This document shows, one piece after another, positions 1 through 64,000 of a stretch of DNA of 64,000 nt. Under the pieces are notes generated by a model that saw only the letters and a program-made list of their open reading frames with translations, was not told where the DNA came from and did not search any database. Source of the stretch: Effusibacillus dendaii. Its GTDB lineage: Bacteria; Bacillota; Bacilli; Tumebacillales; Effusibacillaceae. The stretch is from assembly GCF_015097055.1 (NCBI RefSeq), contig NZ_AP023366.1, positions 2,755,001 through 2,819,000 on the forward strand. The letters run 5' to 3'. Every line of letters begins with the position of its first letter. The first letter of the stretch is position 1. The position numbers and the translations under genes are program-made.

Positions 1-167
1 AACTGCCATATTGCCAGTTGAACTGTAATTTGAGATTAGTGCCATCTTCTAAATCCGTGGTATTTCATTATCTTAGAAGCTTACCGCAAGCCATTTACAT
101 AGTCTGACCCCAGCCACGAGAAAACGGGTGTCCCATGTGTCCCCGGCGAACGGAGATGTATGCGATC

Positions 168-192
168 CCTTGGTGAGCCGTTACCCCACCAA
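168..192 (-). other. 16S rRNA-like fragment (helix 11 region)
   Basis: Read on the minus strand, these 25 bases match the well-known 16S rRNA segment around E. coli positions 240-270 (TTGGTGGGGTAACGG followed by CTCACCAAGG) as I remember it. The similarity fades quickly on both sides, so this is at most a fragment. Next to it, positions 102-146 carry GGGGACAC/GGGACACC-type sequence and GGGGTCAGAC, words often seen beside REP-associated transposases. The rest of 1-237 shows no gene. Confidence 0.45.
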
Positions 193-237
193 TCTATAGG
201 GGAAAAGAATTACAACATGAAGGAGAAATGGAAAAAC

Positions 238-2235
238 ATGAGTTTGCAAAATAATTTGGATCAAGTAGCTGTTAACACGATACGAACCCTTTCTATTGAT
301 GGAGTGGAAAAGGCCAATTCCGGCCATCCTGGCATGCCGATGGGGGCCGCGCCAATGGCATATGTATTGTGGAGTCGCTTTTTGAGGCACAATCCGGTTA
401 ATCCAAAATGGTTCGACCGAGATCGCTTTGTTCTCTCAGCCGGACATGGTTCCATGCTGTTATATAGTTTGTTGCATCTGTTTGGATATGAAGTTACTAT
501 CGACGACCTGAAAAATTTCCGGCAATGGGGTAGCCGTACACCCGGTCACCCTGAATATGGTCATACGCCCGGTGTGGAAGCTACGACAGGTCCGCTCGGA
601 CAAGGGATCAGCATGGCGGTCGGAATGGCGCTGGCAGAAAGGCACCTTGCGGCGTTGTTTAATCGTCCCGGATTTGAGATGATCGATCATTATACCTACA
701 CGATTTGCGGGGATGGGGATCTGATGGAAGGGATTTCCGCAGAAGCCTGTTCATTAGCTGGCCATCTGAAGTTAGGACGCTTGATTGTTCTGTACGATTC
801 AAACGATATATCACTGGACGGGGAAACCCATTTTTCATTTACAGAAGATGTGGCGAAACGATATGAAGCATATGGCTGGCAAGTATTGCGTGTGGAAAAT
901 GGGAATGATCTGGAAGAAATTGCACAGGCTTTGGAAAAAGCGAAACAGGAGCAAGAGCGTCCAACCTTGATTGAAGTCCGCACCACGATTGGATTTGGCA
1001 GTCCGAATCGGGCGGGAACATCTTCTGTGCACGGATCTCCGCTCGGTGCGGAAGAATCGAAATTGGTAAAAGAGGCTTATAACTGGCCGTATGAACCATT
1101 CCATGTTCCGGACGAAGTCCGGCAGCTGTTTGCTGGCTTCCAGGAACAAGGGAAGCAACAAGAGGCTGCATGGAATGACAAATTCAAACGTTACCAGCAG
1201 GAGTTTCCGGAGCTGGCAAAGGATTTTCTAGACGCCATTGAAAATCGGCTGCCTGTCGGTTGGGATTCTTCTCTGCCTAAATTCAATCCGGAAGACGGCA
1301 AAATCGCAACACGGGATGCCTCCGGAAAAGCGCTGAATGCGATTGCAAAAGCGGTTCCCTTTTTCCTGGGAGGTTCGGCCGATTTGGCTTCTTCCAATAA
1401 AACCGCTTTGAAAGATATGGGGAATTTGAGTGCCAATAGTTACGGTGGCCGCAACATCTGGTTTGGTGTTCGGGAACACGCCATGGGAGCGATTCTGAAC
1501 GGAATGATGCTGCATGGCGGAGTGAAAGTATTTGGCGGAACGTTCTTTGTGTTCTCCGATTATTTGCGCCCTGCCATGCGTCTGTCCGCGTTGATGAAAC
1601 AGCCGGTCATTTATGTTTTGACGCATGACAGCATTGCCGTAGGGGAAGACGGTCCCACTCACCAACCGATTGAACATCTGGCGGCGCTGCGCGTGATACC
1701 GGGAATGACGGTGATTCGTCCAGCCGACGCAAATGAAACGGTGGCCGCCTACCGATATGCCGTGGCGGATAGCGAAGGACCGGTATCTGTTGTGCTGTCG
1801 CGCCAAGGTCTTCCTGTACTGCCGGGAACTGACTGCTTGGCAGCTGAAAAATTGGCGAAAGGCGCTTATGTGCTGGCTGATGTGGAGAATCCGCAGGTTA
1901 TTTTGATAGCGAGCGGTTCGGAAGTCAGCTTGGCGATGCAAGCACAGCAGGAACTGAATCAAAAAGGAATTGCGACACGGGTCGTAAGCATGCCAAGCTG
2001 GGAGTTATTCGATAAACAGCCCCAATCTTACAAAGATGAAGTTCTGCCGCCGAATGTAAAGAAACGAGTGGCGATTGAAATGGGGCATCCGATGGGCTGG
2101 GAAAAATATGTGGGAGAACAAGGCACGGTGATCGGTATCACAGGTTTTGGGGCATCCGCACCAGGCGAAAAGGTAATGGACGAATATGGATTCACGGTGC
2201 AAAATGTCGTATCTAAGGTAGGGCAACTGCTGTAA
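238..2235 (+). CDS. tkt: Transketolase
   Basis: This thiamine-diphosphate enzyme moves two-carbon ketol units between sugar phosphates in the non-oxidative pentose phosphate pathway. The 665-residue length is normal. The N-terminal PP domain carries GHGSM (near residue 67) and the TPP/Mg motif GDGDLMEG (near 157). The Pyr domain has the catalytic glutamate in FGVREHAMG (near 411) and the [15 protein letters not shown] block. The chosen ATG follows AAGGAG at 220-225 with a 12-base spacer. An in-frame ATG at 217 lacks a good ribosome site but cannot be excluded. It appears monocistronic. Confidence 0.97.
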
Positions 2236-2365
2236 AAAGGTAAATGATTCCGGCAAATCGTTCATAAAACGTTCAATCACTGCATACGTAAACGGTGATA
2301 CGATGGGAATAAAGGTACTAGCATTGTCTCGGTCATTGTGGCCGGGCCATTTAGGAGGGAAACAC

Positions 2366-2827
2366 ATGAATAAAATGGCAACATTACTTGGAATTGCCGT
2401 TGTATCTGTTGGCGTACTTGCTGGATGTGGGGGGCAGCAGCAATCAGCATCCAATAATACGTCCACATCTAACAATGCGTCCACACCTGCAGCGAGCTCC
2501 AGTCAAACTTCGAATGCTTCTGGCAAAACGTCTGACAACGCGGCAACAAACGCGGCGGAAGTTAAAATCGTAGCATCCAACTATAAATTCGATGTTCCTG
2601 CAACCGAAATTAAATCTGGCCAGCCTGTGAAACTGGTATTCTCAACCAAAGAGGGCGTGCACGGGTTTGCAATCAAAGATACGAACATTAAAGTGGATGC
2701 GGTAACGGCGGGCAATGACAAAACGGTTACCTGGACTCCGGATAAACCGGGTGAATATGAACTGTACTGCTCGACCATGTGCGGAACAGGTCATGCTGAC
2801 ATGCACACCAAACTGGTTGTAAAATAG
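2366..2827 (+). CDS. Cupredoxin-domain lipoprotein with CuA-type site
   Basis: The 153-residue protein starts with a lipoprotein signal peptide (hydrophobic stretch, then lipobox LAGC), followed by a Ser/Asn/Thr-rich linker of about 45 residues and a cupredoxin domain. Its last 30 residues hold CSTMCGTGHADM, the C-x3-C-x3-H-x2-M pattern of the binuclear CuA centre of cytochrome oxidase subunit II, and an upstream histidine (VHGF) completes the ligand set. It is probably anchored outside the membrane and carries electrons or copper; the partner is unknown because no oxidase genes are near. The start follows TAGGAGGG at 2352-2359. Confidence 0.88.
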   Translation: MNKMATLLGIAVVSVGVLAGCGGQQQSASNNTSTSNNASTPAASSSQTSNASGKTSDNAATNAAEVKIVASNYKFDVPATEIKSGQPVKLVFSTKEGVHGFAIKDTNIKVDAVTAGNDKTVTWTPDKPGEYELYCSTMCGTGHADMHTKLVVK

Positions 2828-2846
2828 TAACAAATGAAGGAACGAC

Positions 2847-2877
2847 AAAACCTCGGGCGACCGGGGTTTATTTTTTT
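2847..2877 (+). terminator. Rho-independent terminator after the cupredoxin gene
   Basis: AACCTCGG and CCGGGGTT form an 8-bp stem (one G-T pair) around a GCGA loop, followed by a T-rich run. Confidence 0.85.
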
Positions 2878-2885
2878 AATAGTGA

Positions 2886-2922
2886 TTGAAATAATATGCA
2901 TATAAATGTATAATCATTCATA
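2886..2922 (+). promoter_or_regulatory. argC operon promoter with two overlapping ARG boxes
   Basis: The promoter reads TTGAAA (2886-2891), a 17-base spacer, and a perfect TATAAT (2909-2914). Two ARG boxes match the Bacillus ArgR/AhrC consensus (TGNAT, four A/T, ATNCA core with A/T flanks) at 17 of 18 positions each: 2895-2912 and 2905-2922. They overlap each other and the -10, so bound ArgR would block RNA polymerase. The arginine genes directly downstream support the call. Confidence 0.85.
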
Positions 2923-2966
2923 TCGTTTTATATCGAAAAAAGCACCATCAGCAGGAGAGGATAAAT

Positions 2967-4004
2967 ATGATTCGGACCGCGATTATCGGAGCGTCAGGAT
3001 ATACGGGGATTGAATTGCTCAGGTTGCTGCATCGCCATCCGCAGGCAGAGGTGACAATGGTAACAGGGGATTCAACGGCAGGAAAACAGATCACCGAAGT
3101 GTACCCGCATCTGCAGGAGATCTATCAGCAGACGGTGGAGGCGGTAGACCCGCAGCGAATAGCGGAACAAGCGGACATTGCGTTTCTTGCGATGCCAAGC
3201 GGTCACGCGACAGAGATTGTGCCTGCGCTGTTAACAAACGGCATTCGCGTCATCGATTTAGGCGGCGATTTGCGGCTGCCTGCCGATCTCTACCGGACCT
3301 GGTACGGGAAAAATCCGGTTCCGGCAGATGTGCAGCAACAAGCGGTGTATGGTCTTTCCGAATGGTTCTGCGATGAAATCCAAAATGCCCGTTTGATTGC
3401 AAACCCCGGTTGCTATCCGACAGCTACGCTGCTGGCTTTACTGCCTCTGGTGAAAGCGGGAGCGATTGAACCGGATTCGATTATAGTGGATGCGAAATCT
3501 GGCGTATCGGGCGCTGGACGAGGCGTTGCACTCGGGTCGCTTTTTTCCGAAGTGAATGAGAATTTTAAAGCATACAAAGTGAATCAGCACCAACACACTC
3601 CGGAAATTGAACAGCAGTTGGCGCGGGTGGCGGGCGAACAGATAACGGTTACGTTTACGCCCCATTTGGTTCCGATGACCAGAGGGATTTTGGCGACTTG
3701 TTACGGCAAAGTCAAGGAAGGCTGGACACAACGCCGCTTGATGGACTTGTATACAGACGTTTATGCAGGAAAGTCTTTTGTACGGATCCGACCGTTCGGA
3801 AATTATCCGCAGACAAAAGAAGTGACCGGCAGCAATTTCTGTGATATCGGGCTGTCGCTTGACGAACGGACGGGGCGCCTGACGGTCTTGTCGGCGATCG
3901 ACAATCTGGTGAAGGGTGCTTCCGGTCAAGCGGTGCAAAATCTTAACATCATGACGGGGATGCCGGAGACGGAAGGTTTGTTGTCTGTACCGATGTATCC
4001 GTAG
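2967..4004 (+). CDS. argC: N-acetyl-gamma-glutamyl-phosphate reductase
   Basis: ArgC reduces N-acetylglutamyl phosphate to the semialdehyde with NADPH, the third step of arginine synthesis. The 345 residues start with the nucleotide-binding GASGYTG motif (8-14), and the catalytic cysteine lies in NPGCYPTA near residue 149. The start has GGAGAGG upstream. It is the first gene of argCJBD and sits directly behind the ArgR-type promoter; argJ follows after 15 bases. Confidence 0.97.
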   Translation: MIRTAIIGASGYTGIELLRLLHRHPQAEVTMVTGDSTAGKQITEVYPHLQEIYQQTVEAVDPQRIAEQADIAFLAMPSGHATEIVPALLTNGIRVIDLGGDLRLPADLYRTWYGKNPVPADVQQQAVYGLSEWFCDEIQNARLIANPGCYPTATLLALLPLVKAGAIEPDSIIVDAKSGVSGAGRGVALGSLFSEVNENFKAYKVNQHQHTPEIEQQLARVAGEQITVTFTPHLVPMTRGILATCYGKVKEGWTQRRLMDLYTDVYAGKSFVRIRPFGNYPQTKEVTGSNFCDIGLSLDERTGRLTVLSAIDNLVKGASGQAVQNLNIMTGMPETEGLLSVPMYP

Positions 4005-4019
4005 GAGGAATCTAAACAG

Positions 4020-5246
4020 ATGGGCAGTCCATTTTCAATTCTTGCAAATGGCGGGGTCACGTCCGCTAAAGGATATAAGGCAGCCGGTGTAGCGGCAGGC
4101 ATTAAGAACGGAAAAAAAGAAAAACGAGATGTGGCGCTGCTCGTGTCGGACGTACCGGCTGCTGCTGCCGGGGTCTATACCACCAACGCGGTTCAGGCGG
4201 CTCCTCTGCTTGTTACAAAAGAAACAGTCTCGCAAAATGGGCTCCTGCAGGCAGTCATTGTCAATGCCGGCAATGCAAACGCCTGTACAGGCGAGCAGGG
4301 TATGAAGGACGCCCGCCGGATGCAGGAATTAACGGCAGAAGCGTTGCAGATCAAAGCGGAACATGTAGCCGTTGCATCGACAGGTGTAATTGGTGTTTTA
4401 ATGCCGATGGACCGGGTATCCGCCGGTATTGCGGAAGCAGGCAAAATGGTCAGCCTGGAAGGCGGCTCTGATTTTTCGGAAGCGATTTTGACGACCGACC
4501 TGGTGAAGAAGGAAATCGCTGTCCAGTTGGAAATTGACGGACAGGCGGTAACCATTGGCGGTGCTGCGAAAGGGTCTGGCATGATCCACCCGAACATGGC
4601 CACGATGCTTGGATTTATTACAACAGACGCGAAAATCGGGCAAACCGACTTGCAAGAACTGTTGCGGCAGGTTACAACTCGAACATTTAACCGGATCACA
4701 GTCGATGGGGATACCAGCACGAACGACATGGTGATTGTGCTTGCCAACGGGAAAGCGAAAAACCAGACATTGTCCCCTTCTCATCCGGCGTGGAGCCAAT
4801 TTGTCGAGGCGTTTGAACATGTAGCGCTTTATCTGGCGAAATCGATTGCCCGTGATGGGGAAGGCGCGACTCGGCTGGTTGTCGCCGAAGTGACGGGCGC
4901 CCGCTCGGAATCCGATGCGGAAATGGCGGCCAAAACGATTGTCGGGTCGAGTCTCGTCAAAACGGCTGTATTCGGTGCAGATGCCAATTGGGGACGATTA
5001 ATGATGGCGGTTGGAAAATCGGGTGCTTTCGTAGACCCCAACCAGGTAGAGATATGGATTGGATCTGTAAAAGTGGCGGAAAACGGGATGGGACTGGATT
5101 TTGACGAAGAAGCAGCCACGAAAGAACTGCAGCAAGATCCGGTTGTTTTTCGAATCAATCTGAATGTCGGTCAAGGTAAGGCAACTGCCTACGGATGCGA
5201 TCTGACTTATGAATATGTGAAGATTAATGGCAGTTACAGAACCTGA
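4020..5246 (+). CDS. argJ: Glutamate N-acetyltransferase / amino-acid acetyltransferase
   Basis: ArgJ transfers the acetyl group from N-acetylornithine to glutamate, recycling it, and in bifunctional forms also uses acetyl-CoA. The 408-residue precursor has the self-cleavage site in NMATMLGF, where Thr195 becomes the N-terminal nucleophile of the beta chain. The GSGMIHPN motif precedes it. AGGAGGAA at 4003-4010 overlaps the argC stop and sets the start. Whether this copy is bifunctional cannot be read from sequence alone; the separate synthase-like gene at 9297-9812 raises the question. Confidence 0.96.
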   Translation: MGSPFSILANGGVTSAKGYKAAGVAAGIKNGKKEKRDVALLVSDVPAAAAGVYTTNAVQAAPLLVTKETVSQNGLLQAVIVNAGNANACTGEQGMKDARRMQELTAEALQIKAEHVAVASTGVIGVLMPMDRVSAGIAEAGKMVSLEGGSDFSEAILTTDLVKKEIAVQLEIDGQAVTIGGAAKGSGMIHPNMATMLGFITTDAKIGQTDLQELLRQVTTRTFNRITVDGDTSTNDMVIVLANGKAKNQTLSPSHPAWSQFVEAFEHVALYLAKSIARDGEGATRLVVAEVTGARSESDAEMAAKTIVGSSLVKTAVFGADANWGRLMMAVGKSGAFVDPNQVEIWIGSVKVAENGMGLDFDEEAATKELQQDPVVFRINLNVGQGKATAYGCDLTYEYVKINGSYRT

Positions 5247-5338
5247 TCCGGCTGGTGACGGGAATTGCATGTGAGGCAGCAGGCATCTCATGTGATTTCA
5301 AACGTTTGGGAACGGGCATAAGCGAGGGGAGACGGAAC

Positions 5339-6199
5339 ATGCAGGAATGGGCGGAAAAGGCGTCGGTGCTGATTGAGGCGTTGCCCTACATACAGCGGTT
5401 TGCCGGCAAAACGATGGTTATCAAATACGGCGGTTCTGCCATGGGGGGACCGTTTGAACAGGTGATTCTGGACATCATCTGGTTGAAACAGGCGGGAATT
5501 CGTCCCGTTGTCGTGCATGGCGGCGGAAAAGAGATTTCCAGCTTTCTGCAAAGACTGCAGGTGGAATCGCGGTTTGTTGACGGCTTGCGGGTGACAGACG
5601 GGGAAACGATGAATGCGGTCGAAATGGTGCTGGGCGGCAGTATCAACAAACGGATTGCGGCTACGTTTTACAAAAATGGGGCGGCAGCCGTAGGCTTGAC
5701 CGGTGTAGACGGCGGGTTGCTGAAAGTCAGACAGAAACGGCAGGATTTAGGGCAGGTAGGGGAAGTGGTCAGCGTCAATCATGATTTTCTCGACCAGCTT
5801 CTGAATGCGGGCGTAGTGCCTGTTATTGCTCCCATTGGAGTCGACGAAAACGGTGTTCGCTACAACGTAAATGCCGATTCGGCGGCAGGTGCCATTGCAG
5901 GCGCGCTGCATGCCGAGAAATTGGTGTTGTTGACAGATGTGCCAGGGATTATGAGGGATACGGCGAATGGAAAACAGATTCTCAACCAGGTGACGCCGAA
6001 ACAGATTCAACAATTGATTGAGGAAGGACAAATCACAGGCGGTATGGTGCCGAAAGTGGAGGCCTGTTTGCAGGCGCTGCAAGCGGGGGCCAAGCATGTG
6101 CATATTTTGAATGGTGAAGAGCCGCATGCGCTGCTGCTTGAAGTGTTTACGGATAAAGGAATTGGAACTATGGTGATCGGGGGAAATCCGAATGAGTGA
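5339..6199 (+). CDS. argB: Acetylglutamate kinase
   Basis: ArgB phosphorylates N-acetylglutamate with ATP, the second and usually controlled step of the pathway. The 286-residue protein has the amino-acid-kinase motifs KYGGSAMGG, VVHGGGKEI and LLTDVPGI. Before the first glycine motif it keeps an extended helix (VLIEALPYIQRFAGK) of the kind found in arginine-inhibited hexameric kinases, so feedback inhibition is likely (inference from family knowledge). The start follows GAGGGGAGA. A longer in-frame reading from 5255 has no ribosome site. Its stop overlaps argD by 8 bases. Confidence 0.95.
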   Translation: MQEWAEKASVLIEALPYIQRFAGKTMVIKYGGSAMGGPFEQVILDIIWLKQAGIRPVVVHGGGKEISSFLQRLQVESRFVDGLRVTDGETMNAVEMVLGGSINKRIAATFYKNGAAAVGLTGVDGGLLKVRQKRQDLGQVGEVVSVNHDFLDQLLNAGVVPVIAPIGVDENGVRYNVNADSAAGAIAGALHAEKLVLLTDVPGIMRDTANGKQILNQVTPKQIQQLIEEGQITGGMVPKVEACLQALQAGAKHVHILNGEEPHALLLEVFTDKGIGTMVIGGNPNE

Positions 6200-7370
6200 G
6201 AATCATGTGATGCAGACGTACGGCCGCTGGCCGATTGAGGCGGCACGGGGGGAAGGCGTTTGGCTGTATGATACGGGGGGGAAGAAATACCTCGATTTTA
6301 CAGCCGGGATTGCGGTTACCGCATTGGGACACGCACATCCGGTTGTGGCAAAGGCGATTTCCGAACAGGCGACCCAACTGTTGCATTGTTCCAATCTGTT
6401 TCATATTCCCAGCCAGATCGAACTTGCCAACAAATTGGTAGAGTTATCCTGCTGTGACAAAGTGTTTTTTTCCAATTCGGGGGCAGAAGCGATCGAAGGT
6501 GCGATCAAAATGGCCCGCCGTTACGCGAGTCAGACATATGGCCGGGAAAAATACGAAATCATCACATTTGAACATTCCTTCCACGGACGGACGATGGGGG
6601 CGTTATCGGCTACCTGTCAACCGAAGTACCAGGAAGGATTCGGGCCGCTGGTACCCGGTTTTTTGTATGCCAAATCGGGTGATTTGGATTCGGTGCAATC
6701 GCTGATCTCGCACAAAACGTGTGCCGTTTTGCTGGAACCGGTACAAGGAGAAGGTGGAGTACGGCCTTTTACAGCAGAATTTTTGCAGGCGGTAAGGGAA
6801 CTTTGTGACCGGCACAGAGCACTGTTGATTTTTGATGAAGTGCAGACGGGCGTGGGAAGAACCGGCACATTTTTTGCTTATGAACAATTCGGAGTGGAGC
6901 CGGATATCGTCGCTTTGGCGAAAGGATTGGCGAATGGAGTGCCGATCGGGGCGGTGCTGGCCAAACAGAAGATTGCGGATGTGATGGTGCCTGGCACACA
7001 TGCCAGCACATTCGGCGGCAATCCGCTGGCCACAACGGCTGCGCTTGCAACCGTCGGAACCTTGCTGGAACAGCATATTATGCAACATGTCCAGGAAATG
7101 GGCCATTATCTGATGGAGAAATTGCAGACGCTCGTGACAAAATATCCGATGGCAAAAGAAGTTCGCGGACTGGGCCTGTTGGTCGGATTGGAACTGGACC
7201 GTCCGGCTGCCGACATTGTAAAAGCTTGTCTGGAAAAAGGGCTGTTGTTGACGGTGGCTGGCGGCAGTGCGCTGCGGTTTACGCCTGCCTTAATCGTAGA
7301 AAAGGAACATATCGATCAGGCGGTATCCATACTGGAATCGGTATTGGCGGAGTCGACCGCATCGGTATAA
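6192..7370 (+). CDS. argD: Acetylornithine aminotransferase
   Basis: This PLP-dependent class III aminotransferase converts N-acetylglutamate semialdehyde to N-acetylornithine using glutamate. The 392 residues match the family. The PLP lysine is Lys244 in LAKGLANG, and the cofactor-binding DEVQTGVGRTG block precedes it. The ATG lies inside the end of argB, pointing to translational coupling. A short GTCT-TTCG-AGAC hairpin lies in the 68-base gap downstream but has no T run, so transcription probably continues into the next gene. Confidence 0.95.
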   Translation: MSENHVMQTYGRWPIEAARGEGVWLYDTGGKKYLDFTAGIAVTALGHAHPVVAKAISEQATQLLHCSNLFHIPSQIELANKLVELSCCDKVFFSNSGAEAIEGAIKMARRYASQTYGREKYEIITFEHSFHGRTMGALSATCQPKYQEGFGPLVPGFLYAKSGDLDSVQSLISHKTCAVLLEPVQGEGGVRPFTAEFLQAVRELCDRHRALLIFDEVQTGVGRTGTFFAYEQFGVEPDIVALAKGLANGVPIGAVLAKQKIADVMVPGTHASTFGGNPLATTAALATVGTLLEQHIMQHVQEMGHYLMEKLQTLVTKYPMAKEVRGLGLLVGLELDRPAADIVKACLEKGLLLTVAGGSALRFTPALIVEKEHIDQAVSILESVLAESTASV

Positions 7371-7438
7371 GCATAAATCCCCGTCTTTCGAGACAGGTTA
7401 AGGAAGAAGCCGAAAACCGCGATTGAGGAGACGGGATC

Positions 7439-9145
7439 ATGGACATAAATTCAACCGACCCAACACTGCAAAACAGCGGTGCTGGAGTTGAGTCCGCGCA
7501 GCCGACATCAAACAAACTGAAAACGCCATGGAACAACCGAACGGTTGCCGAGTTGATTCTGGATCAGTTAAAGCTGTGGGGAGTAAAGCGAATATACGGT
7601 GTTGTGGGTGACGCGATTTTAGGACTGCTGGATGCGATCGCCAAGCAGGACGAGATTCGTTTTATTGCTGTGAAACATGAGTCGGCGGCAGCCATGATGG
7701 CGTCTGCGGAGGCCAAGTTGACAGGTGCGCTGGCCGTTTGTGCGGCTACTATGGGGCCGGGGTTGGGCAATCTGTTGAACGGATTGGGTGACGCCTATCT
7801 GGATAAAGCGCCTGTTCTGGTGATTACCGGGCAAGCGCCGACTGATAAGATTGGCACCGAATACAAACAGTATATTAACCAGCAGGAACTGATCAGACCG
7901 CTTGCGGCTTACAGCACACAGCTCGTAAGCCCTTTCGCGGTTGTTGAAGTCCTGGTCAAAGCGATGCAAACCTCTCTTACACAGGGGGCAGTCAGCCATC
8001 TCTCCATCCCCAAAGACATGTTTACGATGTTGATTCCTTCAAAGCTGCGCCCGAAAGCCACGGTCATAAAGGGAGCGGCGGCATTCCAAAAGGAGGATCT
8101 GCAACAAGCGCTGCAAATCATGGAATCTGCCAAACAACCGATGATTTTGGCAGGAATCGGAGCGAAACAGGCCGCTTCCCAGCTTGAAAAATTGGCCCGG
8201 CAGTGGGGGGCCGGCATATTGCTAAGCCTCGGGGCCAAAGGCATTCTGCCGGAGAGTTCCGACTATCTGTTGGGCGGCATTGGTCAGGGCGGCAATCCAT
8301 ATGCGGCAGATGTTTTCAAACAGGCAGATGTTGTGCTGCTTGTTGGGGATACATGGTGGCCGGAAGGGTATGTGCCTACAGATGCGCGGATTATCCAGAT
8401 CGACAATGATCCAGTCAATATCGCCAAGGGAATCCCTGTAGAAGTGGGCATTGTGGCTCAGTCACAAACGGTGGTTCCGTTGTTGGCAGAAAGTTTATCC
8501 AGTTACAAGGAAAATGACGATTGGATTTCCAGGTGGAAATCGGTCAAGCAGAGGTGGCAGAAGGAAAACGAGCAGGAAGGAAAGCAGTCTGGCTCTCCTA
8601 TCCACCCGGCACGGGTTGTCCGCGCAGTTGAAATGGCCGTACAGCCGGATGCGATCATTGCGCTGGATACAGGGAACCATACCGTTTGGATCAATCGAAA
8701 TTTCCGCGCCCAGAAGCAAGAGTTTCTGTTTTCCGGTGAATGGCGTACGATGGGCTTTGGACTGCCTGCTGCCATAGCAGCAAAACTGGTCTATCCGGAA
8801 AGACAAGTGGTGTGTATCGTCGGTGACGGCGGCATTGAAATGGTGTTAGCCGAGTTGTTGACAACTGTCCGCTACAAGCTGCCAATCATCGTAATTGTGT
8901 TGAACAACCATTCGCTGCAAATGGAAAGGGACAAAATGCAGGCTGGTGGATTTCAAGATACGGGCAGCACGGAATTGACCAACCCCGATTTTGTAAAATT
9001 GGCGGAAGCGTGTGGCTGGCAAGGAATTCGTGTCGATCGGGATAATCAACTGGACACAGCTTTACAACAAGCGCTCTCCCGCAATAAACCGACCCTTGTG
9101 GATATAACAACCTCTGCCGTAATGCACCCGGAAACGAAAGCATAA
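7439..9145 (+). CDS. TPP-dependent enzyme, pyruvate oxidase/acetolactate synthase-like
   Basis: The 568-residue protein has the three-domain plan of the POX/AHAS family: an N-terminal Pyr domain with the activating glutamate (KHESAAA, Glu81), a central domain, and a C-terminal PP domain with GDGGIEM (near 461) and a downstream NN pair. It most resembles the YdaP/pyruvate-oxidase type rather than IlvB, judging by LWGVKRIYGVVGD and the absence of an IlvN partner. The ATG follows GAGGAGA. Its place behind argD is unusual and its substrate is not decided here. Confidence 0.82.
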   Translation: MDINSTDPTLQNSGAGVESAQPTSNKLKTPWNNRTVAELILDQLKLWGVKRIYGVVGDAILGLLDAIAKQDEIRFIAVKHESAAAMMASAEAKLTGALAVCAATMGPGLGNLLNGLGDAYLDKAPVLVITGQAPTDKIGTEYKQYINQQELIRPLAAYSTQLVSPFAVVEVLVKAMQTSLTQGAVSHLSIPKDMFTMLIPSKLRPKATVIKGAAAFQKEDLQQALQIMESAKQPMILAGIGAKQAASQLEKLARQWGAGILLSLGAKGILPESSDYLLGGIGQGGNPYAADVFKQADVVLLVGDTWWPEGYVPTDARIIQIDNDPVNIAKGIPVEVGIVAQSQTVVPLLAESLSSYKENDDWISRWKSVKQRWQKENEQEGKQSGSPIHPARVVRAVEMAVQPDAIIALDTGNHTVWINRNFRAQKQEFLFSGEWRTMGFGLPAAIAAKLVYPERQVVCIVGDGGIEMVLAELLTTVRYKLPIIVIVLNNHSLQMERDKMQAGGFQDTGSTELTNPDFVKLAEACGWQGIRVDRDNQLDTALQQALSRNKPTLVDITTSAVMHPETKA

Positions 9146-9148
9146 GTA

Positions 9149-9188
9149 AAAGCCCCGGGAAAGTACATTTCTGCTTTGCCAGGGCTTT
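9149..9188. terminator. Probable terminator hairpin between convergent genes
   Basis: AAAGCCC and GGGCTTT pair with a partly paired interior. The plus-strand T run is short; on the minus strand TTTTA follows, so it may serve both directions. Confidence 0.5.
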
Positions 9189-9190
9189 CG

Positions 9191-9290
9191 TTTCACTATC
9201 GGAAAGTGTAATTTAAAGCGTGCGATAGTATAAGTTCAACTAGGCTTCCGTCTGCGCCAAAGGCTTAACGAAAGCCAAGTTTTCTTTATG
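9191..9290 (+). repeat. Interspersed intergenic repeat, copy 1
   Basis: About 100 bases that align, at roughly 70-75% identity by eye, with 58572-58667. Shared blocks include TTTCACTAT at the left, GGCTTCCG in the middle and AAGCCAAGTTTTCTTTATG at the right. The right half forms a hairpin (ACTAGGCTTC with GAAAGCCAAGT) followed by TTTTCTTTAT, so the element can also act as a terminator for the upstream plus-strand gene. Confidence 0.7.
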
Positions 9291-9296
9291 GCTGCT

Positions 9297-9812
9297 TTAT
9301 AGAACTTTCAAAGGAATTGGAGTTGTTTCATCCGGTTTGACCGGTAACGGACGAGTAACCGGCACGGTCAGAAGCATCGCGATTTCGTCACAGGTTAAAA
9401 ATTTGCTGCAGTTTACACAATCCTTCCATACTTTTTGCGGAAGGGTTTCTTTTTGTACGATTTGGAAGCCGCACTTTTGGAAGAATTCTACCTGATAAGT
9501 CAACGACAATATGCGCGGGATTCCTAACTGCTGCGATTCTTTTACCAGGATGGAGACCAGCTCGCGGCCAAGGCCCATCCCTTTTTTGTCGTGCGCAATT
9601 GCCAGCGAACGGATTTCAGACAAGTCTTGCCATAGAATATGCAATCCGCCAACACCAACGATACGCCCTTCCTCTTCCACGACTGTTAAAGATTGCAGGT
9701 TTTCGTATAGTGAAATACGCGGCCGTGGCAGCAGGAGTCCTTGATCCGCGTGGGACTGGATCAGTTCATAGATTGCCTCTGTGTCCGCCATTACGGCTTT
9801 GCGGAATTGCAT
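9297..9812 (-). CDS. GNAT acetyltransferase, N-acetylglutamate synthase-like
   Basis: The 171-residue protein is a single GNAT domain with the acetyl-CoA motif KKGMGLG (76-82). Its C-terminal part has QKVWKDCVNCSKFLTC with Cys132, Cys135 and Cys141, a feature I associate with short ArgA-like amino-acid acetyltransferases. Such enzymes make N-acetylglutamate, the first arginine intermediate, which fits its position between the two arginine operons. AGGAAG lies upstream of the start. Two weak ARG-box-like sites precede it. A different acyl acceptor remains possible. Confidence 0.72.
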   Translation of the reverse strand: MQFRKAVMADTEAIYELIQSHADQGLLLPRPRISLYENLQSLTVVEEEGRIVGVGGLHILWQDLSEIRSLAIAHDKKGMGLGRELVSILVKESQQLGIPRILSLTYQVEFFQKCGFQIVQKETLPQKVWKDCVNCSKFLTCDEIAMLLTVPVTRPLPVKPDETTPIPLKVL

Positions 9813-9826
9813 AGAACGTCACTTCC

Positions 9827-9862
9827 TAAATGAATATACAAAATCAAGTATAAGTATACATG
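9827..9862 (-). promoter_or_regulatory. Possible tandem ARG-box-like sites upstream of the acetyltransferase
   Basis: On the minus strand TGTAT-ACTT-ATACT and TGTAT-ATTC-ATTTA each miss the ARG-box core at two positions. Two overlapping TATACT words could serve as -10. The match is weak and is offered because the downstream gene is probably arginine-related. Confidence 0.3.
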
Positions 9863-10036
9863 CGGCAGCATGTCTCGTCTACTCGAAATTTGTCACGCTT
9901 CGGAAACGAGCAGGTTTTTGACACAGCCCAATTCTCTGTATACAGGCGGCAGTCCAGCCGTTTGAACGAAGTCTGACATATGATAAGGGTATGAACGGCT
10001 ATAGTGTAATATCGTGAAAAGAAAAGAGGGGATGGC

Positions 10037-10189
10037 ATGGTTCCGTACGGAGTCGGCAGAGCACCCGGCGGAGTGGCCGGGGCTCCCTGGGGATTTGGTG
10101 CTGGATGGTCCGCTTGGGCCATCGTGTTTCTGATTGCATTTGCCTTTTTCTTTGCATTCGCATGGGGGTGGGGAGGCTACTGGTGGTGA
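10037..10189 (+). CDS. Small YjcZ-like membrane protein, probably spore-associated
   Basis: Fifty residues: a Gly/Pro-rich start (VPYGVGRAPGGVAG), then one hydrophobic segment (AWAIVFLIAFAFFFAFAW) and a GWGGYWW tail. The layout of a glycine-rich leader with a single membrane helix is that of the YjcZ/SscA family of small sporulation proteins. The ATG follows GAGGGG with five bases spacing. A terminator lies at its stop codon. I infer expression in sporulation from the family; no clear sigma site was identified upstream. The stretch 9863-10036 holds nothing else I can support. Confidence 0.7.
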   Translation: MVPYGVGRAPGGVAGAPWGFGAGWSAWAIVFLIAFAFFFAFAWGWGGYWW

Positions 10190-10214
10190 GGCGGCTCTTG
10201 TGGTCGCCTTTTTT
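10189..10214 (+). terminator. Terminator after the YjcZ-like gene
   Basis: AGGCG pairs with CGCCT around an 11-base loop, followed by six T. The stem starts at the last base of the stop codon. Confidence 0.7.
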
Positions 10215-10335
10215 CGATTGGCAGGAAATTAAAAAATTATCCGCGATTCGCTAGGATATATCAACCCGATGGAGAATGTAGAATTAGAAAACTTCATATT
10301 GATCGTTAAGAGAGGGTAAAGGAGGGTATATAAGT

Positions 10336-11460
10336 ATGAAAATCAGAGCCGCCGTGCTGCACGAAATGAAACTGGAAGCTCCCTATGCAATCAGCCAACC
10401 GTTAAAAATTGAACAGTTGGAACTGGATGCTCCCAAGTATGGCGAGGTATTGGTGCAAATCAAAGCTACAGGTCTGTGCCATTCCGATCTTTCTGTTATC
10501 AACGGTTCGCGACCGCGGGTGATGCCCATGGCGCTTGGACATGAAGCAGCCGGGATTGTGGTAGAAACAGGCGAAGGGGTAACCGATCTGAAACCGGGTG
10601 ATCATGTTGTCTGTTCATTCGTACCAAGCTGCGGGCACTGTCTGCCTTGTCAGGAAGGACGTCCGGCGCTGTGCGAACCAGGCGCGCAAAGCAATACGGC
10701 TGGCACGTTGTTAAGCGGAGAACGCAGACTTCACGCTGGAAATCAGGAGATTCATCACCATTTAGGCGTCTCCGGTTTTGCCGAATATGCGGTTATCGCG
10801 CGCAATTCACTGGTTAAAGTAGATCCTGATGTTCCGTTTGAACAGGTGGCGTTGTTTGGTTGCGCCGTGATGACGGGAGTCGGAGCCGTGATCAACACGG
10901 CTCGTGTAGAAGCGGGCAGCACGGTGGCAGTGGTCGGTTTAGGCGGTGTTGGTTTGAGCGCTTTGCTGGGAGCGGTTGTAGCAGGTGCCCGGCGAATTGT
11001 GGCGGTTGATCTGAACCCGAATAAACTGGAACTGGCGAAGCAGTTGGGTGCCACCGACGTGTTTGATTCGCGTGACCCGGAAACGGTGCAGAAAATTCGT
11101 GCGGCCACCAACGGTGGTGTCGATTATGCATTTGAAACAGCGGGTGCAGTTCCTGCGATGCAAGTTGCCTACCAGATTACTCGCCGGGGAGGGACCACTG
11201 TCACGACCGGATTGCCTGATCCCAGCCATCAGTTTTCGTTTCCGCAGGTGACGTTAACGGCAGAGGAACGAACAATTAAAGGATCGTATGTCGGCAGTTG
11301 TGTTCCTTCCCGGGATATTCCGCGCTACATCGAACTTTTTAAACAGGGACGTCTGCCGGTAGACCGGATTTTGACAGGAACCGTTTCTTTGGAAGAGCTT
11401 AACGAAGGATTTGACCGTTTACATAAAGGCGAAGCATCCCGTATTGTGATGGTGCTGTAA
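10336..11460 (+). CDS. Zinc-dependent alcohol dehydrogenase
   Basis: The 374-residue MDR-family enzyme oxidises alcohols or reduces aldehydes with NAD(P). Catalytic zinc ligands appear as Cys48 (GLCHSDL) and His69-Glu70 (GHEAAG); the structural zinc site is Cys99, Cys102, Cys105, Cys113 (CGHCLPC...C). The Rossmann motif is GLGGVG near residue 200. The length and extended loop resemble class III-like (formaldehyde dehydrogenase-type) members. The start has AAAGGAGGG upstream. The gene has its own terminator and no operon partner; its substrate is unknown. Confidence 0.9.
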   Translation: MKIRAAVLHEMKLEAPYAISQPLKIEQLELDAPKYGEVLVQIKATGLCHSDLSVINGSRPRVMPMALGHEAAGIVVETGEGVTDLKPGDHVVCSFVPSCGHCLPCQEGRPALCEPGAQSNTAGTLLSGERRLHAGNQEIHHHLGVSGFAEYAVIARNSLVKVDPDVPFEQVALFGCAVMTGVGAVINTARVEAGSTVAVVGLGGVGLSALLGAVVAGARRIVAVDLNPNKLELAKQLGATDVFDSRDPETVQKIRAATNGGVDYAFETAGAVPAMQVAYQITRRGGTTVTTGLPDPSHQFSFPQVTLTAEERTIKGSYVGSCVPSRDIPRYIELFKQGRLPVDRILTGTVSLEELNEGFDRLHKGEASRIVMVL

Positions 11461-11509
11461 GCGATCTGACCGATCTGTGTTGCGCTCCCAATAAAAGGGT
11501 TTGTCGGGG

Positions 11510-11535
11510 CCTTGGCCGTTGGTGCCAAGGCTTTT
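11510..11535 (+). terminator. Terminator after the alcohol dehydrogenase gene
   Basis: CCTTGGC and GCCAAGG form a perfect 7-bp stem with a 7-base loop, followed by CTTTT. Confidence 0.8.
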
Positions 11536-11550
11536 CGCATCTTTCCGCAA

Positions 11551-11614
11551 ATGCGGTGCCTGTGCGTCCGCATAGCGGAAAACGTCCGTCAGCGAGATGC
11601 GGTGCCTGTGCGTC
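11551..11614 (+). repeat. 18-bp direct repeat upstream of the MFS exporter
   Basis: ATGCGGTGCCTGTGCGTC occurs at 11551-11568 and again at 11597-11614, start to start 46 bases. A reversed piece (GACAGGCAC) follows at about 11627, within a TTGACA word that might be a -35. The arrangement could be regulator sites for the exporter; the sequence does not prove it. Confidence 0.55.
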
Positions 11615-11704
11615 TGCTTCCGATTTGACAGGCACATCGAAGCAAGGCAAATTATGGTATCATAATAACTGTTATTCAGGAAAAAGGAACGGAGGGAATC
11701 ACAA

Positions 11705-13219
11705 TTGGAGCGAGCGCAGCAGGGTGCCATAAATCAACAGAAGGCAACCCGACGTGGACTGGTACTCGGCGCGGTGATGTTAGCCATGTTTATGGCCGCC
11801 ATTGAGGGTACGATTGTTTCAACCGCGATGCCGAGCATTGTGGCGGAGTTGGGAGGCTTTTCCTTATTTAGCTGGGTATTTTCCTCGTTTTTATTGATGC
11901 AGGCCATTTCGGTTCCGATTTACGGCAAGCTGTCCGATCTATTTGGCAGGAAGCCGGTTTTTACGGCAGGGGTGATCATTTTTCTGATTGGGTCTCTTTT
12001 GTGCGGAATGGCTAAATCGATGACCGCCCTGATTGTTTTCCGTCTTCTGCAAGGTTTGGGAGCAGGGGCGGTGCAGCCGATCGCGACGACGATTGTCGGC
12101 GATATCTATACCATGGAGGAACGCGCCAAGATTCAAGGCTATCTGTCCAGCGTATGGGGCATTTCTTCCGTTATTGGACCGACATTGGGCGGTGTTTTTG
12201 TACAGTACATAAACTGGTCCTGGGTGTTTTGGATCAATCTTCCGATTGGAATTGCAGCAATTGCCGGAATCCATCTGTTTTTGCATGAAGGGGTGGAGAA
12301 AAAAAGCCATAAGATCGACTATCTTGGCTCCGCCTTGCTGCTGATTTCGATCAGTTCGTTGATGGTGGTCCTGATACAGGGCGGTGTTACCTGGGCGTGG
12401 ACATCGACGCAAGTCCTGCTTTTACTGCTTCTGTTCGTCGTGGGACTGCTTCTGTTCTTATGGCAGGAACGGCGGGCGGTAGAACCGCTGATGCCGATTG
12501 GAATCTGGAAAAATAGGCTGATTGCCGTATCGAACCTGGCTTCCCTTACAACCGGTGCCGTAATGATGGGAGTATCCTCGTTTTTGCCGACGTTTGTACA
12601 AGGGGTGATGGAGCGTCCGCCGACCATTGCCGGTTTTACATTGGGTATGATGTCAGTCGGCTGGCCACTGGCTTCTACGGTTGGCGGCCGGTTGATGATT
12701 CGATTGGGTTCTCGCAGCGTTGCGTTGGCTGGTGGCGTTGCCTTGTTAATTGGGTCCGCCTTTTTTGTCACGCTGCAGCCGCAGTATGGCCCCGTTTGGG
12801 CAGCAGTCGGTTCGTTTTTCGTTGGGGTCGGGATGGGGCTGGCGACGACCACATTTATCGTCTCGATTCAAAGCAGCGTGGATTGGCAGACACGGGGTGT
12901 GGCGACCGCGTCCAATATGTTTATGCGAATTTTGGGCAGTACGGTAGGCGCGTCGCTGTTGGCCGGGATTTTAAATATTCGGATGCATTCGTATTTGCAG
13001 GCGCAGGGGAAAAACTTGGATGTGCCGCTTGACTTGGACGTCACAAATTCCCTCTTGGACCCTGCCAAACGGGAGGCGCTTCCGGCAGAAGTGCTTACAT
13101 TGCTGCAAGACGGGTTAACCGTCTCGCTGCATAGTGTTTATTGGGGAGTTATGATTTTGACTCTGCTCAGTTTCCTCCTGATTCTATTCTTGCCAAAAAA
13201 CGAGCGTCAGGAAGCGTAA
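11705..13219 (+). CDS. DHA2-family (EmrB/QacA-type) multidrug MFS transporter
   Basis: The 504-residue protein has about 14 hydrophobic segments and the DHA2 signatures: a TSS1 start (GAVMLAMFMAAIEGTIVSTAMP), GKLSDLFGRKPV after TM2, RLLQGLGAGAVQP and the motif-C-like SVWGISSVIGPTLGG. It should export drugs or other small molecules with proton antiport. The TTG start follows GGAGGG. Upstream are paired direct repeats, but no TetR or MarR regulator gene adjoins it. A terminator at 13263 closes the unit. Confidence 0.88.
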   Translation: MERAQQGAINQQKATRRGLVLGAVMLAMFMAAIEGTIVSTAMPSIVAELGGFSLFSWVFSSFLLMQAISVPIYGKLSDLFGRKPVFTAGVIIFLIGSLLCGMAKSMTALIVFRLLQGLGAGAVQPIATTIVGDIYTMEERAKIQGYLSSVWGISSVIGPTLGGVFVQYINWSWVFWINLPIGIAAIAGIHLFLHEGVEKKSHKIDYLGSALLLISISSLMVVLIQGGVTWAWTSTQVLLLLLLFVVGLLLFLWQERRAVEPLMPIGIWKNRLIAVSNLASLTTGAVMMGVSSFLPTFVQGVMERPPTIAGFTLGMMSVGWPLASTVGGRLMIRLGSRSVALAGGVALLIGSAFFVTLQPQYGPVWAAVGSFFVGVGMGLATTTFIVSIQSSVDWQTRGVATASNMFMRILGSTVGASLLAGILNIRMHSYLQAQGKNLDVPLDLDVTNSLLDPAKREALPAEVLTLLQDGLTVSLHSVYWGVMILTLLSFLLILFLPKNERQEA

Positions 13220-13262
13220 CCGCTGATAAGAAAACGAATCGAAAAGCCAGTCATGCAACCGG

Positions 13263-13292
13263 GATGCCTTGCAAACAGGGCATCTTTTTTTC
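13263..13292 (+). terminator. Terminator after the MFS exporter
   Basis: GATGCC and GGCATC form a 6-bp stem around a 10-base loop, followed by a run of eight T. Confidence 0.85.
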
Positions 13293-13331
13293 GCGCAAAA
13301 AATACAAACGCCCAAAAACAGAAAATGCATT

Positions 13332-13450
13332 AAAAACAAAAAAGGCCCGCGCGGCCTTAAGATGAAATGCCCTTGAAAGGGACCATCTATATCAACGCTC
13401 CGTCCCCCTGTCTATGCACCTCCGTATGGGTTGGAGCGGTGTTTTAAGGT
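13332..13450 (-). ncRNA. Candidate structured small RNA
   Basis: The 380-base space 13220-13601 has no gene, but its middle folds well. CGCTCC (13396-13401) pairs with GGAGCG (13433-13438), enclosing an inner CCC/GGG and ATGC/GTAT stem whose loop is ACCTCC on plus, GGAGGT on minus. A second hairpin lies at 13361-13387 (GATG/CATC outside, CCCT/AGGG inside). On the minus strand the series ends with AAGGCC-GCGCG-GGCCTT and a broken U run, a good terminator, so the RNA probably runs leftward. A weak TATAGT lies at 13462-13457. No known family was recognised. Confidence 0.4.
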
Positions 13451-13506
13451 AATTGCACTATATGCAGGGTGTTCAGGAAAGGTTCATGCGTCAAGGTGAA
13501 AAAAAC

Positions 13507-13564
13507 ATTGCAAAATTATGCATTGCTACGTATAATAATTCGAGGAGCTGCATTTATATACAAT
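13507..13564 (+). promoter_or_regulatory. carAB-argFGH promoter with two ARG boxes
   Basis: The promoter is TTGCAA (13508-13513), 17 bases, TATAAT (13531-13536). One ARG box (13507-13524, core TGCAA-AATT-ATGCA, one core mismatch) covers the -35. The second (13547-13564, core TGCAT-TTAT-ATACA, perfect core) lies just downstream of the start point. The boxes are 40 bp centre to centre, about four helical turns, which would let ArgR bind both on one face. Confidence 0.87.
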
Positions 13565-13601
13565 GTAGAAAAAAGTTGACATCATGGGAGGGGGAACCGG
13601 G

Positions 13602-14705
13602 ATGCAGGAAAAGGGCTATTTGATCCTTGAGAGCGGGCATATTTTTGAAGGAAAAATCATTGGCCGCCCGGTCCGAGGATATGGAGAAGTTGTGTTTCAT
13701 ACCGGTATGACGGGATATCAGGAAATTTTGACGGACCCTTCCTATACGGAACAGATTGTGGTCATGACATATCCATTGATCGGAAATTATGGAATCAATT
13801 CCGACGATTTTGAATCGCGTAAGCCGTGGTTGTCAGGGTTTGTTACGGCAGAATCGTGTGACGAGCCGAGCCATTGGCAGAGCGATCGGACGCTTTTCGA
13901 CTACTTGCAGGAAAATGGAATTGTCGGTTTGACGGAAGTCGATACAAGAGCGATTGTTCGGCTGATTCGCGATAAAGGATCATTGAAAGGCTGGATTGTG
14001 CCGGCGGAAACAGCGGAAGTGCCGGATGCGAAACAGTTTGATTTTTCGCTGCCTTTGCAGGGGCATGTGCAGAAAGCAACCACGCCTGAAATGTACCAGG
14101 CATCTATCGCAGGGCGTTACCATGTGGTTGTGATGGATTTTGGAGCGAAAACAAATATTATTCAGTCGGTTGTAGATCTGGGATGCAAGGTGACGGTGGT
14201 ACCGGCCCGCACCTCGTTTAACAAAATCCAGGAATTGCAGCCGGATGGCATTGTGTTGTCAAACGGGCCTGGCGATCCGACCGAGTGTACGGATATTTTG
14301 CCGACCATCCGCAAACTGGCGGAAACGTACCCGCTGATGGGGATCTGTTTGGGACATCAGTTGTTGTCGCTTGCGTTTGGCGCCAGCACGGGGAAAATGC
14401 TGTTCGGTCATCGGGGATCCAACCATCCTGTGAAAGATTTGACTACCGGGCAGATTTGGATTACTTCGCAAAACCATGGATATGCGGTGCTTGATGAGAA
14501 CTTCCCGGACGCGTTGGAAGTGACCCATATTCATGTGAACGACGGTTCGATTGAAGGGGTACGTGTAAAAGGCCTGCCTGCTTTTTCCGTGCAGTTCCAT
14601 CCGGAAGCCTGTCCGGGACCGCGCGATTCGGAAGAACTGTTTATGAAATTCATGCAGCTTATGGCGGAACAGGGGGAGCATTATCTTGCACTCGTCGGCA
14701 AATAA
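13602..14705 (+). CDS. carA: Carbamoyl-phosphate synthase small (glutaminase) subunit
   Basis: CarA hydrolyses glutamine and channels ammonia to CarB for carbamoyl-phosphate synthesis. The 367-residue protein has the class I amidotransferase triad: Cys249 in GICLGHQ, and His333/Glu335 in HPEA. The ATG at 13602 follows GGAGGGGG with seven bases spacing; an in-frame ATG at 13584 lies before that site. It heads an operon with argF, G and H, so this copy should serve arginine synthesis. Its end overlaps carB. Confidence 0.96.
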
Positions 14706-17700
14706 CACAGCAAAGGTGTCAAATATACAGCCTTCAGATACGATTCTTGTAATTGGATCCGGGCCGATTGTGATCGGCCAAGCGGCGGAGTTTGATTATG
14801 CCGGAACGCAAGCTTGCAAGGCGTTGCGGGAAGAAGGATATCGTGTCGTACTGGTGAACTCCAACCCGGCCACGATCATGACCGATTTGGATGTGGCGGA
14901 TGTTGTCTATATTGAACCGCTAAACGTCGCTTCGTTGGCACGTATTATTGAAAAAGAGCGGCCGCATGGGTTGCTGGCGACGCTCGGCGGTCAGACCGGT
15001 TTGAACCTGGCAGTCGATCTGCATGAAGCGGGCGTGCTGGACCAATTCGGAGTCAAACTGCTCGGCACTCAGTTGGAATCGATCAAACAGGCGGAAGATC
15101 GCCAGCTTTTTAAGGATTTAATGTATTCGATCAAACAGCCGATTCCGGAGTCCAAAGTGGTTGAATCGCTGCAGGAAGGGTTAGATTTTGTCGAAAAAAT
15201 CGGTCTGCCGGTGATTATCCGTCCTGCGTATACACTGGGCGGAACGGGTGGCGGCATCGCGGAGACAATCGAGGAATTCAAATCGATCGCGACACGCGGG
15301 CTGAAGCAGAGCCCGATCAGCCAGATTCTGGTGGAACGAAGCATCAAAGGATGGAAAGAAATCGAGTATGAAGTGATGCGTGATGCGGCAGATACCTGCA
15401 TTACCATCTGTAATATGGAAAACATCGATCCGGTGGGCGTACATACGGGTGACAGCATCGTCGTGGCCCCGTCCCAGACGTTGACCGATCAGGAATATCA
15501 GATGCTGCGTACGGCGGCGGTAGACATCATTCGGGCCCTGAAAATCGAAGGCGGCTGCAACGTGCAGTTTGCGCTGCATCCGACCAGCCGCGAATACTGC
15601 GTGATTGAAGTGAATCCGCGCGTTTCCCGTTCGTCTGCGCTGGCATCCAAAGCGACCGGTTATCCGATTGCCAAAATGGCGGCGAAAATCGCGGTCGGCA
15701 AACGGCTGGATGAAATTTTGAACCCGGTCACCGGCAAAACATACGCTTCCTTTGAACCGGCGCTCGATTATGTGGTGGTGAAAATCCCGCGCTGGCCGTT
15801 TGACAAGTTTCCGACCGCCGACCGGACGCTAGGTACACAAATGAAAGCGACCGGCGAAGTGATGGCGCTTGAACGTTCGTTTGAAGCGGCACTGCAAAAA
15901 GCGCTCCGTTCGCTTGAAATCGGTCTGGACGGACTTGCGTTAAAAGGCGTCGATCAGTTGACGGATGTGGAAGTCGAGCGGATTCTGGCCAAGGAACCGG
16001 ATGACCGCCGGCTGTTTGCTTTGGCGGAAGCGTTGCGGCGCGGTTGGGCTCCGCAGCAGATCTGTGAGCTGACAGGCATCGATCCGTTTTTTGTCAGCAA
16101 GTTAGCGAAACTGATACGGTTTGAACAACAACTGGAGGCGACCGGGCGAGAGCAACAGTCTGTCTCCTTGCCGCGAGACCTCCTGCTGCAGGCGAAGAAA
16201 CTCGGTTTCTCCGATGACCGGATCGCACGCCTGACGGGGGTGACGGGCAACCAAATTCGGGCGCAACGTTTGGCGCAAGGAATTGTACCTTCCTATCTGT
16301 TGGTGGATACATGTGCGGCCGAATTTGAATCGGCGACCCCGTATTATTATTCGACCTATCGCAGCCAGGACGAAGTGGTCCCCTCCACTCGGAAAAAGGC
16401 GCTGGTGGTCGGCTCGGGACCGATCCGGATCGGGCAGGGCATCGAGTTCGACTATTGTTCGGTGCATGCTGTGTGGGCGTTGAAACGGCTGGGATACGAG
16501 ACGGTTATTATCAACAACAATCCGGAAACGGTATCGACCGATTTTGATACGGCGGATCGTCTGTATTTTGAACCGCTGACACTGGAAGATGTATTGAATG
16601 TGATTGAAAAAGAGGGTGTGGAACGTGTGTTTGTCCAGTACGGCGGACAAACGGCGATCAACCTGGCTGTAAAACTGGAACAGGCGCTGGCCGGAACCGG
16701 TGTACAGATCGCCGGCACCTCATTGCAAGCGATTGACCGGGCGGAAGACCGGGATGCGTTCCGACGCTTCTTGCTGGAACAAAACATTCCGCAAAGCGAC
16801 GGGGGCACCGCGCATGACGTGGAAGGCGCCGTAAAAGTGGCAACCGCGCTCGGGTATCCGGTGATCGTTCGTCCGTCCTACGTAATTGGCGGTCGAGCCA
16901 TGGCGGTGGTTCACAATGAAACGGAACTGCGGGATTATATGCGGGCAGCGGTCGATGTCAATCCGGAACACCCGATTTTGATCGACCAGTACCTGGCTGG
17001 CAAAGAGGTGGAAGTTGACGCGGTCTGTGACGGGGAGAACGCGCTGATTCCCGGCATTTTTGAACATATTGAGCGGGCGGGTGTTCATTCCGGCGATTCG
17101 ATGGCGGTTTATCCGCCGCAAACGTTGTCGGCTGAAGAAATTCAGACGATTGTGGACTATACGCAAAAAATCGCCCTTCACTTGCCGGTGGTCGGACTTG
17201 TCAATATTCAGTTTGTGATCTACGAAGGCCATGTGTATGTGCTGGAAGTGAACCCTCGTGCGTCGCGTACGGTGCCGATTATTTCGAAAGTGACCGGCAT
17301 TCCGCTGATTGAGCTGTCTGTGCGGTTATCGCTGGGGGAACGGCTGGTGAACAGCGGATACGGAACCGGTCTCGCCCAAAACCAGCCCTATGTAGTAGTC
17401 AAAGCACCCGTATTTTCGTTCGGAAAAATCACCGGATTCGATATTCATCTTGGACCGGAAATGAAATCGACCGGCGAAGTGCTCGGAATCGGGGACGGTT
17501 ATATCCAGGCTGTGACGAACGCGTTTGCGGGTGTGGGAATCGGATTGCAGCCGGGCGGTTTGTTTTGTGCCATCACCGAACGGGAAAAGCAGGCAGCCGT
17601 TCCGCTGCTCAAGCGGTTTGCTGAACTGGGGTATACATTGTATGCAACGCCGCAGACAGCTCAATCGCTGGCGCAAAACGGCGTGCAGAACATCCAGCGG

Positions 17701-17943
17701 GTGGAGAAACAACAGGACGAAATCGAGCAGCTGCTTAAGTCGGGCAAAATCCGGCTGGTGTTGAACATCCCGACGCGCGGACAGAATCCCGAGCGGCTGG
17801 GGTTCTGGCTGAGACGGTTCAGCGTGGAAACGCGCATACCCTGTCTGACATCGCTCGATACGGCACAAGCGCTGCTGCAGGCGGTGGAACATCAAACACA
17901 GCCGCAGCCAAGGCCGCTGTCACCGGTACAACAGGTTGTTTAA
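14686..17943 (+). CDS. carB: Carbamoyl-phosphate synthase large subunit
   Basis: CarB uses bicarbonate, two ATP and ammonia from CarA. The 1085 residues show the duplicated ATP-grasp plan: [17 protein letters not shown] in the first half and [17 protein letters not shown] in the second, an oligomerisation domain between, and a C-terminal MGS-like allosteric domain. The TTG start lies within carA, 20 bases before its end, preceded by GGGGGAG. The low-complexity Gln/Pro tail is not part of the core fold. Expect translational coupling with carA. Confidence 0.97.
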
Positions 17944-17985
17944 CGGGAAAGGAAACTTGACTTTTACGGGGGAGGAGCCATCTGC

Positions 17986-18948
17986 ATGACTAATTCAACT
18001 GTCGTGAGCGGGTTACAAGCAGGGTTGAAGGGACGCGACTTTATCGATTTTACTGATTATACGCCGGACGAATTGCAATACTTGATCAAACTGGCAGAGG
18101 AAATCAAACACAAACAAAAAAGTGGGGAAGTGTACCATCCGCTGGCAGGCAAGACGTTGGGCATGTTTTTCACGAAAGCGTCGACCCGAACGCGGGTATC
18201 GTTTGAAGTCGGCATGTTCCAATTGGGCGGCCACGCGCTTTTTCTGTCGGGTAACGACACGCAGATTGGCCGGGGAGAACCGATTCCCGATACGGCGCAG
18301 GTGATGTCCCGCTATGTGGACGGCATCATGATCCGCACGTTCTCGCATGAGAATGTGCGGGAATTGGCCGAATACGCGACCGTTCCGGTGGTTAACGCAT
18401 TGACGGATTTGCACCATCCCTGCCAGGTGATGGCGGACATCCTGACATTAAAAGAACATAAGGGCCGTTTGGAAGGATTGACTGTCGCGTACGTGGGGGA
18501 CGGCAACAACATGGCCAACTCCTGGATTCAGGCGGCTCCGAAATTTGGCTTGCATATGCGGGTGGCAACACCGCCGGGGTATGAATGTGATGCCGCAGTT
18601 GTAGAGGAAGCAAAACAGTTGGCACAGCAATTCGGGACCGAGCTGATGTTGACAAATGACCCGGTTGCAGCGGTCAAAAATGCCGACTTGATTTATACGG
18701 ATGTCTGGGCCAGCATGGGACAGGAAGCGGAACAGGCGGAACGGGTCAGGAAGTTTGCCGATTTTCAGGTGAATGAAGCGCTCGCCCAACATGCAAAATC
18801 GGATTTTCTGTTTATGCATTGTCTGCCTGCCCATCGCGGTGAAGAAGTGTCGGCAGGGGTGATTGACGGACCGCACTCGGTGATTTTTGATGAGGCGGAG
18901 AACCGTCTGCATGTGCAAAAAGCGATCCTGGTAGCAACAATGGCGTAA
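17986..18948 (+). CDS. argF: Ornithine carbamoyltransferase
   Basis: ArgF joins carbamoyl phosphate, made by the upstream carAB, to ornithine to give citrulline. The 320 residues contain the carbamoyl-phosphate motif STRTR, the HPCQ motif, and HCLPAHRGEEV near the C terminus, which separates anabolic ornithine from aspartate transcarbamoylases. GGGGGAGGAG lies upstream of the ATG. It is followed by a 141-base spacer carrying a TGCAAAA/TTTTGCA inverted repeat before argG. Confidence 0.96.
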   Translation: MTNSTVVSGLQAGLKGRDFIDFTDYTPDELQYLIKLAEEIKHKQKSGEVYHPLAGKTLGMFFTKASTRTRVSFEVGMFQLGGHALFLSGNDTQIGRGEPIPDTAQVMSRYVDGIMIRTFSHENVRELAEYATVPVVNALTDLHHPCQVMADILTLKEHKGRLEGLTVAYVGDGNNMANSWIQAAPKFGLHMRVATPPGYECDAAVVEEAKQLAQQFGTELMLTNDPVAAVKNADLIYTDVWASMGQEAEQAERVRKFADFQVNEALAQHAKSDFLFMHCLPAHRGEEVSAGVIDGPHSVIFDEAENRLHVQKAILVATMA

Positions 18949-19089
18949 GATTTCAATGGCGTAAAACTGCAACGGTGCAAAAATCCAAATATGTTTTGCA
19001 AACGGCTGTGTGTTTCTTTATATTCAAAGAGGATGATGTTTCCGTTTCGGCGGCAAACGGGATCTGATGATGGAATGGAGCGGGGAAAG

Positions 19090-20328
19090 ATGGCGAAGCA
19101 GAAGATTGTATTGGCATATTCGGGTGGATTGGATACATCCGTAATCCTGACATGGCTGAAAGAGACGTATGATGCGGAAATCATCGCTTTTACAGCCGAT
19201 ATCGGCCAAAAGGATGAATTGGACGGTTTGGAGGAAAAAGCGCTGAAAACGGGCGCCAGCAAAGTCTATATTGACGATTTGCGAGACGAGTTTGCGCGTG
19301 ATTTTATTTTCCCGATGTTTCAGGCGGGAGCCCTCTACGAGGGGCAGTATTTGCTGGGAACCAGTATTGCGCGCCCATTGATCGCCAAGCGGATGGTCGA
19401 GATTGCACGCGCGGAAGGGGCAACTGCCATTGCGCACGGAGCGACTGGCAAAGGAAACGATCAGGTACGCTTTGAACTGACGGCAGCCGCACTGGCTCCT
19501 GAACTGGAAGTGATTGCACAGTGGCGGCTCGAATCATTCCGTGAGCAATTCCCGGGCCGGGCGGAAATGATCGCCTATGCGGAGAAGCACGGAATTCAGG
19601 TGCAGGCTACTGCGGCAAAGCCGTATTCGATGGACCGCAATTTGCTCCATATCAGCTTTGAAAGCGGTATGTTGGAAGACCCGTGGTTTGACGCCAGCCA
19701 CGAGTCAAACAAAGAGATGTACGTGCTGAGTGTAGCGCCGGAAGATGCGCCCGATCAGGCGGAATATGTGGAACTGGAGTTTGAGCAGGGAAACTGTGTG
19801 GCGATAAACGGCAAACGCATGTCGCCGCTGCAAGTGATGGAGACGTTGAACGAACTGGGCGGCAAACATGGAATCGGTCGGGTGGACATGGTCGAGAACC
19901 GGTTTGTCGGCATGAAGAGCCGCGGCGTTTATGAAACACCGGGCGGAACCATTCTGTTTACGGCACATCGGAAGATGGAATCGCTGACGATGGACCGGGA
20001 AGTGATGCAGTTGCGGGATTCTCTGATTCCCCGCTATAGCGGGCTGGTGTACAACGGTTTCTGGTTCGCGCCGGAAAGACTGGCCCTGCAGGCGCTTGTC
20101 ACCGAAAGCCAGAAAAATGTGACCGGCACCGTTCGACTTAAACTGTACAAAGGCAACGTGATCGGGGCTGGTGTAAAAAGCCCGGTCAGCTTGTACAATC
20201 CGAACATTGCCACGATGGAAGCCGATCCGACTCAAGCGTACAATCAATCGGATGCGACTGGCTTTATCCGTCTCAATGCGCTGCGTCTGAAGGTGGCTTC
20301 CGGAGTCAGGCAGAACGCGGGTAAGTAA
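19090..20328 (+). CDS. argG: Argininosuccinate synthase
   Basis: ArgG condenses citrulline and aspartate with ATP cleavage to AMP and pyrophosphate. The 412-residue protein opens with the PP-loop AYSGGLDTS and contains the family motif [13 protein letters not shown]. The chosen ATG follows GGAGCGGGGAAAG; an open frame reaches upstream to 18991, but those residues do not resemble ArgG. It continues the carAB-argFGH order. Confidence 0.96.
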
Positions 20329-20375
20329 GTAGAGATTTGCAACGATGACCATATGTCCCGAAAGGAAGGCTGGAC

Positions 20376-21791
20376 GTGTCAAAACTATGGGGTGGGCGTT
20401 TTACCAAACAGACAGACAAGCTGGTGGAGGAGTTTACCGCTTCTATCGGATTTGATCAAAAATTGGCCGTGGATGATATCCGCGGCTCTCTTGCGCATGT
20501 GAAAATGCTGGGTGCCTGCGGCATCATTCCACAGGAAGATGCAGACAAAATCCGGGAAGGGCTTTTGTCGATTCTGGCGGATGTGCGGGCGGGCAGGCTG
20601 GAATATGCGGTGGAAAACGAAGACATTCATATGAACATTGAAAAGTACCTGATCGAGCGGATCGGGCCGGTCGGCGGCAAACTGCATACGGGGCGTTCCC
20701 GCAACGATCAGGTGGCCACCGACATGCATCTGTACCTGCGCAGGGAAGTGAAACAGATTATCGCGCTGCTGGCAGATGTGATGCAGGCGTTGGTGGATAC
20801 GGCAGACGCTCATTTAGACGTGGTGATTCCCGGCTATACGCACCTGCAGCGGGCGCAGCCGGTTTTGTTGGCGCATCACCTGCTCGCTTATGTCGGGATG
20901 TTCTCACGCGATGCGGAACGGCTGCAGGACGCATTGAAACGGATCGACATTTTGCCGCTTGGCGCCGGCGCATTGGCTGGTACGACGTTCCCGATCGACC
21001 GTCAGTTGGTCGCAAAGGAACTGGGTTTTGCCCGTATTTATGAAAACTCGATGGATGCCGTCAGCGACCGTGATTTCATTCTGGAGTTTCTGAGTGACGC
21101 CTCGATTTTGATGATGCACCTGACCCGATTTTGTGAGGAACTGGTGATGTGGTCTTCGACCGAGTTCGGTTTTGTCGAACTGGATGATGCGTACTGCACC
21201 GGATCGTCGATTATGCCGCAGAAGAAAAATCCGGATGTCGCCGAATTGATCCGCGGCAAATCGGGACGGGTCTATGGCAATCTGTTCGGGCTGTTGACGG
21301 TGCTGAAAAGTTTGCCTCTCGCATACAACAAAGATTTGCAGGAAGACAAAGAAGGCATGTTTGACACGGTTGAAACGCTCAGAGGATCGCTTGCTCTGTT
21401 GGCGGGCATGATCCGTACGATGGAAGTGCGCAAAGAGCGGCTGCAGCAGGTGGTTAAAGAAGACTTCTCCAACGCGACCGATCTGGCCGATTATCTGGTG
21501 CGGAAAAATATGCCATTCCGCCAGGCGCACGAAGTGATCGGCAAACTGGTGTTGTACTGCATCTCGAATCGGAAGTTCCTGACCGATCTGAGTATGGACG
21601 AGTACAAACAGCACAGCGAACTGTTTGAGTCGGATGTGTATCAGGTGATCGACATTCGGACGGTGGTCGATGCGCGCAACGTGTTGGGCGGCACAGCCGG
21701 TCCGCAGGTCAGGCAGGCGCTGGAACGCGCCAAAGGTCAGATCACTTCCCTTGGACAGTGGGTCGAACAGGCCTTAGAAGGGGAAATCTGA
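20376..21791 (+). CDS. argH: Argininosuccinate lyase
   Basis: ArgH splits argininosuccinate into arginine and fumarate, the final step. The 471 residues belong to the fumarase/aspartase superfamily. The signature loop is [12 protein letters not shown] with the catalytic serine, and TGRSRNDQ and HTHLQRAQP-like motifs lie upstream (here YTHLQRAQP). The start is GTG with AAGGAAGG seven bases before. It is the last gene of the operon. Confidence 0.97.
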
Positions 21792-21814
21792 CGCAAAGGT
21801 CAGACCGGGTTTTT
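21787..21814 (+). terminator. Probable terminator of the carAB-argFGH operon
   Basis: TCTGAC, overlapping the argH stop, pairs with GTCAGA; a T run follows after CCGGG. The spacing between stem and T run makes it a weaker call. Confidence 0.5.
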
Positions 21815-21923
21815 GACTGAAAGTTGTTGGTATAACAAGCCGTATTGCATTTTTGTTGTGGAAACTTGTCGCCATCTGTAAAGATTTGTATGAAATACAT
21901 TGGAAGATCCTAAGAACGAACAG

Positions 21924-21968
21924 ACCGTTTACCTCTTCAGAATCATTTGGAGCGGTAAACGGTTTTTT
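21924..21968 (+). terminator. Strong terminator hairpin
   Basis: ACCGTTTACC and GGTAAACGGT form a perfect 10-bp stem with an inner CTC/GAG pair, followed by six T. It stands about 130 bases after argH with no gene between, so it may back up the operon terminator or end a short leader transcript. Confidence 0.85.
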
Positions 21969-22088
21969 GTGTTTGATTGCCGCAGTTGGACACAACAACA
22001 TCTTCCAGTGCGGGTTCAGTTCTATTCAGGATTAACAGTGGAATATGCTTCGACCAAATTCATTGTATGGGAGCAGTTGGTAAAATGA

Positions 22089-22229
22089 GTGGAAAAGAGG
22101 TCGGCAGGTGAAGAGTTAGCTCAATTGGTGATGGATTACAACCTGGGAGTGTCCCCGTTTGCAGCATATAAGCGTACACGCTTCAATTTGGATTACTTTG
22201 CGGATGAGGGGCCTGAGTTTTGGACTTGA
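22089..22229 (+). pseudogene. Remnant of an Mrr-type restriction endonuclease (C-terminal end)
   Basis: The 46-codon frame ends with GEELAQLVMDYNLGVS and LDYFADE, which resembles the C-terminal end of Mrr-family restriction endonucleases (GEQLAQLMIDHNLGVS...IDLDYF). The frame is closed immediately upstream by TGA at 22086, and no catalytic D/QxK region is visible, so only a tail survives. The space from 21969 to 22088 may hold more degraded sequence from it (EYAS-like words), but I cannot trace it reliably. Confidence 0.55.
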
Positions 22230-22243
22230 CAAGCAGCAAGCCT

Positions 22244-22573
22244 TTATTTAACTTGTCTTTGCTTCAGACGATATACTTCGCGGTCCGTATCGATCCATTT
22301 TTGCGTAAGATGTTCCATACGGTCCTCAATCCTGTCCAAACGGTCGTTTGTCTCCTTGCGAAATTCATTCATTTCGTGTTTAAACTCCGTAAATTCCTGA
22401 GCTAATTTATCAAGTTTCCCGGTGTTTTCATCGAGCTTCGCGCTGATTTTATCAATCCTCTCTATGTTTTCATCAAGCTTCCTGTTGTTTTCATCAATCT
22501 TTTCGTTGTTCTTTGCCACCATGGCAATCAGTTGTTTCATCATATCAAACTTTTGTTGTTGTTCATCAGCCAT
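22244..22573 (-). CDS. Coiled-coil protein of unknown function
   Basis: The 109-residue protein is rich in Lys, Glu and Asn with heptad-like repeats (KLDENIERIDK, KLDENTGKLDK), predicting one long coiled coil over most of its length. It has no signal peptide or membrane segment. The ATG follows AAAGGAGG. Similar short proteins are common, poorly characterised Firmicutes ORFs, and no function is proposed. It is divergent from the CWB2-repeat gene, sharing a 163-base upstream region. Confidence 0.75.
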   Translation of the reverse strand: MADEQQQKFDMMKQLIAMVAKNNEKIDENNRKLDENIERIDKISAKLDENTGKLDKLAQEFTEFKHEMNEFRKETNDRLDRIEDRMEHLTQKWIDTDREVYRLKQRQVK

Positions 22574-22736
22574 TCGGGAATCGCCTCCTTTGCTATTAAT
22601 TGTATCAAAAGATATTATAACAAACATTCCAAAAAAGAGACCCTCCCATTTTGAAGTTTTGCTGGAATGATTTTCAATCACACCACTTTGGTCCCCCTCA
22701 TAGGCTGAAAGGAACAATGCCTACAGGAGGACTTTC

Positions 22737-23801
22737 ATGAACACGGTAGCTACAACACGGATTCCGTTTGGGGATCCGGAACGGTTGTCGATTGCGATCA
22801 GCCAACTGTTGTTTCCGAGCGGCGGGAAACAGTTGCCAAATGCGGTTTTGCTGGCAACCGGGAATGATTTTCGCACAGTGGTACCGGCAGTTTCCCTGAT
22901 TCATTTTCCAATCCACGCGATGGTGCTGTTTTCATGGCACGGGGATCTGTCCAACCAGTTGATGCGGGAGATAAACAGGATTCAACCGACCGGCAAAAAT
23001 GCGCCTGCTGCTGTGCTGTTAGTCGGGCCCTTCACAGCGGCGGCCATCGGCCAGTTGCATCGGGCAGGCTATTCGACGCTCCACTTTGAGCAGAATGATC
23101 CGTATGTGCAAATGGTTCATATCGCGGATTGGCGACGAAGATATTTGCCGGATACGATGCCAGAAATGATCACCGGCAACACATTTCTGATTTCTTCCGA
23201 GACGGTTGAGGAGTCGCTGCCTGTGTTCGGTTTTGCCGCCCATATGGGAACCCCGATTTTGTATGCGCAGCGGGACTCCCTGCCGGATTTGACCAGACGG
23301 TTTCTCCAAAGGGAAAAACACCGCCATGTGACGATTATCGGTTCGGAATCGATCATTTCGAGACGGGTGGAAGAAGAGTGCAGAAGTGTTGTGAATGGTA
23401 CGGTGGAGCGTTTTTCAGGCAGTACTCCGCAGGAGATGGCAATTCTTTTTGCCCGAGCCAAGAGTAAAGCGACGCAAATCGGGTTTGGCCGCCATACGCC
23501 GGGGAAAGGGGATGCGTTTACGTTCCTGCCCACAGACTGGCGAATGGCGATGGCGGCCGCCGCGATGTCGCACACCGGCAAACATACTCCGCTGCTTCCT
23601 TTGTCAAAAACCGATTTACCGAATTTGTACCGTCGCTATCTGGAATCTTTGCTTCCTCAGGCAGGGGGGCCGCAGCCACCGTTCATGCACGCATTTGTTT
23701 TGGGCGACATGCAGCAGATTCCGTTTTCCACGCAGGTGGAAATAGAAGGCCACATTCAATTGGCGGATCCAAAAATCGGCGCGACAGGAGGCCCTGAGTA
23801 A
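22737..23801 (+). CDS. CWB2-repeat-like protein without signal peptide
   Basis: The 354-residue protein contains at least one clear cell-wall-binding repeat 2 unit near residues 175-245 (ILYAQRDSLPD, then HVTIIGSESIISRRVEE, then ERFSGSTPQEMAILFA). Weaker copies are visible before and after it (ending AAVLLVGPF and HAFVLGD). CWB2 normally anchors exported proteins to the wall, yet this one starts MNTVATTRIPFG with no signal sequence or transmembrane helix. GGAGG precedes the ATG. It stands upstream of ftsEX but is separated by a terminator. Its role is unknown; cytoplasmic location is inferred. Confidence 0.75.
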   Translation: MNTVATTRIPFGDPERLSIAISQLLFPSGGKQLPNAVLLATGNDFRTVVPAVSLIHFPIHAMVLFSWHGDLSNQLMREINRIQPTGKNAPAAVLLVGPFTAAAIGQLHRAGYSTLHFEQNDPYVQMVHIADWRRRYLPDTMPEMITGNTFLISSETVEESLPVFGFAAHMGTPILYAQRDSLPDLTRRFLQREKHRHVTIIGSESIISRRVEEECRSVVNGTVERFSGSTPQEMAILFARAKSKATQIGFGRHTPGKGDAFTFLPTDWRMAMAAAAMSHTGKHTPLLPLSKTDLPNLYRRYLESLLPQAGGPQPPFMHAFVLGDMQQIPFSTQVEIEGHIQLADPKIGATGGPE

Positions 23802-23836
23802 AGGAGAGAAACAGTGGAATCTATGGAAGGACGAGA

Positions 23837-23864
23837 GGTCTGCCAAGTTGACAGACCCTTTTTT
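23837..23864 (+). terminator. Terminator after the CWB2-like gene
   Basis: GGTCTG and CAGACC pair around a 9-base loop, followed by a C and six T. Confidence 0.85.
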
Positions 23865-24060
23865 ATTGTCGGGGTTTTTCGACCATATCGGGTTTTCCAT
23901 CATTTTGCCAAACAATACCTGACCTTCACACGTAAAATGTCCTGTATAATTCATGGATAGAGAGGATTTTGCCGGGAAGTGTCGAAATTTGAAAAGGATT
24001 GGGCTCAGGAAATCGTGCGTGTAACGTTTCAATACGAAAAAAAGGATGTGGAAAACGTTC

Positions 24061-24747
24061 ATGATCGAAATGCATGACGTGTGGAAGACGTATGGGAACG
24101 GGGTTTCCGCTCTGCGAGGAATCAGCGTGAAAATTAACCGTGGTGAATTTGTTTATGTGGTCGGTCCCAGCGGTGCGGGAAAATCCACCTTTATTAAATT
24201 GATGTATCGGGAAGAAAAGCCGACCAAAGGGACGATTTTTGTTAACGGATTTAACGTGGATCGTTTAAAAGATCGAAAAATCCCCTATATGCGCCGACAA
24301 ACTGGCGTTGTATTCCAAGATTTCAAATTGCTTCCGCAATTGACCGCGTATGAAAACGTAGCGTTTGCGATGGAAGTCATCGGTACCCCGAGCAAAAAGA
24401 TGAAAACGCGCGTCAAAGAAGTGTTGGAGCTGGTGGGGCTTGGTGAGAAAAGCAAGCATTTCCCCAACCAGCTTTCCGGTGGGGAACAGCAGCGTGTGGC
24501 TGTTGCCCGGGCACTGGTCAACAGTCCGGCTGTTATCATAGCGGACGAGCCTACCGGCAACTTGGACCCGGAAACATCCTGGGAGATTATGAACCTGTTT
24601 AATAAGATCAACGATCAAGGCACGACGGTCGTGATGGCGACACACAACAAGGATATCGTGAACACAATGAAACGTCGCGTGATTGCAATCGAGGGCGGAC
24701 AAATTGTGCGTGACGAACAACGGGGGGTATACGGATACGATGATTAG
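24061..24747 (+). CDS. ftsE: Cell division ABC transporter ATPase FtsE
   Basis: FtsE is the cytoplasmic ATPase of the FtsEX complex, which drives wall hydrolases during division and elongation. The 228 residues have Walker [10 protein letters not shown] (35-43), the family block [12 protein letters not shown], the LSGGEQQR signature near 140 and ADEPTGNLD as Walker B. The start was set by the conserved beginning [11 protein letters not shown]; an ATG at 24046 sits directly on the AAAGG and is less likely. A TATAAT at 23945 may be its promoter's -10. It overlaps ftsX by 8 bases. Confidence 0.96.
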
Positions 24748-25618
24748 AACGCTGCTTCGTCATGTTCGGGAAGGATTTAAAAATATTGGCCGAAATTCGT
24801 GGATGACGGTTGCCGCCATCGGATCGGTAGTCGTGTCGCTGATGATTCTCGGCGTTTTTTTGACATTGGCGATGAACCTGCAGGCGTTTACCAAACAAAT
24901 TGAGGGGCAGGTGCAGATGGATGTCATTGTCCAGCAGGGCGTGTCGCGTGCGGACATCAGTAAACTGGAAACGCTCCTCAAAAATACGAACGGGATTAAG
25001 GAAGTAAAGTTTGTGTCAAAAGAGGACGGAATTCAAATCCTTCGCCAACAGTTAAAAGAAAATGCGGAACTGTTGAACGGGTTGGAAATGGAAAATCCAC
25101 TGCCTGACAAATTTGTCGTGAAAGCGGCTGACCCGCGAAATACGCTGGCGCTGGCCGACCAAATCCGCACGTTCCCGAACGTGGAAAAAGTACAGGATGG
25201 CCGCGAAGTGGTTCAAAAACTGTATAATGTGGTCGATATCGTTCGGGTTGTAGGCGGGGCGCTTGTCATCGGTTTGATGTTTACGGCGATTTTCCTGATC
25301 TCCAACACCATTCGCATCACGATCTTCGCCCGCCGCCGCGAGATTGAAATTATGAAGCTGGTGGGGGCCACCAACTGGTTTATCCGCTGGCCGTTTTTCA
25401 TCGAAGGACTGATTATGGGGGCGCTCGGAGCTTTAATTCCGATTCTGATCATAGCGCTTGGATACTCGTATGTCGTAAGGTTGATGTCAAATACATTGAT
25501 TCTCATTTTGCCGCTGACGGCGGTGATTTTCCAAGTAGGTGCCGCACTGCTGCTGATTGGGGCGCTGATTGGAATGTTCGGATCGGCCTTCTCTGTTCGC
25601 AAGTTTCTTAAAATCTAA
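24740..25618 (+). CDS. ftsX: Cell division ABC transporter permease FtsX
   Basis: FtsX is the membrane partner of FtsE. The 292 residues show one N-terminal membrane helix, an extracellular domain of about 130 residues that in Bacillus contacts wall hydrolases, and three C-terminal helices. RRREIEIMKLVGATNWFIRWPF is the conserved cytoplasmic loop region. The ATG lies in the last codons of ftsE, so the two are coupled. ctpB follows, as in many Bacilli. Confidence 0.95.
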   Translation: MIRTLLRHVREGFKNIGRNSWMTVAAIGSVVVSLMILGVFLTLAMNLQAFTKQIEGQVQMDVIVQQGVSRADISKLETLLKNTNGIKEVKFVSKEDGIQILRQQLKENAELLNGLEMENPLPDKFVVKAADPRNTLALADQIRTFPNVEKVQDGREVVQKLYNVVDIVRVVGGALVIGLMFTAIFLISNTIRITIFARRREIEIMKLVGATNWFIRWPFFIEGLIMGALGALIPILIIALGYSYVVRLMSNTLILILPLTAVIFQVGAALLLIGALIGMFGSAFSVRKFLKI

Positions 25619-25707
25619 AACTAAAAATCCGGTTTTCGGGAATATGTACTAGACAAACAACTTGTCTCATATAATCGATTGAGACATAGCAAAGGTGGTG
25701 GAAAAAT

Positions 25708-27141
25708 TTGCACTTGCGCAAAAGAACATTGGCCATTCTGATGGTGCTGGCACTGCTTGCAGGCGGTGTGTCCGCTTATGGACTGATTTCTTATAAAATG
25801 GGCGGGCTGCCGATCGCCGGATTCAGCGCAGGCTCCGGTTTATCTGGTCAGAACTCGGCCAATTTTGCCAAATTGGAACAAGCGTACCAATTGATTCACA
25901 GCCAGTATTATCAAAATGTGAACGACCAGAAATTGGTGGACGGTGCGATTGCCGGGATGGTTCAGGCACTTGGAGATCCCTATTCCACTTACATGGATAA
26001 ACAAACCGCCGATCAGTTTCAAATGTCGCTGTCCTCTTCGTTTGAAGGAATTGGGGCCACCGTTCAATCGATCAACGGACGCATTACGGTCGAGTCTCCT
26101 GTGAAAGGATCACCTGCGGAAAAGGCAGGATTGCAAGCGGGCGACCAAATCCGCAAGGTGAATGGGCAGGTCTTGGACGGCAAACCGGTTAACGAAGCGG
26201 TCCTGTTGATTCGCGGCAAGAAAGGCACCACGGCGGAGTTGGAAATCACCCGTCCGGGCACGAATGATCCCATTCATGTGACGGTCATTCGCGACGAAAT
26301 CCCGCTGGAAACCGTATATGCAGAGAACTTGGGAGACGGCATTGGCAAGATTCAGATCACCTCGTTCTCCGAAAATACGGCCAAGCGGTTTGCGGAAGAA
26401 CTGCAAAAACTGGAAGCGCAAGGCATGAAAGGTCTGATCATCGATGTGCGAGGCAACCCGGGCGGATATCTGCAAGCGGTCACGGAAATCGGCAACCTGC
26501 TGATACCGAATCAGGGTGTGATTTTGCAGATGGAAGACCGTACAGGGAAAAAGGAAATTTTTAAATCGAAAATGGGAAGCGCCAAATATCCGATCGTCTG
26601 CGTGACAGACGGTGGTTCCGCCAGTGCGTCGGAAATCCTGGCAGCCGCTTTGAAGGAAGCGGGCGGATACCCGCTGGTGGGAGAAAAAACGTTCGGTAAG
26701 GGAACGGTGCAAACCAGTCAGACATTTGCGGACGGATCGGACCTCAAATATACGATTGCCAAATGGTTGACGCCAAAGGGCAACTGGATTCACATGAAGG
26801 GAATTGAACCGGACTATCCGGTTGCGCTGCCCGATTACTTCAAACTGACAGCGCTGAATCCGGATACGCCGTTGAAACGCGATATGAACGGAACCGGTGT
26901 GAAAAACGTGCAGCAAATGCTGATCGGACTCGGATTGGTTCCCGGCCGGGAAGACGGATACTTCAGCCAACAAACGGAAGATGCGGTAAAAACGTTCCAG
27001 CGCATCAATGGATTGTCAGTGACAGGCGTAGTGGAAGGGCAGACCGCCGTGAAGCTGAACGAACAAATCCGCGCCAAAATGAAAACAAATGATACGCAGA
27101 TAGAAAAGGCAATTTCCGTTTTACACTCCATGATCAAATAG
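25708..27141 (+). CDS. ctpB: S41-family C-terminal processing peptidase (CtpA/CtpB type)
   Basis: The 477-residue protease has an N-terminal signal/anchor (RTLAILMVLALLAGGVSAYG), a PDZ domain near residues 110-190, the S41 catalytic core with Ser in GGSASASEIL and Lys in GEKTFGKG, and a C-terminal peptidoglycan-binding domain (MNGTGVKNVQQMLIGLGL). It should act outside the membrane at the wall. B. subtilis CtpB works in sporulation signalling; whether this orthologue does is inference. The start is TTG after AAAGGTGGTGG. A TATAAT at 25670 lies upstream. Confidence 0.93.
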   Translation: MHLRKRTLAILMVLALLAGGVSAYGLISYKMGGLPIAGFSAGSGLSGQNSANFAKLEQAYQLIHSQYYQNVNDQKLVDGAIAGMVQALGDPYSTYMDKQTADQFQMSLSSSFEGIGATVQSINGRITVESPVKGSPAEKAGLQAGDQIRKVNGQVLDGKPVNEAVLLIRGKKGTTAELEITRPGTNDPIHVTVIRDEIPLETVYAENLGDGIGKIQITSFSENTAKRFAEELQKLEAQGMKGLIIDVRGNPGGYLQAVTEIGNLLIPNQGVILQMEDRTGKKEIFKSKMGSAKYPIVCVTDGGSASASEILAAALKEAGGYPLVGEKTFGKGTVQTSQTFADGSDLKYTIAKWLTPKGNWIHMKGIEPDYPVALPDYFKLTALNPDTPLKRDMNGTGVKNVQQMLIGLGLVPGREDGYFSQQTEDAVKTFQRINGLSVTGVVEGQTAVKLNEQIRAKMKTNDTQIEKAISVLHSMIK

Positions 27142-27170
27142 AAGGTAATACAACTTTTCTGTCGAATATT

Positions 27171-27201
27171 CCCTTGAGGGCAATGTCCTCAAGGGTTTTT
27201 T
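27171..27201 (+). terminator. Terminator after ctpB
   Basis: CCCTTGAGG and CCTCAAGGG form a perfect 9-bp stem with a 7-base loop and six T after it. Confidence 0.9.
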
Positions 27202-27222
27202 ATTTTGGGAGGGGACCTCCGC

Positions 27223-28521
27223 ATGTCTGCTTGGCCTTTTTTGGTTCAGCTGGGGCAAGGGTTCATTCAGATTCTATTGACTCCGTTGTTTTATATCGCC
27301 ATTCTGCTGGTGTATCTACAATACAAAAAACAGGTTTCATTGGAACGAAAACTGTTTGGCGTTCGCGTGACTTCCGCCGAAAACCAAACGCTAAAATCGC
27401 TTTTATATGGCATTTTGGGCGGTATCGTAACTTCCCTTTTGTTGTCAGGCACAGGGATTGTGTTTCATCCGACAGACTTCGTCTATGTCTGGATTCTGGC
27501 TGTGATCCTGGCTTTGGTTTTTAACGTCCGGTTTATCTGCTTTGCTTATGCGGGGGGCATTCTTTCCATCGTATCCCTGTTATTGAACACACTGCCGTGG
27601 ATTTCAATCGAGTGGGAGTGGGCAGCCAGTATCTACAGTGATATTCGCTCGTTATCAGTCTCTCATTTGCTGGCATTGGTGGCGATTCTCCATTTGGTAG
27701 AGGCGCTGCTTGTCTTTTTGCAGGGGCAGGACGGCGTCACACCGGTGTTTGTGCAAAGCAAACGGGGCCGATTGGTGGGTGGATTTGTCTTGCAAAAATT
27801 GTGGGTGCTGCCGCTGGCGGCCGTTGTGGCAACCGGTACGAATGGATTTGAGCCGCCTGCTTGGTGGACGATTTTTCCGGTTACCGGTTTGTCCGGCTTG
27901 CAGATCGTTCCCATTCCTGCCGTATTAGGGTATTCCGGTGTTGCATTGTCCCGTCATCCGGCTGAAAAAACGGCCCGGACATCCAAGTATCTGGCGATTT
28001 ATGCCCTGCTTTTGCTTTTTTTTACATTGACCGGGGCAAAATTTGCGCCGGTTCTGTTGTGGGTGGCAGCCGTCTTTTCACCGGTCGCCCATGAGATTTT
28101 GATCCGGTTTGAAATGGAAGATGAAAAAAGCAAGCCGCATCGATTCGTCAAACCCCTGCAGGGACTTCGCATTCTGTCTGTAATTCCTGGCAGCCCGGCA
28201 GAATCGCTGCAGCTGAAACCGGGTGAAATCATTGCGAAAGCGAATGGTGTGCCGGTTAACTCTCCGTTTGAACTGCATTTTGCTCTTAACCAGAATCCGG
28301 CGTTTATCAAATTGGAAGTAGTGGATGAACAAGGCGAGATTCGGTTTGCGAGCAAACCACGATTTGATGGTGAACCGCATAGCCTGGGCTTGATTTTGGT
28401 CCCGGATGAAACGGTTCGCGAATATGTAAGGTTGGATACGATTCCAATCTGGCGTCAGTTCTGGAGTTCCATTTTTCGTTCGTCAAAAGGAAAAGTTGAT
28501 TCTGCATTACACAAACAATAG
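27223..28521 (+). CDS. PDZ-domain integral membrane protein
   Basis: The 432-residue protein has an N-terminal two thirds made of about eight hydrophobic segments and a C-terminal PDZ-like domain. The PDZ part runs from about residue 315 (LRILSVIPGSPAESLQLKPGEIIAKANG) to 405. No protease active-site motif was seen in the membrane part. Bacilli often carry such a protein between ctpB and uvrB. It may scaffold or present substrates at the membrane; this is inference. The ATG follows GGAGGGG. MotA follows after 27 bases, so co-transcription is possible. Confidence 0.85.
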   Translation: MSAWPFLVQLGQGFIQILLTPLFYIAILLVYLQYKKQVSLERKLFGVRVTSAENQTLKSLLYGILGGIVTSLLLSGTGIVFHPTDFVYVWILAVILALVFNVRFICFAYAGGILSIVSLLLNTLPWISIEWEWAASIYSDIRSLSVSHLLALVAILHLVEALLVFLQGQDGVTPVFVQSKRGRLVGGFVLQKLWVLPLAAVVATGTNGFEPPAWWTIFPVTGLSGLQIVPIPAVLGYSGVALSRHPAEKTARTSKYLAIYALLLLFFTLTGAKFAPVLLWVAAVFSPVAHEILIRFEMEDEKSKPHRFVKPLQGLRILSVIPGSPAESLQLKPGEIIAKANGVPVNSPFELHFALNQNPAFIKLEVVDEQGEIRFASKPRFDGEPHSLGLILVPDETVREYVRLDTIPIWRQFWSSIFRSSKGKVDSALHKQ

Positions 28522-28548
28522 GATGTTGTGCAGCAGGAGGAAACGCGT

Positions 28549-29355
28549 ATGGATATCACAACAATTTTAGGGTTGCTTCTGGGGATTGGATTTCTGGTCG
28601 GCGGTTTCCTGATGGAAGGTGGACAAGCGACAGCACTGTTTGAACTGACGGCAGGCATGATTGTGTTTGGCGGTACCGTCGGGGCGATTCTGGTCAGCAC
28701 ACCGCTTGAACAAATTAAAGAACTGCCGAAAATCCTGAAAATCGCAATTCGTTATAAACCGCGAAATCCATTGGAAATTATTGACGACCTGGTGTCGCTG
28801 GCGACCATTGCCCGGCGGGAAGGCATATTGGCGTTGGAGGAAAAGATTGAAACGTATAATGACGATTTTTTCAAAAACGGGGTCCGGTTAGTGGTGGATG
28901 GGGTCGACCCGGAACTGGTTCGCAGCATTATGGAAACAGAGCTGTCGTTCATTGAAGACCGCCATTCGAAGGGGGCAGGCATTTTCGAACAGGCGGGCGG
29001 TTTTGCACCTACGATGGGAATTATCGGGACGGTTATGGGGTTGGTGCACGTGTTGGGCAGTCTGGAAGATCCAAGCCGTTTGGGGCCCTCCATCGCAGTA
29101 GCGTTTATTGCGACATTGTATGGTGTGGCATCCGCCAATCTGATTTTCCTGCCGATAGCCAATAAATTAAAAACGCGCAGCCGACAGGAAGTGTTGATTC
29201 GCGAATTGATGATTGAAGGGATTCTTTCCATTCAGGCCGGGGAAAACCCGAATATTCTCAAGCAAAAGCTAAAAGTGTTCCTAGCGCCGAAAAACCGCGA
29301 AGAACCGGCGAATGCGACGGGAGAGGCGGGCGAAGTAAATGCGGAGACGACGTAA
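28549..29355 (+). CDS. motA: Flagellar motor stator protein MotA/MotP family
   Basis: MotA-type subunits form the stator ion channel with MotB. The 268 residues have four membrane segments, a long cytoplasmic loop between the second and third, and the family blocks FAPTMGIIGTVMGLVHVL and ASANLIFLPIANKL. The N-terminal MDITTILGLLLGIGFLVGGFLMEGG resembles sodium-type MotP/PomA subunits, but ion choice cannot be decided. AGGAGG precedes the ATG. The end overlaps motB by 17 bases. Confidence 0.93.
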   Translation: MDITTILGLLLGIGFLVGGFLMEGGQATALFELTAGMIVFGGTVGAILVSTPLEQIKELPKILKIAIRYKPRNPLEIIDDLVSLATIARREGILALEEKIETYNDDFFKNGVRLVVDGVDPELVRSIMETELSFIEDRHSKGAGIFEQAGGFAPTMGIIGTVMGLVHVLGSLEDPSRLGPSIAVAFIATLYGVASANLIFLPIANKLKTRSRQEVLIRELMIEGILSIQAGENPNILKQKLKVFLAPKNREEPANATGEAGEVNAETT

Positions 29356-30097
29356 CGGACGGGCACATGAGGAAAGCAGCGGAAATCATGAACGCTGGCT
29401 CTTGACCTATTCGGATTTGATTACGCTGCTTTTGATTTTTTTTGTAGTCATGTATGCTCTATCAAAAGTGGACGTTACCAAATATTCGCAGTTGGCCATT
29501 TCGTTAAACCAGTCGTTTTATGACGGGTCAACCGGAGTTATACAGACGAAGTACGACCGGCCGCAGGGGCAGCCAAATGAAAAAGGGCAATCGGTCAGCC
29601 AGGATGTGTTGGAAGCCGGCAAAAAAATGGCGGAAGAAAACCAACGGTTGCAGGCGGCTGCAGACAAGCTGAAACAATACGTGCAGCAAAATGGACTTGG
29701 TGATAATGTGCTGGTGGAGATGAACGGCAAAGGGGTGCAGATCACACTTCGCGATGTTGCCTTGTACGATCCCGGATCTGCTGCATTGAAACCGCAGGCC
29801 GAAAAGGTTTTGGGTGGAATTGCGCCTTTTCTGAAAGAGCTTCCCAATAAAATATCGATTGAGGGACATACGGACAATGTGCCGATTGCAAATGGACAGT
29901 TCCCGTCCAATTTTGACCTGTCGGCTGCCCGGGCGTTAAACGTGCTTCATTACTTGGAAAGTAAGAATATCAAGCCGGAACTCATGTCGGCGGTTGGATA
30001 CGGGGAATATCAGCCCGTTGCAAGCAATGACACGGCGGCCGGTCGTGCGGCCAATCGGCGGGTAAACATCATCATTCTGAGAAACTACGGGAATTAA
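29339..30097 (+). CDS. motB: Flagellar motor stator protein MotB/MotS family
   Basis: The 252-residue protein has one N-terminal membrane helix with the essential ion-binding aspartate (Asp26 in TYSDLITLLLIFF), a charged linker with a coiled-coil stretch, and an OmpA-like peptidoglycan-binding domain (ISIEGHTDNVPI, NFDLSAARALNV, NRRVNI). It anchors the stator to the wall. The gene starts inside motA. No other flagellar genes are in the window. Confidence 0.95.
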   Translation: MRRRRNGRAHEESSGNHERWLLTYSDLITLLLIFFVVMYALSKVDVTKYSQLAISLNQSFYDGSTGVIQTKYDRPQGQPNEKGQSVSQDVLEAGKKMAEENQRLQAAADKLKQYVQQNGLGDNVLVEMNGKGVQITLRDVALYDPGSAALKPQAEKVLGGIAPFLKELPNKISIEGHTDNVPIANGQFPSNFDLSAARALNVLHYLESKNIKPELMSAVGYGEYQPVASNDTAAGRAANRRVNIIILRNYGN

Positions 30098-30115
30098 AAT
30101 GCAAGTGGTAACAAG

Positions 30116-30138
30116 ACGACCGGAAACGGTCGTTTTTT
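30116..30138 (+). terminator. Terminator after motAB
   Basis: ACGACCG and CGGTCGT form a perfect 7-bp stem with a GAAA tetraloop and a following T run. Confidence 0.9.
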
Positions 30139-30186
30139 ACTGCTTCCAACCTGTCGCTGGATTTCGCTGAGCAGTTTCGATACAAT

Positions 30187-30200
30187 AGAACATAAGTTCG
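30187..30200 (+). promoter_or_regulatory. LexA (SOS) box upstream of uvrB
   Basis: AGAACATAAGTTCG matches the Bacillus LexA/DinR consensus CGAACRNRYGTTYG at 12 of 14 positions, with an intact GAAC-N4-GTTC core. It directly follows a TACAAT word (30181-30186) that could be the -10. UvrB is a classical SOS gene. Confidence 0.8.
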
Positions 30201-30289
30201 GAAGCAGGGTTTTGTTTACTAGTTAGAAATGTTATGTTACCTGGCGGGCTTCATTTAGTATAATAAAATTTATCGGAAGGGTGGGGACA

Positions 30290-32275
30290 ATGGCGGAACA
30301 AAGAGGAAAGTTTGAATTGGTGTCTGAATATGCTCCGCGCGGGGATCAGCCAAAAGCGATTGCAGAGTTGACCGAAGGGATTCTGGCAGGCAAAAGACAG
30401 CAGGTTCTGCTCGGTGTGACCGGCTCTGGCAAAACGTATACAATGGCGAATGTGATTGCAAATGTCAACAAGCCGACCTTGGTGTTGGCACCCAACAAAA
30501 CCTTGGCGGCGCAATTGGCGGCCGAATTCAAAGAGTTTTTTCCGCACAACGCGGTCGAATACTTTGTTTCGTATTACGATTTCTATCAACCGGAAGCGTA
30601 TATACCGTCTTCCGACACATATATCGAAAAAGATGCAAAAATCAACGACGAAATTGATAAACTGCGCCATTCGGCAACCAGTTCCCTGTTGGAGCGAAAC
30701 GATGTGATTGTAGTCGGTTCCGTCTCCTCCATTTATGGTTTGGGTAGTCCGACCGAGTATGCGGAACACGTATTGTCGCTCCGAGTCGGTATGGAAAAAC
30801 CGCGTAACGACATTTTGCGGCGGCTTGTCGAAATACAGTATGAACGAAACGACATTAATTTTACTCGCGGAACGTTTCGGGTACGAGGCGATGTGCTGGA
30901 AATATTCCCTGTATCCCGCAGCGAGAAAGCGTTCCGGGTGGAACTGTTTGGCGATGAGATTGACCGCATCACAGAAATCGATGTGGTAACAGGGGAGGTA
31001 GTGGGTACCCGGCAGCACATTGCCATTTTTCCGGCTTCCCACTTCGTCACCTCCGGAGATAAAATGCAGCGGGCAATCGAGAGCATTCGGGCCGAGTTGG
31101 CAGAACGACTCGAGGAACTGCGCGGCGCGGGCAAGCTGTTGGAAGCGCAAAGACTGGAACAACGAACCAATTATGACCTTGAAATGATGGCGGAAATCGG
31201 ATTTTGTTCCGGGATCGAAAACTATTCCCGTCATTTGGAGGGGCGTCCCGCCGGGTCGGCACCCAACACGCTGCTCGATTATTTTCCGGATGATTATTTG
31301 ATCATCATTGATGAGTCGCATGTGACGGTGCCGCAAATCGGCGGGATGTACAACGGAGACCGCAGCCGTAAGCTGACTTTGATCGAGCACGGATTTCGCC
31401 TGCCTTCGGCGGCTGACAACAGACCGCTCCGATTCGAGGAATTCGAATCCAGGATTTATCAAGTGATTCATGTGTCGGCCACTCCCGGCCCCTATGAACT
31501 GGAGCACGGGGAACAAGTCGTGGAGCAGATTATCCGGCCGACTGGTCTGATCGATCCGCAGATTGACGTTCGGCCGATCAAAGGTCAGATTGACGATTTG
31601 GTAGGTGAAATTAACAAACGAATCAAACGGGATGAACGGGTGCTTGTGACTACGCTGACGAAGAAAATGGCGGAGGATCTGACCGATTATCTGAAAGACC
31701 TTGGGATTAAGGTGCGTTACCTGCATTCCGATATTAAGACATTGGAACGGATGATGATTTTACGCGACTTGCGAATGGGTGTGTTTGATGTGCTGATTGG
31801 CATCAACCTGCTGCGGGAAGGACTGGATCTGCCGGAAGTGTCTTTAGTAGCGATTTTGGACGCTGATAAAGAAGGATTTTTGCGGGCGGAACGCTCCCTT
31901 ATCCAAACGATTGGGCGCGCAGCAAGGAATGCGGAAGGCCAAGTCATTATGTATGCCGATCAAATTACCCGTTCGATGCAGGTGGCGATTGACGAAACGA
32001 ATCGTCGCCGCAGCATTCAGGAGGCGTATAATAAAGAACATGGCATTACGCCGCAAACGATCCGGAAAGCGGTAAGAGACGTAATTGAAGCAACAAAAGC
32101 GGCAGAAAGCAAAACAGAATACAACCTGCAGAAAAACGTCAATAAAATGTCGAAGAAGGATCGTGAACAGTTGATTAAGACGCTGGAGAAAGAAATGAAA
32201 GAAGCGGCCAAAGCGCTGCAGTTTGAGCGGGCGGCAGAACTGCGCGATATCATTTTGGAACTTTCCGCATCGTAA
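30290..32275 (+). CDS. uvrB: Excinuclease ABC subunit B
   Basis: UvrB is the helicase-like damage-verifying subunit of nucleotide excision repair. The 661 residues include Walker A GVTGSGKT (42-49), the beta-hairpin region [14 protein letters not shown], helicase motifs through [10 protein letters not shown], and the C-terminal UVR motif ([22 protein letters not shown]) that binds UvrC. The ATG follows GGAAGG by nine bases. LexA control is indicated upstream, and uvrA follows after 153 bases. Confidence 0.97.
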
Positions 32276-32428
32276 TTTCTGCCCGTATCGGCAGGTTCAT
32301 GGCAGACAGTACGTGAAAAAGGCAATTGAGCCGGAACTTGTCGATTTTAGTTAGATACATGAACCAATGTTGCCTGCTTTCGACGTTTTTCCCGGGAAAT
32401 GTAGAAACGTGCAGAAAAGGAGAACTGT

Positions 32429-35335
32429 ATGGCACAGGATTATATTGTAATTAAGGGAGCCAGAGCTCACAATCTCAAAAATATAGATGTGCAAATTCCG
32501 AGGGACAAACTGGTAGTCTTGACGGGGCTCAGCGGATCGGGAAAATCATCGTTGGCATTCGATACGATTTATGCAGAAGGTCAGCGGCGTTATGTCGAAT
32601 CGCTGTCCGCTTATGCGAGGCAGTTTCTCGGACAAATGGATAAACCGGATGTCGATTCGATTGATGGATTGTCCCCTGCGATTTCAATCGATCAGAAAAC
32701 GACCAGCCGCAACCCTCGTTCAACGGTCGGCACAGTCACCGAAATCTACGATTATTTGCGTTTGCTGTTTGCCCGTATCGGACAACCGTTTTGTCCGAAC
32801 TGCGATATTCCGATCGCCTCACAGACAATCGAACAAATGGTGGATCGAATTATGGAACTGCCGGAACGAACCCGAATCCAGATTTTTGCGCCGTTGGTTC
32901 GGGGACGTAAAGGGGAGCATGGTAAAGTATTGGAGGACATTAGTAAACAGGGTTTTGTGCGAGTTCGTGTCGACGGTGAAATTCGTGACCTTTCCGAACA
33001 AATTGTGCTGGAGAAAAACAAAAAGCACACGATTGAAGCAGTTGTTGACCGTATTGTGATAAAAGAGGATGTAGCGGCCCGTTTGGCCGATTCTTTGGAA
33101 ACCGCTTTGAATCTGGCGGGAGGAACAGTATTGGTAGGCGTTATTGATGGCGAAGAAATGCTTTTTTCACAGAATCTGGCCTGCCCTCAATGCGGATTTT
33201 CCGTTGAGGAATTGAGCCCGCGCATGTTCTCCTTTAACTCTCCGTATGGAGCTTGTCCAACCTGTTCGGGGATTGGCATCAATATGGAAGTGGACGCGGA
33301 TCTGGTGGTTCCCGACCGCTCTAAAAGCCTGGCGGAAGGGGCTTTCGTGCCCTGGGCCGGAACCGTTTCCAACTACTATCCGCAATTGTTGGCGTCCGCT
33401 TGTAAGCATTTTGGCATTCCGATGGATGTGCCGGTCGATCAACTTCCTAAAGAACAATTGGACACGCTTTTGTATGGATCGATGAACGAAAAAATCCGGT
33501 TTCACTATGAGAACGATTTTGGCATTAGTAAAGTGGCGGAAGTGTTTTATGAAGGTTTGATTCCCAATCTGGAAAGGCGATACCGGGAAACAGCATCCGA
33601 CTATATAAGAGAGTTTATCGAAGAGTTTATGAGCGCGAAGCCCTGTCCTGCCTGCAACGGTGATCGGTTGAAGCCGGACGTGCTGGCGGTCCGGATTCAT
33701 GAACAAAATATTGCGCAGGTAACTCGCCTGTCGGTGAACGACGCGCTCGATTATTTCGAAAATTTGCCGCTTACACCAAAGGAAGAGGCAATTGCCCGGC
33801 TGATTTTGAAGGAAATCAAATCGAGGTTGGGATTTTTGCGGAATGTTGGCTTGGACTACTTGAATCTAAGCCGTGCGGCGGGAACTTTATCGGGTGGAGA
33901 AGCGCAGCGCATCCGTTTGGCAACACAGATCGGCTCCGCTTTAACAGGTGTGCTGTATGTCCTGGATGAACCGTCGATCGGTCTGCACCAACGGGACAAC
34001 GCCAGACTGATCCGAACGCTTGAGCATATGAGGGATTTGGGCAATACGCTGATTGTCGTCGAACACGATGAAGATACGATGCTGGCGTCCGATTACATTA
34101 TTGATATTGGACCGGGAGCGGGCGTGAACGGCGGTCGAATTGTGGCGCAGGGAACTCCGCAGGAAGTGATGGACTGCGAAGAATCATTAACCGGTCAATA
34201 TTTGTCGGGACGCAAAATGATCCCGCTTCCAAAGGAACGGCGTCAGCCAAATGGCAAATGGATCACGATCGAAGGCGCCACGGAAAACAATCTGAAAAAC
34301 ATTACAGTCAAGTTTCCGCTTGGCGTTTTTACCTGCGTGACGGGGGTATCCGGCTCGGGAAAATCGACTTTGGTGAATGAAATCTTGCATAAATCTTTGG
34401 CCCAACAGTTAAACGGTGCCCGTACAAAACCGGGGGCGCACAAGAAAATTTCCGGTTTGGAACATCTGGATAAGGTGATCGATATCGATCAATCGCCGAT
34501 TGGACGCACCCCAAGATCGAACCCGGCGACCTACACGGGGGTATTTGACGATATTCGGGACGTGTTTGCGACCACCAACGAGGCAAAAATTCGCGGTTAC
34601 AAAAAAGGCCGATTTTCGTTCAATATCAAAGGCGGTCGTTGTGAAGCGTGCCGCGGTGATGGCATTATCAAAATTGAAATGCACTTTTTGCCGGATGTCT
34701 ACGTGCCATGTGAAATTTGCAAAGGCCGTCGCTATAACCGGGAAACGCTGGAAGTGAAATATAAAGGAAAAAGTATTGCAGATGTATTGGATATGACGGT
34801 GGAAGATGCGCTTGAATTTTTCAAAAATGTACCGAAAATCCAACGGCGGCTGCAAACGCTGCATGATGTAGGATTAGGGTATGTACGGCTGGGACAGCCG
34901 GCTACCACGTTGTCCGGAGGTGAAGCGCAGCGCGTCAAGCTGGCATCGGAACTTCACCGGCGCAGCAACGGGCGGGCGATGTATATATTGGACGAGCCGA
35001 CGACCGGTCTGCATATTGCCGATATCGAACGGTTGTTGATCGTGCTGCAGCGCCTGGTCGATGCAGGCGACAGCGTACTGGTGATCGAACACAATTTAGA
35101 TGTGATTAAAACAGCTGATTATATTGTCGATCTGGGTCCGGAAGGCGGCGATGGGGGCGGTACCATCGTGGCCACAGGCACGCCGGAGGAGATTGCGCAG
35201 GTAAAAGCTTCCCATACAGGAGCATTTTTGCAGCCGATCCTTGAACGGGACAGACAACGGATGAATCTGCCGGCAGCAAAAGGACAAACGAAAAAAACGG
35301 CAGGCAAAAAAACGAAGACGGGTGCGGCTGTCTAG
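32429..35335 (+). CDS. uvrA: Excinuclease ABC subunit A
   Basis: UvrA is the damage-sensing ATPase of excision repair. The 968 residues contain two ABC modules with Walker [10 protein letters not shown] near 32 and GVSGSGKST near 640, paired LSGGEAQR signatures, and the zinc-finger cysteine pairs (CPNC, CPQC...CPTC, CEAC...CEIC). A Lys/Thr-rich tail of about 20 residues lies beyond the usual core. AAAAGGAGA precedes the ATG. It ends the uvrBA unit before a long hairpin. Confidence 0.97.
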
Positions 35336-35368
35336 GTGCCGTTTAAGGTGTTTTTCTCAATAAGTAAA

Positions 35369-35416
35369 ACTGCCGGTCACGGTCAAATTTTACCTTTCCT
35401 GACCGTGACCGGCAGT
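35369..35416. terminator. Long perfect hairpin after uvrA, probable terminator
   Basis: ACTGCCGGTCACGGTCA at 35369-35385 pairs with its exact complement at 35400-35416: 17 bp, 14-base loop. Looser pairing continues outside. The T run is weak on both strands, so the stem length is the main evidence. Confidence 0.65.
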
Positions 35417-35515
35417 TCTTATTTACATAAAATGTACTGTTTTTGTTTGAAGTGATCCCCAGTATTTTTCATGAAAGACGGTGCCAACCGTATAATGCAT
35501 AATACATAACGGATA

Positions 35516-35725
<210 letters not shown>

Positions 35726-35752
35726 TCATTTTTATACCCATTCCCTTTGCTC

Positions 35753-36082
35753 CGCTCAAGATCAAGGATTTCGAGAGTCGGCTGCTACATCAAGCCTCTT
35801 TGGGTACAGTGTGCGACCGCTGTAGTCAAAAGCGAAAAACATCCCGAAATCCGAAACCGCTACTTGCAACTGAAGAACCGCAGAGGCCACAAACGTGCCA
35901 TCATAGCCATTGCCCGAATGCTGCTAACGGCCATCTATCACATCTTGAAGAACAAAGTGCCCTATAACCCGGATTTGTACAAGAAATCCGATGTTCGCCC
36001 AGCAAACCGTGAAATCACGGTAGAACAAGCGATTTTATTGGCACAAGCTCAGGGTTACCGAATTATGGCGGCTACAACCTAA
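35753..36082 (+). pseudogene. IS110-family transposase remnant (C-terminal end)
   Basis: The frame from about the YIKPLWVQCATAVVKSEKHP block to the stop (KNRRGHKRAIIAIARMLLTAIYHIL, then a charged tail) matches the C-terminal Transposase_20 region of IS110-family enzymes, which carries the serine-containing half of the active site in intact copies. The N-terminal DEDD domain and the left end of the element are missing. The same frame is open further left but that part is antisense to the VOC remnant. Confidence 0.75.
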
Positions 36083-36496
36083 TTCCCGTCCCCCCTTAGG
36101 GGAATACATTATTTTCCAACAGGTCGTCTTGTGTACGGCTTATTTGGCATGCTCATTTCTTAGCTTCGTTCGATTGTCATGGATTTCAGACTTCCGACTC
36201 CGTTTACTCTGTGTGGTGTAAGTACGTCACAAATGCGGTTTTTGTATCGCGTAGTCTCAGGGGTTGATCGGCAAACGAGAAACTGATCTCCTCGTATTAA
36301 AATAAGATAAAATAGGAAAGGATAGGATCAAAACTTGCAGGCAGCATAGACTGAACTGCATATATGGGAACAGGGTTAGAAAAATAATTAAGGGAAGAAC
36401 ATTGTTTAAATTACAATATTAAGAATTAACGGGATTATAATTATCTGTTGATACATGCACTTCGGTTTTTTGGGGGACAAGTGAGAAGAAAGCACG
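36083..36496. other. AT-rich intergenic stretch without recognisable gene
   Basis: About 410 bases between the IS110 tail and the recombinase element. I see a CCCCCCTTAGGGG-type hairpin just after the transposase frame, perhaps part of the IS end, and no coding frame with family resemblance. Base composition drops well below the neighbours, consistent with foreign or decaying DNA. Confidence 0.6.
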
Positions 36497-36521
36497 TCGT
36501 ACAATGACAGTTGTTCGACAT
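36497..36521 (-). repeat. Outer inverted repeat, left copy (candidate recombination site)
   Basis: This 25-bp sequence is the exact reverse complement of 37589-37613. Inside it, arms TCGTACAA and TTGTTCGA flank a 6-base centre TGACAG; the arms are inverted repeats of each other at 7 of 8 positions. That arm-spacer-arm layout is typical of tyrosine-recombinase crossover sites. Confidence 0.75.
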
Positions 36522-36610
36522 GTTTTTACAATATACGACTAAATTCCACGCTAATTATATCACAAAGTGAAGTAATATATTCGAAATTATAAGTGAATCA
36601 ATATAATTTA

Positions 36611-36637
36611 AAAGATTTCTTTTAAGTAGTCTTCCAC
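36611..36637 (-). repeat. Inner inverted repeat, left copy
   Basis: This 27-bp sequence, encoding the recombinase C-terminal residues VEDYLKEIF on the minus strand, is the exact reverse complement of 37461-37487. Confidence 0.9.
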
Positions 36638-37460
36638 ATAATCCGGCGCCGCTTTTTCCATCTGCTCTACAGTGTGCAAATAACGCTGGGTGGTAGTTAT
36701 TCGAGAATGGCCAAGCGTTTCCTGCACTTGTTGCAGGGAAGCTCCATGCAGTATGGCTAATGTAGCACTGGTATGTCTAAGCCAATGAGGGGTTACTTTC
36801 TTTTTTAATTTGATTTGCTCGCGGGCCTTCTGAATAATGCGCTCTACTTGTCTAACTGTTATAGGAAAAATGAGTTGATCAGATTTTCGTTTTTTATATG
36901 TTTGACGAGAACCGCCGATCAGTTGATGTACATATTACAGAGATTGCGCACTTTGACTCACGTTGTTTTTCCTCCTATTGTCCCTCCATCACAGTTAACC
37001 AAACAGAGGTTTCTGCCGGATCGCTATGAAAATGCCCCCATTTAATGGAAACCAACTCGGATACCCGCAGTCCCAATAAAACGAGACTTACCCCGATCAG
37101 ATAATCGCGGTATCCTTGGTGTCTTAGTTGATTCAATAATTGTATAACTTCCCGTTTGGTCAGATAGTGATTTTTACTATTTACTTGCACTTTTGGCGTT
37201 TGTACGGAGGTTGTCGGATTGTTTGCAAAAACGCCTCTATTCGAATCACTTCCCCATTTATATAAAGATCGAAGTGGGGCGATTAGACTTGCAATGGTAG
37301 CCGATGTTAAAGGTTTGCGGTTTTTATTCCCGAATCCTTGTTCTAAGGCAATTTTATATACTTCAATTTCCCTCCAAGTGACTTCACGTAAGCGCTTGTA
37401 GGCAATAAATTTTCGGAATCTATGAATAGCTTGATAGTAGTTTCGAAACGGTGGCGATAT

Positions 37461-37487
37461 GTGGAAGACTACTTAAAAGAAATCTTT
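37461..37487 (+). repeat. Inner inverted repeat, right copy
   Basis: Exact 27-bp inverse of 36611-36637, lying in the N-terminal part of the recombinase frame, where it introduces the stop after IIKDFF. Its outer 12 bases (AAAGATTTCTTT on the minus strand) code for KDFF and are naturally complementary to the C-terminal AAAGAAATCTTT. Confidence 0.9.
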
Positions 37488-37588
37488 GATGATTTGTTCA
37501 TCAGAATATTCTTCGATGTTGTTTCTGTCATCTAGGATATCAATTGTCATAAGTCCTTGCCCTTCCATAAAACTTTCCTCCCTTTTAT

Positions 37589-37613
37589 ATGTCGAACAAC
37601 TGTCATTGTACGA
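37589..37613 (+). repeat. Outer inverted repeat, right copy (candidate recombination site)
   Basis: Exact inverse of 36497-36521. Arms TCGAACAA and TTGTACGA surround CTGTCA. It lies 107 bases before the Spo0E-like gene and about 20 bases before the recombinase start on the other strand. Confidence 0.75.
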
Positions 37614-37719
37614 ATTTAATATTACCAATTTTTTAATTTGGTTAACATATTTTAGATGTTAAAAAGGACGTTGAATGATTGTTGGATGTATACATCTGTA
37701 CGAGAGAGGGTAAAAAATC

Positions 37720-37908
37720 TTGAATGATCTGGAACATCTCAAGAAGCAGATAGAGGATATAAGGAATCAACTTCACGCCGCTTTTCAAGGCAAGCGTAAA
37801 TTTTCTGATCCGGAGGTGTATCGCCTAAGCGTGCAGCTTGATCATGCGCTTTTCGAGTATCAGAACCATCTTCTGTCAGGTATCATGAGTCGATCTGGGG
37901 TGAAGTAA
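37720..37908 (+). CDS. Spo0E-like sporulation regulatory phosphatase
   Basis: The 62-residue protein has the two-helix plan of the Spo0E family: a charged first helix (LKKQIEDIRNQLHAAFQG) and a second with SVQLDHALFEYQ (37-48), close to the family signature SQxLDxxI..Y. Spo0E proteins dephosphorylate Spo0A-P and delay sporulation. Here the signature glutamine is replaced by Val38, so activity is uncertain. The start is TTG after GAGAGAGGG. Its stop overlaps the ATG of the EAL gene (TAATG), implying coupled translation. Confidence 0.75.
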   Translation: MNDLEHLKKQIEDIRNQLHAAFQGKRKFSDPEVYRLSVQLDHALFEYQNHLLSGIMSRSGVK

Positions 37909-38621
37909 TGAATGCAGTTTTGTGGAGAAATATTGAATTGTTTCCTCTATACCAGCAAATTGTGAAATTGATGGAGCCTTCAACAGAATTCGCCTATGAA
38001 GCGACCATTCGGGGGAAGACACCTTCGGGAAAGCAGATTCCACCTTCCGTTTTATTCAGACAGGCAGGAAAAGAGCAGATGTTTCTGGATTATAAAGCAC
38101 GCCATATTGCAATTCGAGAGGCAGCTCCGCTGATAAAAGACTCCTCGCTTCTGTTTCTCAACTGCCATGTTCTGTCGTTACAGGCAGGATTTGTTTTTGA
38201 AGATATCTCAAAGCTTGAAGTGCCGATTACCCAACTCGTATTAGAAATAACGGAACAAACACGAATTGAAAATATGGAAGTTTTGAAACAGGAGTTAGAT
38301 GTGCTCCGGAAACAAGGTGTAAAGGTCGCTCTTGACGATTTTGGGGCTGGATTTTCAAATTTTGCGTTGGTCGAAGCATTCCAACCTGACTTTATCAAAC
38401 TGGACCGATCAATCATTTCATCATTAGATCATTCGGCTCAGTCACGTAGAGTTATGGAAGGAATGGTGTCGTTTGCTGAAAAGGTCAATACCATCCTGAT
38501 CGCTGAAGGCATTGAACGAGAAGAACAGAGAGATATTTTAGTAGAATTGGGTGTTGCGTATGGGCAGGGATTTTTTCTTGGTTATCCGTTTACACCCACA
38601 AAACAACGATATTGTCAATAG
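37908..38621 (+). CDS. EAL-domain protein, probable c-di-GMP phosphodiesterase
   Basis: The 237-residue protein is a stand-alone EAL domain. The namesake motif is EAT (Glu31), and the other catalytic and metal residues appear present: Asn85, Glu113, Asp143-Asp144 in LDDFGAG, Lys164, Glu200 in AEGIE, Gln220. It therefore should hydrolyse c-di-GMP, although the EAL-to-EAT change deserves a test. No sensory or membrane domain is attached. It is translationally coupled to the Spo0E-like gene, suggesting a link between c-di-GMP and Spo0A phosphorylation. Confidence 0.87.
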   Translation: MNAVLWRNIELFPLYQQIVKLMEPSTEFAYEATIRGKTPSGKQIPPSVLFRQAGKEQMFLDYKARHIAIREAAPLIKDSSLLFLNCHVLSLQAGFVFEDISKLEVPITQLVLEITEQTRIENMEVLKQELDVLRKQGVKVALDDFGAGFSNFALVEAFQPDFIKLDRSIISSLDHSAQSRRVMEGMVSFAEKVNTILIAEGIEREEQRDILVELGVAYGQGFFLGYPFTPTKQRYCQ

Positions 38622-38756
38622 TAAGGAAATTCTTGTGAAAGAAAATTCTTGAAACAACGGACTGCTTGGATGTTAATTGGGAATGTTCCTGATGAAATGA
38701 ACATTAGGGGCTGATGATTTGTTCCGTGTATTAGATCCTCTTGGAGGCTTTCCGAC

Positions 38757-39125
38757 ATGGCAAAGATTTTAATAACAGACGACTCCCTATTTGCTCGAAA
38801 AGTTCTCGCCCGCATACTCCAAAAAGCGGGTCACATGATTGTTGGTGAAGCCAAAAACGGAATTGAGTCAATAGAAAAATACAAGCAACTTCGACCTGAT
38901 TTGGTCACAATGGATATTACGATGCCTGAAATGGACGGAATGAGCGCCTTGAAAGAAATCAAAAAGACAGATCCAGACGCAATCGTTATTATGTGCACGG
39001 CAATGGGACAGAGTTTTTTAATTTCGGAAGCCATATTGGAGGGTGCTCAAGATTTTATTATCAAACCATATTCAGAGCAGGCCATTTTGAAGGCCATCGA
39101 GAACTCCATATCAAAACAAACATAA
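38757..39125 (+). CDS. CheY-like single-domain response regulator
   Basis: The 122-residue receiver domain keeps the acidic pair Asp8-Asp9, the phospho-acceptor Asp53 (VTMDITMPEMDG), the switch Thr81 and Lys103 (KPYS). It has no output domain, as in CheY or Spo0F. The ATG follows GGAGG by 10 bases. A perfect AATGTTC/GAACATT dyad lies about 60 bases upstream. It may act in chemotaxis or in the phosphorelay; the neighbouring Spo0E-like and EAL genes do not settle which. Confidence 0.88.
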   Translation: MAKILITDDSLFARKVLARILQKAGHMIVGEAKNGIESIEKYKQLRPDLVTMDITMPEMDGMSALKEIKKTDPDAIVIMCTAMGQSFLISEAILEGAQDFIIKPYSEQAILKAIENSISKQT

Positions 39126-39304
39126 AAACGGGTGAAAACCATCACACAACTTCACCGGTATACCCCCGAATCATTGTACCCTTCTTCCATTCCGTTAAGT
39201 ACGAAGCAAGTCCTGCAACGATGACTATAAAACCCCCTGTCTTTTCTTTTCCAAGGAAGTCCGATATATTTAAGGTGCCAGAAGGTTACGGGGAGGAATT
39301 ATTT

Positions 39305-40219
39305 TTGAAAGTGCTTGTTACAGGCGGAGCGGGGTTTATCGGGTCGCATATTGTCGATCAGTTGCTGGCTGACGGTCATGAAGTGGTAGTTTTGGATAAT
39401 TTGTCGGCTGGCAGTCGGGCCAATTTGCCGACCGATGTGAAAGTGATTGAACAGGACGTGGCATCCGACTTGACGCCCGTTTTTGCAAAAGAGCGGTTTG
39501 ATGCGGTGATTCACCAAGCGGCTCAGGTGGGAGTTCCCGATTCCATTCGGGACCCCCTGCACGATGCAAGCGTGAACATAAATGGACTGCTGCAGGTACT
39601 GGAAGCTTGCCGAAAGTATGCGGTCAAGAAAATTGTACTCGCTTCTTCTGCGGCAGTTTACGGAACGCCGATCGAATTGCCTGTTTCGGAAGAACATCCG
39701 TTGATTCCCCTGTCTCCTTACGGACTGACCAAGAAAACAGGGGAGGAATATCTGCGGATTTATCAAGCGCTGCATGGGCTTCCCTATACGATTTTGCGAT
39801 ATGCCAATGTGTATGGTCCGCGCCAATCGTTGAGCCGTGAAAGCGGCGTGATTACGATTTTTACGGATCGGCTCTGCAGGGGGGAAATGCCCACTATTTT
39901 TGGAGATGGAACCGATACGAGAGACTATGTCTATGTAGAGGATGTGGCCCGTGCCAACCTGCTTGCCTTATCGGGCGGCGACAACCAGATTTTTAACGTG
40001 TCGACAGGTTCGGCCGTCACTTTAAACGAATTATTCTTCGCTCTGACAGATGTTCTGAACGATCAAAGAGAACCGTGCTACGGCCCCCCTCGTTTGGGGG
40101 ATATCCGACACTCCACTCTCGCAAATGGAAAAATCCGACGCGCTTTCGGTTGGAAACCCTCCGTTTCGCTGGCAGAAGGTCTGCGGCGAACGGTCGAATG
40201 GGTCAAAAGTCAATCGTAA
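39305..40219 (+). CDS. NAD-dependent epimerase/dehydratase (UDP-glucose 4-epimerase-like)
   Basis: This 304-residue extended short-chain dehydrogenase has the N-terminal GGAGFIGSH NAD motif, the catalytic Tyr-x3-Lys in YGLTKKTGEEY, and the sugar-nucleotide epimerase block NVYGPRQ. The start is TTG with GGGGAGG eight bases before; a longer upstream frame is not supported. It is closely followed by hprK (13 bases), so the two are likely co-transcribed. The exact sugar substrate is unknown. The stretch 39126-39304 shows no gene. Confidence 0.88.
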   Translation: MKVLVTGGAGFIGSHIVDQLLADGHEVVVLDNLSAGSRANLPTDVKVIEQDVASDLTPVFAKERFDAVIHQAAQVGVPDSIRDPLHDASVNINGLLQVLEACRKYAVKKIVLASSAAVYGTPIELPVSEEHPLIPLSPYGLTKKTGEEYLRIYQALHGLPYTILRYANVYGPRQSLSRESGVITIFTDRLCRGEMPTIFGDGTDTRDYVYVEDVARANLLALSGGDNQIFNVSTGSAVTLNELFFALTDVLNDQREPCYGPPRLGDIRHSTLANGKIRRAFGWKPSVSLAEGLRRTVEWVKSQS

Positions 40220-40232
40220 CGGGGTGAACAAG

Positions 40233-41168
40233 GTGCCAAAAACAATCCGAACCAAACAACTGTTGGAAGAGTTCCCGTTGGTGCTGCAGAACCCGAATGC
40301 TGACGTTGAGCGGGAAATTACAGTCGGCGACATAAATCGTCCCGGGTTGGCGCTGGCGGGATTTTTGGTATATCACCCGGCCGAACGGATTCAATTGTTG
40401 GGAAGAACGGAATTGGCGTTTTTCAATTCCATGCAGGAAACGGATCAGCGCTCACGGGCGGAAGCGCTATGCCAATTTGAACAAACGCCGTGTCTTGTTG
40501 TGTCCAGGGAGCAGACCGTACCGGATATATTGATCGAGATCGCAAGCATGTATAAGCTGCCGATCCTGCGCGGCAGAGTCAGCACGACCAAACTGGCGGG
40601 GCAATTGCAGCGCTATTTGGATCTTCAGTTGGCGCCGGAGACGATGATGCACGGTGTGCTGGTGGATATATACGGGATCGGTATTCTGATTACGGGATCT
40701 TCCAGTATTGGAAAAAGTGAGACTGCTTTGGAACTTGTCAAGCGGGGGCATCGGCTGGTGGCTGACGATGCGGTTGAAATCCGAAAGACGGAAGAGGATA
40801 TAGTGGTCGGAGAAGCGCCCGAGTTGTTGCGTAATCTTTTGGAAATCAGGGGGCTTGGCATAATCAATGTAATGACCCTGTTCGGCGCAGGCGCGATTCG
40901 CACCCGGAAGCAGATCGAGTTGGTCATTCGGCTCGAAATGTGGCAGGAAGGAACCGAAATTGACCGGTTAGGTCTCGATGAGCAGACCACCAAAATTTTA
41001 GATACGGATATCCCCTGCATTACCCTGCCGGTTATGCCCGGCCGAAATTTGGCGGTGTTGGTCGAAGTGGCCGCCATGAACCACCGCCTCAAAAGGATTG
41101 GATACAACGCAGCGAAAGACCTCTCGGAGAAACTGCTCCACATGATTGAAGAACAGGAAAACCATTAA
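40233..41168 (+). CDS. hprK: HPr kinase/phosphorylase
   Basis: HprK/P phosphorylates and dephosphorylates Ser46 of HPr/Crh and so controls catabolite repression through CcpA. The 311 residues show the N-terminal domain and the C-terminal catalytic domain with P-loop GSSSIGKS (155-162), the DD pair in LVADDAVE, and the signature LEIRGLGIINVMTLFGAGA. The start is GTG after GGGGTGA. Its likely substrate, an HPr-family protein, is encoded at 61685-61942. Lgt, which usually follows in Bacillus, is missing here. Confidence 0.95.
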   Translation: MPKTIRTKQLLEEFPLVLQNPNADVEREITVGDINRPGLALAGFLVYHPAERIQLLGRTELAFFNSMQETDQRSRAEALCQFEQTPCLVVSREQTVPDILIEIASMYKLPILRGRVSTTKLAGQLQRYLDLQLAPETMMHGVLVDIYGIGILITGSSSIGKSETALELVKRGHRLVADDAVEIRKTEEDIVVGEAPELLRNLLEIRGLGIINVMTLFGAGAIRTRKQIELVIRLEMWQEGTEIDRLGLDEQTTKILDTDIPCITLPVMPGRNLAVLVEVAAMNHRLKRIGYNAAKDLSEKLLHMIEEQENH

Positions 41169-41220
41169 GTCGATTTCAACATGCTCCATTAAGCCTTTTT
41201 TAAAAAATTACCAGCAAAAT

Positions 41221-41237
41221 TGTAACAGAAAAGTAAC
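41221..41237 (+). promoter_or_regulatory. WalR-box-like site upstream of the M23 peptidase
   Basis: TGTAAC-AGAAA-AGTAAC matches the WalR consensus of two TGTWAH hexamers five bases apart at 11 of 12 hexamer positions. A further TGTAAC and TGTTACAT lie at about 41277-41294 near a CATAAT word. The wall hydrolase downstream fits the WalR regulon. Confidence 0.45.
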
Positions 41238-41327
41238 ATTAAAAAAGAGGACACAGTCGATTTCTATCGAATAAACTGTAACTGTGTTACATAATCTAGT
41301 TTACTAGATGATGAAGGAGGGTGGGGC

Positions 41328-42773
41328 ATGGCAGACTTAAACCCCGAATGGCATACACATCTTCGTACATTTGCCGTGGCCAACAAAGACTACACGAAAG
41401 AACAACTGAGGCAACTTCATTGGAAAAAGCTGCTGCAGGATGTGAAGGGACAGATTCACCACACGTTTACAGTTGGAAAGACGGCAGCGGCGGCGGCCAT
41501 TGTGCTGGTCACAGCGTTAGGCGCTTTCGGCATTCAGCACGCCGTTAACAAAACAACCCTTTATTACAAAGTGTATGTGGATGGGCAATATGTGGGTGAC
41601 GTAAAAGATCCCAATTTTGTCTATGAAAAAATCGCTTTATTAGGAGATAAATTTCACGCTTCTGTTTCTGTGGTGCCTGCTCACGAGCGGTTGCGCGGCA
41701 GCACTTCGGAAGCGGCCGTATCCCTGGCCCTGAATGATGCGTTGTACGCGAAGCGAAATGCGGTCGTTATCCGAGTGAATGGGGACGATGCGGTAGCCGT
41801 CCAGGACGAAGCGGCTGCGCAAGCGGTTATCGATCAGTTAAAAGCGAAATTCGCCTCTGCTGACACTGCGGTGCAAGAAGTCAAGATTTCACAGAGCATC
41901 GCGTTTGTCAAGGAACGTGTCAACAGAGACGAGGTTCGCTCGATTGATGAGGCAGTGGCTGCGTTGCTGCAGAGCAAGGAAAAGCCGAAAAAGTATCTTG
42001 TGTCTCGCGGAGACTCACTTTGGACGATCGCAAACAGAAATCATATATCCGTAGAAACGTTAAAACAGGTGAATCCTCAGATTACAGATGAGAATGCGCT
42101 GCAGGAAGGGGAAGAAATTGCGGTTAACTCTTCTGAACCGATCGTCACGGTGGAAACGGTGGAAGAGTTGAATCGCACCGTACCCCTTAAGTTTGAAACC
42201 GTCTATCAGGATGACGCGACAATGAACAAAGGGGAACAACAAGTCCTCGTCGAAGGCCACGATGGCGAATCTCAGCAAAGAGTGCAAATTCGCAAGAAAA
42301 ACGGAGTCACATACGCGGAAGTTGTGCTGTCGGAACAGGTGCTGCAACCGAAGACGGACCAGGTGATCCGGCGTGGCGTGAAAATTCCGGGTGTCGCATC
42401 AGGCGATTGGGTATGGCCAGTTGCTTCCCGTACGATTTCTTCTACATACGGCGAATGGCGGGGGAACAGTCGACATAATGCAATAGACATCAGTGCTGCC
42501 ATGGGTACCCCCGTGTATGCGTCAAACAACGGACGGGTAATTTTTGCAGGATGGGACAACGGTGGTTATGGTAAATGTATTCGCATCGATCATGGAAACG
42601 GTATCGTAAGCATTTATGGCCACCTGTCGGTGGTGGGTGTATCGGTTGGACAGACGGTCGGCAAAGGGGACTTGATTGGCAGAGTCGGTTCCACCGGAGA
42701 ATCTACCGGACCACATTTGCACTATGAAGTACGCGTGAATGGAGTTCAAGTGAATCCGACGCCTTATATGTAA
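41328..42773 (+). CDS. LysM-G5-M23 peptidoglycan endopeptidase
   Basis: The 481-residue protein has an uncleaved-looking membrane anchor near residues 55-75 (AAAAAIVLVTALGAFGI) preceded by a basic cytoplasmic stretch. A LysM domain follows (YLVSRGDSLWTIANRNHIS, near 225-270), then a G5 domain (275-345) and a C-terminal M23 domain (365-480) with zinc ligands in HNAID and GPHLHYEV. It should cut peptide cross-links outside the membrane. AAGGAGGGTGG precedes the ATG. It sits between hprK and yvoD, probably under its own promoter. Confidence 0.92.
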   Translation: MADLNPEWHTHLRTFAVANKDYTKEQLRQLHWKKLLQDVKGQIHHTFTVGKTAAAAAIVLVTALGAFGIQHAVNKTTLYYKVYVDGQYVGDVKDPNFVYEKIALLGDKFHASVSVVPAHERLRGSTSEAAVSLALNDALYAKRNAVVIRVNGDDAVAVQDEAAAQAVIDQLKAKFASADTAVQEVKISQSIAFVKERVNRDEVRSIDEAVAALLQSKEKPKKYLVSRGDSLWTIANRNHISVETLKQVNPQITDENALQEGEEIAVNSSEPIVTVETVEELNRTVPLKFETVYQDDATMNKGEQQVLVEGHDGESQQRVQIRKKNGVTYAEVVLSEQVLQPKTDQVIRRGVKIPGVASGDWVWPVASRTISSTYGEWRGNSRHNAIDISAAMGTPVYASNNGRVIFAGWDNGGYGKCIRIDHGNGIVSIYGHLSVVGVSVGQTVGKGDLIGRVGSTGESTGPHLHYEVRVNGVQVNPTPYM

Positions 42774-42783
42774 ACAGGGGAAA

Positions 42784-42821
42784 AAAGGTGCCTGTCGGCA
42801 GGGTCGTGCAGGCGCCTTTTT
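42784..42821 (+). terminator. Terminator after the M23 peptidase gene
   Basis: GGTGCCTG and CAGGCGCC pair (one G-T) around an 18-base interior, with five T after. Confidence 0.75.
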
Positions 42822-42871
42822 GTTATAATGAGAATAATTGTAACCGAGAATGGCACAGGGAGAGAATTCGG

Positions 42872-43831
42872 ATGCAGTGGGGCGTTTGGAAACGCGGGTT
42901 GCAAGCGGGCCTGAAAACAACCTGGATATTGAGCAAAATTATCGTACCGGTCACAATTGCAGTGACGTTTTTGAAGCATACCCCGGTTATCTCCTGGGTG
43001 GTAAGTTTATTCGCGCCGGTCATGAACTGGTTGGGGCTGCCGGGGGAAGCGGCGATCGTACTCGCGTTTGGTTATATTCTAAATCTATACGCTGCCATTG
43101 GCGCTATGTTTGTGTTGCCTTTAAGCAGTTACGCCATTTTCGTTTTGGCGATCATGCTGAGCTTTTGCCACAACCTTTTGGTAGAAACGGCTGTCGCCAA
43201 GCGAATGGGACTGTCGGCGACGGTGGTGTTTTTGATTCGCCTCTCGGCCTCGTTTGGTTCGGCCGTGTTGATCCGGTTGTTTGCGGGATCAGGTCAGGCG
43301 GCTGCCGACGGGAAAATCGGCCAGGTGCCGCTCGATCCCTATTTTTGGCAGATGGGTCTTTTCCAGTTTGTGGGAGAGTTGTTGCATCAGGCGTGGTCAG
43401 CTGTATGGCAGTTAGCGATCATCGTGATTCCCTTGATGTTGGCGATTCAAATTTTGAAAGAGATCCATTTTCTTGACCGATTGTCCCGGATTATGGGGCC
43501 TGTCACGAAACTATTGGGGATTCGCATGAATTTGTCGATTCCTCTATTGGCGGGCATTTTCTTCGGATTGGCATACGGGGCGGGTGTAATTTTAGAAGCA
43601 ACGCAAAAAGAACATTTCAGTAAGCGGGAATTGTATCTGTTAGTGTTGTTCTTGGTATTGTGCCATGCGGTTGTGGAGGACACGTTGTTGTTTGTGCCGC
43701 TTGGCGTAAACGCATGGCTGCTGCTGGGGATGCGGCTGCTGGCGGCCATTGGGGTGACAGCCTGTCTGTCACGAATTTGGCGGGAATCGACCCTTGTACA
43801 GAAGCAGGCGATTCCTAACGGCAATCCATAA
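42872..43831 (+). CDS. yvoD: Nucleoside-recognition (Gate) domain membrane protein, YvoD-like
   Basis: The 319-residue protein is almost all membrane helices, about eight, with a Gate/nucleoside-recognition pattern (ILSKIIVPVTIAVTFL, FGLAYGAGVILEA). The position directly before ppaX and yvoF matches B. subtilis yvoD, supporting orthology. Its transport or sensing role is unknown. The ATG follows AGGGAGAG; the frame is open further left into the terminator region, which is unlikely to be coding. Confidence 0.85.
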   Translation: MQWGVWKRGLQAGLKTTWILSKIIVPVTIAVTFLKHTPVISWVVSLFAPVMNWLGLPGEAAIVLAFGYILNLYAAIGAMFVLPLSSYAIFVLAIMLSFCHNLLVETAVAKRMGLSATVVFLIRLSASFGSAVLIRLFAGSGQAAADGKIGQVPLDPYFWQMGLFQFVGELLHQAWSAVWQLAIIVIPLMLAIQILKEIHFLDRLSRIMGPVTKLLGIRMNLSIPLLAGIFFGLAYGAGVILEATQKEHFSKRELYLLVLFLVLCHAVVEDTLLFVPLGVNAWLLLGMRLLAAIGVTACLSRIWRESTLVQKQAIPNGNP

Positions 43832-43845
43832 CAAGGAGGAATCCG

Positions 43846-44487
43846 ATGCGGTATCCATTTATCCTGTTTGATCTGGACGGTACGCTGCTCGATACAAATG
43901 AATTGATTCTGCAGTCGTTTGAACATACGCTGGGAACCTTCTTTCCCGGCGTTTTCAAGAGAGAAGATTTACTGCCGTTCATGGGTGAACCGATGAACAG
44001 ACAATTTGCCCGTTGGGCGGCGCCGGAGCAGATTCCGCTGCTGACTGACGAATATCGCAAGTATAACCTGTCGAACCACGACAGGCTGGTTACGATTTTT
44101 CCGAATGTAAAAGAAACTCTGTCTGACTTACAGAAAATGGGCTGCAAAATAGCCCTTGTTACCAGCAAAATACGCCTTACGACCGAAAGGGGACTGCGCC
44201 TTTTTGATCTGGAGCGTTATTTTGAAACGCTTGTCACAATTGAGGATACGGAGAAACACAAACCGGAACCGGAACCATTGCTGCTGGCTATGAAACGGTT
44301 GGGGGCGCATCCGGAACAAACATTGATGGTCGGGGATAGCCCGTACGACGTACAAGGTGGCAAAGCGGCCGGTACAGCTACCTGCAGCGTGGGCTGGAGT
44401 TTGCGCGGGAAAGAAGCGTTGTCCAGTTATCAGCCGGACCACATCATTGACGACATGACCGAATTGTTAAAAATTGCGCGAGGATAA
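43846..44487 (+). CDS. ppaX: Pyrophosphatase PpaX (HAD family)
   Basis: PpaX hydrolyses pyrophosphate released when HprK/P dephosphorylates P-Ser-HPr by phosphorolysis, pulling that reaction. The 213-residue HAD protein has DLDGT with nucleophile Asp9 and acid/base Asp11, a Lys in LTTERGLRLF-adjacent helix, and GDSPYDVQGGKAAG as motif IV. AAGGAGGAA precedes the ATG. Linkage to hprK nearby (2.7 kb) agrees with its function. Confidence 0.92.
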   Translation: MRYPFILFDLDGTLLDTNELILQSFEHTLGTFFPGVFKREDLLPFMGEPMNRQFARWAAPEQIPLLTDEYRKYNLSNHDRLVTIFPNVKETLSDLQKMGCKIALVTSKIRLTTERGLRLFDLERYFETLVTIEDTEKHKPEPEPLLLAMKRLGAHPEQTLMVGDSPYDVQGGKAAGTATCSVGWSLRGKEALSSYQPDHIIDDMTELLKIARG

Positions 44488-44488
44488 G

Positions 44489-44968
44489 ATGAGAAGAACA
44501 GAACGGTATCCGGTCAAAGGTGCAAACGCATTATGGCAGCTTTATAAAACGGTTTCATTTTGGAAAGTCGTTCGTAATTTTATTGTTATCCAGCTTGCCC
44601 GCTACACGCCGTTTTTATCGCTTAAAAACTGGATGTACCGGACATTCCTTGGCGTCCGGGTGGGCGGCCAAACCGCATTCGCGTTAATGGTGATGCTTGA
44701 CATCATGTTTCCGGAACGTATTCAGGTTGGCCGAAACTGTATCATTGGCTATAATACCACCATTTTGGCGCACGAATACTTAATTGAGGAATATCGACTC
44801 GGCGATGTGCGGATCGGCGACAACGTAATGATTGGCGCCAATTCCCTTATTTTGCCGGGGGTCACAATTGGGGACGGAGCGGTGATTGGAGCCGGTTCGC
44901 TCGTGAATCGGGATATTCCGGCAGGAGCGTTTGCAGCCGGCAATCCCATTCAAATTATCCGGCGTTGA
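44489..44968 (+). CDS. yvoF: Hexapeptide-repeat acyltransferase, YvoF-like
   Basis: The 159-residue protein has an N-terminal helical part and a left-handed beta-helix of hexapeptide repeats (IQVGRNCIIGYNTTI, VRIGDNVMIGANSLILPGVTIGDGAVIGAGSLV), the fold of O-acetyltransferases. The acceptor is unknown. The order yvoD-ppaX-yvoF-hisZ equals that of B. subtilis. The start ATG is one base past the ppaX stop with AGGA upstream; an in-frame TTG at 44474 is less likely. Confidence 0.85.
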   Translation: MRRTERYPVKGANALWQLYKTVSFWKVVRNFIVIQLARYTPFLSLKNWMYRTFLGVRVGGQTAFALMVMLDIMFPERIQVGRNCIIGYNTTILAHEYLIEEYRLGDVRIGDNVMIGANSLILPGVTIGDGAVIGAGSLVNRDIPAGAFAAGNPIQIIRR

Positions 44969-45028
44969 CAGCATACTGTACTCGTGCTACCATGTGAACA
45001 ACTACTTTAGTGCATTAGCAGACTAAAG
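44965..45028 (+). promoter_or_regulatory. his operon promoter with downstream dyad
   Basis: TTGACA (44965-44970), 17 bases, TACCAT (44988-44993) forms a good sigma-A promoter overlapping the yvoF stop. Just downstream, CTTTAGT (45005-45011) and ACTAAAG (45022-45028) make a perfect 7-bp dyad with 10 bases between, well placed as a repressor operator. The cognate protein is unknown. Confidence 0.6.
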
Positions 45029-45044
45029 CGTCGGCGGTGAAACG

Positions 45045-46280
45045 ATGAAAAAGCCTTTATTGATAGAGAAACCACAAGGTGTAACCGATTTTTTACCGGA
45101 TACGGCAGCCAACAAACGGCAAATCGAACGGGAAATCGCAAAACACTTTGAACGCTGGGGGTATAGAGAGATTATTACCCCCACGTTTGAATATATGGAC
45201 ACATTTCAGTTAGGAATTCGGGGAGCGGAAGATCGTGTTTTTAAATTTGTCGATCGTTCAGGCCGAATGCTGGTGTTGCGACCGGACATGACAGCGCCGA
45301 TTGCGCGGGTCGCCGCTTCACTTCTGAAAAATTCGCCGCTGCCGATCCGCCTTTCCTATACAGCCAGCATTTTTCGGCAACAGGAGCTGGTGGCAGGACG
45401 TGATACCGAGTTTACACAAGCAGGAGTGGAACTGATCGGGGACGACTCTCCTGACGCAGATGCGGAAATGATATCGCTTGCCGTGTCTGCGCTGAAAGCG
45501 ATTGGGCTGACAGGGTTCCGCTTGGCGCTTGGACAGATCGGCTTTGTGCAGGGGATTTTGGAAGAGTATGCGGTAGATGGAGATGTGCGGGAACGGCTGC
45601 AGAACGCGTTGGCAGATAAAGATTACGTTGAATTTGAACGGGTTGCGGGGAGCGAACTGGACAAGGAGGCGGCAAGCGTGCTGTCGCAACTCCCGCGATT
45701 GCGCGGCGGTGCCGACATATTGCAAACCGCCCGTCAGTTGACGAACAGCAAACGGGCTCATGAGGCGCTTCGAAACCTCCAACAAATCTGGAACGTGCTT
45801 GAAATCCAAGGCGTCAGCGAATACGTACAGATTGACCTCAGTTTGTTGCTCGGACTGAACTATTATACGGGCGCCGTTTTTGAAGGATATGCGCCGTTGA
45901 TCGGGTTTCCGGTATGCGGCGGCGGACGGTACAACGAACTGGTTGAAAAATTTGGCCGCAAAGCTCCTGCAACCGGGTTCATCATTGGCATCGAACGGGT
46001 GCTTGAAATTTTGGAAAAACAGCAAGCGTTCAAACCAATTCAGCGTTATTTGCTCTGTTACCGGGAGAAAGACCGTCAGTCGGCGCTTCCGTTCGCCGCT
46101 TTTCTGAGAGCCAACGGACAGTTTGTATCCACATTTCTGCTGGATGAGGAAGTGCCGCTGCCGCAAACGGACGGCTCTCTGACGATTGAATTGCGGGACG
46201 GTACCTTGCATGCTGACGAACCATCGCTGCTGCGATTATATGCTCAATTCCAAAGCGGGGAAGGAGGAGGAATCGCATGA
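45045..46280 (+). CDS. hisZ: ATP phosphoribosyltransferase regulatory subunit
   Basis: HisZ is a catalytically dead relative of histidyl-tRNA synthetase that completes and regulates the short HisG. The 411 residues have class II synthetase motifs (RPDMTAPIARV, FRQQELVAGRDTEFTQAGVELIG) and GLNYYTGAVFEGY, but lack an anticodon-binding domain of normal length. Its stop overlaps the hisG ATG by four bases. It heads the his operon. Confidence 0.95.
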   Translation: MKKPLLIEKPQGVTDFLPDTAANKRQIEREIAKHFERWGYREIITPTFEYMDTFQLGIRGAEDRVFKFVDRSGRMLVLRPDMTAPIARVAASLLKNSPLPIRLSYTASIFRQQELVAGRDTEFTQAGVELIGDDSPDADAEMISLAVSALKAIGLTGFRLALGQIGFVQGILEEYAVDGDVRERLQNALADKDYVEFERVAGSELDKEAASVLSQLPRLRGGADILQTARQLTNSKRAHEALRNLQQIWNVLEIQGVSEYVQIDLSLLLGLNYYTGAVFEGYAPLIGFPVCGGGRYNELVEKFGRKAPATGFIIGIERVLEILEKQQAFKPIQRYLLCYREKDRQSALPFAAFLRANGQFVSTFLLDEEVPLPQTDGSLTIELRDGTLHADEPSLLRLYAQFQSGEGGGIA

Positions 46281-46933
46281 CTGTTAATGAGAACAGCCAG
46301 TTGACCGTAGCGCTCTCAAAAGGCCGCATTATGACCGATACGCTGCGGTTGTTGAAAGCGGCAGGCATTCCTGTTCCTGACGATTTGGAGGAATCGCGCA
46401 AGCTGATTCTGGAATCTCCCGACGGATCCATTCGCTATATCCTGGCCAAACCGGTTGACGTTCCTACTTATGTGGAATACGGGGTGGCCGATTTGGGGAT
46501 TGTGGGCAAGGATGTGCTGCTTGAGGCGGAGCGTGATTTGTATGAGCTGCTGGATCTTGGCATTGGACGCTGCCGGATGTGCGTTTGCGGTCTGCCGGAA
46601 GCCCACCATGGCACTGTCAAGCGGGTGGCAAGCAAATACATGCGGATTGCGGCTGACCATTTTCGCAATCAAGGGCAGCAGGTAGAAGTGATTTTTCTCA
46701 ACGGGTCTGTCGAACTGGCCCCGTTAATCGGCTTAACAGACCGGATTGTCGATCTGGTGGAAACGGGACGAACCCTGGCTGAAAATGGGCTCGTCATCCA
46801 CGAAGAAATTTTGCAGATCTCCACCCGGCTGGTTGCCAATCGGATGAGTTTCCGTTTAAAAAGCGAACAGATAGATCACATCACAGCACGTCTGCGCGAT
46901 GTGACAGCCAAATCTTTTACAGTCGGAGAATAA
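46277..46933 (+). CDS. hisG: ATP phosphoribosyltransferase catalytic subunit, short form
   Basis: HisG joins PRPP and ATP in the first histidine step. The 218-residue short form lacks the C-terminal histidine-binding domain of the long enzymes and therefore needs HisZ. Motifs include VALSKGRI near the start and the PRPP-binding IVDLVETGRTL. Its ATG overlaps the hisZ stop. Confidence 0.96.
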   Translation: MTVNENSQLTVALSKGRIMTDTLRLLKAAGIPVPDDLEESRKLILESPDGSIRYILAKPVDVPTYVEYGVADLGIVGKDVLLEAERDLYELLDLGIGRCRMCVCGLPEAHHGTVKRVASKYMRIAADHFRNQGQQVEVIFLNGSVELAPLIGLTDRIVDLVETGRTLAENGLVIHEEILQISTRLVANRMSFRLKSEQIDHITARLRDVTAKSFTVGE

Positions 46934-46946
46934 AGGGGGGGATCGT

Positions 46947-48230
46947 GTGATCCGGATCGTGGCGGCAAAAGACTTTACACCGGTCTCTGCGGTAGATCAA
47001 TCATACGAAAAAGAACGGGACATTGTGCTCGATATGATCAACCAGATCAGGCAGCATGGGGATGCTGCATTGCAGGCATTCACCAGACGGTTTGACGGAG
47101 TCGATCTGACCGATTTTCGAATTCCGCAGCATGTGTATGCTGCTGCCTATCAGCAGGTAACTCCCCAATTCACTGAAGCACTGCGGGAAGCGATTCAGAA
47201 TATTCGCCGTTATCACGAGGCGCAGCGCAGACAGTCGTATATGCTGCTGGATGAACATGGCACTACGCTGGGACAGTTGATTCGTCCCCTGCAGCGGGTG
47301 GGCGTCTATGTACCAGGCGGTACGGCGGCCTATCCGTCCACCGTATTGATGAATGTGATTCCGGCACAAGTGGCGGGCGTTCCGGAGATCGTAGTCGTTA
47401 CACCGCCGGATAAAGAAGGAAACGTTCATCCCGGTGTACTGGTGGCGTTGCAGGAACTAGGCATTCAAGAAGCGTATCGGGTGGGCGGTGCGCAGGCAGT
47501 GGCGGCTCTGGCGTATGGCACCGAATCAATCCGGCCCGTCGATAAAATCGTTGGCCCCGGCAATATTTACGTTGCGCTGGCGAAACAGGCGGTGTTCGGT
47601 AAAGTAAGCATCGAAAGCATCGCCGGTCCTTCCGATATTCTGGTGGTGGCAGACGATACGGCAGACCCGGAGTATGTGGCGGCTGACTTACTGTCGCAAG
47701 CGGAACATGGGGAATTGTCACAGGCCATTTTGGTAACCCCGTCCAGCCGATTGGCGGAACAAACCGCGTATGCGCTGGAACAGCAGCTTGCCCGGTTGCC
47801 CCGTCAGGAAATTGCAGCCGCATCGATTCGCAACCGGGGAGCGATCATTATCACGTCGGACCTGGCAGAAGCAATCGAAATGGCGAACCGGATTGCGCCG
47901 GAGCATCTGGAATTGATCGTAGAGGAACCGGATCCGTGGCTGGCCCGTATTGTCAATGCGGGGGCCATCTTTGTCGGCACCTATTCAACGGAGCCGGTCG
48001 GCGATTATTTTTGCGGCACCAACCATGTGCTGCCGACAGAGGGGACGGCACGTTTCTCCTCACCACTCAACGTAGACGATTTTTTGAAAAAGACATCGCT
48101 TGTCCGGTACAGCAAAACAGCCCTCTTGCAGCATGGCGAAAAAATTATCGCGCTTGCCGAGTCGGAAGGTCTTGAGGCACATGCGAATGCGGTCCGCATT
48201 CGGTTGCAAAAGGAAGACGACAAACTGTAA
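46947..48230 (+). CDS. hisD: Histidinol dehydrogenase
   Basis: HisD oxidises histidinol to histidine in two NAD-dependent steps. The 427 residues contain YVPGGTAAYPSTVLM, the signature GPGNIYVALAK and ESIAGPSDILVVAD blocks, and GTNHVLPT with a catalytic-region histidine. The GTG start follows AAAGGGGGGG. It is transcribed with hisG (13 bases apart). Confidence 0.96.
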   Translation: MIRIVAAKDFTPVSAVDQSYEKERDIVLDMINQIRQHGDAALQAFTRRFDGVDLTDFRIPQHVYAAAYQQVTPQFTEALREAIQNIRRYHEAQRRQSYMLLDEHGTTLGQLIRPLQRVGVYVPGGTAAYPSTVLMNVIPAQVAGVPEIVVVTPPDKEGNVHPGVLVALQELGIQEAYRVGGAQAVAALAYGTESIRPVDKIVGPGNIYVALAKQAVFGKVSIESIAGPSDILVVADDTADPEYVAADLLSQAEHGELSQAILVTPSSRLAEQTAYALEQQLARLPRQEIAAASIRNRGAIIITSDLAEAIEMANRIAPEHLELIVEEPDPWLARIVNAGAIFVGTYSTEPVGDYFCGTNHVLPTEGTARFSSPLNVDDFLKKTSLVRYSKTALLQHGEKIIALAESEGLEAHANAVRIRLQKEDDKL

Positions 48231-48301
48231 CCGCCCCGGATACAGGATGAATTTGAACAGGGGCAGACAGGCTGAAAAGGATGTGTGACAGGATGGATAA
48301 C

Positions 48302-48886
48302 ATGCGAAAAGCAGAAATCAGGCGGGATACGCTGGAGACGCAAATTGTCGTGAAGCTCAATCTGGACGGGGAAGCAAAGCGGGAATTGGACGTGCCGGTT
48401 CCCTTTCTCAAACATATGTTGGATCTGTTTGCCAAACATTCCGGGTTTGATTTAAGCGTACAGGCATTTGGCGATACGGAGATTGACGATCATCATACGG
48501 TGGAAGATATCGGGATCTGTTTGGGACAGGCATTCAAACAGGCAACTCAGGACAAAGCGGGCATTCGCCGTTACGGTAACCGGTTCACCCCGATGGATGA
48601 ATCGCTAGCGCAGGTAACGGTTGATCTGTCCGGTCGTTCGTTTCTGGTATTCAACGCACAATTTCCGGCTCCGCAGGTGGGGACGTTCCAGACTGAACTG
48701 GTGCGTGAGTTTTTCCAAGCGTTTGCCGCCAATGCGTGTGTCACGCTGCATATCAATTTACATTATGGAGTGAACACACACCATATGATCGAGGGGATTT
48801 TTAAAGCGTTCGCTGGCGCATTGGCGGAAGCGGTTGAAAGAGACGGCAAAATTCGCGGCGTGCTGTCCACCAAAGGGGCGCTGTAG
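48302..48886 (+). CDS. hisB: Imidazoleglycerol-phosphate dehydratase
   Basis: HisB dehydrates imidazoleglycerol phosphate. The 194-residue monofunctional form has the two metal motifs, DDHHTVEDIG and THHMIEGIFKA, that bind the Mn pair. The beginning MRKAEIRRDT fits family starts; ATG at 48293 (three residues longer) is nearly as good. It lies 13 bases before hisH. Confidence 0.95.
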   Translation: MRKAEIRRDTLETQIVVKLNLDGEAKRELDVPVPFLKHMLDLFAKHSGFDLSVQAFGDTEIDDHHTVEDIGICLGQAFKQATQDKAGIRRYGNRFTPMDESLAQVTVDLSGRSFLVFNAQFPAPQVGTFQTELVREFFQAFAANACVTLHINLHYGVNTHHMIEGIFKAFAGALAEAVERDGKIRGVLSTKGAL

Positions 48887-48899
48887 TGGAGGGGTCAAT

Positions 48900-49520
48900 A
48901 TGATTGCAATTGTGGACTATGGGGTGGGCAACCTTCGTTCTGTTCAAAAAGCGTTTGAAAAAGTCGGCCATGAGGTCATCGTCACCAGCAGTCCGCAAGA
49001 GGTGGCGGCGGCAGATGGCGTGTTGCTGCCGGGGGTGGGAGCGTTCGGGGACGCCATGTTTCATTTAAAGCAGTTGGGGCTGCTCGACAGTTTGAAACAG
49101 TCTGTTAAACAGGGCAAGCCGCTGCTTGGAATTTGCCTTGGTATGCAGCTTCTTTTCAGCGCCTCGGAAGAACATGGACACCATATCGGGTTGAACTTGA
49201 TTGCTGGCAATGTGAAGCGGTTTAAGGGAAAGTTTAAGATCCCCCAAGTCGGCTGGAACGAATTGGTGGTCAAACAGCCGCACCCGCTTTTGGAAGGCCT
49301 CAATAAAAATAATTATGTCTACTATGTGCACAGTTATGTGGTGGACCCGGCGGATCGATCGGTGATTATCGCCAGCAGCGATTACTATGGGGAAGTGCCC
49401 GGGGTTGTCGCTTTTAAAAACGTGTACGGAATTCAGTTCCATCCGGAAAAGAGCTCCTCAGTCGGTCTTCGCATGTTGGACAATTTCGGGCGGATGTGCA
49501 AGGAAGGGGTACGATCTTGA
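48900..49520 (+). CDS. hisH: Imidazole glycerol phosphate synthase glutaminase subunit
   Basis: HisH supplies ammonia from glutamine to HisF. The 206-residue class I amidotransferase has the nucleophile in LGICLGMQ and the His/Glu of FHPEKS. GGAGGGG precedes the ATG. Its stop overlaps hisA. Confidence 0.95.
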   Translation: MIAIVDYGVGNLRSVQKAFEKVGHEVIVTSSPQEVAAADGVLLPGVGAFGDAMFHLKQLGLLDSLKQSVKQGKPLLGICLGMQLLFSASEEHGHHIGLNLIAGNVKRFKGKFKIPQVGWNELVVKQPHPLLEGLNKNNYVYYVHSYVVDPADRSVIIASSDYYGEVPGVVAFKNVYGIQFHPEKSSSVGLRMLDNFGRMCKEGVRS

Positions 49521-50290
49521 GCGCGCAAGAGTTTATTATCTATCCGGCCATCGATATTTTAGGAGGCAAAGCCGTTCGTTTACTGCGCGGCGATTATGGG
49601 GAAAAGACGGTCTACAGCGACGAACCGGCTGCTGTTGCGCAGAAATGGGTGGAGCAGGGGGCCGATTTTATCCATGTGGTGGACCTCGATGGAGCCAAAG
49701 AAGGTTCCCAGCAAAATCGCCCCGTTATCGAATCGATCGTGAAACATGTGCCGGTGCCTGTGCAGGTGGGCGGCGGCATTCGGACAGGCGAAACGCTGGA
49801 AGCTCTTTTCTCGATCGGGGTAGCCCGCTGCATACTGGGCACGGCAGCCGTGCGTGAACCTGAATTTGTAAAGCAGGCGTTGGTTGAATATGGGGAAAGA
49901 ATCGCAATCGGAATCGACGCGAAAGACGGCTATGTGGCGGTCAACGGCTGGCTGGAAACGTCCGACGTTACCGCTGTTGAGTTGGGACGAGAGCTGAAGT
50001 CGCATGGCGCAACCCGCGTTATTTTTACTGATATCGCCCGCGATGGAACGTTGACGGGTCCGAACTTGGCAGCGAATATCGAAATGGCGCGGCAAACGGG
50101 GCTGAAAGTGATTGCCTCCGGCGGTGTGAAAGACACAAACGATCTGATCGAACTCGCCAAGTACAGAATTGATGGCGTGGCGGGAGCGATTGTCGGGAAA
50201 GCGCTGTATGCGGGAAACATTGAGTTGGCAGACGCGCTTGCGAGAATTAAACAGGGTCTGTCGAATGAGGGAGGGAATGCGCAATGTTGA
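49517..50290 (+). CDS. hisA: ProFAR isomerase (phosphoribosylformimino-AICAR-P isomerase)
   Basis: HisA carries out the Amadori rearrangement between the HisI and HisF steps. The 257-residue beta/alpha barrel has catalytic Asp in YPAIDILGG and the second Asp in [11 protein letters not shown] chose TTG 49517 because AAGGAAGGGG stands seven bases before and it overlaps the hisH stop (TTGA); ATG 49496 is in frame without a ribosome site. Confidence 0.94.
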
Positions 50291-51045
50291 CAAAGCGGAT
50301 TATCCCTTGTTTTGACGTAAAAAACGGACGTGTCGTAAAGAACGTTTCCTTCCTGACAAATGAACGGGATGCCGGAGATCCGGTGGAACTGGCCGCTTAC
50401 TATGAAGAGGCGGGCGCGGATGAACTGGTGCTGCTCGATATTACCGCTTCCGTGGAGGGCCGATCGACCATGATGGATATTGTCAGACGCACCACCGATC
50501 AAGTATTTATTCCGTTTACAGTCGGCGGCGGCATTTCGGCTATGGAGGATATCCGCGAAATTCTCAAGGCGGGTGCCGACAAAGTATCCATTAACACGGC
50601 GGCTGTAAAAAATCCGAAACTGATCAGCGAGGGTGCAAAACGGTTCGGACAACAGTGCATCGTGGTAGCGATCGACGGCCGCTATGACCGCTCAAAAGGG
50701 GATTGGGAAGTCCTGATTAACGGCGGCCGGACAGGTACTGGCATGAGCGTCATCGAATGGGCCAAAAAGGTGGCATCACTGGGCGCGGGTGAGATATTGC
50801 TGACCTCATTCGATCAGGACGGGCAAAAAGACGGGTATGATGTAACACTTACCCGGCTGGTGTCGGAGGCTGTGTCAATTCCGGTCATCGCATCGGGCGG
50901 CGCCGGCAAAAAAGAACATTTTTATGAAGTGTTTACAGAGGGCAAAGCGGATGCGGCTTTGGCTGCCTCGATTTTTCACTTTAAAGAAACATCGGTCGGC
51001 GAAGTGAAAAGCTATTTGAAGAAAAAAGGGGTGGCGATCCGATGA
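50284..51045 (+). CDS. hisF: Imidazole glycerol phosphate synthase cyclase subunit
   Basis: HisF, with HisH, makes imidazoleglycerol phosphate and AICAR. The 253-residue barrel has [13 protein letters not shown] with the catalytic Asp and [13 protein letters not shown] with the second. GAGGGAGGG precedes the ATG, which overlaps the hisA end by seven bases. Confidence 0.96.
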
Positions 51046-51809
51046 ACCAACAGCCAGCAACCAAACGGATAACGGGACCTATTGATTGGATCGACCAGTT
51101 AAAATATGACGAGCGCGGACTGATACCGGCAGTGGTTCAGGATGCGGCTGGCAAAGAAGTGTTGATGGTTGCCTATATGAACCGGGAGTCGTTGCAGAAA
51201 ACGATTGAGACGGGGTTCACCTGGTTTTGGAGCCGTTCCCGCAATGAACTTTGGAACAAAGGGGCCACGTCCGGCCATGTTCAACAAGTCAAAAACATCT
51301 CGTACGACTGTGACCGCGATACGATTCTGGTGATGGTCGAACAGACAGGCGTTGCGTGTCATACGGGCGCTTACAGCTGTTTTTTTGAGGAGGCGCCGCT
51401 TAGTCCCGCGAATGCCCAATCGCTCACGAATCGGGCGGCAGACGTCTCAACAGGTGGTGACGCGGCAGACGGTGAAACGGGAGCAAACGGTTTACCGCTC
51501 AATTTTGCGGTGTTGCAAGAATTGATCGAAACGATTGACCGCCGCTACAGTGAGCGGCCGGAAGGCGCGTACACAACCTATCTGTTTGAGAAAGGTCTCG
51601 ATAAAATTTTAAAGAAAATCGGAGAGGAATCAACCGAAGTCGTGGTGGCGGGAAAGAATCAAGATGCGGCAGAACTGGTGGCGGAGACGGGAGATCTGAT
51701 CTATCATCTGCTCGTCTTGCTGAAACAGCAATCGATTCCGTTTCAAGCGGTGTTGGCCGAATTGCAGCGACGGCATGGTAGCAAGGACATCCCCAATAAA
51801 ACGAAATAA
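51042..51809 (+). CDS. hisI: Bifunctional PRA-CH/PRA-PH protein HisIE
   Basis: The protein catalyses pyrophosphohydrolysis of PR-ATP and opening of PR-AMP. The N-terminal cyclohydrolase (1-120) has the metal residues in SYDCDRD (Cys90) and ACHTGAYSC (Cys106, Cys113). A Gly/Asp/Ala linker of about 30 residues, longer than usual, leads to the C-terminal pyrophosphohydrolase (155-240) with [12 protein letters not shown] and [10 protein letters not shown]. It is the last gene of the operon; hisC and a histidinol phosphatase are not here. Confidence 0.95.
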
Positions 51810-51887
51810 TGTACGGCTTGCAGAATGTAGGAAATACTTCCTGGGCTGTGAATTATGTATGTTAAAACAGCCGCAGGAGGGGCCCGA

Positions 51888-52952
51888 ATGGAAGCGATTC
51901 AACAAATGCTCACTGTAACCATATTCAAGCTGGCAAAACCCTGCAAGTGGACGCCATGGATCATTGGGATTTATTTTCTGTTGTTGCTTGCGATCGCTTT
52001 CACCATTCATTCTATGGCGCTGTTGGAAACTTTGTTTGTCCTTTACGGCATGGCGGTTACGTATATTGTCACGGTGTATGGCCCCAAAAAAGGGATTTGG
52101 CTGGCGTTCGTTTCCTATCTGCTGTTTCAACTGCCTTTGTTCCAACATCTGATGGAACAGAGGCGGGAGGATTTTACGGGAATTGTCATGGAAGGCATTC
52201 TGCTGCCGATTTTCTTTCTGTTGTGGTCAGCATATATCGGGAAAATCCTGCGAAATTCATGGCAGGCGGCAGAGAAAACGGAAAAATCGCTTCAGCACAT
52301 GGCAGAAAAAACCCGCCAGTCGGAGCGTTCGTTGGCTGGCTTAATGGTGGCTGTGTCAAATGCAATCGAATGGAAGGCCCCCTTTAAAAGAGGGCATTCT
52401 CAGCGGGTAGCCGCTTATGCCGTCCTGTTGGCGAAAGAAATCGAATTGACTTGGCGAGAACAAAAGCAGCTTTTCTATGCGGCTTTGCTGCACGATATTG
52501 GTAAAATCGGGGTTTCTGATGCGGTGCTTTTGAAAAAAGGCCAGTTAGCGCCAGATGAATGGGTTCAAATGCAACTGCACCCTTCCATTGGAAAAATGGT
52601 GTTGGAAGCCGTCCCGGGTTTGGAATATGTAATTGAACCGATAGCGTTTCATCACGAAAATCTTGACGGAACGGGTTACCCGTATGGCATGCGAGCGAAG
52701 CAGATACCTATCTCGGCCAGGATTATTGCGATTGCAGATGCGTTCGATGCGATGACATCGGAACGGCCCTATCGCGCCAAAATGGCTGCTGAGCAGGCGA
52801 TTGACCGTCTTTACGGAAGCGCCGATATCCGTTTCGACCGGAAATTGGTTGACCGGTTCGTGGAAGCGATGCGAGAGCGGGAGTACAATTTGATGACAGA
52901 CGAGGATTTCAATCGCTGCGTTCAAGAATTTGTCAGCGAATCGGAATTTTAA
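51888..52952 (+). CDS. HD-GYP domain membrane protein, probable c-di-GMP phosphodiesterase
   Basis: The 354-residue protein has three or four membrane segments in its first 130 residues, a short helical linker, and an HD-GYP domain (165-330) with HDIGKIG and HHENLDGTGYPYG, the two hallmark metal and signature motifs. It probably degrades c-di-GMP at the membrane. CAGGAGGGG precedes the ATG. It follows the his operon by 78 bases without a clear terminator. The 249 bases after it hold only small palindromes (TCTCGCGAGA). Confidence 0.88.
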   Translation: MEAIQQMLTVTIFKLAKPCKWTPWIIGIYFLLLLAIAFTIHSMALLETLFVLYGMAVTYIVTVYGPKKGIWLAFVSYLLFQLPLFQHLMEQRREDFTGIVMEGILLPIFFLLWSAYIGKILRNSWQAAEKTEKSLQHMAEKTRQSERSLAGLMVAVSNAIEWKAPFKRGHSQRVAAYAVLLAKEIELTWREQKQLFYAALLHDIGKIGVSDAVLLKKGQLAPDEWVQMQLHPSIGKMVLEAVPGLEYVIEPIAFHHENLDGTGYPYGMRAKQIPISARIIAIADAFDAMTSERPYRAKMAAEQAIDRLYGSADIRFDRKLVDRFVEAMREREYNLMTDEDFNRCVQEFVSESEF

Positions 52953-53201
52953 CCGTCACAGGTGTGACATTTCTCGCGAGAGGCCAGACCTGTTCTTGTT
53001 TGAGGGAGATTTTTCGACAAATCGATCTGAGCTGACGGACTCAAGGTTTGACAGCAGGAAGCAAGGTATGCAAGGCGGAATTTTGTATGATTGTGTCGTC
53101 ATTTATCTCCATCTTATGAGGGATTTGCCTTTTTTATTCGCAGGGCCATATATGATATACTGGAACAAAGCGTTGACAATTTCCTGCGGGGGGTGACCTG
53201 A

Positions 53202-54851
53202 TTGGACCGGCATCAGCAACTAAAGCGTACTCGTCAGGGCAGTAATGTGATCCCGTTTCGTTTAGATGCAGCCTTTTTCTTCGAACGCGCCGTCAGACAT
53301 CTGGACCGTCACAACCTGCAAAGTGCTTTGAAGTATTTTCGGAAAGCGATGGAATACGAACCGGACAATCCTGTCAACCACTGCAATTTGGCCGGGGTAT
53401 TATCTGAAATGGGATTGTTCGAAGAGTCGAACCAACTGCTGGAAAACGTAGTTCGTTCGATCGATCCAAATATGTACGAATGTTATTTTTATATGGCAAA
53501 TAACTGGGCGAATCTCGGCAACTACCAGAAAGCAGAAGAGTATGCGGCCAGATACCTCGACCTGGATCCGAATGGCGAGTTTTCCAAAGATGCGGAAGAA
53601 ATGCTCGATATTCTGATCGAAGAGTTCGGCGGCGGTGAGGTTCTTCGGCAACGGGTGAAAGAGCGTGAATTGGAACGGAAAGAACAGGACAAGGCCAGGA
53701 GACTGCTTGAACAGGGCAAGTTTCTGGAAGCGACTGCCTACCTGAAAAACGCCATTGAAGAACATCCGGACCTCACGGCACCGCGCAACAACCTGTCGCT
53801 GGCTTACTACTATCTGGGCCAGATGGATACGGCAATCGAAATTGCCCAGGAGGTTTTGCGAAAAGACCCGACCAATATTCATGCGCGTTGCAATTTGGCC
53901 GTCTATTACCAACATTTAGGTGATCGGGCACAATTGAAACAGTTGTTGGACAGTTTGCGCAACGTGACCCCGCTTAATTTTGACCAATGTTACAAATTGG
54001 CGACGACGATGGGGATTCTGGGAGAACACCGGACGGCGCACAGACTGTTCTTGCTGCTTTCCCGCTGGAGTGAAGATGCGGAGCCTGCATTGCTGCATTG
54101 TGTGGCCGCATCGGCCAACAATATCGGCAATAGCAAATTGGCCAAGCGAATCTGGCAAGACATTCAGATTTTGGACCCAAAGGGAGAAGTGGCGCCCTTT
54201 TATCTGAAGGCGCTGGGCGAATGTGAAGCAAGCGGCAAGAAGATGGGAACCATTTCTTATTACTACCAGATTCCTTTCCACGAGCAGTTTAAAAAGATGC
54301 AGGAGCAATTGGAAAACGGAAAATCGGGAAATTGGCGAAACGACCCGTTGATTCGCTCTTCGTTGTTTTGGGCTCTGCAAAATGGCGACATCGAAACAAA
54401 AATTCAAGTGCTGCAGACATTTGCCTTGATTGCTGACGATGAAGTAGTCGAAGCATTGCGTCAGTTTGTCATTCGGCCGGATGAGATTGTACAGTTGAAA
54501 TTGATGGCCATCCATATTCTGCACCATATTGCCTATTCGTCGGATACAGAATTGTCGGACCTGCCGACCGATTGGCAGACTGTACTGGAACAGGCCTGGG
54601 CGGCTGTACAGTCCCATGGTTCCGATATGTATCAGATATTAAGCGATCAGTGGACCGAATTTCTGATGAGAAGCGGAGCGCGTCTGCCTAAAATGACAAA
54701 ACCGGCAGTTTGGGCGGCTGGATTGACATACTTTGTATTGCAGAAATATAATAAACCTGTTACACAACGGCAAATTGCCGACCTTTTTCAGGTTTCTGTT
54801 TCTGCTGTTGGAAAGATTTCACGTGCTATCAAGGATACAATTGATACGTAA
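53202..54851 (+). CDS. yvcD: TPR-repeat protein, YvcD-like
   Basis: The 549-residue protein has TPR units in its N-terminal half (ALKYFRKAMEYEPDNPVNHCNLAGVLSEMG, then more near 75-110 and 165-235), a helical middle, and a C-terminal helix-turn-helix-like segment (KPVTQRQIADLFQVSVSAVGKISRAI). The place between hisI and trxB matches B. subtilis yvcD. It probably mediates protein contacts; the HTH hints at DNA or RNA binding, which is inference. The TTG start follows GGGGGGTGA. Confidence 0.8.
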   Translation: MDRHQQLKRTRQGSNVIPFRLDAAFFFERAVRHLDRHNLQSALKYFRKAMEYEPDNPVNHCNLAGVLSEMGLFEESNQLLENVVRSIDPNMYECYFYMANNWANLGNYQKAEEYAARYLDLDPNGEFSKDAEEMLDILIEEFGGGEVLRQRVKERELERKEQDKARRLLEQGKFLEATAYLKNAIEEHPDLTAPRNNLSLAYYYLGQMDTAIEIAQEVLRKDPTNIHARCNLAVYYQHLGDRAQLKQLLDSLRNVTPLNFDQCYKLATTMGILGEHRTAHRLFLLLSRWSEDAEPALLHCVAASANNIGNSKLAKRIWQDIQILDPKGEVAPFYLKALGECEASGKKMGTISYYYQIPFHEQFKKMQEQLENGKSGNWRNDPLIRSSLFWALQNGDIETKIQVLQTFALIADDEVVEALRQFVIRPDEIVQLKLMAIHILHHIAYSSDTELSDLPTDWQTVLEQAWAAVQSHGSDMYQILSDQWTEFLMRSGARLPKMTKPAVWAAGLTYFVLQKYNKPVTQRQIADLFQVSVSAVGKISRAIKDTIDT

Positions 54852-54890
54852 GCTGACTCACAGTCGATCTTGAACGGCGCAGGTATACTA

Positions 54891-54922
54891 AGAGCAGAAT
54901 CGGTTGGTTCTGCTCTTTTTTT
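54891..54922 (+). terminator. Terminator after yvcD
   Basis: AGAGCAGAA and TTCTGCTCT form a perfect 9-bp stem around TCGGTTGG, followed by seven T. Confidence 0.92.
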
Positions 54923-54981
54923 CATATACTGTTGGGAGAAGTTTAGCTACTGCGAAAGAAGTCTAAAGACGAGGTGATAAC

Positions 54982-55947
54982 ATGTACGATTTACTTATTA
55001 TCGGGGCTGGTCCAGCCGGATTGTCGGCTGCCGTATATGCGGCTAGGGCCAATTTGAAAGTGGCCGTTTTGGAAAAGGGGCTTCCCGGCGGACAGATGCA
55101 AAATACGACCGAAGTGGAAAACTACACTGGCATCAAAATGATCATGGGCCCGGAATTATCACAGGTGATGTATGAACATGCCCTGCATTTTGGTGTGGAA
55201 TATAAAACGGGTGAAGTAGAAAAAGCGGAATTAGAGGGGCCGATCAAGAAAATCCACACAGACAAGGAGATCATGGAAGCCAAAACGGTTTTGATTGCCA
55301 CCGGAGCGGAGCCCAAATTGCTGGGCGCCTCAGGCGAGAAAGAATTTCGCGGCAGGGGCGTCAGTTACTGCGCGACCTGCGACGGCGCATTTTTTAACGA
55401 AAAACGGCCGGGTATGGACAAAGGGATTATCGTTGTCGGTGGCGGCGACTCGGCGATCGAAGAGGGAGCTTTCCTCACTCGGTTCAACAAAGTGACGATT
55501 GTGCACCGGAGAGACAAATTAAGGGCGCAACCGATTTTACAGAAGCGCGCATTTGAGAATCCCCGTATTGATTTTATTTGGGACAGCACTGTGGAAGCGG
55601 TGAACGGTGAAAACGCGATGCAGTCGGTTACCATCAAAAACCTGAAAACCGGAGAAACTTACGAAAAACCGGCGAACGGCCTGTTCATCTATGTCGGTAT
55701 GAAGCCGAACACCGATTTTCTGTCCGGTTCCAGGATTTTAAACGAGGGCGGCTATATTGTGACGGATGAAAGCATGAAAACTGCAATTCCGGGTGTATTT
55801 GCAGCCGGGGATGTACGGGATAAAGGGTTGCGTCAGATTATTACGGCTGCTTCAGACGGAGCAATCGCCGCCATGACAGCTTATCATTACATTGAATCGC
55901 TGGCGGATTCGGCAGAAACTGAGGCAGATGTGACGGTCTCGCAATGA
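54982..55947 (+). CDS. trxB: Thioredoxin reductase
   Basis: TrxB transfers electrons from NADPH through FAD to thioredoxin. The 321 residues have GAGPAGLSAA (FAD), GGGDSAIEE (NADPH), the redox pair Cys130-Ala-Thr-Cys133, and the C-terminal GVFAAGDVRDK. A GAGGTGA site precedes the ATG. selB starts 14 bases after its stop. Confidence 0.97.
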   Translation: MYDLLIIGAGPAGLSAAVYAARANLKVAVLEKGLPGGQMQNTTEVENYTGIKMIMGPELSQVMYEHALHFGVEYKTGEVEKAELEGPIKKIHTDKEIMEAKTVLIATGAEPKLLGASGEKEFRGRGVSYCATCDGAFFNEKRPGMDKGIIVVGGGDSAIEEGAFLTRFNKVTIVHRRDKLRAQPILQKRAFENPRIDFIWDSTVEAVNGENAMQSVTIKNLKTGETYEKPANGLFIYVGMKPNTDFLSGSRILNEGGYIVTDESMKTAIPGVFAAGDVRDKGLRQIITAASDGAIAAMTAYHYIESLADSAETEADVTVSQ

Positions 55948-55961
55948 AAGGTGAGAACGCG

Positions 55962-57872
55962 GTGACACAGGATCATTTTATTATTGTGGGTACGGCCGGT
56001 CATATCGACCATGGAAAAACGACCTTGGTGCGGGCGTTGACCGGTCTCGATACGGATACGCATAAAGAAGAAAAAGAGCGGGGCATTTCAATCGATATCG
56101 GCTTTGCCCCGTTGACGCTCCCCGATGGCAGACGCATCGGGGTTATTGATGTGCCCGGCCATGAGCGGTTCATTAAGAATATGCTGGCGGGGGCGGCCGG
56201 AATTGACCTGATTTTGCTGGTGATTGACGCAAATGAAGGAATCATGCCGCAAACGAAGGAACACCTGCATATCGTGGAACTGCTTCATGTGCAAAAAGGC
56301 ATCGTGGTGCTTACCAAGATCGATACGGTGGATGAGGAATGGAGGTCGCTGGTGACCGAAGAAATACGAGAGGGACTGGCAGGCACGATTTTGCAGGACG
56401 CGCCGATTGTGCCGGTTTCTGCCTATACGGGCGAAGGAATAGATGTACTCCGCGAACAAATCAGCGAATTGGCGAAAGACATCCAGCCAAGGGAAGTCAG
56501 CGCGCCGTTTCGAATGCCGATTGACCGCGTATTTTCGTTGCCGGGATTTGGTACGGTTGTGACGGGAACCATTTTGGCAGGTCAAGTGAAGGTGGGAGAT
56601 GCGCTGGAAGTGTTGCCGGGCGGCGAACCGGTCCGCGTTCGATCCATCCAGGTGCATGGGGAAACGACTGAACGGGCGCAAGCCGGACAGCGAACGGCGC
56701 TTAATCTGGTCGGCGTTGAGCGGACGGAGCTGGGTCGCGGTGATGTCGTTGCGAAACCGAAGCTTTTCAAACCATCCGAACTGCTTGACGTACGGTTTCG
56801 TCTGCTGTCGGACAGTCCGTGGACGTTAAAAAATCGTATGCGAATTCGTTTGTATATCGGTACCAGCGAAGTTTTAGGACGTGTCGTTCTGCTTGAAGGC
56901 GATGAACTGCTGCCCGGTCAGGAGGGATTTCTGCAGCTCGACTTGGAGTCGCCGATCGTCTGTGAAACGAAAGACCATTTTATTTTACGGACCTACTCGC
57001 CCATGTTGACAATCGGCGGCGGTGTCGTAATTGACCCTCACCCGGCTCGCCTGTACCGCCGCAATCGGCAATATGTGATTGAAGAGCTGGAATCGAAGGA
57101 AAAAGGCGGGCCGCAGGAACGGATTCTCCAACTGTTGGATGAAGAGATCGGTCTGACGGCGGCTGAGCTGTCAACCCGTTTAAAAGCCACTGTAGAGCAA
57201 ACGCAAACCTGGCTGACAGAACTGATGGAACGGGAGGGGATTTGTGAGATCCCCGGAACAAACGGATTTATTTCCTTTAAATCGCTGAATCGGGTACTGA
57301 ATGAAATTGAACTGAAGATTCAGGCGCATTATGAACGGGAGCGGTTTCATACATTTGTCGCCAAAGCGCAGGTGATGTCGCAATTGACGAAGAAATTGAA
57401 GCCCAAAATTTACGATGGGATCCTTGAGCTTGGCGAACGGGCGGAACGGATTGAAGTCAGGCAGGATCGAATTAAACTGGCTGGTTATGAGGTCCCGCTA
57501 AATCCGAAAGAAGAGCAGTTGCTGCAGGAAATCGTGGGCAGGTTCCAGTCCGATTTATATCAGCCGCCGACATTGCAGGAACTGCTGACGCTTTATAAAG
57601 GTCAGGAAAAGACGGTACAGGGCATCATAACTCTTCTGAAAGAAAGAGAAACACTGGTTGAAGTAGAGGAAGGATTGCTGTTCAGCCGTCAAGCGATTGA
57701 ACAAGCGCCGACAATACTATCCGAGATTGGCACGGAGGCAGGATTCACGGTGGCGGAATTTCGTGATCGGGTCGGCACATCAAGAAAATTTGCCTTAGGG
57801 CTGCTTGAGTATCTGGACCGTACGAAGGTTACAAAACGGGTAGAAGATCGACGCGTTCTGCTTAAAAAATAA
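55962..57872 (+). CDS. selB: Selenocysteine-specific elongation factor SelB
   Basis: SelB is the GTPase that brings Sec-tRNA to UGA codons by binding a SECIS stem-loop. The 636 residues have the EF-Tu-like G domain (GTAGHIDHGKTT, DVPGHERF, TKID), two beta-barrel domains, domain III, and C-terminal winged-helix repeats from about 385. The GTG start follows AAAGGTGAG by seven bases; ATG 55944, overlapping trxB, lacks a site. No selA, selD, tRNA-Sec or selenoprotein gene was found in the window, and the gene interrupts the usual trxB-yvc order. Confidence 0.93.
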   Translation: MTQDHFIIVGTAGHIDHGKTTLVRALTGLDTDTHKEEKERGISIDIGFAPLTLPDGRRIGVIDVPGHERFIKNMLAGAAGIDLILLVIDANEGIMPQTKEHLHIVELLHVQKGIVVLTKIDTVDEEWRSLVTEEIREGLAGTILQDAPIVPVSAYTGEGIDVLREQISELAKDIQPREVSAPFRMPIDRVFSLPGFGTVVTGTILAGQVKVGDALEVLPGGEPVRVRSIQVHGETTERAQAGQRTALNLVGVERTELGRGDVVAKPKLFKPSELLDVRFRLLSDSPWTLKNRMRIRLYIGTSEVLGRVVLLEGDELLPGQEGFLQLDLESPIVCETKDHFILRTYSPMLTIGGGVVIDPHPARLYRRNRQYVIEELESKEKGGPQERILQLLDEEIGLTAAELSTRLKATVEQTQTWLTELMEREGICEIPGTNGFISFKSLNRVLNEIELKIQAHYERERFHTFVAKAQVMSQLTKKLKPKIYDGILELGERAERIEVRQDRIKLAGYEVPLNPKEEQLLQEIVGRFQSDLYQPPTLQELLTLYKGQEKTVQGIITLLKERETLVEVEEGLLFSRQAIEQAPTILSEIGTEAGFTVAEFRDRVGTSRKFALGLLEYLDRTKVTKRVEDRRVLLKK

Positions 57873-57961
57873 GGTTCACAAATTTGTAACCCTTTCCTTA
57901 TATAAAATTAATAAAACTGGGATACACTGAGAACGTACACATTTGACCCCCTTTTTCATAT

Positions 57962-57997
57962 AGTGGCGTGAGTGAAAAGTCACGTCACTCTTTTTTT
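57962..57997 (+). terminator. Terminator after selB
   Basis: AGTGGCGTGA and TCACGTCACT pair over 10 bp (one G-T) with an 8-base loop, followed by seven T. Confidence 0.92.
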
Positions 57998-58054
57998 GCG
58001 TTGTTTTGATCGTTTTGGCATGATATGCTAGAAAAGCAGGAGTTGATTAAAGCT

Positions 58055-58528
58055 ATGCAGATGGTAGCGAATTGCATATTGCGCCAAGGCGATCGGATTT
58101 TAATGCTGCAGAAACCGAGACGCGGCTGGTGGGTTGCGCCAGGCGGAAAGGTAGAGGCGGGCGAGTCGTTGTTAGAGACGGTTGTCCGGGAATTTAGAGA
58201 AGAAACCGGATTAACTCTGTTGGAACCTCAGTTGCGCGGTGTTTTCACGATTGTTTTGGAAGAAAACGGACAAATGATGAATCACTGGATGCTGTTTACC
58301 TTTTATGCCGAGTCCTTTCAAGGTAAGCTTCATAAAGAGAGCGAAGAAGGGCATCTGGAGTGGGTGGCTGTGAATTCGCTGAACAAGCGGCCGATGGCGG
58401 AAGGCGATCGGTACTTCCTCCGACACGTCCTGCGGGAAAACTCTTTATTAACCGGAAAGTTTATATATACGCCGGATTATCAACTGATCGATTGGAATCA
58501 GGAATCTCCGTTGCCTGTATTGCGATGA
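58055..58528 (+). CDS. yvcI: NUDIX hydrolase, YvcI-like
   Basis: The 157-residue protein contains the NUDIX box GGKVEAGESLLETVVREFREETGL, preceded by LMLQKPRRGWWVAPG. It resembles B. subtilis YvcI in size and start (MQ-V-NC-L) and in its place before yvcJ. It would hydrolyse a nucleoside diphosphate-linked substrate. ATG 58055 follows AGGAG by 12 bases; an earlier ATG at 58025 has no ribosome site. Confidence 0.88.
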   Translation: MQMVANCILRQGDRILMLQKPRRGWWVAPGGKVEAGESLLETVVREFREETGLTLLEPQLRGVFTIVLEENGQMMNHWMLFTFYAESFQGKLHKESEEGHLEWVAVNSLNKRPMAEGDRYFLRHVLRENSLLTGKFIYTPDYQLIDWNQESPLPVLR

Positions 58529-58571
58529 TTAAAACGGAAGCGTCATATAAGTTGTATATGGCGTTTTTTAT

Positions 58572-58667
58572 TTTCACTATAGGAAGCATATTTCGAAGTA
58601 TGCGGCAGTATCAGTACACTTGGCTTCCGCCTCGCAAACGGCTTGACGAAGCCAAGTTTTCTTTATG
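58572..58667 (+). repeat. Interspersed intergenic repeat, copy 2
   Basis: Second copy of the element at 9191-9290. ACTTGGCTTC (58618-58627) pairs exactly with GAAGCCAAGT (58648-58657), and TTTTCTTTATG follows, so it can terminate yvcI transcription. A TATACT at 58669 directly behind it may be the -10 for rapZ. Confidence 0.7.
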
Positions 58668-58706
58668 TTATACTACTATTAAAAGGTGTAAGGCGGGGTG
58701 GTACAC

Positions 58707-59576
58707 ATGCATACATCTGTTAAAATTCTCGTTCTGACAGGACTTTCCGGGGCGGGAAAATCGGTCGCGTTGCAATGTTTCGAAGACCTCGGATTTTTCT
58801 GTATTGACAATCTGCCGCCCGCTTTGATTCCAAAGTTGGGAGACTTGGTTTATCAATCGGACGGGAAAGTGGCAAAAGTGGCTCTTGTCTGCGATTTGCG
58901 GGCACGTGCCTTTGATAAAGAACTGTTTGACGCGGTGAAAGAGCTAGAGGAACACAGCGGAATTACGTGCCAGGTGATCTATATGGAAGCAGACGATGAA
59001 ACGCTGGTCAGCCGCTACAAAGAGACGAGACGAAGGCATCCCCTGGCGCCGGAGGGGCGGATTACAGAAGGAATTGCAAGAGAGCGCAAAAAACTTGAAG
59101 AAATGCGTGGCCGTGCGGACTGGATCATAAACACCAGCAGGATGAAGCCAACCGAGCTGCGAAATCAGATTATTGAACGGTTTTCCTATGCGGATGAATC
59201 CAAGCTGAACATACAGATTCTATCGTTTGGGTTCAAACATGGGGTTCCGATTGATGCGGATCTGGTATTTGACGTGCGGTTCCTGCCGAATCCGCATTAT
59301 GTGGAATCCTTGCGCCCGCTAACCGGCAAAAATCAGGAAGTGTACGACTATGTAATGAAATGGCCGGTTACTCAACAGTTTGTCGAAAAATTAATCGATA
59401 TGGTGGACTTTTTACTGCCCCATTTTGAGAAAGAAGGCAAACAGCAGGTTGTGATCGCAATCGGCTGTACGGGCGGTCAACACCGTTCTGTTTCGATTGC
59501 AGAACTGCTATACAATCATCTGCAAAAAAAAGGGATGGTCGTCGTGATTCACCGCGACTGTGAAAAGGAACGATAA
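58707..59576 (+). CDS. rapZ: RapZ/YvcJ family nucleotide-binding protein
   Basis: The 289-residue protein has a P-loop GLSGAGKS (12-19) and the RapZ C-terminal region (SFGFKHGVP, FDVRFLPNPHY, GCTGGQHRSVSIAE). In B. subtilis YvcJ binds nucleotides and affects competence; in E. coli RapZ controls GlmZ and cell-wall precursor synthesis. The ATG follows GGCGGGGTGG. It begins a tight series with yvcK (one base apart), whiA and the HPr gene. Confidence 0.94.
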   Translation: MHTSVKILVLTGLSGAGKSVALQCFEDLGFFCIDNLPPALIPKLGDLVYQSDGKVAKVALVCDLRARAFDKELFDAVKELEEHSGITCQVIYMEADDETLVSRYKETRRRHPLAPEGRITEGIARERKKLEEMRGRADWIINTSRMKPTELRNQIIERFSYADESKLNIQILSFGFKHGVPIDADLVFDVRFLPNPHYVESLRPLTGKNQEVYDYVMKWPVTQQFVEKLIDMVDFLLPHFEKEGKQQVVIAIGCTGGQHRSVSIAELLYNHLQKKGMVVVIHRDCEKER

Positions 59577-59577
59577 G

Positions 59578-60729
59578 ATGATAAAAAAGTGGTGGCTGCT
59601 TGCCTGGACACTGTGCGTGTTTGGCCTGGGTCTGATCACGGCGGGAGCGGGACTTAAATCGGTTACGGGGCAGGCATCGGTAATCGGATTAGCCTGTCTG
59701 CTGGTTGGATCAGGACTGTTGTCGCTCGGTTGGTGGCGGGATGAACAGCTTGGGCGAAAGGAACTGTTGGCAAAGCTGGGGCGTCCCAAGATTGTCGTAA
59801 TCGGGGGCGGCACCGGGTTGTCCGTCCTGCTCCGGGGATTAAAAGAATATGAAGTGGATATTACGGCTGTAGTAACCGTGGCGGATGACGGCGGGTCTTC
59901 CGGCAGGCTTCGATCCGATTTGCGTATCCCGCCGCCGGGCGATATCCGTAACTGCCTGGTGGCTCTCGCAGACACAGAACCGTTGCTGGAAAAGCTTTTT
60001 CAGCAGCGATTTCAAACGGGTGAAGGGTTGGCGGGACACAGTTTTGGAAATCTGTTCATTGCCGCCATGACGGACGTAACGGGTGACTTTGAAACGGCGA
60101 TCCGGGAAACATCCCGCGTGTTGGCTGTTCGCGGGCGCGTGCTGCCGGCTTCCGGGCAGGAGATTGTGTTGAAAGCGCATATGACGGATGGAACAATCGT
60201 AGCCGGTGAATCGCAAATACCAAATGTGGGCAAAAAGATTGAAAAAGTAGAAATCGAGCCGGCTGATGCGAGCCCGCTTCCGGAAGTGATTCATGCGTTA
60301 CAACAGGCGGATGCGATTCTGGTCGGTCCGGGCAGTCTTTACACCAGCATTCTGCCGAATCTGTTGGTCCCCGGCATGGCGGATACAATCCGTGCTTCCA
60401 AAGCGAAAAAAGTGTATATCTGCAATGTGATGACACAACCGGGTGAAACAGACGATTATACAGCCTCGATGCATCTAAAAGCGATCCATGATCATGTGGG
60501 AAGCGGCTTGTTTGATTATGTGTTTGTCAACTCCGCTCCGATACCGCCTGCCGTTATTGAACAATACCGGGAAAAACGGGCGGCGCCTGTAGAGGCGGAT
60601 ACTTGGAATCTGCAACAGATGGGCCTGCAAGTTGTCGCGCGAAATTTTCTGCATTACGCAATTTATGCCCGTCACGACGCGAAACAGATCAGTGAACAGG
60701 TATTGTCTATCTTGACGAAGAATATATAA
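59578..60729 (+). CDS. yvcK: Gluconeogenesis factor YvcK with N-terminal membrane segments
   Basis: The 383-residue protein has a CofD-like YvcK domain from about residue 60 ([43 protein letters not shown]). YvcK binds UDP-sugars and is needed for growth on gluconeogenic carbon. The first 55 residues add two hydrophobic helices ([20 protein letters not shown] and [19 protein letters not shown]), which B. subtilis YvcK lacks, so this one is probably membrane-anchored. Confidence 0.93.
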
Positions 60730-60755
60730 GAAATGACGGCACCCAGGAGGCAGCT

Positions 60756-61688
60756 ATGTCATTTGCATCTCGAACAAAAAAGGAACTGACCCAGCTGGAG
60801 ACAAAAGTATGCTGTCAGAAAGCGGAGTTGTCAGCAATGGTCCGTTTAAACGGGCAACTGTCGGAAGGTCGACGCCCCGTTTTGGATATATCAACGGAGA
60901 ATGCTGCCATTGCGCGGCGAATTTATACGTTGATGCGAAAGATGTTCGACGTTCACGCAGAAGTGTTGGTCCGCAAAAAAATGCGCCTCAAGAAAAACAA
61001 CATCTACATGGTCCGAGTACCGTTTCGGGTGCAGGAGATCCTTTCTGAATTGAAAATTGCCGAAAACGGTGTAAAATATAAACAGGGAATCGATCAGGAA
61101 TTATTTGCAAAATCCTGTTGCAAGCGTTCCTATTTGCGAGGGGCCTTTCTGGCCGCCGGATCGGTCAATGATCCGGAGAGCAATTCCTACCATTTGGAAA
61201 TCGCCCTTAACAGTTCCATGTATGCGCATTCATTGTTGGAACTCGTCAATGAATTCGATCTGCACGCCAAACTGATCGAACGGAAACGGGTGCACGTGGT
61301 GTACATCAAGGAAGGCGAGAAGATTATTGAGTTTTTGAATATTATAGGAGCGCATCAGGCACTCCTGCGGTTTGAGGATGTCCGTATTTTAAAAGGCATG
61401 AGAAATCAAGTCAATCGGTTAGTCAACTGTGAAACGGCCAATCTGAACAAGACGATTCATGCCGCTGTCCGCCAAATCGAGAATATCCGATTGGTTGAGC
61501 AGCAAATCGGTCTGGGAAATTTACCGCCGCACTTAAAAGAGGTGGCGGAACTCCGATTAAAATATCCAGACATCAATTTGAAAGAATTAGGTTCGATGCT
61601 GGCGGGAAATGTTTCAAAATCGGGAGTCAATCATCGATTGCGCAAATTGGAACAAATGGCTGAGAAGTTAAGGGAGGGATCCGTGTGA
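60756..61688 (+). CDS. whiA: WhiA/YvcL DNA-binding protein
   Basis: WhiA joins an N-terminal LAGLIDADG homing-endonuclease-like domain without catalysis (1-200; [15 protein letters not shown]) to a C-terminal helix-turn-helix ([25 protein letters not shown]). In B. subtilis it influences division and chromosome segregation; in actinomycetes it regulates sporulation genes. The length of 310 is typical. CAGGAGG precedes the ATG. The stop overlaps the next start (GTGA). Confidence 0.95.
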
Positions 61689-61942
61689 TAGAGAAAAGCG
61701 TCCAGGTCAACCTGCGGGCAGGTTTGCATGCACGTCCGGCGGCCCTGTTCGTGCAGGCAGCAAATCGCTTTTCTAGTGAGATTGTGGTTGAAAAAGCAGG
61801 TAAGCCGGTTAATGCGAAAAGCATTATGGGAATTATGTCGCTGGCTATTGCAAAGGGATCGACCGTTATTATTCGGGCAAACGGATCGGATGAAGAACAG
61901 GCAGTTGAAACGTTGGCTGAAATGATCAGCCGGGAAGAATAG
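61685..61942 (+). CDS. HPr-family protein at the crh position, with His15 and Ser46
   Basis: The 85-residue protein has the HPr fold motifs [12 protein letters not shown] with His15, the PEP-dependent phosphorylation site, and [10 protein letters not shown] with Ser46, the HprK/P site. B. subtilis Crh, encoded at the same locus after yvcL, has Gln15 instead. The rest ([15 protein letters not shown]) looks Crh-like. It could thus act both in sugar uptake and as CcpA cofactor, or simply be the only HPr. The start is GTG overlapping whiA. Confidence 0.92.
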
Positions 61943-61950
61943 GGATGGTT

Positions 61951-62259
61951 ATGAATCCGCTCGATTGGACCCATGCGTGGGATGACAACGAAATGATGAT
62001 GTATATCGGTAAGGACGAAGAAGGCCGGGAAAAAATTTTTATGCAGGTGTCCCGGTTTGTGGAAAACGGACAAGCCAGGCAGCAGGAAATTTTGTACGAC
62101 CGGGAGATTGGCTGGTTGAACCCGGAAATCATTCGGGGCGTGGATCGGGATGCGTGGGAAGAGAAGCAGCTTCGCTGGTTTTTGGACACACATCCGGACC
62201 TGGTAGAACGGGAAAAAGCGTTTCTGAAAGAGTGGGAAAAACAAAATTCCGAAGGGTAA
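61951..62259 (+). CDS. Conserved-looking small acidic protein, unknown function
   Basis: The 102-residue protein is acidic, rich in Trp and Glu (NPLDWTHAWDDNEMMMYIGKD), without signal peptide, membrane helix or a motif I recognise. ATG 61951 follows AGGG by six bases; ATG 61945 is in frame just before. Its closeness to the HPr gene (8 bases) and the terminator after it make it the last member of the rapZ-yvcK-whiA unit. Confidence 0.7.
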   Translation: MNPLDWTHAWDDNEMMMYIGKDEEGREKIFMQVSRFVENGQARQQEILYDREIGWLNPEIIRGVDRDAWEEKQLRWFLDTHPDLVEREKAFLKEWEKQNSEG

Positions 62260-62271
62260 AGCAAGCGATTG

Positions 62272-62297
62272 GCATGCGAAAAACAGCATGCTTTTTT
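62272..62297 (+). terminator. Terminator of the rapZ-yvcK-whiA-HPr operon
   Basis: GCATGC pairs with GCATGC around an 8-base loop, followed by six T. Confidence 0.85.
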
Positions 62298-62394
62298 GTA
62301 TGAGTACAAAAATGGAAGATGGATTACGGAATGAACAGTGTCTTTGTGATAAACTGGGGATGAATTTGCGGATTCCATAGGGGGAGGGAATGAA

Positions 62395-62949
62395 ATGAGC
62401 AAAAGAGTGTTGATTGTTACGGGGGACGCAGTGGAAGTATTGGAATTGATGTATCCGTATTACCGTTGTTTGGAGGAAGGCATCGACGTCACGATCGCAT
62501 CTCCCAACAAGAAAAAATTGTATACCGTTGTTCATGATCGCACGGAAGGAATTGAAACATCTACGGAAAAACCGGGTTATGCAATTGACTCCCATATCTC
62601 ATTTCGGGATGTGAATCCGGCTGACTATGACGGTCTGATTATCCCGGGCGGACGGGCGCCTGAATACATCCGGCTCGATCCGAATCTGCCAAAGATCATC
62701 GCGCATTTCTTTGAAGCAAATAAACCGATCGGAGCCATTTGCCATGCCGCTCAAGTATTTACGGTCGTAAAACCGTATCTGGAGGGACGTAAGGTGAGTG
62801 CCGTGATCGGTATTAAACCGGATGTGGAAGCTTGCGGCGCCACTTACGTAAATGACCGTGTGCATGTGGACGGACAGTTGGTTTCCGCTTTCGCATGGCC
62901 GGATTTGCCAGGATTCATGCGGGAATTCTTCCGGGTATTAAACCGATAA
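62395..62949 (+). CDS. DJ-1/PfpI family protein
   Basis: The 184-residue protein has the class I amidotransferase-like fold of the DJ-1/PfpI superfamily, with the nucleophile elbow cysteine in GAICHAAQ and an earlier glycine-rich IIPGGRAPEYIR. Members include proteases, chaperones and glyoxalase III-type deglycases; which applies here is open. GGGGGAGGGAA precedes the ATG. It stands alone between terminators. Confidence 0.88.
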   Translation: MSKRVLIVTGDAVEVLELMYPYYRCLEEGIDVTIASPNKKKLYTVVHDRTEGIETSTEKPGYAIDSHISFRDVNPADYDGLIIPGGRAPEYIRLDPNLPKIIAHFFEANKPIGAICHAAQVFTVVKPYLEGRKVSAVIGIKPDVEACGATYVNDRVHVDGQLVSAFAWPDLPGFMREFFRVLNR

Positions 62950-62967
62950 AGGACGGAAAGACAATAG

Positions 62968-63005
62968 AATAGAAAGAGCCGCCAGTTTGGGCGACTCTCT
63001 CTATT
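62968..63005. terminator. Bidirectional terminator between convergent genes
   Basis: AATAGAAAGAGCCGCC pairs with GGCGACTCTCTCTATT over 16 positions with two mismatches. It serves the PfpI gene on plus and the MFS gene on minus. Confidence 0.8.
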
Positions 63006-63027
63006 CTTGTCCCATTTAGATCGGATA

Positions 63028-64000
63028 TTACAGCGAGCGGGAAGTGCCGGAAGCTGCAGAGTCCGCTTCGCCAGGCTGGTTGACAGCTTCCAGTGACCGT
63101 CCGGTCGTACGAGGTCCTAAAATGCCAATGTCTAACATGATCAGAACCATGGCGGCTGCGACCACACCAAACATACTGGTTGCCCCGTAATTTTTCAGTA
63201 CCGGCAGCATTACCAACGGCATCAAACCACTTGTCAAACGGCTCAGGCTGTAAGCGGTACCAGCCGCCGTAGCGCGAATCGAAGTAGGGAAAATTTCAGC
63301 CTGGTAGGTATGCAACCCATTGGAAAACACGTTGCTGATTAACGTATACAGGAATCCGAACAGAACAATGCTGTTTTCTGAAGTGGAATACCCGAACAAC
63401 AGACCGAACACCGCCATACCCAACGCGGAAAAAACAATTAACCATTTGCGGTCGATTCGCTCAATCACAAACAGAGAAAGGAACGAACCGATCGGGTAGC
63501 CGATAAAGGTCAAAGCGGTAAATTCCAGCGAACTGACAATCGTGTATCCTTTTTGGCCCAGAACAATCGGAACCAGTGAACCGAATCCGTAGTATCCGAT
63601 GGTTTGCAAAATTTGGAAGATCCATAACATCACCGTTCGTTTCCGATAAGTCGGACTGAACAACAGACGGGTCGGAACGGACGTTGCCCGGTGAGTTTCG
63701 GAAACAGCAGATGCGCGGGAAGCGCCAGAAGAAGTCAACCGATTGTTCTTCTCAAACTGATCGACCAGTTGATGGGCCTCCTGTACACGTCCAACCGATT
63801 CCAGCCAACGGGGAGATTCCGGAAGACTGCCGCGAAGCAGCCAGATGATCACCGCTCCGATTGCTCCAATTACAAACAGCCAACGCCAGCCGTCGAATCC
63901 CATTGGCTGCATGGGCACCAATCCACGCGCTAGGAACCCGATACAAGGAACTCCGAGAAACCCAAACGTATACGCCCAAGCAATGTAACGACCGCGATTT
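63028..64000 (-). CDS. MFS transporter, 5' part outside the window
   Basis: The frame is open from the window edge (RGRYIAWAYTFGFLGVPCIGFLARG...) to the stop at 63028, about 323 residues of a longer protein. Features of the sugar/aromatic-acid porter type MFS are present: GWRWLFVIGAIGAVIIW, LPESPRWLES at the end of TM6, a variable central loop, and six further helices in the second half with ERIDRKWLIV. Substrate is unknown. The N-terminal helices and start lie beyond 64000. Confidence 0.85.
   Translation of the reverse strand, partial: NRGRYIAWAYTFGFLGVPCIGFLARGLVPMQPMGFDGWRWLFVIGAIGAVIIWLLRGSLPESPRWLESVGRVQEAHQLVDQFEKNNRLTSSGASRASAVSETHRATSVPTRLLFSPTYRKRTVMLWIFQILQTIGYYGFGSLVPIVLGQKGYTIVSSLEFTALTFIGYPIGSFLSLFVIERIDRKWLIVFSALGMAVFGLLFGYSTSENSIVLFGFLYTLISNVFSNGLHTYQAEIFPTSIRATAAGTAYSLSRLTSGLMPLVMLPVLKNYGATSMFGVVAAAMVLIMLDIGILGPRTTGRSLEAVNQPGEADSAASGTSRSL

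Follow-up and report, generated by a model that had tools for sequence, protein, structure and literature searches.

A candidate invertible promoter cassette that carries its own tyrosine recombinase and adjoins signaling genes in Bacilli

The window analyzed here is a stretch of 64,000 nt (G000:C1:2755001-2819000) from a 3.45-Mb single-contig genome. It contains a damaged tyrosine recombinase gene enclosed by a pair of inverted sites, followed by genes for a Spo0E-like and an EAL-domain protein (Table 1). The two arms of the pair, 25 bp each (36497 to 36521 and 37589 to 37613), are inverted and 100% complementary, with 1,067 nt between them; the pair is unique within the window at 3 mismatches or fewer and appeared in 0 of 100 shuffles. 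The perfect inverted repeats that the initial annotation had placed around a tyrosine recombinase gene are thus confirmed, with 0 expected by chance, as is the proposed arm-center-arm plan with one 6-base center in both copies, which is seen in the 24-nt cores. No direct repeat is found just outside positions 36496 and 37614, so the window copy has no target-site duplication; such duplications had been named beforehand as an argument against inversion.

Table 1. Features of the element in the window and of the adjoining predicted target operon
Feature	Position	Strand	Remarks
Tail recombination site, 24-nt core	36496..36519	+	GTCGTACAA-TGACAG-TTGTTCGAC; center 36505-36510; inverted copy at 37591-37614
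Non-coding strip at the tail; promoter-like -10 TGATATAAT directed outward	36520..36607	-	Weak -35
Tyrosine recombinase pseudogene, XerA/XerC/XerD-like, PF00589 family	36608..37568	-	In-frame stops, frame change near 36925-36948
Inverted 30-nt duplicate of gene 3' end (36611-36640)	37458..37487	-	Near gene 5' end, adds stop
Recombinase head leader, RBS-like GGGAGG	37569..37590	-	Too short for promoter
Head recombination site, 24-nt core	37591..37614	-	+ strand GTCGAACAA-CTGTCA-TTGTACGAA; center 37600-37605
Spo0E-like gene, PF09388	37720..37908	+	First of predicted target operon, reads away from element
EAL-domain gene, PF00563, predicted c-di-GMP phosphodiesterase	37908..38621	+	Second of predicted target operon

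The recombinase gene had been described as broken, which is borne out by its stops and frame change. It aligns in two pieces, at 64% and 77% identity, with an intact paralog encoded in the same genome. A second perfect inverted repeat, overlooked in the initial annotation, lies inside the gene and consists of two 30-bp copies, the upstream one of which (with respect to the gene) replaced the local sequence; judging from this arrangement, it looks like the product of a templated repair event. The protein family matches the Pfam domain PF00589 with an E value of 3e-26, and residues R168, K197, H262, R265, H288, and Y297 are invariant in seven intact relatives. The nearest protein families are XerA, XerC, and XerD, and the nearest solved structures include XerA (5hxy). 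The scores with the XerC, XerD, and XerA models (136, 121, and 154 bits) are far below the respective curated cut-offs (335, 330, and 220 bits), so that the family is not classed with these Xer recombinases, and the models for tyrosine-type DNA invertases give weak matches. Like the sites of this family, dif sites consist of arms around a 6-bp center; however, dif is a single site, whereas the family has paired inverted sites.

The Spo0E-like open reading frame (ORF) starts 106 nt beyond the right site, in agreement with the distance of about 107 bases given earlier for the Spo0E-like/EAL operon, and the EAL gene, also transcribed away from the element, starts 294 nt past that site. A CheY-like response-regulator ORF (38757-39125) is found downstream on the same strand and may be cotranscribed with the EAL gene. 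On the other side of the element, a perfect 18-bp inverted repeat with a 14-nt loop (35368-35417), possibly a terminator, directly follows a uvrA-like gene.

A profile built from seven intact recombinases retrieved 44 close relatives from GTDB contigs, representing Paenibacillus, Brevibacillus, Aneurinibacillus, Cohnella, Tepidibacillus, and others. Among sampled genomes, it had matches in 19 of 301 at the level of the class, in 84 of 400 (about a fifth) within one family, and in 8 of 40 within another; since some of the elements are identical to Paenibacillus, Cohnella, and Brevibacillus records, these two families are presumably Paenibacillaceae and Brevibacillaceae. Once duplicates had been removed, 135 different elements remained, each flanked by an inverted pair; they come from Paenibacillaceae, Brevibacillaceae, and other families of Bacilli. 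Their sites follow a rough consensus, GTCGTACAA-N6-TTGTNCGAC, with arms of 9 to 11 bp around the 6-bp center. This center occurs in about 46 forms, and its two copies disagree in 0 of 131 elements (128 plus 3 more), a count to be read with the reservation that the search for site pairs favors matching arms, although inspection of the loci that it had missed showed matching centers in those with two sites as well. This identity is most simply explained if the two ends recombine again and again, a process that both requires and restores it. Six loci appeared to be without repeats in the automatic search: three of these (L160, L176, and L200) do have the pair, with a longer tail, two (L071 and L124) represent one split variant, and one (L030) has runs of N over both sites. 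The latter belongs to Tepidibacillus decaturensis, in which both sites are likewise covered at L024 (5933-6000 and 7084-7435), reflecting either an assembly gap or masking. The centers also differ among the copies in all 12 genomes with several read copies; we set this observation aside as evidence, since chance alone makes nearly all of them differ. On one contig (L023 of G002, positions 8297-11492), an EAL gene separates an intact element from a further recombinase copy, which is truncated, points the other way, has retained only its tail site, and adjoins a methyl-accepting chemotaxis protein (MCP) gene.

In 134 of the 135 elements, one side and only one adjoins an outward-reading gene of the classes given below; the exception (L055) ends at a contig break. 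These neighbors comprise 93 HD, 19 CheW, 6 MCP, 6 Spo0E-like, 3 EAL, 3 GGDEF-EAL, and 4 SecA genes, so that a signaling gene (HD-GYP, EAL, GGDEF-EAL, MCP, CheW, or Spo0E-like) is found in 130 of 135 cases; this count is partly circular, as the classes were defined on the relatives found first before being tallied across the larger set, although HD-GYP, EAL, MCP, and CheW are independent families. The HD-GYP signature is present in 98 of 102 HD neighbors, and Pfam confirms examples of the neighbor classes. The SecA-like gene is faced by the element in Paenibacillus dendritiformis and three relatives (L057, L129, L130, and L132). The target gene is located at the head side in 104 of the 134 elements and at the tail side in 30.

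Each element has a tail strip of about 50 to 140 nt, longer in a few cases, that follows the stop codon of the recombinase gene. The motif TTGnnn-16..18-TATA[AC]T is found in this strip pointing outward in 62 of 135 elements and inward in none, with 1.6 expected, and a weight-matrix scan (P below 0.05) yields outward hits in 17 of 49 tail strips and inward hits in 6. Going by sequence only, the outward promoter of the family would be of the sigma-A type. A clear -35/-10 pair is absent from about half of the tail strips, including that of the window copy. The outward minus-strand TATAAT reported for the left end of the window element is indeed present (36559-36554), is directly preceded by TGA, which makes it an extended -10 (TGnTATAAT), and agrees with the outward direction conserved across the family. 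Terminator-like hairpins are seen beyond the non-target end in 30 of 130 elements, versus 9 of 130 at the target end. At their head end, the elements are too short to hold a promoter, and no promoter driving the recombinase was found. A recombinase promoter straddling the head site, with its -35 in the flank and its -10 in the outer arm, was also considered and rejected, as the -35 scores hardly exceed random ones.

The initial annotation had argued that inverted sites would flip rather than excise the segment and had suggested a search of relatives for either orientation and for an intact recombinase. Both orientations are found at orthologous loci of relatives, the opposite of the refuting outcome named beforehand, which supports inversion; intact genes are present in relatives as well. 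A comparison of collinear flanks, starting at each site, gives 16 pairs of elements in which the two flanks are exchanged, so that the segment has opposite orientations at one and the same locus; these pairs are not independent, as several of them share L181 or L158. The swapped flanks are 89% identical over 759 bp and 79% over 1,870 bp in L181 and L183, 78% over 2,653 bp and 90% over 94 bp in L055 and L056, and 90% over 802 bp and 68% over 230 bp in L158 and L164. On the recombinase tree, there are 18 changes of orientation relative to the target, at least 13 of which are forced by well-supported branches. In addition, three contigs (L179, L192, and L199) end on the last base of a site, another (L055) ends 100 bases after the site, i.e., 127 bases from its start, and in L182 the head site runs into 72 bases identical to the element's own tail flank. 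Such breaks at the sites are presumably a product of short-read assembly in the presence of both orientations, and would thus be an indirect sign of inversion within one culture.

Taken together, these data make it very probable that the element, 1.1 kb long and widespread, is a self-contained invertible promoter cassette, which uses its own tyrosine recombinase to switch a neighboring signaling gene, and that the window copy is a damaged member of this family. From the layout of sites, genes, and promoter-like motifs, we infer the strand-exchange chemistry, promoter activity, ON/OFF assignment, and phenotype as follows. The recombinase encoded inside the segment would exchange strands between the two inverted sites and thereby turn the segment around, with the 6-bp center of each site needing to match only that of its partner. 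A sigma-A-type promoter at the tail, just behind the recombinase gene, would point out of the segment. With the tail towards the signaling gene, this gene would be transcribed (ON), whereas with the head towards it there would be no transcription from the cassette (OFF). The switch would thus split the population into cells that differ in their c-di-GMP or chemotaxis state. As the promoter would lie at the tail, the OFF orientation is predicted for the majority of the sequenced genomes. The window copy has its head towards the Spo0E-like/EAL operon and is therefore predicted to be OFF for it; as its own enzyme is dead, it would be frozen in this state unless an intact paralog works in trans.

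The same genome has two paralogous elements besides the window copy (copy A). Copy B (3491-4554) has a recombinase pseudogene, precedes a paralogous Spo0E-like/EAL pair, and is head-facing like copy A. Copy C (about 1950666-1951810) has an intact recombinase gene (G000:C1:1950796-1951755) and its tail towards a chemoreceptor gene. The centers are TGACAG in copy A, TGCATG in copy B, and GACGAG in copy C, and the two ends of each copy match perfectly. One reading is that the family is an invertible switch of which the window copy is a frozen OFF relic without help in trans, its target being under another promoter or silent. We give this reading an even chance; it does not conflict with the main account of the family, and its alternative is that copy C still flips the window copy. 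The broken recombinase genes of the two head-facing copies fit a relic, as do the sites of copy C, which have three additional bases, TTG, between the arms (GACGAGTTG), so that its enzyme may not fit the sites of copies A and B. However, the site pairs of copies A and B are still perfect despite the decay of the genes, which suggests either recent decay or ongoing recombination in trans. Action of copy C on the window sites is possible given these perfect sites but doubtful given the altered spacing in copy C.

Inversion might also serve the maintenance of the element itself or the switching of its own recombinase, with any effect on the neighbor being incidental. As the head has no room for a recombinase promoter, inversion would put the gene behind a different flank, as expected from such a role. 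We nevertheless regard it as improbable, since both the outward promoter and the class of the neighbor are conserved and a split variant in Paenibacillus fonticola (L071 3544-3784 and L124 2544-2784) retains the promoter alone between the sites. The recombinase gene lies immediately outside this segment of 241 bp, in which TTGTGA-17-TATAAT is directed towards CheW-like and MCP-like genes. Least probable of all is a small transposon that uses the repeats as terminal inverted repeats for its movement and the signaling genes as tolerated insertion places: several copies per genome are indeed found at different loci in some genomes, and copy B shares 86% identity with a copy from Tepidibacillus, which is assigned to another family, although the neighbors differ, but each end holds a whole arm-center-arm site whose center varies between copies and never between ends, the window copy lacks a flanking duplication, the elements almost always lie beside one functional class of gene that is read outward, no plasmid or phage match was found at an E value of 1e-40, and the occurrence of both orientations at orthologous loci with both flanks conserved largely refutes this explanation.

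With its inverted sites, both orientations between related species, and an outward promoter sequence, the cassette thus appears to be an invertible promoter switch, or inverton, and combines features of several known systems. The Salmonella Hin segment (hixL-hin-hixR) is about 1 kb long and has its invertase gene inside, whereas the genes for the fim recombinases, FimB and FimE, are outside the segment. In one orientation, the Hin segment brings its promoter up to the neighboring fljBA operon (PMC9368917). The layout, a segment between inverted sites, is alike in the two cases; Hin, however, belongs to the serine recombinases and has a Fis-bound enhancer (PMC3798978), whereas the enzyme of this family is a tyrosine recombinase. 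The element is therefore not of the Hin type, and no homology is claimed; the targets also differ, flagellin in one case and c-di-GMP and chemotaxis genes in the other. The fimS element of Escherichia coli is a 314-bp promoter-bearing segment flipped by a tyrosine recombinase (PMC9993118), which makes it similar in enzyme class and promoter, but the family described here encodes the recombinase inside the segment. In its target, the family resembles the Clostridioides difficile pdcB switch (Cdi2), in which inverted repeats surround an invertible promoter before a c-di-GMP phosphodiesterase gene (PMC9286219). Cdi2 measures 174 bp, its 19-bp repeats are imperfect, and the recombinase acting on it was still to be identified in that study (PMC9286219); Cdi2 is too short for a recombinase gene, whereas the family segment contains one. 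The part of the literature covered by the search contains no description of this family and no matching report of invertible promoters in Paenibacillus or Brevibacillus. Colony phase variation has been reported in Paenibacillus polymyxa without a known mechanism (PMC3694910).

We slightly favor the broader view that a single tyrosine recombinase lineage found in several families of Bacilli forms a dedicated portable switch for c-di-GMP and chemotaxis functions, each cassette combining its enzyme and promoter with a private six-base address; this address would change jointly at its two ends and so allow several cassettes on one chromosome to flip independently. The natural series of matched centers also offers candidate orthogonal recombination sites. 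The switch is present in about a fifth of the sampled genomes of one large family, mostly beside c-di-GMP-degrading or chemotaxis genes, and, if the proposed mechanism is true, it would allow populations of these Bacilli to divide, heritably and reversibly, into cells of different c-di-GMP or chemotaxis state.
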